From Bacteroidales bacterium (GTDB taxonomy: Bacteria; Bacteroidota; Bacteroidia; Bacteroidales; Muribaculaceae): DNA of 37,399 bases. The DNA lies in assembly GCA_030536615.1 (NCBI GenBank), contig JAUNPQ010000017.1, positions 1 to 37,399 on the forward strand. The letters are read 5' to 3'. Shown piece after piece: positions 1-37,399 of the stretch. The translations under genes and the position numbers were made by a program. The notes under the pieces are model-generated. The model was not told the origin of the DNA. It did no database searches and was given only the letters and a program-made list of their open reading frames with translations. Each line of letters starts with the position of its first letter. Position 1 is the first letter of the stretch.

Positions 1-32
1 TCAGATGCTCTATTCAGTTGAGCTAATGAGCC
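1..32 (-). tRNA. Partial tRNA gene (5' half), cut by window edge
   Basis: The reverse complement reads as a 7-base acceptor strand (GGCTCAT), TA, a D-stem GCTC/GAGC closing a nine-base loop, then the 5' strand of an anticodon stem (TCTGA). The anticodon and 3' half lie outside the window, so the isotype cannot be read. The TCTGA stem resembles tRNA-Arg of Bacteroidales, but that is a guess from memory. A well-formed promoter lies just upstream on the same strand. Confidence 0.75.
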
Positions 33-57
33 AGTGGGCTTTCAGCCTTTGCGACTG

Positions 58-89
58 CAAAATTACGCTTTATTTCTCATATGGCCAAA
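58..89 (-). promoter_or_regulatory. Bacteroidota-type promoter for the partial tRNA
   Basis: On the minus strand TTTG (86-89) is followed after 20 bases by TAATTTTG (58-65), matching the Bacteroidota -33 and -7 elements. Transcription would start near 51, about 18 bases before the tRNA. Confidence 0.6.
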
Positions 90-139
90 ACTTTTATATA
101 AAAAATTCAAAATAATTTTTCCGGTTCGGTCCAAATCCC

Positions 140-147
140 TAATTTTG
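140..147 (+). promoter_or_regulatory. -7 element for the TPR gene at 209
   Basis: TAATTTTG fits the Bacteroidota -7 consensus TAnnTTTG. A start site near 154 gives a leader of about 55 bases to the preferred ATG at 209. No clear TTG lies 19-21 bases upstream; the region there is T-rich. Confidence 0.45.
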
Positions 148-208
148 GGCATCCGTATACCGGCTTAAGGCAATAATGCCTTTCACACAATATCAACGCC
201 ATATCACT

Positions 209-1111
209 ATGCCCAGATATCTATTATTTACATTCAGCATTCTCCTTTTTTCTCTCTCTGCCGCAGCCCAATCCAGAACACCAGAGTTGAAACTGACCCC
301 AAAATACAACACCGCCCCCGCTGATACATTCGGATTTGAGGAACGCCCGTATTTCCTGCTCATTGACCAGAGCGAGAAAGCACTCTCCGAGCAGAAGTAC
401 GAGGAAGCGGCACTGCGCCTCATCGAGGCAATGAGTGTAGAGCCGAAGAATCCTCTGAACGTAGCTCTGATGTCAAACCTCGGAATGATATACTATTATA
501 ATGAACAGGATTCACTGGCACTCGCAACCCTTGACGAGGCGGTGCGCCGCTCGCCCAAACTGATTGGCGCGCATGAACACCGGGCACGCGTTCTGCTCGG
601 CATGGGCAGAGATGACGAGGCATATGAGGAATATACAACTATCATAGAGATTGACTCGCTGAACACAGATGCACGTTATTATCACGGCATGATGGCCCTT
701 TACGGCGGCAAACTCGATGTCGCAAAGCAGGATTTTGCCTTGATGTCCCGCGTTGTTCCCCTGTCGCGGCGCACCATACTGGCCAATTCAACATTGTATG
801 CCATGACAGGGCAGAATCTTGAAGCCATCAGTGGATTCAGAAAACTCATCGAGATTGAAAAAATGCCTGAATATTATGCCCAGCTTGCCGGATGCCTCAT
901 TGAAATGGACAATCTTAACGAAGCATCGAAAGTTCTGGGTGACGGCATCGCCCTTTTCCCCAATGACGCCGAATTATACTTCTACCGGGCAAAACTCAAC
1001 CATCTCCGCTATCAGCCCGAGGAGGCACACAGCGATGCCCGGCGAGCCATTGAGCTCGGAGCAGACCCGGCGCATGTCGCAGCGATTTTTAAAAGTAAAA
1101 AAATTCAATAA
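209..1111 (+). CDS. Exported tetratricopeptide-repeat protein
   Basis: A predicted periplasmic TPR protein of 300 residues, probably a protein-interaction scaffold; no specific partner can be named. The ATG at 209 is preferred over the in-frame ATG at 176 because it places a classic signal peptide (MPRYLLFTFSILLFSLSAAAQ) at the very N-terminus. After the signal, helical repeats with TPR spacing (for example LGMIYYYNEQDSLALATLDEA, ending with FYRAKLNHLRYQPEEAHSDA) fill residues about 45-290. There is no enzyme motif. It stands alone between the partial tRNA and the HU/SPOR gene, with its own -7 box at 140-147. Family assignment is secure at the level of TPR repeats; function is unknown. Confidence 0.8.
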   Translation: MPRYLLFTFSILLFSLSAAAQSRTPELKLTPKYNTAPADTFGFEERPYFLLIDQSEKALSEQKYEEAALRLIEAMSVEPKNPLNVALMSNLGMIYYYNEQDSLALATLDEAVRRSPKLIGAHEHRARVLLGMGRDDEAYEEYTTIIEIDSLNTDARYYHGMMALYGGKLDVAKQDFALMSRVVPLSRRTILANSTLYAMTGQNLEAISGFRKLIEIEKMPEYYAQLAGCLIEMDNLNEASKVLGDGIALFPNDAELYFYRAKLNHLRYQPEEAHSDARRAIELGADPAHVAAIFKSKKIQ

Positions 1112-1191
1112 ACCAACATTTTAACATAATTGTTGATAATTTGTTGAATATTTTGTCACGTAAAAAAGCATACGCGACAAAGAAAAAATTG

Positions 1192-1199
1192 TACCTTTG
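1192..1199 (+). promoter_or_regulatory. -7 element abutting the HU/SPOR start codon
   Basis: TACCTTTG is a perfect TAnnTTTG box ending only five bases before the ATG at 1205. Transcription would begin at about 1204-1206, so the mRNA would be leaderless or nearly so. No TTG is found at the usual -33 distance. Confidence 0.5.
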
Positions 1200-1204
1200 C
1201 AACA

Positions 1205-2227
1205 ATGAACATCACGATACGGCATATGGAATGGCTGCTCACCACACACAACTGTGTGGTCGTGCCGCGTCTTGGTGCCGTGTTGGCCCGGCACCGTTCC
1301 GCCGGCATCGACAGCGAAAAAGGGCTTATCTCCTCGCCTGGCCGAACTTACGCGTTCAATTCCGAGCTGACTGTTTCTGACGGTCTTCTGGAGCATTCTG
1401 TGGCACGGGCCGAGGCCATCAGCCATGAAAATGCCTCGCGGTTGATTGCCCGCGATGTTGATGCGATGAAAGCTCAGCTGCACACACAGGGCATCCTGTC
1501 GTTGGGACGTGCCGGCACATTAAAATATGACAGTACATCAGACGCCACTACATTCCTTCCTTTTGACACTGATACACTCACACCATTGTCATCGTGGATA
1601 GCCGCCGTACCGGTTTCGGAGACAGCCTGTGTCAATGAAGAACCGGCCCGGGCAGAAAACAAGGCAATCCCGGTTCCTGCCGTACGTCTCTGGAAACGTA
1701 TTGCACGCACAGCGGCAGCTGTTGCAGCAGTTATCGCCGTAGCACTCGTCTCATCAACACCCATAAGCGTGGAGCACGCCAACTACGCCTCTCTGGCGCT
1801 CCCGACGGTCTCTGCCCCAAAGGCGGCATATGTTCCCTCTGCCGGCATGCCGGTCCTGAACCTTGCAATTGACGGCGCGCACATGCCGGTGATGGTTGAT
1901 ACGGCTTCCCGATACGAATGGCAACGCGCCCATACCACCGGCACGCCGGAAATGCATGAAACTACCGGGAACGCATCTGAAAGCGGCAGCAACCTCTCAG
2001 CCCCTGACCTTTACTATGTGGTTGTAGCCTCATTGGCCAACGAGGCAGATGCCGCCGAATTCATCCGTTACACCGTAAAACAGTATGACGGCAAGCTCTC
2101 AATGCTTCGCAAAGGTAAACACGTTCACGTATATGCGGCTGCAGCGCCCACCGAGCAGAAGGCACGCGCCATTCTCAACTCAGGGATCGCCTCGACATTC
2201 ACCGGAGCATGGATTTGCCGCCGCTAA
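1205..2227 (+). CDS. HU-CCDC81 / SPOR domain inner-membrane protein
   Basis: The N-terminal ~115 residues (EWLLTTHNCVVVPRLGAVLA, then LLEHSVARAEAISHENA) match the bacterial HU-CCDC81 domain architecture common in Bacteroidota. A single membrane segment follows at about residues 167-185 (ARTAAAVAAVIAVALVSS), then a low-complexity periplasmic linker. The last ~70 residues form a SPOR domain (LYYVVVASLANEADAAEFI), a fold that binds glycan strands denuded of stem peptides at the division site. The protein is thus expected to link a cytoplasmic HU-like domain to septal peptidoglycan. The ATG at 1205 is kept because the HU domain homology begins right after it. An internal ATG at 1226 would cut into the domain, though a conventional leader would favour it. 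Confidence 0.85.
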   Translation: MNITIRHMEWLLTTHNCVVVPRLGAVLARHRSAGIDSEKGLISSPGRTYAFNSELTVSDGLLEHSVARAEAISHENASRLIARDVDAMKAQLHTQGILSLGRAGTLKYDSTSDATTFLPFDTDTLTPLSSWIAAVPVSETACVNEEPARAENKAIPVPAVRLWKRIARTAAAVAAVIAVALVSSTPISVEHANYASLALPTVSAPKAAYVPSAGMPVLNLAIDGAHMPVMVDTASRYEWQRAHTTGTPEMHETTGNASESGSNLSAPDLYYVVVASLANEADAAEFIRYTVKQYDGKLSMLRKGKHVHVYAAAAPTEQKARAILNSGIASTFTGAWICRR

Positions 2228-2267
2228 GAGAACAAAGCCCCCTGAGGCAACGTTTCTAACATAGACA

Positions 2268-2311
2268 TCTCTTCCTGAAAGCCGACGGAAACACCGGCTT
2301 GGTAAAAGAGA
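2268..2311 (+). other. Two-helix hairpin upstream of nitroreductase
   Basis: TCTCTT (2268-2273) pairs with AAGAGA (2306-2311), and inside it AAGCCG (2279-2284) pairs with CGGCTT (2295-2300). No U-run follows, so it is not a standard terminator. It could be a structured leader for the gene at 2353 or chance pairing. Confidence 0.25.
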
Positions 2312-2352
2312 CGGACCCTATTCTTTCATAAACGCATATTGTCAACAACATC

Positions 2353-2916
2353 ATGGGACAACAGAACATCTCACCGCAGGAATTCACAGAATTGCTTCTT
2401 ACGCGCCACAGCATAAGACGCTATACCGATGAAAAAATTGACCCTGACAAGGTCAAGGATATACTTCAGGCCGCATTACTCGCGCCCACAAGCAAAAGTG
2501 CACGTCCATGGCAGTTTGTGGTTGTGGAAGATCCGGAAACTCTTCAGGCTCTTGCCGGATGCAAACCACTTGGCGCGCACTCTCTGAAAACCTGCGTATT
2601 GGCTGTGGTTGTCTGTGCAGATCCGGCTGTCTCGCCAATGATTCTGGAAGACTGTGCCATTGCCGCTGAATTCATGCAGCTGCAGGCTGCTGTACTTGGC
2701 ATAGGCTCATGTTGGGTACAAGTACGGGGACGCGACAATGCCGAGGGCATTCCGTCTGATGACGTTGTAAGGCAACTCCTCGACATTCCGGCTGATATAA
2801 CAGTGGAGTGCATCATGACATTCGGATATTCCGCAGAGACACGTCGCCCCGTTGATCCCTCAAAGTTGAAATGGGAAAAAGTGCACATCGGTAAATGGAC
2901 AGACAGCGCGGAATAA
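2353..2916 (+). CDS. Nitroreductase family protein
   Basis: A 187-residue FMN-dependent oxidoreductase of the nitroreductase superfamily, expected in the cytoplasm as a homodimer using NAD(P)H; the natural substrate cannot be predicted. The N-terminus has the FMN-phosphate binding signature RHSIRRYTDEKI (residues about 19-30), followed by LLAPTSKSARPWQFVVVED. The middle carries the helix EDCAIAAEFMQLQAAVLGIGSCW, typical of the subfamily. Length is normal for the short branch. It is the first gene of a tight forward cluster; the next gene overlaps its 3' end by 22 bases, implying co-translation. Confidence 0.9.
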   Translation: MGQQNISPQEFTELLLTRHSIRRYTDEKIDPDKVKDILQAALLAPTSKSARPWQFVVVEDPETLQALAGCKPLGAHSLKTCVLAVVVCADPAVSPMILEDCAIAAEFMQLQAAVLGIGSCWVQVRGRDNAEGIPSDDVVRQLLDIPADITVECIMTFGYSAETRRPVDPSKLKWEKVHIGKWTDSAE

Positions 2917-3704
2917 ATTCCCCGAACCCACTGAAAGTAATCATAATCGGTGCCGGCAATGTGGCATGGCATCTGGCCGGAGCAATCAAAGAGCCATATG
3001 GCCGGGTTGAGGCCGTGTTTTCACGCAACCGTACACATGCCTCACAGGTAGCCTTGCGGAGCGCTACCGGTGTTCCGGTAACAGACATAGCCTCGCTGCC
3101 CCGTGACGGCCATGTTTACCTCATTGCCGTTCCGGATGACGCTATCGCCTCAGTAGCCGCAAGAATGCCCCAGGTCAGAGGTGTGGTAGCCCATACATCA
3201 GGCACACTGCCGATAGACGCGCTCAAGAACGTTGTCTGCGGTGGCTACGGCAGCTTCTATCCGCTCCAGACATTCACAGCCGGCAAAGAAACTGACATGC
3301 GGGCCGTGCCGTTTTTTATAGAAAGCAGCAACAGTCTTGCTTCTGAAACACTTGATACTCTGGCCCGGACCATAAGTGACCACGTATATCCGGCAGACAG
3401 CCGGATACGCGCGCAGATACATCTTGCTGCTGTCTTTGCTTCCAATTTCTCAAACGGACTGTGGGGTGTGGCATCAGATATCCTCAGCCAGTCAGGACTC
3501 TCTCTGAATGTCCTGGCTCCATTGCTGCACGAGACACTTGACAAAGCCATCGCAATCGGGCCTGATGCGGCACAGACAGGACCGGCAAAGCGAGGCGACA
3601 CGCAGACAATACAAAAACACCTTGACCGGCTGGAGACGCCGGAGCTAAAAGAACTATACTCCAACCTTACTAACCTGATAATAAAAAGACAATGTCAAAA
3701 ATAG
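2895..3704 (+). CDS. Rossmann-like / DUF2520 protein
   Basis: A 269-residue protein with an N-terminal NAD(P)-binding Rossmann motif (VIIIGAGNVAWHLAGAI, residues about 15-31) and a C-terminal helical domain of the DUF2520 type (AAVFASNFSNGL, then a conserved stretch through GPAKRGD). The architecture resembles F420/NADP-dependent and 6-phosphogluconate-like dehydrogenases; the substrate is unknown. The start overlaps the nitroreductase by 22 bases and no other ATG precedes the GAGNVA motif, which fixes the start. The 3' end overlaps the KdsC-like gene by 13 bases. The order nitroreductase, DUF2520, KdsC, Maf is familiar from other Bacteroidales, from memory. Confidence 0.85.
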   Translation: MDRQRGINSPNPLKVIIIGAGNVAWHLAGAIKEPYGRVEAVFSRNRTHASQVALRSATGVPVTDIASLPRDGHVYLIAVPDDAIASVAARMPQVRGVVAHTSGTLPIDALKNVVCGGYGSFYPLQTFTAGKETDMRAVPFFIESSNSLASETLDTLARTISDHVYPADSRIRAQIHLAAVFASNFSNGLWGVASDILSQSGLSLNVLAPLLHETLDKAIAIGPDAAQTGPAKRGDTQTIQKHLDRLETPELKELYSNLTNLIIKRQCQK

Positions 3705-4216
3705 ACTACCCGCTTGACCGCATCCGGGCCATAGCCTTTGATGTTGACGGAGTGCTGTCACCATCTTTGGTGCCTATGGATGCCAACGGAGTGCCTATGC
3801 GCATGGCAAACCTCAAAGACGGCTACGCAATGCAGTTTGCCGTGAAGTGCGGCCTGAAAATTGCCATCATAACCGGTGCCGACACAGAGTCACTGCGTCA
3901 CCGCTTCGGAGCGCTCGGCATACGCGACATCTACCTGCGGGCATCGCAGAAACTGCCGGTGTTTCAGGAGTGGATGACACTTAATGGTCTGAATCCTGAT
4001 GAGATTGCCTACTGCGGCGATGACATACCGGACATCCCCCCCATGATGCATGCAGGCCTTTCAGTAGCCCCTGCCGATGCCGCCACCGAGGTACGCCAAT
4101 GTGCAAAATACATTTCTCCTGCAGCGGGAGGCCACGGCGTGGCACGCGATCTCATAGAACAGATATTGCGTGCCAAAGGAATATGGATGAATGACACAAA
4201 AGCCTTTGGCTGGTAA
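3692..4216 (+). CDS. kdsC: KdsC-like HAD phosphatase
   Basis: A 174-residue HAD-superfamily phosphatase without a large cap domain, the size and shape of 3-deoxy-D-manno-octulosonate-8-phosphate phosphatase, which makes free Kdo for lipid A/LPS. HAD motif I is AFDVDGVLS, with nucleophile and acid Asp17 and Asp19. Motif II is IIITGAD-like (KIAIITGAD), and the metal-binding motif is YCGDDIPDIPPM. The C-terminus (PAAGGHGVARDLIEQIL) is typical of KdsC. Overlap with the upstream gene indicates an operon. The activity could also be on a related sugar phosphate (for example the KDN branch); sequence alone does not separate these. Confidence 0.85.
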   Translation: MSKIDYPLDRIRAIAFDVDGVLSPSLVPMDANGVPMRMANLKDGYAMQFAVKCGLKIAIITGADTESLRHRFGALGIRDIYLRASQKLPVFQEWMTLNGLNPDEIAYCGDDIPDIPPMMHAGLSVAPADAATEVRQCAKYISPAAGGHGVARDLIEQILRAKGIWMNDTKAFGW

Positions 4217-4264
4217 GCAGGAAAACGTTTTAATAACAGAGTCAACCACATCCCGATCAACACA

Positions 4265-4861
4265 ATGCAAGACCTCAGACCCCTATCACCCACGGCACGC
4301 ACCGTCATTCTGGCATCCGCATCGCCACGACGCCATGAACTTCTGCGCATGATAGTTCCCGGTTTTACCGTTGCCGGCACCCGGTCTATAAAAGAGACCA
4401 TCCCTGAAAGCCTTTCCGGATGCGACGTCCCGGCTTACCTGTCACAACTCAAAGCTGATGGATATGCCGACCTGCTGAGTCCGAATAACCTGCTCATCAC
4501 GGCCGATACTGTTGTCATAAGAAATGACGGCATAATACTCGGCAAACCATCTGACCGCGCCGATGCATGCCGCATGCTTCGCTCTTTGAGCGATGCCCCG
4601 CATACCGTTGTGACAGGTGTAAGCGTGAGCACATCCGGCCGCCGGGAAACTTTCTCCGAGACCACAACCGTACATTTCGCTCCCCTGACTGATGATGAGA
4701 TCAAAACATATGTTGACCGCTTCCATCCTCTTGACAAAGCCGGAGCCTACGGCATACAGGAATGGATAGGATGCATCGGCATCAGATCAATTGAAGGTTG
4801 CTTCTACAACGTCATGGGGCTTCCGCTCCACAGGCTATATCAGGTTCTGCGCACATTCTGA
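4265..4861 (+). CDS. maf: Maf-like nucleotide pyrophosphatase
   Basis: A 198-residue member of the Maf/HAM1 fold, nucleoside triphosphate pyrophosphatases that hydrolyse dTTP, UTP or modified nucleotides to monophosphates. Diagnostic motifs are ILASASPRRHELLRM near the N-terminus, ITADTVV in the middle, GKPSDRADACRMLRSLS, TVVTGVSV, and DKAGAYGIQ toward the C-terminus. Length is normal. It sits 48 bases after the KdsC-like gene on the same strand and ends convergently with the DUF6377 gene, leaving only 24 bases between stops. A weak 7-bp inverted repeat (TGATGCC/GGCATCA) spans that gap. Confidence 0.9.
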   Translation: MQDLRPLSPTARTVILASASPRRHELLRMIVPGFTVAGTRSIKETIPESLSGCDVPAYLSQLKADGYADLLSPNNLLITADTVVIRNDGIILGKPSDRADACRMLRSLSDAPHTVVTGVSVSTSGRRETFSETTTVHFAPLTDDEIKTYVDRFHPLDKAGAYGIQEWIGCIGIRSIEGCFYNVMGLPLHRLYQVLRTF

Positions 4862-4885
4862 TGCCCCTTTTGCGCGGAGGCATCA

Positions 4886-6490
4886 TCACGAGCTTCTGAT
4901 ATTCATCACATCAGCCTCAAAAGTATCTTTATCCAGAGCACGTTGCCGCAAACGTGTGCGGTAGGCATATATGGTGTTGACAGAATAGTTGAGCATCTGG
5001 GCTATGCGTGAAGTGTCATCAATACCAAGACGCATGAACGCCAATATGCGCAGATCCGTGTTCATATGCTCTCCCTCCTTGAGTTCTATAGCACCCTCAG
5101 GCTGTAGCAACTCATTGACCCGCTCCAGAAAATCAGGATATAGATTGAGGAAAGCGGCATCAAAAACGGCGAAAAAGTCCCCGCTCTGCTCATTGCCGAA
5201 TTTTCCGCTTTTAATCATACGTGACACCTCGTCAGCCTTTCCACTGCTGATCTTGCGGTCAACATACATGGCAAAACGCGACAACCGCTCCACATAGACT
5301 GCGCACAGTTCCATGAATCGGTTGAGATACACCTCGCGCATCTGATTTATCCGTGACAATGATTCATTTGATTTCTGCCCACCCTTTACAGCATGCCGCC
5401 AACGCCACGCAATGGCAATCACAGCCAAAGACAACATGATGATCACTGCAGCCATAATCCACCATCCGCCACGACTGTCAGCTGTTTTTTCATGATAAGA
5501 GTCAATGACCGCAGGCATATATGCAGCCGCCTCAAGTATATTTACAACATTGCCTGATTTCAATGCGCCGTCAAGAGCCATTTCATAATACCTGGCCGCT
5601 TCATGCCCCGAGCCGTTCTCGGCCATCAGCGCACCCACACGACACAGACCGCCAGAACCGCTATCGCCCGCTATAAGATCATTGTTGACAGCCTTAAGCA
5701 GATAATAGGCGGACGCATCGCGGTCAGACATCTTGCCCATCAGCTCTGACAAAAGATACGCCGCCCGTGAACGCAACGCAGAACCCTGCGACTCTGATTC
5801 AAACACATCAATGAGCAAAGCTCCCGCTTTCTGATAGTCTCCACGTGCCATATACTCCTCGCCAAGAGCCAGACGGTACAACGGATTATCACGCCCGTCA
5901 TCGTCAACCGCCTCCAACAATGCCCTCCGACAGCGGTCTGCCTCCTGACGATAACGTGACGCCTTTTCCGGAACATTACTGAAAAAACGCCCCATTATCC
6001 TGTACATCCTTCCTCCGGCATCATAATAGGCCATTGCCTCTTCTGCCGTCTGCTCATGCATGCCGCCCTTAAAAAACATTTCCTCAGCATCCGCGTAACG
6101 ACCGCTTTTGGAGAACAGCACAGCAAGCTCAGCCATAATAGCCGCGCTCTTACCTTCAGGAAAATCATGGACGGCCCGTTCATAATATCTTATGGCAGAA
6201 TCTACATTAACACCATCATAAGCCGCCCCTACAGCACGCATGGATTCCGCCGAGGGATTTGCATGAGCATAACGTTTCAGCGACACAACTTTCTCATCAC
6301 GGTTTTCCAAAAGTCTCTCTCTTTGCAAAAGCAACCCCTGCATCCGGGCAAAGACAGAATCAGCATCAGCTCGTGAAATCTTGATATCAATGGCAAAAGC
6401 CCGCACAGTGCCCACCGTGCCAACAATACATGCTCCTAAAATCAGGCAACAGACACAATACAGACACCTTTGCACACACCGATGCTTCAT
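4886..6490 (-). CDS. DUF6377-type TPR membrane regulator with C-terminal HTH
   Basis: A large regulator-like protein: N-terminal signal or anchor (CLYCVCCLILGACIVGTVGT), a periplasmic region of TPR-like repeats (for example AIRYYERAVHDFPEGKSAAI), a transmembrane helix (WWIMAAVIIMLSLAVIAIAW), a cytoplasmic helical segment, and a C-terminal LuxR-like helix-turn-helix (DDTSRIAQMLNYSVNTIYAYRTRLRQRA). This matches the DUF6377 family of Bacteroidota, presumed membrane-spanning transcription factors; target genes are unknown. The open frame extends to an ATG at 6550, but a perfect -7 box at 6548-6555 puts the transcript start near 6541. The start must therefore be 6508 or 6490; 6490 gives the better signal sequence. 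Confidence 0.82.
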   Translation of the reverse strand: MKHRCVQRCLYCVCCLILGACIVGTVGTVRAFAIDIKISRADADSVFARMQGLLLQRERLLENRDEKVVSLKRYAHANPSAESMRAVGAAYDGVNVDSAIRYYERAVHDFPEGKSAAIMAELAVLFSKSGRYADAEEMFFKGGMHEQTAEEAMAYYDAGGRMYRIMGRFFSNVPEKASRYRQEADRCRRALLEAVDDDGRDNPLYRLALGEEYMARGDYQKAGALLIDVFESESQGSALRSRAAYLLSELMGKMSDRDASAYYLLKAVNNDLIAGDSGSGGLCRVGALMAENGSGHEAARYYEMALDGALKSGNVVNILEAAAYMPAVIDSYHEKTADSRGGWWIMAAVIIMLSLAVIAIAWRWRHAVKGGQKSNESLSRINQMREVYLNRFMELCAVYVERLSRFAMYVDRKISSGKADEVSRMIKSGKFGNEQSGDFFAVFDAAFLNLYPDFLERVNELLQPEGAIELKEGEHMNTDLRILAFMRLGIDDTSRIAQMLNYSVNTIYAYRTRLRQRALDKDTFEADVMNIRSS

Positions 6491-6547
6491 CACAAAAACA
6501 TATGACATACCATCACCATTATTCGGGCTACAAACCCAATCAACGCA

Positions 6548-6555
6548 CAAAAGTA
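6548..6555 (-). promoter_or_regulatory. -7 element for the DUF6377 gene
   Basis: The minus strand reads TACTTTTG, a perfect TAnnTTTG box. Transcription near 6541 excludes the most upstream ATG (6550) as start codon. No TTG is present at the usual -33 spacing. Confidence 0.5.
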
Positions 6556-6637
6556 CTAAAAAAGATCAATTGCAGTCCACACTTAGAGACTGTTTAGCCC
6601 ATCCACAAAAATATTTTTCAAAAAAAAGCCCCGGATG

Positions 6638-6668
6638 TTGCACACATAAAAAAAAAGTTATAACTTTG
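6638..6668 (+). promoter_or_regulatory. Promoter for tRNA-Gln
   Basis: TTG (6638-6640), 20 bases, then TAACTTTG (6661-6668) match the Bacteroidota -33 and -7 elements. A start near 6674 leaves a leader of about 29 bases before the tRNA. Confidence 0.65.
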
Positions 6669-6702
6669 CACCCGTTAACCTCAGGAGCGAGGAACAAAAA
6701 AT

Positions 6703-6773
6703 TGTCTTGTGGTGTAATGGTAGCACGTCGGATTCTGGTTCCGCCTGTGAGGGTTCGAATCCTTCCAAGACAA
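6703..6773 (+). tRNA. tRNA-Gln (anticodon CUG)
   Basis: A 71-base cloverleaf: acceptor TGTCTTG (6703-6709) pairs with CAAGACA (6766-6772), the D-loop contains TAATGG, and the anticodon loop TTCTGGT places CTG at 6735-6737. The T-stem GAGGG/CCTTC encloses TTCGAAT, and the discriminator is A6773. CCA is not encoded. The outermost anticodon-stem pair is a T-C mismatch (6728/6744). It has its own promoter and a strong terminator. Confidence 0.93.
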
Positions 6774-6780
6774 CATCATA

Positions 6781-6817
6781 AAGAGGCTGTGTCAAAAATA
6801 GGCGCAGCTTCTTTTTT
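6781..6817 (+). terminator. Rho-independent terminator after tRNA-Gln
   Basis: An 11-bp stem (6783-6793 with 6801-6811, containing G-U pairs) closes a seven-base A-rich loop and is followed by TTTTTT (6812-6817). It starts eight bases after the tRNA. Confidence 0.8.
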
Positions 6818-6822
6818 ATAAT

Positions 6823-6957
6823 CGCAAACTCAAACGCTATATCATTATGGGCGTATGTGCCGCCATAACGACCGGCCTTTGCTTGAACGCTGATTGCATT
6901 TGTCCTTGCAACAAACTCCTTGACGCTTATTTTGAAACTGTTTAAGCCGGACTGATT
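6823..6957 (-). pseudogene. KilA-N domain gene fragment (decayed)
   Basis: Read on the minus strand, 45 uninterrupted codons encode NQSGLNSFKISVKEFVARTN followed by AISVQAKAGRYGGTYAHNDI and AFEFA. This is the conserved core of KilA-N DNA-binding domains, whose hallmark is KAGRYGGTYAHxDIAFEF. Directly upstream is an in-frame TGA (6958-6960) with no start codon for this frame. Downstream the reading frame runs into the tRNA-Gln terminator, where the expected continuation (a WISPxFKLYLI-type helix) is missing. The piece is therefore a remnant of a phage- or mobile-element-associated gene lying beside a tRNA, a common integration site. No transposase, integrase or attachment repeat is visible. 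Confidence 0.75.
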
Positions 6958-7087
6958 TCAGTGCATTTAGACATTGCAAATATTACACATTTTCGGTGAG
7001 ATACAATGCATATCGCCAAAATCAGCACCTTTTTCCAGACACCACCGGCGCCGTAGTTTTGCGGTAAATCATTACTGCAATGAGCAT

Positions 7088-7142
7088 ATTAACAATTTTT
7101 AACTGGGGGGGGGTGGATATATGATTATTTGTGCTACTTTTG
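7088..7142 (+). promoter_or_regulatory. G9-tract promoter module, copy 1
   Basis: Three parts: the box ATTAACAATTTTTAACT (7088-7104), a run of nine Gs (7105-7113), and after 21 bases the -7 element TACTTTTG (7135-7142). The G-run sits where the -33 TTG is normally found. An almost identical module of the same total length (55 bases) lies at 20146-20200 on the other strand. Start site about 7148, leader about 90 bases. A second TAGTTTTG box at 7054-7061 could be an alternative promoter. The rest of 6958-7087 shows nothing recognisable. Confidence 0.6.
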
Positions 7143-7238
7143 CCAGGCTGATGTCACAAAAAGCAGATTCATGCGTCTTATTCATACACCGGCATATCAA
7201 ACCTGAAAACAATTCATATAAAACCCCAAAATAATTCT

Positions 7239-9539
7239 ATGGTACGTTTCTTTGCATTCCTGATTGCTGTGTCCATAAGCGCCGGGGCATACCTCTCGGC
7301 GCGGACCATACACGGCAATGTCCTTTCCGAAGCAGACTCAACAGCGGTCACCGCGGCATCATGCCGTCTGATCAAAGACAGCGCGGACTTAGCGACCTCG
7401 ACAGTTGATTCCACCGGACATTTTTCCCTTTCCACAGATGCATCCGGACCCATAACCCTCGAAATCAGCATGCAGGGATATATTACCACTGAAATAATCA
7501 TAGAACAGAACACCAAAGATCTACAACTTGGCTCCATTTTCCTTTCGGAGGAAGTCAGCACACTCAATGAACTGACCGTCACGACGCAAGGCACAACCGA
7601 ACGCCGCGGACGCACCATTGTCTATCCGTCGGCAGCCGATGTCAAGGCTTCGGCTACCTCACTGGGACTCTTCCGCAAACTCCCATTCGGCGGTCTGGAA
7701 GCCAATCCCATCACACGCACACTCAAGGTTGACGGGGGGACACCGATGATTCTAATAAACGGCATCCCATCATCTATTGACGATGTGAACGCCCTGTTGC
7801 CAAAGGACATTGAGAAAATTGAATTCTCCCGCATCACTCCCGCCCGCTACATGGACAAAGGCGTCAGCGGTCTTATTGAGATAACCCTGAAGAAACGTAA
7901 TGACGGCGGACAGGTGTATCTCTGGGGCCGGAGCGCGGTGAACACAGCTTTTGTCGACGGCAACATGCGTGCCAGCTACCACCAGGGACCCTCACAGTTC
8001 ACCGTTATGTACAACACCTCCTGGCGCAACTATCAACGAGTCTATGACAATTCAGTGGAATCATACATCGCCCCCGATTTCCGCGCTGACATCACCGGCC
8101 ATGACCGCAACCCTTTCAACTACTTCTTCAATCAGGGACAGATACGATATGACTACAGTCCATCAACAAACACCCTTTTCTCCGCAACATTCAAGACATT
8201 CTCAAACACCACCGGCAACCGTAAGATAGGAGACCTCACAGACAATCAATATGAAAGCTATGAACTGCGGGGAAAAACAAGTTCAAAAGATCTGTCACCT
8301 TCACTTGACCTCTTTCTGCGTCAGGATTTCAACGAGAACAACTCAATGGAGGTCCAGATCGTAGGCACACTCAGCAGCAACGACTACCGGCGCACAAACA
8401 CCTATGATTTTGCCGACGGCAACCAAAACATCTACGACGTGGATGTGGACAGCCGGCGCCGGTCACTGATTTCCGAGATAAACTACATCCACGACTTCAG
8501 CGAACGCACAACGCTCTCCGGCGGTTTCCAGAACACCATGTCACACAGCACCAACAAATATCTTACAAGTGACTATAAACCGGTGCTTACAGAAAACAAC
8601 AACTACATATTTGCGCGTCTGGGACAACAAATCGGTCCGATATATCTCTCGCTGGCCACCGGTGTAAAACTTTTCTGGGTGAAGAATGACATCAACAAAC
8701 GGCATTTTGTACGCAACCTCACCAACGTAAGAGCGTCCTGGACCATCAACAGCAAATGGAGTCTGAACGCCGGCTTCCGCTATACACCTTCAATACCGTC
8801 AATATCATCACTCACTGACTACCCGCAACAAAGCACCCCTTATCTCATTTCAAACGGCAATCCGGACCTCAAAGTTGCCGAAAGATTTCAGTACACCATC
8901 AGCGGAAGTTTCCGCCATAAAAAGTTTTCAGTCTCGGCATTCGTCGGCTATGTTGACATCAAGGACATGGTTACTGATGACGTCAGATATCTTGGCGACG
9001 GCATGTTTCTGAATCAGTCCGTGAACATCAGCAAACAGCGTATGCTTCAGAATGAACTACAGTTTCGCATCAGTGACCTGGCCGGCTTCGGGGCAGCGCT
9101 GCAAATGGACTTGAATCACTACAACAGCGCCGGTGACGGTTGGAAGCACAACCTGACAAGTTTCAACGGATCGATCAGCCTCTGGTGGAATCATGGCCCG
9201 ATAACCATTGAATACTGGCGTAAACTTCCGGGCAAATACCTCACGGCCCACTATGTCGGCAAAGACGAGAACGGCGACGCCCTGTCATTCAACTATCAGC
9301 CGGACAAACACTGGATGATCGGAGTCAGCTGGATGTATATGTTCGATGTCAAAGGCACACGGTATCCGTCATGGAATCTCTCAGACATAAACCCGTCAAC
9401 AAACCAACGCTACATAAAAGACAACGGCAACATGGTGACCCTCAGCGTTCGCTATTCAGCTGACTTCGGAAGCCTGTTCCGCACTGCCCGGCGCAACCTC
9501 AACAACAGCGACAACGGATCCTCGCTGCTTAAGATGTAA
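7239..9539 (+). CDS. Outer-membrane beta-barrel receptor (TonB-receptor type)
   Basis: A 766-residue outer-membrane protein. It has a signal peptide (residues 1-20, VRFFAFLIAVSISAGAYLSA), then a carboxypeptidase-regulatory-like beta-sandwich (about 22-105, ending in the typical GSIFLSEEVSTLNELTVT), a plug-like domain (about 110-225, with LKVDGGTPMILINGIP and IEKIEFSRITPARYMDKGV), and a long beta-barrel. This is the outer-membrane beta-barrel family related to SusC/TonB-dependent receptors, but there is no adjacent SusD and no obvious TonB box. The cargo is unknown. The C-terminus ends in LLKM, not the usual aromatic residue, after a short polar tail. Expression is presumably from the G9-tract promoter at 7088-7142, and a bidirectional terminator follows. 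Confidence 0.85.
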   Translation: MVRFFAFLIAVSISAGAYLSARTIHGNVLSEADSTAVTAASCRLIKDSADLATSTVDSTGHFSLSTDASGPITLEISMQGYITTEIIIEQNTKDLQLGSIFLSEEVSTLNELTVTTQGTTERRGRTIVYPSAADVKASATSLGLFRKLPFGGLEANPITRTLKVDGGTPMILINGIPSSIDDVNALLPKDIEKIEFSRITPARYMDKGVSGLIEITLKKRNDGGQVYLWGRSAVNTAFVDGNMRASYHQGPSQFTVMYNTSWRNYQRVYDNSVESYIAPDFRADITGHDRNPFNYFFNQGQIRYDYSPSTNTLFSATFKTFSNTTGNRKIGDLTDNQYESYELRGKTSSKDLSPSLDLFLRQDFNENNSMEVQIVGTLSSNDYRRTNTYDFADGNQNIYDVDVDSRRRSLISEINYIHDFSERTTLSGGFQNTMSHSTNKYLTSDYKPVLTENNNYIFARLGQQIGPIYLSLATGVKLFWVKNDINKRHFVRNLTNVRASWTINSKWSLNAGFRYTPSIPSISSLTDYPQQSTPYLISNGNPDLKVAERFQYTISGSFRHKKFSVSAFVGYVDIKDMVTDDVRYLGDGMFLNQSVNISKQRMLQNELQFRISDLAGFGAALQMDLNHYNSAGDGWKHNLTSFNGSISLWWNHGPITIEYWRKLPGKYLTAHYVGKDENGDALSFNYQPDKHWMIGVSWMYMFDVKGTRYPSWNLSDINPSTNQRYIKDNGNMVTLSVRYSADFGSLFRTARRNLNNSDNGSSLLKM

Positions 9540-9555
9540 GAAGCGGCAAAACGAC

Positions 9556-9607
9556 AAAAACAGCAGGGATGCACTCCGCCATCAGGAGCGCATCCCTGCT
9601 GTTTTTT
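9556..9607. terminator. Bidirectional terminator between convergent genes
   Basis: CAGCAGGGATGC (9561-9572) pairs with GCATCCCTGCTG (9590-9601), and CTCC/GGAG extends the helix inside. It is flanked by AAAAA (9556-9560) and TTTTTT (9602-9607), so it can stop transcripts from both the receptor gene and the cupin gene. Confidence 0.92.
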
Positions 9608-9615
9608 ACTACTGA

Positions 9616-10434
9616 TTATTTCAGACTCAGGTATTCCTCGTCAGAGACCGGTTCAAGCCATACATTTGAACCATTCTCGCCGGGAATCTCAAATGCCAGA
9701 TGCGCGAACCATGAATCCTTGGCTGCACCATGCCAATGCTTCACATTGGCGGGGATGTGGATCACCGTCCCCGGCAGAATCTCCACTGCAGGTTTTCCCT
9801 CTTCCTGATACCATCCGCGTCCGGCAACGCCCACAAGCATCTGGCCGCCTCCGGAGGTTGCCTTGTGAATATGCCAGTTGTTGCGGCATCCGGGCTCAAA
9901 AGTGACATTTGAAAACGGCACCTGCGAGTCGGATATGCGAGCAAGATAACTATTGCCCTTGAAGTACTTGGCATACGCCGTGTTGGGCTCGCCGATCGGG
10001 AATATCATTTCCTGCTGAAAGCGCTCCTTCTCGGTTGATGCATCCGCAGGATCCGCCCAGACCTCTTTCGCAACCCTGAATCCGGCCCACGCATTAGGCC
10101 ATCCCGCATAGAAAGCAGCCTGAGTCAGCAGCGCGGCAATCTCCTTGCGGGTGATGCCGTGGCGCTTTCCCATTTCAAGATGTGAGCGGAACGATGAATC
10201 AATGAGACCCTTGCCCAACAGAATGGAAATTGTCACCATACTGTGGTCATGCAGTGAAAGTGTGCTGTCATTCCAAACCGCTTCGCCAAACAGAACATCA
10301 TCGTTGAGTTCGGCAAACTTCGGAGCGAAATCGCCGAGAACAGTACGCCCGGCTGTCTGGGTTATTTTCTGCTGTGCCATTGCATTTAATGAAATTAAAA
10401 TTATCGACAATAAAAGAAGAGCTGCTTTTTTCAT
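9616..10434 (-). CDS. Exported carboxymuconolactone decarboxylase-like / cupin fusion
   Basis: A 272-residue two-domain protein with a signal peptide (AALLLLSIILISLNAMAQ). Residues about 35-125 resemble the carboxymuconolactone decarboxylase (CMD) family (HDHSMVTISILLGKGL, then ITRKEIAALLTQAAFYAGWPNAW). Residues about 165-265 form a cupin with metal-binding-type histidines in WHIHKATSGGGQ and in HIPANVKHWHGA. Neither the Cys-x-x-Cys nor the single active-site Cys of AhpD-like CMD enzymes is visible, so peroxidase activity is not supported. The fusion is known among bacterial quercetin/lactone-type cupins, and the substrate is unknown. It is a single-gene unit with its own -7 box and a shared bidirectional terminator. 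Confidence 0.85.
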   Translation of the reverse strand: MKKAALLLLSIILISLNAMAQQKITQTAGRTVLGDFAPKFAELNDDVLFGEAVWNDSTLSLHDHSMVTISILLGKGLIDSSFRSHLEMGKRHGITRKEIAALLTQAAFYAGWPNAWAGFRVAKEVWADPADASTEKERFQQEMIFPIGEPNTAYAKYFKGNSYLARISDSQVPFSNVTFEPGCRNNWHIHKATSGGGQMLVGVAGRGWYQEEGKPAVEILPGTVIHIPANVKHWHGAAKDSWFAHLAFEIPGENGSNVWLEPVSDEEYLSLK

Positions 10435-10475
10435 ATTGACTGAAAGTTACAAGAGGACCGTATACATTTACACCG

Positions 10476-10483
10476 CAAAATTA
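10476..10483 (-). promoter_or_regulatory. -7 element for the CMD-cupin gene
   Basis: The minus strand reads TAATTTTG, followed by about 35 bases of leader before the ATG at 10434. It lies immediately downstream of the U-run of the preceding operon's terminator. No -33 TTG at the usual spacing. Confidence 0.5.
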
Positions 10484-10485
10484 CT

Positions 10486-10518
10486 AAAAAAGCCATACAA
10501 CTGTTTTGCTGTATGGCT
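10486..10518 (-). terminator. Terminator of the six-gene envelope operon
   Basis: On the minus strand AGCCATACA (10510-10518) pairs perfectly with TGTATGGCT (10491-10499) around a ten-base loop and is followed by a U-run (forward AAAAA at 10486-10490). It lies 48 bases past the stop codon of the transglutaminase-like gene. Confidence 0.85.
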
Positions 10519-10565
10519 CAATTTTATATCCTTTCAGGTCCACCGGAAACAACGGCAGCCGTCTG

Positions 10566-12104
10566 TCAGCGTGAATTGTAGACACTGATAGCCTTGGCCT
10601 GCGCCAGAGACACCGCTGAATGCCCCGGCGACATATGTCCCGAGCAGGTAGGTTCACACACATAGTAACGGCGCCCGTCGATGACAAGATAGTCACCCTG
10701 CATGTCTCCGTCGGCAGGCGGACAGACAGCCGCAAGCAGATGCCCGGGCACATAGATCAGGGCAACATCATAGCCGAGAATGTCATGAACCATGCGGGCA
10801 AAAATTATGGCATGGTCCTCACAGTCGCTCTTAGGATAATAAAGGGTCTCTTCAGGAAAGAAAGCCCTGTCACCGCCCCATATCTCATCATCATACCCAT
10901 ATGGCAGACTGTTCTGACACATGCTCAGAATGACATCAACAGCGTCATAGGGAGACTTGCCCTCCACAGCCCGACGCAGTTCCGTATAAAACGTTGACTT
11001 GACATCATCGCTGAACGGTGTACGCGCACAGATGGCCCAGCGTGACACAAAATTGTCATTATAAGCACAGGGCGGATACGTCTCAAAGAATTTCATAAGA
11101 CCATTGCAGACCGAGACATTTATGTCCGGCGAGCCTGAGAACGTGGACATTCGGCGCAATTTGCACATAGACCCTGTGACACGCGGCAAAGTCACTTCAA
11201 CACTCACCGGTGCCACACCGGTGTCGGCAATATCATCATAACTTATATAGCTGTTGAATTTTTTCCGGTTGAAGCAGTAATAACGTTTCCCTGAAGCATC
11301 CATGGCCATATTCCGGTTGTAGAACAACGCCTGAGAAGCAAAGAGCACATCCAGGCTGCCGTCAATCAGCGCATACTTGACACACAGGCCGCTGTTGCGC
11401 AAAACATATCCGGCAAGCATCGCAGCTTCATCCGGCCGTCCGGGAAATTTGGCATCGGCAAGTCCATGCACCATTGTCATATAGGCCCAGTCACACAGAT
11501 TCAGGTCGCGACGCATCCGCTGACAATCAGCAAGCATATTCCGGCAACCGCCCTGATCAAGTTTACGCCATGCAGCAGACACAGACGTATTCGATGGAGT
11601 CCCAAGATTGATATCCGGACAGTCGGACACTTTCACATCTGTAAAATCATAAAGCCGGTATGTAAGCGTCTTTTCAGGCTTCGGCTGTGGAACAGGCTTC
11701 GGTTCCGGTTTTGGTTGAGGCACCGGCTCGGGATCCGGCTGAGGCTTGGGAACAGGATCAGGCTGAGGCCGTGGTATGTCTATGATCTCCATGTCCCATT
11801 CCCGGTCACGGATAGGGCGCCGGTCATCGCCATCACGCTTGCGTATCGGAATCGGCTTATCGCGCCAGCGCGGGATTGTCTCACCGGAAACAGCCGCATA
11901 CTGCTTCCATGCCCTTTCCAGAAAATCCGCGTATTGCTTGTCTGCATCCGCCACAAACCCGTCAAAGTCCTGACGTGCCTGTTTCGTAAACGCGTCAAAA
12001 TCTGTCGTTAATGCAGAAGAATTCTTATCCCTGTCTTTTCCGGCTCCATACGCTGCCTGAATACAGGCCAACACGCCTAAGGCTATCAATATCCCTGATT
12101 TCAT
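10566..12104 (-). CDS. Exported transglutaminase-like protein with proline-rich linker
   Basis: A 512-residue exported protein, last gene of the envelope operon. The signal peptide is residues 1-20 (SGILIALGVLACIQAAYGA). A charged helical stretch follows (about 25-75), then a Pro/Lys/Gln/Glu repeat linker at about 110-145 (PKPQPDPEPVPQPKPEPKP), which may span or bind cell wall. The C-terminal domain is transglutaminase/cysteine-protease-like: the motif KSDCEDHAIIFARM supplies the candidate Cys428, and VPGHLLAAV the candidate His455. The usual Asp of the third site appears as Glu484 in YYVCEPT. Catalysis (crosslinking, amide hydrolysis) is inferred only. The middle region has many Cys residues. 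It ends before a strong terminator. Confidence 0.75.
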   Translation of the reverse strand: MKSGILIALGVLACIQAAYGAGKDRDKNSSALTTDFDAFTKQARQDFDGFVADADKQYADFLERAWKQYAAVSGETIPRWRDKPIPIRKRDGDDRRPIRDREWDMEIIDIPRPQPDPVPKPQPDPEPVPQPKPEPKPVPQPKPEKTLTYRLYDFTDVKVSDCPDINLGTPSNTSVSAAWRKLDQGGCRNMLADCQRMRRDLNLCDWAYMTMVHGLADAKFPGRPDEAAMLAGYVLRNSGLCVKYALIDGSLDVLFASQALFYNRNMAMDASGKRYYCFNRKKFNSYISYDDIADTGVAPVSVEVTLPRVTGSMCKLRRMSTFSGSPDINVSVCNGLMKFFETYPPCAYNDNFVSRWAICARTPFSDDVKSTFYTELRRAVEGKSPYDAVDVILSMCQNSLPYGYDDEIWGGDRAFFPEETLYYPKSDCEDHAIIFARMVHDILGYDVALIYVPGHLLAAVCPPADGDMQGDYLVIDGRRYYVCEPTCSGHMSPGHSAVSLAQAKAISVYNSR

Positions 12105-12125
12105 AGTTAATAGTTTAGAGAGTGT

Positions 12126-14030
12126 TTAATCAACTGATTTCACATGCACCTTGCCGTCTTTATAAAAGTGGGGCAACCTGTACAGACCGAAATTAGGATC
12201 GGGTTCCGACTGCCATGTGCGCACAAAAATCTTGGGGCTGTCCATGTTCTCATAGTTGAGTCCTATCAGCAGATAGCCATGATCACAATAGTTGGACGAA
12301 TAATAATCCTGCTCAAGCTGTATGCCATAGATGTCGCGGCCATCATCAGCGCGGTCAATCATCACACTGTTGAACCGCAGGCGAATATACTCCTTGCTGC
12401 GGAAACCTCTGTCCAGATGTTCAAGAAAATCATATTTGTTGTCAAATCTGTTTTCACGCTGTTCCCGGACCATCCTGAAACCACCGTCAACATTACGGCG
12501 CTTCACCGTCATCTCAGTCACGGTGATGATCTTGGCATAGTCATCGAATATTCGGGAGATATAGTCTAGATCCTTCAATGCATAGGCGGTCTGATAGTTC
12601 TCAAGGAACATGCAGAGATATTTTCTGGAGCGTTCAGGCACATCAGCCATACACATAATATTGTCCTCAACGGTTTTGCCAAGCCCGAATGACAGATTGC
12701 ATATCCTTCCCTCAGGATTGAATGTGAACACCACATCTTCCGTAAAGTTACGGTGAACACCATTCCTAAAGGCAAATGACATCTGCATTCCACGTGCCAT
12801 TGTCAGCCCCTCGAATTCAGTATAGACAAACTGCGGCGTGCCAACAATCCGGGCTTTGCCATCCCTGACAAGTTTCTGGAACTGACTGTAGCCATCGCCG
12901 GTAAACATCGCGGCATCAATGCCATAGTTGCGGCTGCGAATACTTTTGACAATCTCGGACATGACACGGTTATAACGGTCCGATGCAGGTCCGTCAGGAA
13001 TAGCTGCCGGTCTTGATGCTTTAGCATCCGGGAACATTGAGAATGACTCGCGCTGCTGCTGAGGCACTGCCCGGGGCTGTTTCTGCATCTGGCCATAACC
13101 TGACGCCTGCGCACGGTTGAATTCCTGACCCGGACGCACCGTAATGGCCGAGCGTGTGAATCCACAGTCGTCAGGCACAAGGCGCATCACAGCATCGACT
13201 TCCGGATCAAGTTTGCTCTGGTTTCTGAAAGCATACTCTATGTTCAGATTGTAGAGTGTCGTGTCGCTGCTGCCCGTAAGCTCTATCTGGCCCATGCCGT
13301 CCTTGGCGGCATAAGTGCTTTCATGGCCCATGTCGTTATAGGTAAACTCAAGCGACGTGACAGGCTTTCCCTTATAGGTGAAATACAGATCCACATCATA
13401 GTCCCTGCGACTGTCCACGGCCACACGCACATCATCAAGGATCTCCTCTATCTGCTCCGGCAGCCACGTTGACAGAAGTTCTCCCCCATACACTTCCTCC
13501 GATGGATTCCGCAACGTCTTCAGCAGGCAATACGCCCAGTAATAGTTTCTAAGCGCCACATCGACTTTGCCTGATGCCTTGGCATTGTCCGCATTGTCAA
13601 TCATGGCGAAGATCTTGTTGCGGCGTCCGTCAAAAATCCTGTCAACATCGCTGCGGCGTATCCAGCGCACCACATGAGCCTTGGGCGGTTTCGAGATCAC
13701 GAACATACGCACATCTGTCAGATGGCCGTACGAATAGGTCTTCACCGCCGACTTGAACAGTGAATTGTCACTGACAAGATGGCCGTTGGCCTCCTTGCGT
13801 GTGTTTCGGTTTTCCACATCAACCACAACATCTGAGCTGATTGAAGTCAGCAACCGCCGGAATGCCTCATTGTCGGCTCGCTCGGTTGTCTCGCCCTCAC
13901 CTTCGCCCCAGTAATAGTTGCCTGATGTCTGTATCTCGGTAAGTGTCTGGGCACACGTTTTCAATCCCGTCAGCCGGGGCAAAGTCAACATCAGCGTAAA
14001 CGCCAGAACAGTTCCTGTCCTTATTGTCAT
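12126..14030 (-). CDS. Exported LPP20-like protein, large form
   Basis: A 634-residue exported protein. The N-terminal signal (VLAFTLMLTLPRLTGLKTCAQ) has a Cys near its end but no good lipobox. After it, NYYWGEGEGETTERADNEAF and the following ~100 residues resemble the LPP20/FlgO-like fold, in which a polar helix packs on a small sheet and residues such as ERADNEAFRRLL mark the helix. The rest (about residues 200-634) is not a family I recognise; it holds an alternating beta-rich region and a Gln-rich stretch (QMQKQPRAVPQQQRES). It lies 21 bases before the transglutaminase gene and 107 bases after the small LPP20 lipoprotein gene. A role in surface assembly is inferred from context. Confidence 0.6.
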   Translation of the reverse strand: MTIRTGTVLAFTLMLTLPRLTGLKTCAQTLTEIQTSGNYYWGEGEGETTERADNEAFRRLLTSISSDVVVDVENRNTRKEANGHLVSDNSLFKSAVKTYSYGHLTDVRMFVISKPPKAHVVRWIRRSDVDRIFDGRRNKIFAMIDNADNAKASGKVDVALRNYYWAYCLLKTLRNPSEEVYGGELLSTWLPEQIEEILDDVRVAVDSRRDYDVDLYFTYKGKPVTSLEFTYNDMGHESTYAAKDGMGQIELTGSSDTTLYNLNIEYAFRNQSKLDPEVDAVMRLVPDDCGFTRSAITVRPGQEFNRAQASGYGQMQKQPRAVPQQQRESFSMFPDAKASRPAAIPDGPASDRYNRVMSEIVKSIRSRNYGIDAAMFTGDGYSQFQKLVRDGKARIVGTPQFVYTEFEGLTMARGMQMSFAFRNGVHRNFTEDVVFTFNPEGRICNLSFGLGKTVEDNIMCMADVPERSRKYLCMFLENYQTAYALKDLDYISRIFDDYAKIITVTEMTVKRRNVDGGFRMVREQRENRFDNKYDFLEHLDRGFRSKEYIRLRFNSVMIDRADDGRDIYGIQLEQDYYSSNYCDHGYLLIGLNYENMDSPKIFVRTWQSEPDPNFGLYRLPHFYKDGKVHVKSVD

Positions 14031-14070
14031 GTCAGTTCAATGCTTATATATATGTCAGTCCAAATATGAG

Positions 14071-14114
14071 CCTGGCGGATGTGATGATCGTCCTGTCATG
14101 CTTCATCCGTCAGG
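14071..14114. other. Intercistronic hairpin inside the envelope operon
   Basis: CCTGGCGGATG (14071-14081) pairs with CATCCGTCAGG (14104-14114) with one non-Watson-Crick position. No U-run follows on either strand. It sits in the only long gap (107 bases) of the operon and might be a processing or stability element. Confidence 0.35.
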
Positions 14115-14137
14115 CGGTATGTGTGCTTTCAATCAGA

Positions 14138-14770
14138 TTATTTTCCCATCATACGGTCAAGCTCGTCCTTGACTGATTTGCGGAATTCCTCGGCACGGAG
14201 TTCAATTTTGATGCGCTCCTCATCGGAAATGTTATCTTCACCATACTCCTTATTGAGCGCTTTCTTATAGCTCCTTGCCATGTCATCGGCCAGCTTGGCC
14301 ACATCTCCGCGATATTCAATGCAGACATAACAACGATACTGCCCGTTCTTCTGCTTGTAAGTGTCCGTATTTATAACTACGAGTCCACTGACTTCTATGG
14401 CTGCCAAGGTCTGAGTCAGTCGTTCCTCTGTTCTCGCGCTATCATCAATCTTCATTGTCTGCTCGTCATCTGACTTGGATTTATTCACCCTCATGCTGCT
14501 CTGGCGATCAGCAGTAGAGACCTGCGTTTTTAACTTGCGCACAAACTCACCTCTTGCCTGATTCTCTGCATAGGCACGTGCATCATCGGCATAGGTCGCT
14601 ATCGCCTCTCCCCAAGCACGGACATCTGCGTTTTCCTCGGCAAGCTGTTGAGACCGCGGTTTCTGGAGAAGCTGCATATCATCAAGTTTTGTTACTTCTT
14701 TCTTGGATGAGCAACCGGCAGTTGCCATCACACACAGTGCCAGCATGGCTACATAGATAAATTTCTTCAT
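14138..14770 (-). CDS. LPP20-like lipoprotein
   Basis: A 210-residue lipoprotein: signal peptide with lipobox ATAGC (Cys20), then a domain resembling LPP20 family lipoproteins (RAWGEAIATYADDARAYAEN, and the strand YRCYVCIEYRGDVAKLADDM). These domains are usually periplasmic or surface-exposed and take part in outer-membrane assemblies in other bacteria. The C-terminus is a charged helix (EERIKIELRAEEFRKSVKDE), possibly a coiled coil. It is 14 bases downstream of the Ser/Tyr-rich lipoprotein gene and upstream of the larger LPP20-like protein, so two relatives are encoded side by side. They may form a hetero-complex; that is inference. Confidence 0.7.
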   Translation of the reverse strand: MKKFIYVAMLALCVMATAGCSSKKEVTKLDDMQLLQKPRSQQLAEENADVRAWGEAIATYADDARAYAENQARGEFVRKLKTQVSTADRQSSMRVNKSKSDDEQTMKIDDSARTEERLTQTLAAIEVSGLVVINTDTYKQKNGQYRCYVCIEYRGDVAKLADDMARSYKKALNKEYGEDNISDEERIKIELRAEEFRKSVKDELDRMMGK

Positions 14771-14784
14771 AATGATTGGCTATT

Positions 14785-15897
14785 TTAAAAATTTGAAATT
14801 GTAAATGAATATATCTGCAAGGAATAATCTCTGTAGTATGATCCACTGCCAGAAAACCTGATTGAGGGCTGTATAGCCGTTCCGTAGCAACGTTTATAAG
14901 CCCTTATGGTCTGGCGCATTCCTGTTGTCAACGAGGTGTATGATGAATATTGATCATAGTATACAGAAGTAGAAGTTGATTCTGTCCAGACATAAAAATC
15001 AACATTGGTCACACAGGCAATATTAGAAATATAGCTATAATCATCAGAGCTAAAAGAATAGCTTGGCAGATAAATGGTTGTGCTGTAACTGCCGCTGTAG
15101 GAATATGCCCCCGCTTCCTCATATTGATACTCCTCACGCGTCCAGTTGGCATAATCGTCATCCGCAGGAATCGCCACAAATCCACTCTCACCTGCGCTTA
15201 ACGTACTCTTCTTGTCGAATTTATATACATAGCTCCCTATCTTCAGATTAGGCATTGATGTTGTATAGATATAATCCGAATACCACTTGCCATCATCTTC
15301 CTGATGAAATTGCATTGTCTCCGTCTCATAACCGAAATTATCCTGACTGGTGCTTCCCGACATACTGTATTTGGCGAAATTGTACTTCACCTCCTCAGGT
15401 TCTGACTCTGACACAAATCGCACTCTCCCGGACACGGGTTTCAACAAAGCGGTCAGGTCAAAGATACCATTGGCGAACGTGAAAGTGGCAGCCGCCTGAG
15501 TCCGGTAATATGCTCCCGTCGCATCATATATGCCGGTATACCCTGCCGGTTCGCGGACATGCTCCTGATAGTAGACCTGACAAGGCTCTTTTGAGAGTGG
15601 TGTGCCGTCATAGTTATAGACTGTCCACCCGTCGGAAGTGCTGTATGTGGCATAGACATCCTTGCTCGCATCAACAGCATGACCGGTACCGGTAATCATC
15701 AGGATTGCCCCGTCAGGCCAGACATATTCATCTGAACGCGCTCCGGAATCAAACCCTACTCCCCCGCTGTAACGCATCGGGTAGCTTCTGGCAACAACAT
15801 CTCCCCCCGTGTCAGGCACAGCAGGTTCAGAATCCGAACAGGAAACAGCTGCCACGCCCAAAAGGCCGCAAAAAAATATTTTAATTGAATTTCTCAT
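14785..15897 (-). CDS. Ser/Tyr-rich lipoprotein of unknown function
   Basis: A 370-residue lipoprotein with signal peptide and lipobox AVSC (Cys20), then SDSEPAVPDTGGD. It is not a family I recognise with certainty. The opening after the lipobox (MRYSGGVGFDSGARSDEYVWPDG) and the beta-rich composition recall fimbrillin-like surface lipoproteins of Bacteroidales, but no polymerisation motif can be shown. The C-terminal half is very rich in Ser and Tyr (for example AGAYSYSGSYSTTIYLPSYS), with few charged residues, as in surface adhesins. Position in the operon, 25 bases after the BACON protein gene and 14 before the LPP20 lipoprotein gene, points to a structural surface role. Confidence 0.65.
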   Translation of the reverse strand: MRNSIKIFFCGLLGVAAVSCSDSEPAVPDTGGDVVARSYPMRYSGGVGFDSGARSDEYVWPDGAILMITGTGHAVDASKDVYATYSTSDGWTVYNYDGTPLSKEPCQVYYQEHVREPAGYTGIYDATGAYYRTQAAATFTFANGIFDLTALLKPVSGRVRFVSESEPEEVKYNFAKYSMSGSTSQDNFGYETETMQFHQEDDGKWYSDYIYTTSMPNLKIGSYVYKFDKKSTLSAGESGFVAIPADDDYANWTREEYQYEEAGAYSYSGSYSTTIYLPSYSFSSDDYSYISNIACVTNVDFYVWTESTSTSVYYDQYSSYTSLTTGMRQTIRAYKRCYGTAIQPSIRFSGSGSYYRDYSLQIYSFTISNF

Positions 15898-15922
15898 CGT
15901 TATGCTTATTTCAGTTAGTCAA

Positions 15923-18001
15923 TCAAAGATCCCAGTTCTCGTCTTTGTCAAATCCACCCACAGTCACATCAAAATCAGACGTCACCTGCACAATTTCAAC
16001 TTCAACCTGACGGCTCTGGCCGGCAGGCAGATTCTTGAGACTGAGATAAACCTTTCCCACACGGTCTGCACCGGTTCTGTTCTCGGTGGCAATGACATAG
16101 AATGAATCTGTCGCGCTGTCATATTCAAGCATATACCATGTGTCAAGCGGGTTCTTATAAATCTCATATGCCCCGTCAACAGTTATGCTTACCGTAGATG
16201 ACTGACCGCCTGACCTGTTGACAAACACCTTGGGCACACTTGTATAAAGCCTGCGGCCCTCCTGAATGACTTTGTATTTCAGGCCCTGCGTATATTCTTC
16301 CTTTATGTTGTCCATTGTAGGCTCAATGACAAAAGTCGCCTCACGGTCATCAATGCCGGGATTATAGGCAGCAGTGATGGCATAAGTGTCCGTGTTATCC
16401 GGACCGGTGAATGTCAGCCATTCGCTGTCATCACCCTCTATCTTTGCTGAGACACCCACCGTGGTGTGCACCGTCAGCGCAATGTCTCCGCCCATGGCAG
16501 AGACTTTTGCCTCCTTATTGTCTATATAGAAATACTGTCCCTGCTGCACAATCTCTACCGAGATCGGATTTCCGGCCGAATGAATCAGAACATAGCCAGA
16601 CCGCGATTCCTCGGCTGTGTTGGGTTCACACGTCACATTAATCTCTGTATCTCCGGACCCGGATGACTCAGACAGACTTATCCAGCTGTCAGAGACGGCG
16701 CATTGCCACTCGGCAGGAGTGACTATGGCAAGCGGTCGCGAACCCCCGGGCCATCCATATTCCAGTTTCTCATTGTCAACGCCATAGGGCTGTCCCTCCT
16801 GCTCAACGGTCAGTTTCTTGCGGATAGTCGGATTTTCGGCGGCCTCCACAAAGACCTCCCCACGCCGTTTGTCAAGCGATTCATTGACTGCGGCAGTCAC
16901 TGTGATGTTTCCTGACCGGTTCCCACTTTCCGGACTCACACTCAGCCAGTCACATTCCGTTGACACCCGCCATGAGGTGTTCGATGTAACCTCAGCAGTC
17001 GCAGTTGACCCTCCGGCGCTTTTCACCGTAACCAATGCCGGTGTCACACTAAGCTCTATGCCGCGCTGACGCACATAATAATTGGCCATGGTCATTGACG
17101 ATGTCCCGAGCGTGACAGTGGCTGACCTGTCTGTTGACTCAAGGTTAGGAGACACCGACAGCGTTATGCGGTGTGTGCCTCCGTCTCCACTCTCAGGACT
17201 CATCGTGAGCCATGTCTGTGACGTTTTGGAATACCATGGCACATCTGAACTGAAATGAATATCGACACTACCCCCCTGACACTCCACCGTAGCCTCATGC
17301 TCTTCGCCTATAAGACCTCCTGTTGGCGCGGATTGAATCACTGTCAAACTGGAGAAAGTCACCTCCGAGGGTGAAAGTCTCACCGTGGTCTCACGTCGTG
17401 ATCCGGTATTGACGTCACATTGCAAAACAACCGCCCTGTCTGTCACCTCCACAACTTTCAGCCAGTCCACAACCGTGTAGGCACTGACCTCTGATGCGCT
17501 GACATTGGCCGTGTAAGGCAATTCTATGCGCTGCTCCACGGCACTCACATTGACAGGTTCAGTACCTATGAACGATGCCTGCATCCGGGCGGCATACTGC
17601 GTGATTTCCGCCTGCTGTGTCAATGATATGCCATCTGCAGACACATTGGCCGATATCACAGCCGTGCGTAGCCGTGGCTCCGTATTCTCATCAACAGTGA
17701 CCTGCGTCTCGCCACTGAAATATTCATTTTCCGCCCCGAATGTTGTTTGCTGTGCATGCGTCCAATGCGGGAAATCCGACAGTGTACATATTCCCGTGCC
17801 ATATACTGTTATTCTTCCACTGCCCCCTTCATAAGGCACTCCATCAAGACCATATGCATAAAGCTGCAGATCAAGACGTTGTTTTGACAGTTTCACCTCA
17901 TCGGCCTCCACTCCATCATAGAGGGTGTCGCTGCATGACCACAATGCTGCCGCGGCGACGCCAAGCGCCACAATCCCGAGCGATTTATTGTATTTCTTCA
18001 T
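15923..18001 (-). CDS. BACON-repeat lipoprotein (about seven repeats)
   Basis: A 692-residue lipoprotein with lipobox LWSC (Cys23). About seven immunoglobulin-like BACON units of 75-95 residues follow. Each tends to have a W-L/I core (DWLSVSPESGNRSGNITVTA, TWLTMSPESGDGG, SWISLSESSGSGDTEI) and to end in a Q-x-G or Q-Y segment (VEQEG, VQQG, VIQEG, ITQYA). BACON domains are common in Bacteroidota surface proteins, where they act as spacers or bind mucin or carbohydrate. Here no enzyme domain is attached, so the protein looks like a rod or adhesin. It is the second gene of the operon, 36 bases after the PEGA-barrel gene. The N- and C-terminal repeats are the most divergent. Confidence 0.88.
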   Translation of the reverse strand: MKKYNKSLGIVALGVAAAALWSCSDTLYDGVEADEVKLSKQRLDLQLYAYGLDGVPYEGGSGRITVYGTGICTLSDFPHWTHAQQTTFGAENEYFSGETQVTVDENTEPRLRTAVISANVSADGISLTQQAEITQYAARMQASFIGTEPVNVSAVEQRIELPYTANVSASEVSAYTVVDWLKVVEVTDRAVVLQCDVNTGSRRETTVRLSPSEVTFSSLTVIQSAPTGGLIGEEHEATVECQGGSVDIHFSSDVPWYSKTSQTWLTMSPESGDGGTHRITLSVSPNLESTDRSATVTLGTSSMTMANYYVRQRGIELSVTPALVTVKSAGGSTATAEVTSNTSWRVSTECDWLSVSPESGNRSGNITVTAAVNESLDKRRGEVFVEAAENPTIRKKLTVEQEGQPYGVDNEKLEYGWPGGSRPLAIVTPAEWQCAVSDSWISLSESSGSGDTEINVTCEPNTAEESRSGYVLIHSAGNPISVEIVQQGQYFYIDNKEAKVSAMGGDIALTVHTTVGVSAKIEGDDSEWLTFTGPDNTDTYAITAAYNPGIDDREATFVIEPTMDNIKEEYTQGLKYKVIQEGRRLYTSVPKVFVNRSGGQSSTVSITVDGAYEIYKNPLDTWYMLEYDSATDSFYVIATENRTGADRVGKVYLSLKNLPAGQSRQVEVEIVQVTSDFDVTVGGFDKDENWDL

Positions 18002-18037
18002 TATCTTTCTATTGCTATTGGTTTCAAATCCCTAAAA

Positions 18038-20074
18038 TCAGAAATATAGTTCAAAGCCCGCACCTATCCTGAAACCGGTTCCGAACTTCTTGACATCACT
18101 GAACTCATCCGCCGCCTTCTCAAAGAGTTTGCCTTTTGTCAGCGCGAAATAATACTCCGGAGACAACACAAAAGCAAAATGCGAACTTGTCCGGATCTGC
18201 ATGCGCAGCGATCCCAGACCACTGCCCACCCAGGTATCCTTACAGTCAAGATGACGGTAGCCCACTTGCGGATTGAACATTACACGTCCGGCACAGAAAG
18301 CCAGACCTATGCGTCCTCCATAGTAGACGCCGGGCTTTATAGCGGACATCGTTACGTATTTATTCTCTACATACTGATAGACATCAATGCCGCTGTTGAA
18401 ACACATGCCGCCCTCAAACTGCATGTTGAACCGGTGAGTCACAAATCCCATTGTGCCTCCCACCCCGTTCAGATTGCCGAATGCACCGTCAGCCGTGATG
18501 TAGAAATATCTGTACGGATGCCAGGAATATCCCTCCTCGCGGCCCCAGTCGGAATAGTCATGATAGACTATCTTTTTCATAGTGTAATACTCACTCTGAC
18601 TTTTGTTTACAGTGACAGTCTTTGAAAAATTTTTGTATCCGTCGTGCGCCAGTGAGATTGTATGTGTTGTGCGCGGAAGACATACAAACGTATATGGTGA
18701 CGCCACCGCACGCGCCTGCCCGTCTATCTTCAGCGTGGCATCACTCGGAGTCCACGTCAGACGCAGTTCAACAGTGTTGGTGAGTTTCGCATCAATCTTG
18801 CCCACTTCAAGCTCTCGTATTTCAACAGATTTTGTATAAACCTGATAGTCCTGCTTCTTAAGTTCTATCTTATGTGTGCCTATGAGCAGTTTCGGGATAA
18901 CATAAGGGGTTGTCTTGCCTATATCCTTACCATCAACCCATATCGCAGCCCCTTTCGGATCGCTTATTATGTCAAGAGAACCATATATCGGTTCCGGAGC
19001 TGACAGATTGATGGTATATTCATGATTTTTGTCAGCCACCTCAAATTGACGCCTGAAAGGATTATGCCCGGCTTTACGAGCCTCAAGATTATACGTGCCC
19101 GGCTCAAGCGGCCCTATCCACGTCTTGATGCCTTTAAGCTCTCCGTTGATGAATATCGAACATTCATCAGGCGCATTGACCGTCACTGTTGAATAGTTGG
19201 CGTCAAGCTGAGGACTGAGCCGTGCCTCCTGATTGTCGGCAACATCGAATGTCTGTGTGAACGGGCTGTAATTCTTGCGCACAATCTTCAGCGTATGCCT
19301 CCCGCTCTTCATTTTCATGCGGTTGATGTTCACATAAGGATACTTCACCATGTCAATGAATATGTCGGCATCACGCAGATCCTCGCCTATCAGTGTCACC
19401 CATCCATAGTCCTGCCGCATCCGCACATTCACCTTATGTGAGTTGTTGGGATCCATGAGCACAAACTCACCGGCCTCGGTATGATAATCCGGAGCAGTCA
19501 GCGTATACTGATAAGTGCCGAAAGGCAGCGCTTTGGCCGCATAGCCTTTCGCATCAAGAGCCCACGGCTCACCGTTCACTTCAAGATAGGCATTCGCCGG
19601 AGTGACATTGAATTCCACGAATTGCCGGTCTGTGGGGTTAGGCAGCGCCACATAACCAAGCTCCATGTTGTATACCGTGGCTTCCTTCAGTCCTCCACGG
19701 GGCATATCGATGCGTACGGGTTTGATAGCATCACTTTCATGGCTGATTGTCATACTTTTGACATTAGGACTCACCCAGAGATAGACAATATGACGGCCGC
19801 GGTCATCCTCCCTCTCATCCACATGTGAATAGTTGGATCCCACATTGAACCGGAATCCGGTCAGATTGTTGAGGTTTGTCACTTTTATCAATGCACACGG
19901 TTTGTTGGTGGCACGGTCCGTACGCTTCTCTATCGTTGCAGCGGCATCATTGTCATCTGCAACAAACTTGCGCACCGTAATGCTGTTGTCAGGAGAGGCG
20001 CCCCATGCACCCATCCATGTGCACAGCAGCATCATCCCGGCTACAACAAAAAGTTTTCGTAGAATAGATTTCAT
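18038..20074 (-). CDS. PEGA-repeat protein with C-terminal outer-membrane barrel
   Basis: A 678-residue exported protein, first gene of the envelope operon. Signal peptide residues 1-25 (LFVVAGMMLLCTWMGAWGA). After a beta-rich N-domain come about five PEGA-type repeats (roughly residues 150-490); the clearest is GSLDIISDPKGAAIWVDGKD followed by IGKTTPYVIPKLLIGTHKIE. The last ~180 residues (from about 495, RYFYITADGAFGNLNG) alternate as a beta-barrel and end GAGFELYF, with a terminal aromatic as expected for BAM-dependent outer-membrane proteins. The PEGA string could face the periplasm or surface as a spacer tied to the barrel. Its promoter is the G9-tract module at 20146-20200. Confidence 0.85.
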   Translation of the reverse strand: MKSILRKLFVVAGMMLLCTWMGAWGASPDNSITVRKFVADDNDAAATIEKRTDRATNKPCALIKVTNLNNLTGFRFNVGSNYSHVDEREDDRGRHIVYLWVSPNVKSMTISHESDAIKPVRIDMPRGGLKEATVYNMELGYVALPNPTDRQFVEFNVTPANAYLEVNGEPWALDAKGYAAKALPFGTYQYTLTAPDYHTEAGEFVLMDPNNSHKVNVRMRQDYGWVTLIGEDLRDADIFIDMVKYPYVNINRMKMKSGRHTLKIVRKNYSPFTQTFDVADNQEARLSPQLDANYSTVTVNAPDECSIFINGELKGIKTWIGPLEPGTYNLEARKAGHNPFRRQFEVADKNHEYTINLSAPEPIYGSLDIISDPKGAAIWVDGKDIGKTTPYVIPKLLIGTHKIELKKQDYQVYTKSVEIRELEVGKIDAKLTNTVELRLTWTPSDATLKIDGQARAVASPYTFVCLPRTTHTISLAHDGYKNFSKTVTVNKSQSEYYTMKKIVYHDYSDWGREEGYSWHPYRYFYITADGAFGNLNGVGGTMGFVTHRFNMQFEGGMCFNSGIDVYQYVENKYVTMSAIKPGVYYGGRIGLAFCAGRVMFNPQVGYRHLDCKDTWVGSGLGSLRMQIRTSSHFAFVLSPEYYFALTKGKLFEKAADEFSDVKKFGTGFRIGAGFELYF

Positions 20075-20145
20075 CAGTTTTATGATTGGTTTTGTAATTT
20101 CTGCGTATCAACAATGTGCAAATGAACACACCTGTTTCTATTCAG

Positions 20146-20200
20146 CAAAATTAACTACAATAACCTTAAAAATTACCCCCCCCCGGTAATAATTGTTAAT
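20146..20200 (-). promoter_or_regulatory. G9-tract promoter module, copy 2
   Basis: On the minus strand: box ATTAACAATTATTACC (20185-20200), nine Gs (forward C-run 20176-20184), 22 bases, then TAATTTTG (20146-20153). Total length is 55 bases, as in the copy at 7088-7142. Start site near 20140, leader about 65 bases to the PEGA gene ATG. The remaining intergenic sequence (20201-20409) holds only the divergent promoter for the PorE-like gene and its leader. Confidence 0.6.
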
Positions 20201-20243
20201 TCAGCCCATTTTGTTTCGTTTTTGTTAATTCGTCTGGTCATCC

Positions 20244-20274
20244 TTGTTCCAAAATGCAAATTTTCTTAATTTTG
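20244..20274 (+). promoter_or_regulatory. Promoter for the PorE-like gene
   Basis: TTG (20244-20246), 20 bases, then TAATTTTG (20267-20274) match the Bacteroidota consensus. A start near 20280 gives a leader of about 130 bases before the ATG at 20410. Confidence 0.6.
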
Positions 20275-20409
20275 CACATTGCATTGAAAACTGCGTCGGG
20301 CCGGGGAAACTCCATCCGGCCCCGGGATATCCGGTGTGACCACCACCCCTGCAGACAATGTGATCGCTAACCCGATGCAATAATGTCCCCGGCAATGCGT
20401 TTTACAGAT

Positions 20410-22380
20410 ATGAGACACATCTTTTATAATATAGTGGCATTGATTGCCTGCATGGCCGTTCTCACCGGTTGCGGCGGGGCGAAACTGTCTGTTGCTGATG
20501 AACAGATGGCGCGCGGGGAATATTTTGATGCCTCAAAGACATACCGCAAAATATACAACAAACTCACAAAGCGCGAGGAACGCCGACAGCGCGGCGAAGT
20601 GGCTTTCAAGATGGCTGAGTGCCACCGCAAACTGCGCCAGACGGCACGTGCCGCCGGAGCCTATCAGAACGCCATAAACTTTGGTTGCACTGACTCAATG
20701 GCCTACCTCTACATGGGCCAGTGCCTGCAGGCTGAGGGCAAATACGCACAGGCAATAAAGGCCTATGAGGATTTTCTGGAGAAAGTTCCCGGCGATGCCA
20801 AAGCCCTCACCGGCATTGACGGATGCCGCAGCGCAATGGACAAGACCGCGCGCACACGCTATGTTGTCAGCAACGCCAAACTCTTCAACAGCAGCCGTGC
20901 CGACTTTGCTCCCATGTACCTTGACAAGTCATATGACCGCCTCTACTTTACATCCACCAACGAGAAAGTGACCGGCAGCCGCCGCAGCGAAATCACAGGC
21001 ATGAAGAAAGGCGACATATACGTGTCGGCGAAAAACGAGAAAGGCCAGTGGGGCAAGCCCGAGCCTGTCGAGGGCGAACTTAACAGCGAACTTGACGAGG
21101 GAATAGTGTCTTTCACCCCCGACGGCCAGACAATGTACCTGACCAAGGCACGCCGCGAGCTGAACGCCAACACCGGCGTGGAGATCTACACCTCCACCCG
21201 CAGCGACGCCAAGTGGAGCGCACCTGTGAAATACGAGATTACCGCCGACACACTCTCAAGCTACGGACATCCGGCAGTATCTCCTGACGGCACATGGCTA
21301 TACTTCACCTCCGACATGCCCGGCGGCTACGGCGGAAAGGACATATGGCGTGTCAACCTCAAGGAACGCGCAGGCTCACTTGAAAACCTCGGGGAATGGA
21401 TAAACACACCCGGTGACGACGAGTTTCCCTACATGCGCACAGACTCCGTGCTCTACTTTGCCAGCGACGGCCACCCCGGCTTCGGAGGCCTTGACATTTT
21501 CCGCGCCCAGATGATGCCCTCTGGCGGATGGACTGTTGTCAACATGGGCAAGCCCATAAACTCATCGGCCGATGACTTTGGCATAACCTTCGGCCCGGGC
21601 GAGACCGGCTACTTCAGCACCAACCGCGGTGACGCACGTGGCTATGACCACATATATTCCTTCCAACTCCCGGAACTGAAAATAACAATCTCCGGCTGGG
21701 TGCTTGACAAAGACGAGGAACCGGTGCCCAATGCCGTTATACGCATCGTGGGCAACGATGGCAGCAATCAGAAACAGGTGGCCCGTGATGACGGCACATT
21801 CTCATTTCCTCTTGACCGTGGTGTCAGCTACGTGATGATGGCCGGAGCAAAAGGCTATCTGAATGCCAAACAGGAATTCACAAGCGACATTGCCGAGGAG
21901 GACGCCGAGTACAACGTTGATTTCTCCCTGGCATCAATAAACAAGCCCGTGGTTGTGGAAAACATATTCTATGATTTTGACCGCGCCACACTTCGTCCCG
22001 AGTCAAAGAAAGCCCTTGACGAACTGGCCCAGGTGCTCCGCGACAACCCCAATGTCACCATCGAGATGGCATCGCACACAGACCGTCACGGATCCGATGC
22101 CTACAACATAGACCTTTCCGGACGCCGCGCACGCTCCGTCATTGACTACCTCATAAGCGTGGGCATAGCCCCTGACCGCCTCCAGAGTCAGGGTTACGGT
22201 GAATCGAGGCCAAAGACAATCACCAAAAAGCTGGCGCGTGAATATCCTCAGTTCAAAGAAGGAGACATACTCACCGAAGAATTCATCCTTGCCCTGCCCG
22301 AGGAAGACCAGGAAGCGGCTGACCAGATAAACCGCCGCACCGAATTCCAGGTTCTGAGCATTGACTACCGGATGTATTGA
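20410..22380 (+). CDS. PorE-like lipoprotein: TPR, beta-propeller, regulatory-like and OmpA domains
   Basis: A 656-residue lipoprotein. The ATG at 20410 is chosen over 20383 because it puts the signal (MRHIFYNIVALIACMAVLTGC, lipobox Cys21) at the N-terminus. Domains in order: TPR repeats (about 25-145), a PD40/WD40-like beta-propeller (about 160-425; YLDKSYDRLYFTSTNE, SPDGTWLYFTSDMPGGYGGK), a carboxypeptidase-regulatory-like fold (about 430-515; ISGWVLDKDEEPVPNAVIRI), and an OmpA peptidoglycan-binding domain (about 525-650; FYDFDRATLRPESKKALDEL). This order matches PorE of the type IX secretion system in Porphyromonas, but similar proteins occur in species without T9SS, and no other por gene is in the window. 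Its role is anchoring an outer-membrane lipoprotein to the cell wall. Confidence 0.85.
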   Translation: MRHIFYNIVALIACMAVLTGCGGAKLSVADEQMARGEYFDASKTYRKIYNKLTKREERRQRGEVAFKMAECHRKLRQTARAAGAYQNAINFGCTDSMAYLYMGQCLQAEGKYAQAIKAYEDFLEKVPGDAKALTGIDGCRSAMDKTARTRYVVSNAKLFNSSRADFAPMYLDKSYDRLYFTSTNEKVTGSRRSEITGMKKGDIYVSAKNEKGQWGKPEPVEGELNSELDEGIVSFTPDGQTMYLTKARRELNANTGVEIYTSTRSDAKWSAPVKYEITADTLSSYGHPAVSPDGTWLYFTSDMPGGYGGKDIWRVNLKERAGSLENLGEWINTPGDDEFPYMRTDSVLYFASDGHPGFGGLDIFRAQMMPSGGWTVVNMGKPINSSADDFGITFGPGETGYFSTNRGDARGYDHIYSFQLPELKITISGWVLDKDEEPVPNAVIRIVGNDGSNQKQVARDDGTFSFPLDRGVSYVMMAGAKGYLNAKQEFTSDIAEEDAEYNVDFSLASINKPVVVENIFYDFDRATLRPESKKALDELAQVLRDNPNVTIEMASHTDRHGSDAYNIDLSGRRARSVIDYLISVGIAPDRLQSQGYGESRPKTITKKLAREYPQFKEGDILTEEFILALPEEDQEAADQINRRTEFQVLSIDYRMY

Positions 22381-22390
22381 CCACACTGTC

Positions 22391-23230
22391 ATGGAATTCC
22401 GCACGCCCGTACAACTCCCCGTGGACGCCATGGAAATAAACCACGGCCACAGAATCATGATGCTTGGCTCATGCTTCACCGGCAACATCGGCTCGCGGAT
22501 GCTGCGTGACGGCTTCAACGCCTGCGTGAACCCCATGGGGGCCCTGTACAATCCCGTGTCAATAGCCCGCGTCATCACACGCGCTCTTGACCGGCAACCT
22601 TTCACACGCCATGACCTTGTTGAGCGCGACGCCATCTTTCATTGTCTGGCCTTTGAGTCATCCCGACAGCACAGAGATGCCGACATTCTGCTCAGAGACC
22701 TCAATGATGACTTCACGGCCTTTGCCGACTCCCTTGCCAAAGCCGATGTCTGGATCATAACATTCGGCACAGCGTGGATATTCACCCACAACAATAGCGG
22801 ACAACCCGTGGGAAACTGCCACAAACTCCGTGCCGATGAATTCACACGCACCCGCCTGTCAGTAAAAGACATAACAGACCTGTGGCGTCCGCTGTCAGAA
22901 AAAGCGCCACGCATAATATTCACCGTCAGCCCCATCCGTCACACCGCCGATGGCATGCATGGCAACATGCTCAGCAAAGCCGTGCTGCATCTGGCCATTG
23001 ACGAGCTTGGCGCCGAATACTTTCCTGCATTTGAGATTGTCAACGATGAACTCCGTGACTACCGCTTCTACGCGGCAGACATGAAACACCCCTCGGAGGT
23101 TGCCGTTGACTATATATATGAACAGTTCGGCAAGACCTACTTCACGACACAGACCTTAGAACGCGCCCGTGAAGAACGGCGCCGGGCTGCCCGACTCAAC
23201 CACCGACCAATACTTGTCAGCAATGGCTAA
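22391..23230 (+). CDS. GSCFA family protein (SGNH-hydrolase-like)
   Basis: A 279-residue protein of the GSCFA family, named for the motif seen here as MLGSCFTGNIGSRM (residues about 23-36). Its fold is related to SGNH/GDSL esterases, with the Ser of GSCF as likely nucleophile. The later VSPIRHTADGMHGN and FEIVNDELRDYRFYAADMKHPSEVAVDYI segments would carry the rest of the site (the DMxHP motif). The substrate is unknown; a cell-wall or polysaccharide acyl group is guessed from its link to murF. No signal peptide is seen. The ATG at 22391, ten bases after the upstream stop, fits the family start better than an ATG at 22361. Its stop overlaps the MurF start by eight bases. Confidence 0.88.
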   Translation: MEFRTPVQLPVDAMEINHGHRIMMLGSCFTGNIGSRMLRDGFNACVNPMGALYNPVSIARVITRALDRQPFTRHDLVERDAIFHCLAFESSRQHRDADILLRDLNDDFTAFADSLAKADVWIITFGTAWIFTHNNSGQPVGNCHKLRADEFTRTRLSVKDITDLWRPLSEKAPRIIFTVSPIRHTADGMHGNMLSKAVLHLAIDELGAEYFPAFEIVNDELRDYRFYAADMKHPSEVAVDYIYEQFGKTYFTTQTLERAREERRRAARLNHRPILVSNG

Positions 23231-25586
23231 AATAACAATTTCCGATCTGTGCGCCGCCACCGGCGCACGTTTTGTGGGACCGCAGGCTCTCGCAGACTCC
23301 ACCGTGTGCACCGCGCTCACAGACAGCCGCTCACTTGTCACCCCCCACGGCACAGTGTTCTTTGCACTGAAAACAGCACGTGCGGACGGCCATGACTACA
23401 TAGAGGGGCTTTACAATGCCGGCGTGCGCTTTTTTGTGGCTGACAATGGGTTTGACCCGACCACATATCCGGATGCCGCTTTCCTCATCGTCAGTGACAC
23501 CCTCCATGCCCTGCAAGAGAGTGCGATGCTGATACGCCGGCGCTTCAACAGACCTCTCTTAGCCATTACCGGAAGCCGCGGAAAGACCGTGGTAAAAGAA
23601 ATGCTGTACGGAGCATTGGCGCCACATATGCACATTGCCCGCAGCCCGCGGAGCTACAACTCACACATCGGTGTTCCCCTTTCCCTATGGCAGATTGAGC
23701 CTGACTCTCAACTCGGAATATTCGAAGCCGGGATATCCGGCACCGGAGAGATGCCTGTCCTGCAGGAAATGCTCCGGCCGGAAATCGGCATCTTCACAGC
23801 TCTGACTGCCGAACACACCCGCGGTTTTGCCGATGATACGGAGAAATGCCGCGAGAAAGCACTTCTGTTCAAAGGATGCCGGCGCATAATCTATGACAGC
23901 AGCAACCCCATCATCGCGGACACACTCACACAGATGTATCCGGACACCGCGCTTACGCCATGTGACAGCTATGCCGATATGTGCATTGCCGCAGCTGATT
24001 GTCTGGGGATTACGCTTGTGCCCGAGCAGATTCCCGCAGCAGTGCAGAGCCGTATAGATATAACTGACAGCGCCGACAACGCCACACTGGCATATGACTA
24101 TTTTACATGCGATCTCAGCGGAATAGAAACCGCGCTTGATACCGTCCGTCGACGTTCCGCCCCCCGCAGGCCGCTCAATGTGGTGTTAAGTGACATACTG
24201 TGCGACACCGGTGATAAGGACATGGCCTACAGCTGCCTGGAAACCCTATTGAAGCAATTCGGAGTCTCCGCCGTATTTGCTGCCGGACCGGAAATTTCAG
24301 AAAGAGTGGCCCGGTTCACATCCGGAATAACCGCACACCTGTGCCCCGGAGGACCGGCCGAGGTTGTAAGATACCTTTCCTCACGTCCACATCTCATATA
24401 CAATACGACGGTCTACATCAACGGAACGGACAAACGTCACTTCCGGCAGATATACACATGGCTGAGCACACGCGGAAATGTCACACGTCTTGAAGTGAAT
24501 CTTGACAGTCTGGCTGCCAATTTCCGTCACTACCGTTCGCAATTGCCCCCGCAGACCGGGCTTATAGGCATGATCAAGGCCGCCGGATACGGCTGCGGAG
24601 ATCTTGAAGTGGCCCGCACACTCCAGAGCATTGGCGCTGACATGGTGGCCGTAGCCGTGGTCGATGAAGGAGTGGCCCTGCGCCAAGGCGGTGTGACACT
24701 TCCGGTGATGGTGCTGGATCCCTGGTGCGAGGACATGCGCGCTATCTTCGCCAACAACCTCCAGCCCACAATAATAGACTGCAGCAGGGACATGCTGGGC
24801 CGTCTTGAGCACAACGCCGACTCCGAAGGCGTGCATGACATTTACGTGCACCTCAAACTTGACACCGGCATGCACCGTGTGGGCCTCCGGGAAGAAGACA
24901 TTGACACATTTATAGAGATTCTGAAACAGCATCCCCGCATTCATCTGGCATCCATGTTCAGCCATCTTGCCACCGCTGACTGCCTTGACCTTGACAGCTA
25001 CACCACGGGCCAGCTCAACCTCTTTGAACGCATGACACGGCGCATCATAGCCGGATTGGGATACGACGTACCGAGACACATACTGAACACTGCCGGCATA
25101 ACACGCTACGGACGCACACACGTCTATGACTTCGCACGGTTGGGAATAGGCCTGTACGGCATCTCGCCCCTTGATGCCGCTGACAATGCCGCGCTTGTGC
25201 CCGTCGCCCGTCTTGTCACACGCATCATAGCTCTCAACAGCTACCCCGCCGGAACGACAATAGGATACGGATGCCGTGGTGTGCTCAGCCGCCCGTCCGT
25301 CATAGCCACAATTCCTGTGGGCTACGCCGACGGCATTGACCGCCATCTTGGCAACGGCAACGCATCATTTCTTGTAAACGGCACAATGTGCCCCACCGTA
25401 GGCAACATCTGCATGGACCTGTGCATGATTGATGTGACTGACTGCCATACCGCGGTGGGCGACGAAGTGGAGATTTTCGGCCCTGACGCACCCATACAGC
25501 GTCTTTCAGATGCTCTGGGCACAATTCCCTATGAGGTGCTTGCACGCGTCTCGCCAAGAGTGAAACGCGTCTACTATCGCGAATAA
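23223..25586 (+). CDS. MurF-alanine racemase fusion, with divergent MurF half
   Basis: A 787-residue fusion. Residues 1-415 are MurF-like (adds D-Ala-D-Ala to UDP-MurNAc-tripeptide), with P-loop GSRGKT at 117-122 and IFEAGISGTGEM. Residues 421-787 are a complete alanine racemase (L-Ala to D-Ala) with PLP lysine K452 in MIKAAGYGCG and catalytic Tyr682 in TIGYGCRG. The fusion is standard in Bacteroidota, coupling D-Ala production to its use. Oddly, the MurF middle domain is short: the beta-rich stretch before the helix corresponding to HNIANALAAAAL is missing (about 40 residues), and the DSYNAN motif reads AYDYFTCD. The racemase half looks intact. The start at 23223 overlaps the GSCFA stop by 8 bases. 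Confidence 0.9.
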   Translation: MAKITISDLCAATGARFVGPQALADSTVCTALTDSRSLVTPHGTVFFALKTARADGHDYIEGLYNAGVRFFVADNGFDPTTYPDAAFLIVSDTLHALQESAMLIRRRFNRPLLAITGSRGKTVVKEMLYGALAPHMHIARSPRSYNSHIGVPLSLWQIEPDSQLGIFEAGISGTGEMPVLQEMLRPEIGIFTALTAEHTRGFADDTEKCREKALLFKGCRRIIYDSSNPIIADTLTQMYPDTALTPCDSYADMCIAAADCLGITLVPEQIPAAVQSRIDITDSADNATLAYDYFTCDLSGIETALDTVRRRSAPRRPLNVVLSDILCDTGDKDMAYSCLETLLKQFGVSAVFAAGPEISERVARFTSGITAHLCPGGPAEVVRYLSSRPHLIYNTTVYINGTDKRHFRQIYTWLSTRGNVTRLEVNLDSLAANFRHYRSQLPPQTGLIGMIKAAGYGCGDLEVARTLQSIGADMVAVAVVDEGVALRQGGVTLPVMVLDPWCEDMRAIFANNLQPTIIDCSRDMLGRLEHNADSEGVHDIYVHLKLDTGMHRVGLREEDIDTFIEILKQHPRIHLASMFSHLATADCLDLDSYTTGQLNLFERMTRRIIAGLGYDVPRHILNTAGITRYGRTHVYDFARLGIGLYGISPLDAADNAALVPVARLVTRIIALNSYPAGTTIGYGCRGVLSRPSVIATIPVGYADGIDRHLGNGNASFLVNGTMCPTVGNICMDLCMIDVTDCHTAVGDEVEIFGPDAPIQRLSDALGTIPYEVLARVSPRVKRVYYRE

Positions 25587-25601
25587 ACGCACCATACGCC
25601 C

Positions 25602-25631
25602 TTGTCCGCTCGACTTTTTTTCATACCTTTG
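25602..25631 (+). promoter_or_regulatory. Promoter for the LptF/G-ribBA unit
   Basis: TTG (25602-25604), 19 bases, then TACCTTTG (25624-25631). Start near 25637, leader about 27 bases to the ATG at 25664. Confidence 0.65.
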
Positions 25632-25663
25632 CATCTTGGAAAAGACTAAATAGATATATAGAT

Positions 25664-27505
25664 ATGATCGTCGTGAAACGGCTCTATACGTTTATGCTGC
25701 AACGGTTTCTGCCGGTGCTGGCCATGACTTTCTTTATCTGCCTGTTCATTGTCATGATGCAGTTCCTTTTCCGCTACATCGATGACCTTGTGGGCAAAGG
25801 TCTTGGCATAGGCGTTGTGGCTGAACTATTCGGCTATGCGGCACTCACCATGGTGCCCACGGCGCTCCCGCTGGCAATACTGCTGGCATCGCTCATGACA
25901 TTCGGAAATCTTGGCGAGCACTTTGAGCTCACGGCCATGAAAAGTGCCGGAATCTCACTTTTCCGCATAATGCGTCCGCTGATAATCCTGATCGCCGCCA
26001 TAGCCGTGGGCGCTTTCTTCTTCCAGAACAATGTGCTGCCCATAGCCCAGACAAAAATGTGGACCCTGCTTTTCTCAATGCGACAGAAAAGTCCGGAAGT
26101 GGAAATCCCCGTGCGCTCTTTCTATGACCAGATACCGGGCATGAACATGTACGTGGAGAGCAAGGACCTGAACACCGGCATGCTCTCTGACCTCATCATC
26201 TATGATGTGACACGCGGCATGGACAACTCCCGCATAATTCTGGCTGACAGCGGGAAAATATCATTCACGCGTGACCGCAGCCGCATTTTCCTGGATCTTT
26301 ACCACGGTGAACTCTTTGAGAACTTCCAGGACCGGTCAATGGGATTCTCAACATCCGGCTATATGCCCTTCAGACGCGAGAGTTTTGACGAGAAACAGGT
26401 CTATATACCCTTTGACGCCAACTTTAACCGCATGGACGAAAGCGGCATGCGCTCGCAATATATAGGCAAGAACGTAGTGGAACTCACCGCAGCCATAGAC
26501 TCCATTCAGCAGAAAGTTGACAGCATCGGACAAGTCTATGGCACTGACCTCAAAGAAGAATCCTATCTCGGCATCCCATATTATACGCGCGAGTACCGCA
26601 ACCACGAACTGGTGCAAGTCCCACAGAGACCCGTACAGGTGAAAAAAGGCGCTGTCAACCTTGACTCTCTGTTTGCCGGATCATCGCCATCTATGGCCCG
26701 CACATACCTCAACCAGGCAATGGCAAAAGTGAAACGCGCGCAGAATGACATAGAGTTCCGCAGTGTCATCCTCACCGAGGAACAGAAACTCATGCGCCGT
26801 CATGACATAGAACGGCAGAAGAAGTTCACACTCTCCTTTGCCGTGCTCATATTCTTCTTCATAGGGGCGCCTCTGGGTGCAATCATAAAGAAAGGAGGTC
26901 TGGGCACACCGTTGGTCATATCCGTCGGCCTGTTCATTGTCTACTTCATTTTTGACAACATGGGATACAAGATGGCCCGTGACGGAAAAACAGACGTAGG
27001 GGTGGGCATATGGCTCAGCTCAATGGTTCTGCTGCCTCTTGGCGTGCTCTTCACATTCAAGGCCGTGCGTGACACCAACGCGCTTGACCTTGACAACTAC
27101 ATACGCTTCTTTGTGCGCCTGTTCAGGATAAAATCAAAACGATGGAGACGCAACATCAAGAAAAAAGAAGTGGTCATATACACGGTTGAAAACCGGACCA
27201 TGCTTGAAGCCATAGACAGCTTCACCGCCGCAATGACAGAGCGTCAGGAACACATAAGACGCATGAATTTCATTGAACGTCCTTTCCGGAGGATATTCAA
27301 CCGCAGCATAATGCAGCAGTATGAGAACATGATATCAACCGTATCATACTCTGACAACAACAAAGTGATTGAAACGCTCAACCGCTTTCCGCTCGAGACG
27401 GCCGACCGTCACCGTCGGCTTGTGCTCAGCCTCTGTGACGAGCTGAGACAACTCCTTTCAACTCCACAAACAAACATCACCGACGAAAATGGAACAGAGA
27501 ATTGA
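25664..27505 (+). CDS. LptF/LptG-family permease
   Basis: A 613-residue inner-membrane permease of the YjgP/YjgQ (LptF/LptG) family, the transmembrane half of the LPS exporter that passes LPS to the periplasmic bridge. Two N-terminal helices ([42 protein letters not shown]) and a third ([16 protein letters not shown]) precede a large periplasmic beta-jellyroll region (about 150-380). Three C-terminal helices follow ([52 protein letters not shown]). The conserved [17 protein letters not shown] loop near residue 85-100 contacts the ATPase LptB. A charged extension of about 130 residues follows the last helix. Its 3' end overlaps ribBA by 17 bases. LptF versus LptG cannot be decided. Confidence 0.88.
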
Positions 27506-28712
27506 ACTTGACAGCATAGAACAGGCCATAGCTGACTTCAAAGACGGTAAAATGGTCATTGTGGTAGATGACGAAGACCGGGAAAATGAAGGCGACATCA
27601 TAATTGCAGCCGAGAAAATCACCCCCGGACAAGTCAACTTCATGCTCAAGAACGCCCGCGGAGTGCTCTGCGCCCCCATGCCCATACAACGTTGCCGTGA
27701 GCTGAAACTTGACCGGCAGGTTGACAACAACACCTCCATGCTCGGCACTCCGTTCACCATCACCGTTGACAAACTGGAGGGATGCACCACCGGAGTGAGC
27801 GCCAATGACCGCTGCGCCACCTTGCGTGCCCTTGCTGATCCGGCAAGCACACCTGAGACATTCGGACGTCCCGGTCACGTGAATCCTCTTTACGCTCAGG
27901 ATCAGGGCGTACTTAGACGTGCCGGACACACAGAAGCAGCCGTTGACCTCTGCCGTCTGGCAGGGCTGCAGCCGGTGGGCGTGCTGATGGAGATAATGAA
28001 CGATGACGGGACAATGGCACGGCTTCCCCAATTGCGCCGCATGGCTGACCAATGGGGTCTGCACCTCATATCCATACGCGACCTCATACGCTATCGTCTT
28101 GACAAAGAGCTGCTTGTTGAGCGCGGCGAGGAAGTGGACATGCCCACAGCCTACGGACATTTTCGCCTCATTCCCTTCCGTCAGAAAGACAACGGACTGG
28201 AACATATAGCCCTGATAAAAGGAGACCTGACATCAGACCCCTCAAAGCCCGTGCTGGTGCGCGTACACTCATCATGCGCCACCGGAGACATATTCGGCTC
28301 ACAACGATGCGACTGTGGCGAACAGCTCCACAACGCCATGAAAATGATTGAGAAAGAAGGCCGCGGATGCATCCTCTACCTCAATCAGGAAGGCCGTGGC
28401 ATAGGACTGATGGACAAAATCAAAGCATATAAACTTCAGGAGGAAGGCATGGACACCGTAGATGCCAACCTCCATCTGGGCCACCGCGCCGATGAACGCG
28501 ACTATGGCGTGGGCGCACAGATACTGAACCTGCTTGGCATAAAATCCATGCGGCTGCTGACCAATAACCCCGTGAAGCGCATAGGCCTTGAAGGTTACGG
28601 TCTGAACATCGCCGAGAACGTGCCCATCGAAGTAACCCCCAACACCTACAACCGCTTCTACATGCACACAAAAAAAGAGCGCATGGGCCACACACTCAAA
28701 AAGGTTGACTGA
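27489..28712 (+). CDS. ribBA: Bifunctional DHBP synthase / GTP cyclohydrolase II
   Basis: A 407-residue enzyme for the two entry steps of riboflavin synthesis. Residues about 8-205 are 3,4-dihydroxy-2-butanone-4-phosphate synthase ([19 protein letters not shown], then [25 protein letters not shown]). Residues about 210-400 are GTP cyclohydrolase II. The latter has three zinc-binding Cys in [20 protein letters not shown], and [20 protein letters not shown] and [16 protein letters not shown] around the active site. Both halves look complete. The start lies inside the end of the permease gene (17-base overlap), so translation is coupled. No FMN riboswitch-like leader is visible upstream, as expected for a gene read from the permease promoter. 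Confidence 0.96.
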
Positions 28713-28769
28713 GGGACTATAATGGCTTAGAGGCTATAAAAACAGAAAAACAATTAAAAACACAAGAAT

Positions 28770-30491
28770 ATGGCAGATAACACCGAAGCAAAAAATCCAG
28801 AAAACGACAACACCGAGCGCAAAGGCCTCAATTTTGTTGAACAGGCAGTGTATGATGACCTTCAGGCAGGCAAGAACGGAGGACGCCTCAACACCCGTTT
28901 CCCGCCCGAACCCAACGGCTACCTCCACATAGGCCATGCAAAAGCCATATGCATGGACTTCGGCGTTGCCGAGAAATTCGGCGGCACATGCAATCTGCGC
29001 TTCGATGACACCAATCCGGTCAAAGAAGATGTGGAATATGTTGACGCAATACGCGATGACATACACTGGCTGGGTTTTGACTGGGGCGACCGCGAGTACT
29101 ATGCCTCCGACTATTTCCCCAAGCTCTATGATCTTGCCATACGTCTCATAAAAGAAGGCAAAGCATACGTCGATGACCAGACATCCGAGGAGATTGCCGC
29201 ACAGAAAGGCACGCCCACCACACCCGGCACGGAAAGCCCTTACCGCAACCGTTCTGTCGAGGAGAACCTTGATCTGTTTGAGCGCATGAACGCCGGTGAA
29301 TTCGATGAGGGAAGCCGCGTGCTCCGTGCCAAAATAGACATGTCATCGGACAACATGCACTTCCGCGATCCCATAATGTACCGCATCATAAAGACACCGC
29401 ACCACCGCACCGGCACAAAATGGAAAGTATACCCCATGTATGACTTCGCCCACGGACAAAGCGACTATTTTGAAGGCGTCACCCACTCTATATGCACACT
29501 TGAGTTTGTGCCTCACCGCCCGCTCTATGACTATTTTGTGGACGAACTTGCCGATGAAACCTACCGTCCCCGCCAGATTGAGTTCAACAGGCTCAACCTC
29601 ACATACACCGTCATGAGCAAACGCAAACTGCTTGCGCTGGTGAAAGAAGGGCTCGTGGCCGGATGGGATGATCCCCGCATGCCGACTGTCTGCGGACTGC
29701 GCCGCAGAGGATACACTCCGGCAGCCGTGCGCAAATTCATTGATACCATCGGCTACACAAAATATGAAGCCCTTAACTCTGTCAGCCTTCTTGAACACGC
29801 CGTGCGCGATGACCTGAACCGCATAGCCACACGCGCCATGGCAGTGCTCAATCCCGTGAAAGTTGTCATCACCAACTATCCCGAAGACAAAGTTGAGACT
29901 GTGTCTATGGACAACAACCCCGAGCAGGAAAATGCCGGAACACACCGGATGCCTTTCAGCCGTGAGATATACATTGAGCGTGAGGATTTCATGGAGAATC
30001 CGCCTAAAAAATTCTTCCGTCTGGCTCCCGGCAACGAAGTGCGCCTCAAAGGCGCATACATCATAAAATGCACCGAAGCCATCAAGGACGCTGACGGAAA
30101 CATCACAGAGATACACTGCACCTACGACCCCGACACACACAGCGGCGCTCCCGGAGCCGCACGCAAGGTGAAAGGCACTCTACACTGGGTGTCGGCAGCC
30201 CACGCCGTGGATGCGGAAGTGCGTCTCTATGACCGCCTTTTCAACGTTGAGAATCCTGCTGCCGAGACAGAGCGTGACTTCCGCGAGATGCTCAATCCAG
30301 ACTCGCTCAAAGTTCTGCAAGGTGTCAAAGTAGAGCCATTCATAGCCGAAAACGCCAAACCCGGGACCAAATTCCAGTTTCAGCGCATAGGCTATTTCAC
30401 CCCGGATCTTGACTCAACACCTGAACACCTTGTGTTCAACCGCACCATAGCCCTTAAAGACACCTGGGAAAAAGTGCAGAACAAAGGCTAA
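28770..30491 (+). CDS. glnS: Glutaminyl-tRNA synthetase
   Basis: A 573-residue class I aminoacyl-tRNA synthetase charging tRNA-Gln with glutamine in the cytoplasm. The HIGH motif is in [20 protein letters not shown] (residues about 45-65), and the KMSKS equivalent is VMSKRKLL (about residue 290). [18 protein letters not shown] follows the HIGH region, as in GlnRS rather than GluRS, and the C-terminal half forms the anticodon-binding beta-barrels. It follows ribBA by 57 bases without a clear promoter and is followed by a stable hairpin. A tRNA-Gln(CUG) gene lies elsewhere in this window, consistent with direct charging. Confidence 0.97.
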
Positions 30492-30523
30492 AACTGACTC
30501 AATAGACTTCACATTTGTTAACG

Positions 30524-30549
30524 GGAGGGTGTTTGCAAAAACACCCTCC
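30524..30549 (+). terminator. GCAA-capped hairpin after glnS
   Basis: GGAGGGTGTTT (30524-30534) pairs perfectly with AAACACCCTCC (30539-30549) around the tetraloop GCAA. No U-run follows, so it may be a weak terminator, an mRNA end-protector, or a control element for the TPR gene that starts 45 bases later. Confidence 0.5.
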
Positions 30550-30593
30550 AAACAATTAAATCATCCCTCTGAACAACTACCTGACCACGACCA

Positions 30594-32093
30594 ATGGAAG
30601 ACTACGACGCGCGCAACAAAGCTCTTCTCGAACAGTTTGCAGAAGCCTTGCACAACCCCACGTCTGCCACTCATTTTGACGAGGATGAGCTCATCGAAAT
30701 CTTTGATGTGGCAGGTGACTACGGCTATGACTATCTGCGCATGGAGGCTTTGTTCATGGGTGCACGCCTATATCCTGACAGCCAAGAACTTGCCGAGAGA
30801 CGTGCTGTGATGTATGCGGACACATTCGGCGATGAAGCCCTGAGCCAATACACCGCAGACATAGGCGAGAACGCCACGCTCCTCTCCGAGATCCTTGAAC
30901 TCAGGGCAAAAGAAAGTTCTCAGAAAGAGGCTCTTGCAGACATATCACGCATCTTCAGGGAGAACACCTCCATTGGCGATGAGGAGACGATACAGCTGGT
31001 AGGCTATGCCGCTGAAACAGACAACCTCAAATGGCTGGGAGACAATCTTGACCGGATTGTGAAGAAAGTGTCATATGCGCCGGCGCTGCTCTATGAACTC
31101 GGAGCCAGTGCAATTGAGTACGGCTTGGACCGGCTCGCCATAAAAACGCTTGAAAGGCTTGTGGACGAGATGCCATATGATGCCGCCTACTGGAGTCTGC
31201 TGGCATCCTCCTATCTCAACCTTGACATGGAGAAGGAAGCACTTGATGCCGCCGAAATGTCGCTGGCCATTACCCCTTCCAACCAAAACGCAGCAAAGAC
31301 AAAAGCGCATATTCTGGCAAAAAACAATGATATTCAGGGGATTGACCGGATGCTGAAAGATACGCCGGATAATCCGGACGTAATCCGGGCCTATGTGACC
31401 ATGCGTCTGAATGACGCCCTTGAGGACAATGACTTGCGCAATAAACTTGTTGCGCTCCTCCGCCGGGCTGTTCCACAGTCATTTGATCTGACCTCAGTGG
31501 CATCACCGCTGCTGATACTTGATCCACACGGTAACGATGATATTCTTGATACATTGTGGCAAATCACCGGCGAAAACGGCACATACCCCGATGCAGGCAT
31601 ACAGACGTGGCTGGACTGGACAACAGACATGCTGAACCGGGGATGTCCCGAAGCGGCCGATGCCATTTTCCGCACCATCAGCCGCAACTTCACGATTGAT
31701 GCCGATGACAGCGATACAGAAGCAGCCCTGCTGCCTCTTTTTGCTGAAATACATCTTCGGCTCCGCCATTTTGATAAGACAATCCGGACTATAGACCGGC
31801 TTGACGAGATATATCCTCTGCTCACTCCGCGTCTGCATGCAATGCGGGTCATAGCCCGTGTCAGACTCGGACAATTTGACCGGGCTGTCACTGACATGGA
31901 GAACTTTCTTGCCGCAGACAAGAATCCGGCACAGGCCCCGGTCAATCTGCCCGGAGAGACCGGTTATCTGGACCTTGTGATATCCATGCAATGGGTCATA
32001 AGCCTGTACATGGGGCTTATGGATGAGCTGAAACCCTCACAGCGCAAACACTTTGACCCTGACAGTTTCGACCCTCTCTTTCTGTGGATGTGA
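30594..32093 (+). CDS. Cytoplasmic TPR protein
   Basis: A 499-residue protein without a signal peptide, built from helical TPR-like repeats throughout (for example LYELGASAIEYGLDRLAIKT, YWSLLASSYLNLDMEKEALD, HAMRVIARVRLGQFDRAVTD). The acidic N-terminus (MEDYDARNKALLEQFAEALH) and its Bacteroidales relatives suggest an interaction scaffold; no partner or function is known. The ATG at 30594 is the first in the frame after the glnS hairpin. No promoter box is visible, so it may be read through from glnS. It is followed by a gap with an independent promoter for the protease. Confidence 0.8.
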   Translation: MEDYDARNKALLEQFAEALHNPTSATHFDEDELIEIFDVAGDYGYDYLRMEALFMGARLYPDSQELAERRAVMYADTFGDEALSQYTADIGENATLLSEILELRAKESSQKEALADISRIFRENTSIGDEETIQLVGYAAETDNLKWLGDNLDRIVKKVSYAPALLYELGASAIEYGLDRLAIKTLERLVDEMPYDAAYWSLLASSYLNLDMEKEALDAAEMSLAITPSNQNAAKTKAHILAKNNDIQGIDRMLKDTPDNPDVIRAYVTMRLNDALEDNDLRNKLVALLRRAVPQSFDLTSVASPLLILDPHGNDDILDTLWQITGENGTYPDAGIQTWLDWTTDMLNRGCPEAADAIFRTISRNFTIDADDSDTEAALLPLFAEIHLRLRHFDKTIRTIDRLDEIYPLLTPRLHAMRVIARVRLGQFDRAVTDMENFLAADKNPAQAPVNLPGETGYLDLVISMQWVISLYMGLMDELKPSQRKHFDPDSFDPLFLWM

Positions 32094-32202
32094 CAGCCGT
32101 GGCACATCAACAGACAGTTGATCTCTTACCATAGGTGTCGCATATTAACGGATGTGAAAGACAGCGTCCCAGCGGTGAAATTATTTTAAACTTTGCCGTC
32201 AG

Positions 32203-32236
32203 TTTGCTATCATCCACAATATTGGCTTTATATTTG
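32203..32236 (+). promoter_or_regulatory. Promoter for the HtrA protease
   Basis: TTTG (32203-32206), 22 bases, then TATATTTG (32229-32236). Start near 32242, leader about 50 bases. A second, imperfect box (AAACTTTG) lies upstream at about 32188-32195. No extracytoplasmic-stress element was recognised. Confidence 0.55.
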
Positions 32237-32292
32237 TCGTGATAATATCATATATCACATTAAAAAGCGAAATATAAACCAACCTTATACAT

Positions 32293-33762
32293 ATGATCAA
32301 GCACTTATCAGTTTTAATGTCAGCATCCGCGCTGAGCCTGTCTGCCGCAGCAGCTCCCGGCGGCAGCAGCGTTATCTCTCAGGAGGATTTCACGGGTGCA
32401 GCCGAGTCAACCGTGAACGGCGTTGTCAGTGTGAAAAGTTATGCCACACCGCGCAGTGCGCGCGGCATATCGCCGTTCGGCAACTCCGATGATCTTTTCA
32501 GCAGTGATCCGTTCTTTGAATTCTTCTTCGGGCAGCCTCGCCAGCAGACTCCGCGCAACCGCCGGCAGCCACAACAGCAGACCGAACCGAAACAGCGCCA
32601 GATAGGTCTGGGTTCAGGTGTCATCATCAGCAAAGACGGCTATATAGTCACCAACAACCATGTCATTGCCGATGCCGAGCGTCTTGAAGTGACCCTCAAC
32701 GATAACCGTAACTATAACGCCAAAGTGATCGGATCCGATCCCACCACAGACCTTGCTCTTATCCAGATCGATGCCCCCGATGACCTGCATGTCATACCCA
32801 TGGGCAACAGCGAGGATCTGAAAGTGGGCGAGTGGGTGCTTGCCGTAGGCAATCCTTTCGGATTCACCTCCACAGTCACCTCAGGCATAGTAAGCGCCAA
32901 GGCACGCAACATATCGTCGGCCACCGGCGCCGGCGCATCGCGTGGAATCGAGAGCTACATACAGACCGACGCCGCTGTCAACCAAGGCAACTCCGGGGGC
33001 GCCCTTGTCAACCTGAAAGGTGAGCTTGTAGGCATAAACACAGCCATCTATTCACAGAACGGCTCATATGTGGGATGTTCATTCGCGATTCCCACATCCA
33101 TTGTCAACAAGGTGATTGATGATCTGAAACAATATGGCACAGTGCAACGCGCATTCCTGGGCATAAGTTTCATGGAGCTCACTCCCGAACTTGTTGATGA
33201 GAAAAAAATCAAGGGTGTGAACAGCGGCATATATGTCGCATCAGTTTCAGACCGTTCCGCAGCGCGCGAGGCCGGTCTGAAAGAGGGTGACATCATTGTT
33301 GACATAAACGGCTATCCCACTCTCAACACAGCCCAGATGCAGGAGACAATCGCCAAATTCAGCCCCGGCGCCACCGTACAGATTACATTTGTGCGCGACG
33401 GCAAGAAGCAGACCAAGAGCGTCACTCTCCGCAACAGCAAAGGCGACACCGGTGTCACAAAAGCGGCCTCGCTCACTGATCTGGGATGTGCATTTGCCTC
33501 TGTGCCTCAGGAACGCCTTGAGCAGCTTGAGATCAGCCACGGCGTGGTTGTGACCGGTATTGAGGATGGCCGCATGAAGGAGGCCGGCATCCGCGACGGA
33601 TTCATAATTCTTGCCGTGAACGGGCAACGCATCACCTCACCTGATGACATGGAGAAAATATACAATGGAGTCATAAAAGGCGATGATGACAAGGTTCTCT
33701 ACATCAAAGGCATCTATCCCACCGGCAAACAGGCGTTCTACGCCGTGTCACTCATAGACTGA
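32293..33762 (+). CDS. DegP/HtrA-type periplasmic serine protease
   Basis: A 489-residue periplasmic protease and chaperone for misfolded envelope proteins. Signal peptide residues 1-21 (MIKHLSVLMSASALSLSAAA). The trypsin-like domain carries a full triad: His123 (VTNNHVIADAE), Asp153 (TTDLALIQID), Ser234 (NQGNSGGALVN). A Gln/Arg-rich loop (QPRQQTPRNRRQPQQQTEPK, residues 81-100) resembles the long LA loop of DegP-type oligomers. Two PDZ domains follow (about 275-370 and 385-480), giving the DegP layout. The gene is a single unit between its own promoter and terminator. Confidence 0.95.
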   Translation: MIKHLSVLMSASALSLSAAAAPGGSSVISQEDFTGAAESTVNGVVSVKSYATPRSARGISPFGNSDDLFSSDPFFEFFFGQPRQQTPRNRRQPQQQTEPKQRQIGLGSGVIISKDGYIVTNNHVIADAERLEVTLNDNRNYNAKVIGSDPTTDLALIQIDAPDDLHVIPMGNSEDLKVGEWVLAVGNPFGFTSTVTSGIVSAKARNISSATGAGASRGIESYIQTDAAVNQGNSGGALVNLKGELVGINTAIYSQNGSYVGCSFAIPTSIVNKVIDDLKQYGTVQRAFLGISFMELTPELVDEKKIKGVNSGIYVASVSDRSAAREAGLKEGDIIVDINGYPTLNTAQMQETIAKFSPGATVQITFVRDGKKQTKSVTLRNSKGDTGVTKAASLTDLGCAFASVPQERLEQLEISHGVVVTGIEDGRMKEAGIRDGFIILAVNGQRITSPDDMEKIYNGVIKGDDDKVLYIKGIYPTGKQAFYAVSLID

Positions 33763-33796
33763 CGACAGCCGCTGAATGCCCGACTAAATAAAAATC

Positions 33797-33837
33797 ACAG
33801 CATTGTGCATGTTTTTTGCATGATGCTGTAATTTTTT
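33797..33837 (+). terminator. Terminator of the HtrA gene
   Basis: ACAGCAT (33797-33803) pairs with ATGCTGT (33823-33829), an inner TGCA/TGCA pair extends it across a two-base mismatch, and AATTTTTT follows. Its T-rich loop holds the -33 TTTG of the next gene's promoter. Confidence 0.65.
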
Positions 33838-33844
33838 ATCTTTG
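33815..33844 (+). promoter_or_regulatory. Promoter for the ABC transporter pair
   Basis: TTTG (33815-33818), 18 bases, then TATCTTTG (33837-33844). The element overlaps the preceding terminator. Start near 33850, leader about 40 bases to the ATG at 33891. Confidence 0.55.
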
Positions 33845-33890
33845 CCGGCGTCTAATATCTCAGAAAAAGGAAATCATTAAAAACGTTCCT

Positions 33891-34823
33891 ATGAACATTC
33901 TTGAAGCATCACATATCATAAAGGACTACACCGGCCATCGTGCCCTTGACGATGTCAGCATTGAAGTGCCGGAAAAAAGCATCTACGGTCTTTTGGGACC
34001 TAACGGAGCAGGAAAGACAACTCTGATCCGCATCATCAATCATATCACGGCTCCTGACTCAGGCACGGTCACTTTCTGTGGGGAACCGCTCACAGCCAAG
34101 TCCATATCGGGAATAGGCTATCTGCCTGAGGAACGCGGGCTCTACAAAAAAATGCGTGTGGGCGAACAGGCAGTCTTCTTTGCACGTCTCAAAGGGATGA
34201 GCACACGCGAGGCTACGCGCCGGCTGAAAGAATGGTTTGAGCGTCTGGAGATATCCGGATGGTGGGACAAGCGCATTGAGGAGCTGTCAAAGGGCATGGC
34301 CCAGAAAGTGCAGTTCATCATCACTGTTCTTCACCGGCCCAAACTGCTGATATTCGACGAACCTTTCTCAGGCTTCGACCCCATAAACGCCAATATCCTT
34401 AAACGGGAAATATTGCGTCTGCGCGATGAAGGGGCCACCGTCATCTTCTCGACGCATAACATGGGGAGTGTGGAAGAACTCTGTGACTCCATCACGCTTA
34501 TCAACAAAAGCCGCAACATTCTCACCGGCCGCATAGACGAGTTGCGACGCAAATACTGCGACGGCAATTACCGGCTGACTTTCAACGGCGACGTACATGC
34601 CATGACAAAGGCCATAGAACCTTATGCCGACAAGATCTACTCGCCCGACACTGATCCTGATGCCCCGGAGAAAAATCTGATATTCACACTCAAGGACAAT
34701 CAGGCACGGCGTCCGCTTATTGCCGCCGCGAACAGCACTGCCGACATCCACGGTTTTGAGGCCATCCTACCGTCAGTGGACAATATATTCATCCAGGCTG
34801 TAAACGCCACAACCAATCAATAA
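33891..34823 (+). CDS. ABC-2 type exporter, ATP-binding subunit
   Basis: A 310-residue ABC ATPase. Walker A GLLGPNGAGKTTLIR (residues about 33-47), signature ELSKGMAQKVQF (about 133-144), Walker B KLLIFDEPFSGFDP (about 153-166), and the switch His in IFSTHNMGSVEELCD. A C-terminal domain of the DUF4162 type follows. The sequence is closest to NatA/YhaQ-like ATPases that pair with ABC2 permeases. The ATG at 33891 is preferred to an in-frame ATG at 33816 because the latter lies inside the terminator/promoter and its extension has no family match. The permease gene follows after six bases, so the two form one unit. Substrate (Na+, drug, peptide or lipid) is unknown. Confidence 0.92.
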   Translation: MNILEASHIIKDYTGHRALDDVSIEVPEKSIYGLLGPNGAGKTTLIRIINHITAPDSGTVTFCGEPLTAKSISGIGYLPEERGLYKKMRVGEQAVFFARLKGMSTREATRRLKEWFERLEISGWWDKRIEELSKGMAQKVQFIITVLHRPKLLIFDEPFSGFDPINANILKREILRLRDEGATVIFSTHNMGSVEELCDSITLINKSRNILTGRIDELRRKYCDGNYRLTFNGDVHAMTKAIEPYADKIYSPDTDPDAPEKNLIFTLKDNQARRPLIAAANSTADIHGFEAILPSVDNIFIQAVNATTNQ

Positions 34824-34829
34824 ATCACC

Positions 34830-36086
34830 ATGGCCAACAATATCGTACTGATAATACGCCGCGAATACCTTGAACGCGTGCGCCGCAAGAGTTTCATAAT
34901 CTCCACAATACTCATGCCTGTGCTTCTGATAGCCATGATGGCGATGCCGGCGCTGATGGTGATATGGAGTTCGCCCGAAAGCAAGACAATAGCTGTTGTG
35001 GATGCTTCCGGAGTCGTTGCCCCGCAACTTGCCGGCAACACGGTGATGAACTTTATCCCCACCCCTGAAAGCGCTGACTCAGCAAAAGCCAATGAGGCCT
35101 ACAACGCTGTTCTTGTGATAGGCAAAGATGTGGTTGAGAAACCGGACAACATCCAGTTCTATACCCGTGAGGCCGCAGGCATGCAGACTGAACAGCTGCT
35201 GACGGCGCAGATAACGGATATCATAGAAAACCAACGTCTGAGCAAGTACAACATCGACAATCTCCAGCAGATAATGCAGGATGTGAAAGCCAATGTCTCC
35301 ATACAGTCTTTCCGGCTTGACGAGGAAGGCGAGACGGAGACGTCATCGACGGCATCATACATAATAGGCATGGTGACAATGATGATACTTTACATGTTCA
35401 TCCTCCTTTACGGACAGATGGTGATGAACGGCATCATTGAAGAAAAGAACAACCGTGTGCTTGAGATAGTTGTCTCATCGGTAAAGCCGGCGCAACTGCT
35501 TGTCGGAAAAATTCTTGGAATAGGCAGTGTTGCGCTCACACAGATGCTGCTGTGGGGTGTACTGATCTTCTCTTTCGCGCAATGGGGTCTGCCGCTGCTG
35601 ACCTCAGGGATGGCAGGTTCAGACACTGAACTCACAACTGCGATCGGCAACCTCGGAGACACCGGCTACATCATGGGGCTGTTCGCCACAATGACACTCC
35701 TGATGATGGGAGGCTATCTTTTCTACTCGGCAATCTACGCCGCCATCGGCTCAGCCATAGACAACATACAGGATGCCTCGCAACTGCAGATGTTTGCCGT
35801 AATTCCCATCATTGCCGGGCTCATAATCTCTCTGAGTGTTGTCAATGATCCGGACTCATCCATGGCTGTCTGGACATCAATGATTCCGTTCACGTCGCCA
35901 ATGGTCATGATGACGCGTGTGCCTTTCGGCGTACCCGGCTGGCAACTTGCCTTGTCAGTGGTCATTCTGGCTGCCTCACTTGTATTCATGATATGGCTCA
36001 GTGCCAAAATATATCGCGTGGGAATCTTCATGTATGGCAAGAAGCCCACAATAAAAGATCTTATACGCTGGGCAAGATACAAATGA
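34830..36086 (+). CDS. ABC-2 type exporter, permease subunit (NatB-like)
   Basis: A 418-residue membrane protein of the ABC-2 family. An N-terminal helix after the motif RREYLERVRRKSFIISTILM (residues about 9-28) precedes a large extracytoplasmic domain (about 50-175). Five to six helices follow in the C-terminal half, including TASYIIGMVTMMILYMFILL and GLFATMTLLMMGGYLFYSAI. The conserved IIEEKNNRVLEIVVSSVKPAQLLVGKILG (read as two pieces around the NRVLEI motif) marks the coupling region. It pairs with the ATPase gene immediately upstream. No accessory substrate-binding or outer-membrane component is adjacent. Confidence 0.92.
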   Translation: MANNIVLIIRREYLERVRRKSFIISTILMPVLLIAMMAMPALMVIWSSPESKTIAVVDASGVVAPQLAGNTVMNFIPTPESADSAKANEAYNAVLVIGKDVVEKPDNIQFYTREAAGMQTEQLLTAQITDIIENQRLSKYNIDNLQQIMQDVKANVSIQSFRLDEEGETETSSTASYIIGMVTMMILYMFILLYGQMVMNGIIEEKNNRVLEIVVSSVKPAQLLVGKILGIGSVALTQMLLWGVLIFSFAQWGLPLLTSGMAGSDTELTTAIGNLGDTGYIMGLFATMTLLMMGGYLFYSAIYAAIGSAIDNIQDASQLQMFAVIPIIAGLIISLSVVNDPDSSMAVWTSMIPFTSPMVMMTRVPFGVPGWQLALSVVILAASLVFMIWLSAKIYRVGIFMYGKKPTIKDLIRWARYK

Positions 36087-36185
36087 TGTGAATGATACAA
36101 TAGGGCAACACTGCGTCACTGACCTCTGCAGCCCGCATTACAAACTTTAGTTAAAAGGATATTCCTCAATCAGCATTTTATACTG

Positions 36186-36226
36186 TTCCGGTGTTATACA
36201 TGATGAGAAATTGTATAACACCGGAA
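36186..36226. promoter_or_regulatory. Perfect 15-bp inverted repeat before rpoD
   Basis: TTCCGGTGTTATACA (36186-36200) and TGTATAACACCGGAA (36212-36226) are exact reverse complements separated by 11 bases. The right arm ends eight bases before the rpoD ATG (36235). It is either a 5'-UTR hairpin that masks the translation start or a DNA operator. No U-run follows. Confidence 0.8.
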
Positions 36227-36234
36227 TATATTTT

Positions 36235-37092
36235 ATGCGACAACTAAAAATAAACACATCCATAACGCGGCGCGACGGCGAGATTCTGGACAAGTATCTT
36301 CAGGAAATAGGTCGCGAACCCATGCTGACTCCCGATGAGGAGGTGGAACTTGCCCAGAAAATACGCGCCGGAGACAGCCGCGCCCTTGACCGCCTGATAC
36401 GCTCAAACCTGCGTTTTGTGGTGTCTGTGGCCAAACAATACCAGAATCAGGGGCTTGCGCTTCCTGACCTGATAAACGAGGGCAATCTGGGCCTGATCAA
36501 GGCGGCTGAGAAATTTGACGAGACCCGTGGTTTCAAGTTCATTTCCTATGCCGTGTGGTGGATTCGGCAGAGCATTCTGCAGGCTCTTGCCGAGCAGAGC
36601 CGTATTGTGCGGCTCCCGTTGAATCAGGTGGGTTCTCTCAACAAGATACAGCGTGCCATAGCCCAGTTTGAGCAGGAGAATCAACGCAAGCCCTCACCGC
36701 AGGAGATTGCCGACGTCCTTGACATTCCGGTGGAGAAGGTGCGTGAGAGCTACCGTATGTCGGGCCGCAGTGTCTCTGTTGACACGCCATTCGGGGACAG
36801 CGATGACAACACCATGCTGGATGTGATGACTGACAGCGATGCGCCCGGAACGGATGCCACCCTCAACCATGAGGCGCTGTCAGCAGAGTTACGCCGTTCA
36901 CTGAATCATCTGCCTGACCGCGAGCGCAACATTCTCCAGTCATGTTTCGGCATAGGTTGCGAGGAGATGTCACTTGAGGAGATAGGCCTGAAATTCGGGC
37001 TGACCAGAGAGCGCGTGCGTCAGATCAAGGAAAAGGCACTTCGCCACATCAAGAACATAAACGGAGGTCCTTTGCGCGCATACCTTGGCTAA
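36235..37092 (+). CDS. rpoD: Primary sigma factor RpoD (Bacteroidota short type)
   Basis: A 285-residue sigma-70 factor that directs RNA polymerase to housekeeping promoters; in Bacteroidota these are the TAnnTTTG type seen across this window. There is no region 1.1. Region 1.2 ([20 protein letters not shown]), region 2 ([60 protein letters not shown]), region 3 and region 4 ([20 protein letters not shown]) are all present. The ATG at 36235 gives the MRQLKI start usual for this group. The frame also opens at a TTG at 36211, inside the inverted repeat's right arm, which is unlikely. The unique feature is the hairpin just upstream. Confidence 0.97.
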
Positions 37093-37134
37093 TCTTCTTC
37101 AGGGGATTTTTCCAGAATGTCAATGTGCTCCTGT

Positions 37135-37170
37135 TGTCCGTATCAAAGCCTAACTGCTTTGATACGGACA
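37135..37170 (+). terminator. Perfect hairpin downstream of rpoD
   Basis: TGTCCGTATCAAAGC (37135-37149) pairs exactly with GCTTTGATACGGACA (37156-37170) around a six-base loop. Only a weak T-run follows (TCTTT at 37177-37181), so it may be an atypical terminator, or an mRNA-stabilising structure. Confidence 0.5.
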
Positions 37171-37220
37171 GGTGTGTCTTTAGGGCGGACGCACGGACCG
37201 TGCCGCCAGTGGCGGAGCCA

Positions 37221-37370
37221 CACGCAGTGCGTGGACCAGGTGGGGTATACCGCGTGGGGGTCGGCAGTGCACGCAGTGCGTGAACCAATGGGGGGGATAC
37301 CCGAGTAGCCGCTGAGGTAAGTACTGCGTGTCGGGAAAGTCCATAGGGGTATACTCAACAGGAAGGGGGT
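37221..37370 (+). repeat. Degenerate ~49-base tandem repeat, G-rich, non-coding
   Basis: CACGCAGTGCGTG occurs at 37221-37233 and 37270-37282, each followed by xACCA and a run of Gs ending in a GATAC/GTATAC-like core. A third, weaker unit has GCGTG at 37326-37330, followed by TCCA and GGGGTATAC. Spacings between the GTG ends are 49 and 48 bases. Upstream, 37201-37220 contains a small GCCGCCA/TGGCGG palindrome. No open reading frame of note spans the region and it continues to the window edge. Confidence 0.55.
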
Positions 37371-37399
37371 GTGTGAGGATTGGCCAGAAGTCGGGGTCG

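Follow-up and report, generated by a model that had tools for sequence, protein, structure and literature searches.

The window, i.e., the whole stretch of 37,399 nucleotides that was analysed, belongs to a Bacteroidales bacterium of the family Muribaculaceae and carries two intergenic sites, A and B, on opposite strands (Table 1). Site A lies before a gene for an outer-membrane beta-barrel protein, in which CarboxypepD_reg matches were also found below cut-off, and site B before a gene for a PEGA/CarboxypepD_reg protein. The earlier note had placed outer-membrane genes after both sites; this stands for gene A, where OMP_b-brl_3 is over its cut-off, while gene B offers only PEGA/CarboxypepD_reg and a hydrophobic N-terminus. 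The neighbour divergent from gene B (20383-22380) encodes a PorE-family T9SS protein, over the curated cut-off. A tRNA-Gln gene (6703-6774) is located between site A and a gene at 4886-6550, the DUF6377/TPR product of which resembles SusR regulators, below the curated cut-off.

The same module is present at both sites, namely the direct repeat TTAAC-N5-TTAMC, a G9 run and the -7 box TAnnTTTG, and the half-sites start at identical distances (-46 and -36) from the -7 box. The two-site module of 55 bases described earlier is real, and each site spans exactly this length. Its opposite one-base differences were found in the linker (1 vs 0 bases) and in the spacer (21 vs 22 bases) and not in the G run, which is nine long at both sites. 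Within the window, ATTAACAATT occurs at sites A and B only. The full module, present twice in the window, did not appear in any of 300 first-order Markov simulations of the window, and a bare G6-9 run placed 17-23 bases from a -7 box appeared in 7 of the 300. The two sites are no two-copy coincidence.

Table 1. Features of sites A and B and the genes that follow them (window coordinates; distances are counted from the first T of the -7 box)
Feature	Position	Strand	Remark
Site A, whole module	7088-7142	+	ATTAACAATTTTTAACT-G9-N21-TACTTTTG
Site A, upstream half-site TTAAC	7089..7093	+	starts at -46
Site A, downstream half-site TTAAC	7099..7103	+	starts at -36
Site A, G9 tract	7105..7113	+	about the place of the -33 box
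Site A, -7 box TACTTTTG	7135..7142	+	
Gene after site A, outer-membrane beta-barrel protein	7239..9539	+	766 aa; OMP_b-brl_3 over Pfam cut-off
Site B, whole module	20200-20146	-	ATTAACAATTATTACC-G9-N22-TAATTTTG
Site B, upstream half-site TTAAC	20195..20199	-	starts at -46
Site B, downstream half-site TTACC	20185..20189	-	starts at -36; 4/5 match to TTAAC
Site B, G9 tract	20176..20184	-	about the place of the -33 box
Site B, -7 box TAATTTTG	20146..20153	-	
Gene after site B, PEGA-domain protein	18038..20074	-	678 aa; hydrophobic N-terminus

Copies of the module have also been found well outside the window. In the own genome (2.33 Mb, 114 contigs), the pattern G6-N16-28-TAnnTTTG gave 17 raw matches at 11 distinct places against 2 for the reversed control, and the genes behind the 11 places mostly have hydrophobic, signal-peptide-like starts when judged by eye. 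A stricter form of the module was detected in 139 of 397 same-family genomes, representing 20 of 30 genera, and its reversed control gave 0 in every row among the matches listed. The earlier note had looked to further copies above chance, and these numbers, set against the low reversed controls, provide them. Named records account for at least 118 stretches with the module; Prevotella denticola, Xylanibacter caecicola, Hoylesella buccalis, Phocaeicola oris, Heminiphilus faecis and Paramuribaculum intestinale are among the matches listed, as are some metagenome bins under names such as Clostridium and Staphylococcus, which seem to be mis-titled. Across the order, a two-repeat pattern that includes a G run was found in 15 of 392 genomes and its control in 2. 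One genome (G185) has four module matches by the stricter pattern, yet no strict TTAAC-N5-TTAAC repeat. A mobile or duplicated repeat was rejected as the source of the copies since the sites are alike in the module and not in their flanks, a few paralogous pairs excepted (by eye). G runs of coding regions were rejected as well, because the -7 box stands upstream of genes, at a median of 79.5 bp (n = 106; 95 within 250 bp).

The geometry was derived from 117 collected sites. A second TTAAC, matching in at least four of five bases, is located exactly 10 bp upstream of the first in 108 of the 117 sites and at 11 bp in 1; this upstream TTAAC was absent from the search query, while the G, TAAT and -7 box were partly required by it. 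A direct repeat with the 10-11 bp period of OmpR/PhoB-type operators is therefore present. The column profile of 116 sites reads TTAAC-N5-TTAAC-N3-5-G7-9-TAATTT-N-TAnnTTTG-C, in which TAnnTTTG was demanded by nearly all search patterns behind the further sites. From the end of the second TTAAC to the -7 box there are 30, 31, 32 or 33 bp in 21, 72, 22 and 2 sites, respectively. In 102 of the 117 sites, the last G of the run falls at -20 or -19, counted from the -7 box, which agrees with the earlier placement of the run near the -33 position; in 89 of them, its first G falls at -27 or -26, where a third half-site of the 10-bp series would begin. The family-wide copies, the second TTAAC, the fixed geometry and the helical phasing described below support the earlier proposal of a separate class of promoters bound by a regulator, and give it a firmer footing than the window by itself could.

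The same repeat is also found without a G tract, and its spacing is phased there too. TTAAC-N5-TTAAC followed by a -7 box at 20-44 bp, with no G required, was searched in 14 module-rich genomes and gave 94 rows, 91 after removal of duplicates. For G-bearing promoters, the gap is 30-33 bp in 45 of 51. For G-free promoters, it is 31-34 bp in 26 of 40, 22-23 bp in 5, 43-44 bp in 7 (a cluster touching the upper end, 44, of the searched range) and elsewhere in 2, so that 38 of 40 occupy one of three positions in helical phase with the core promoter. The 51:40 share of G-bearing promoters is biased because the 14 genomes were picked for having modules; the phasing of the 40 G-free promoters is much less so. 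As the gaps are clustered by helical turns, the regulator would sit on one face of the DNA, and phasing is its mark. Where the phased repeat takes the 31-bp position, the G run comes as an additional element. A TTG stands at the -33 place in 6 of 25 G-free repeat promoters with gaps of 31-34 bp (one near-duplicate of the 26 left out), compared with a shuffle mean of 3.0 (P 0.06).

A gene of at least 100 codons could be called for 106 of the 117 sites. Signal-peptide-like starts, called by a crude hydrophobicity rule from the best of up to eight starts, were assigned to 94 of the 106 targets vs 205 of 386 further ORFs from these loci, the latter complete and of at least 150 aa (Fisher p 1.6e-12). 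A family search with 105 of the 106 genes (L128, a poor ORF, left out; long proteins cut to their last 850 residues) revealed BspA-type LRR proteins (9 of 105), DUF3575 (8) and SusC/RagA (5), as well as barrels and domains that bind carbohydrates; the exceptions include two ABC-transporter ATPases. A T9SS cargo regulon as the whole explanation was rejected, since C-terminal tails of that kind are confined to a minority of targets: 14 of 85 complete targets vs 9 of 314 control ORFs by a looser pattern, which was written after seeing the tails and is biased, and 5 of 85 by the first, stricter pattern, applied to the targets only. Of 60 relatives, only 2 (L252 and L253) have a gene related to that after site B (36% identity, E 1e-60 or better), and neither of these fetched loci contains a run of six G or a TTAAC-type repeat. 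Regulon membership therefore seems to turn over.

The regulator genes next to the repeat point to the RprXY two-component system. Of 129 genomes across the order, 94 contained the G-free repeat pattern (304 matches); the reversed control had 56 matches in 38 genomes, i.e., a sizeable chance level. The RprY of the own genome (an OmpR-type response regulator, contig C8) was searched in 65 genomes. All 30 repeat-rich genomes have it, but so do 29 of the 35 genomes that lack a repeat match, so that its presence alone explains little; among module-bearing genomes it was found in 73 of 80, including 50 of 50 of good quality. In 16 genomes, those of the repeat-rich set that have sites among the matches listed (82 sites after merging of overlapping rows), a site lies within 3 kb of 14 of 30 RprY-family genes, with 0.27 expected. 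All 14 linked loci share one arrangement: regulator and kinase on the same strand, then 2-4 half-sites at the 5' end of the kinase gene, firing away from it. A site stands at the same place in 4 of 7 additional RprY loci, the contigs of which have none among the matches listed. Moreover, the recognition helix is conserved. The alignment comprised 17 of 18 site-linked proteins (L240 left out; own regulator C68 excluded), and 16 of the 17 have 15-21 of 22 residues in common with the own-genome RprY; a paralogue at L233 shares 11 of 22.

In the own family, this linkage is weak. Among the matches listed, 1 of 73 same-family RprY genes has a divergent G module when judged by eye. At this locus (L071, = G363:C147), RprY (1104-1802) and the kinase (1889-3535) are encoded by the minus strand; a G7 module at 3529-3582 has the opposite orientation and fires into a DUF3575-type gene. 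Among the RprXY loci fetched from closer relatives, 1 of 20 has a site (L212, a G9 module, not in the divergent place), and none was found at the RprXY locus of the own genome (L211). The 14 linked loci counted above lie in other families.

Short stretches of about 100-150 nt, apparently non-coding (by eye) and ending in a hairpin and a T-run, follow TTAAC arrays in those other families. They were seen at L231 (from 3819), L232 (from 4179), L193, L195, L196, L197, L198 and L200, and further at L237, L238, L241, L242, L244, L246, L249 and L250, mostly beside RprXY-type genes. Five G452 copies share TTTAGGTTTGATTGGTTAG, TTTCATAGTGTTTTGGTTA is common to L232 and L200, and L198 has a tandem pair. 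By their sequence features, the stretches look like small RNAs under an OmpR-type regulator; Rfam at gathering thresholds gave no match in L191-L210.

Taken together, these results suggest the following mechanism. Sites A and B would be promoters of the primary sigma factor, with TAnnTTTG as the -7 box and a tract of ~6-10 G instead of a -33 box. A two-half-site operator, TTAAC-N5-TTAAC, just upstream of the G tract would be bound as a direct repeat by an OmpR-type response regulator, most likely RprY, and the distance of ~31 bp from operator to -7 box would position the G tract. The bound regulator is predicted to activate the genes behind, mostly for surface, outer-membrane and secreted proteins. 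The promoter class is probably read by RprXY, and to the account as a whole, i.e., G tract for -33 box, primary sigma and upstream operator bound by an RprY-type activator, we assign a probability of roughly 0.65. Activation rather than repression is proposed with reserve because, in the available parts of the respective papers, RprY of P. gingivalis is described as a likely repressor (PMC3646045) and overexpressed RprXY reduces the expression of a B. fragilis gene (PMC12197655). Sigma factor, RNA polymerase or another protein might contact the G tract. More tentatively, and with the odds somewhat against it, the tract could be a promoter element of its own: a non-canonical -33 box that the primary sigma factor would recognise only next to an RprY dimer bound immediately upstream, the site of a G-tract-binding protein or a degenerate third half-site.

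The direct repeat might instead be the operator of another OmpR/PhoB-type regulator (PhoB with its Pho box, or the regulator at the C111 site) or be shared by several. We consider this unlikely. RprXY rarely adjoins the module in the own family, and RprY-type genes would then be tied to the operator only in other families. Direct repeats of TTAACA resemble the PhoP box of Bacillus. At one locus of the own genome (C111; L189), genes for a kinase and a PF00486 response regulator immediately precede a G7 module, which is followed by a gene of outer-membrane type with a start resembling that of gene A. Against this reading, a control regulator family has 0 of 19 genes with a site within 3 kb, although just 0.19 were expected by chance and three rows that are also RprY-family were left out, one of them (G692:C189) beside a site. 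The recognition helices of four other regulators of the own genome share only 8-9 of 22 residues with RprY. Regulator genes adjoining G modules showed no general linkage in 118 loci (L067-L184) searched by phmmer with three own regulators, and the single match was RprY itself (L071). For PhoB in particular, no pst or phosphatase gene was recognised, from translations and by eye, as first gene at 20 fetched G-free regions. The accessible part of a paper on B. fragilis PhoB contains neither TTAAC nor a consensus (PMC3547664), and that of a B. thetaiotaomicron network paper neither RprY nor TTAAC (PMC12596196).

The earlier note had also suggested phase variation, in which slippage of the G run would toggle the expression of surface proteins. 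Tract lengths of 6-10, a position between operator and core promoter, and mostly surface or secreted targets would suit such a switch. Two near-identical paralogous promoters of the own genome (G000:C74:4622 and G000:C109:7541; L009 and L019) differ in the tract, GGGAGGGGGG vs CCGGGGGGGGG, and G length is partly carried over into the total spacing (r = 0.35). Nevertheless, linker and spacer offset much of the tract length. G length is correlated with linker length at r = -0.50 (117 sites), linker plus G with the spacer at r = -0.68, and the variance of the total distance is 0.43 vs 1.95 for the summed variances of the parts, so that total spacing is nearly constant. Since the TTAAC-to-(-7 box) distance is held at ~31 bp, the G tract is better described as a positioned element than as a free-running slippage switch. 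The base preceding the run (T 62, C 45, A 10 in 117 sites) is as compatible with base changes at the edge of the run as with slippage. Slippage is left unsupported by these values and appears improbable as the explanation. An alternative sigma factor, also suggested earlier and here taken as an ECF factor reading the G tract, would find the tract about where a sigma factor reads its upstream box and is still hardly credible: TAnnTTTG is the usual -7 box of primary-sigma promoters, and what is specific to the module resembles an OmpR-type operator, the repeat of which holds the same phase without a G tract.

If the G tract is a promoter element of its own, the conserved RprXY system, which is essential in B. 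fragilis, would shape through this design which surface proteins are made by Muribaculaceae and Prevotella-type bacteria. With a candidate operator of exact geometry, the genes under RprXY control could be predicted for many species of gut and mouth, and host-visible molecules are among the putative targets (LRR surface proteins, DUF3575 and barrel proteins, lipoproteins). In the available portions of the open-licence PMC literature on promoters of Prevotella, Muribaculaceae and Bacteroidetes, as in that on RprY, nothing was recognised as this promoter class, and two papers on RprY contain no wording such as consensus, motif, direct repeat or binding site in those portions; the coverage being open-licence PMC, an earlier publication elsewhere is possible. 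Replacement of the -33 box by a G tract would be an unusual promoter design, which is not known from other bacteria.

Among the closest counterparts of the module are operators of the OmpR/PhoB family such as the CpxR boxes, GTAAA-N5-GTAAA. Like these, it has two direct half-sites of 5 bp with a 10-bp period, phased to the core promoter; unlike these, its half-site is TTAAC and a G tract separates operator and core promoter. RprY of P. gingivalis and RprXY of B. fragilis belong to the same regulator family as the own-genome RprY. According to the available excerpts, a transposon screen of B. fragilis identified rprX/rprY as its only essential two-component regulator and RprXY alters OmpF/OmpC levels in E. 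coli (PMC4072883), while P. gingivalis RprY binds its own promoter and those of nqrA, ahpC and chaperone genes (PMC5706477, PMC3646045). Its targets reported there are stress, chaperone and nqr genes, unlike the module targets. In ordinary Bacteroidota promoters, the sigma-ABfr consensus has TTTG at -33, as stated in the accessible part of the source (PMC7366714). The -7 box TAnnTTTG of sigma-ABfr promoters is likewise present at both window sites, and the module differs in lacking the -33 TTTG, with the G tract about there and the operator just upstream. Finally, the phase-variable porA promoter of Neisseria also has a G tract. The module is like it in placing poly-G in the promoter of a surface-protein gene, and unlike it in its near-fixed overall spacing, in serving many genes and in holding the tract upstream of, not inside, the core spacer.
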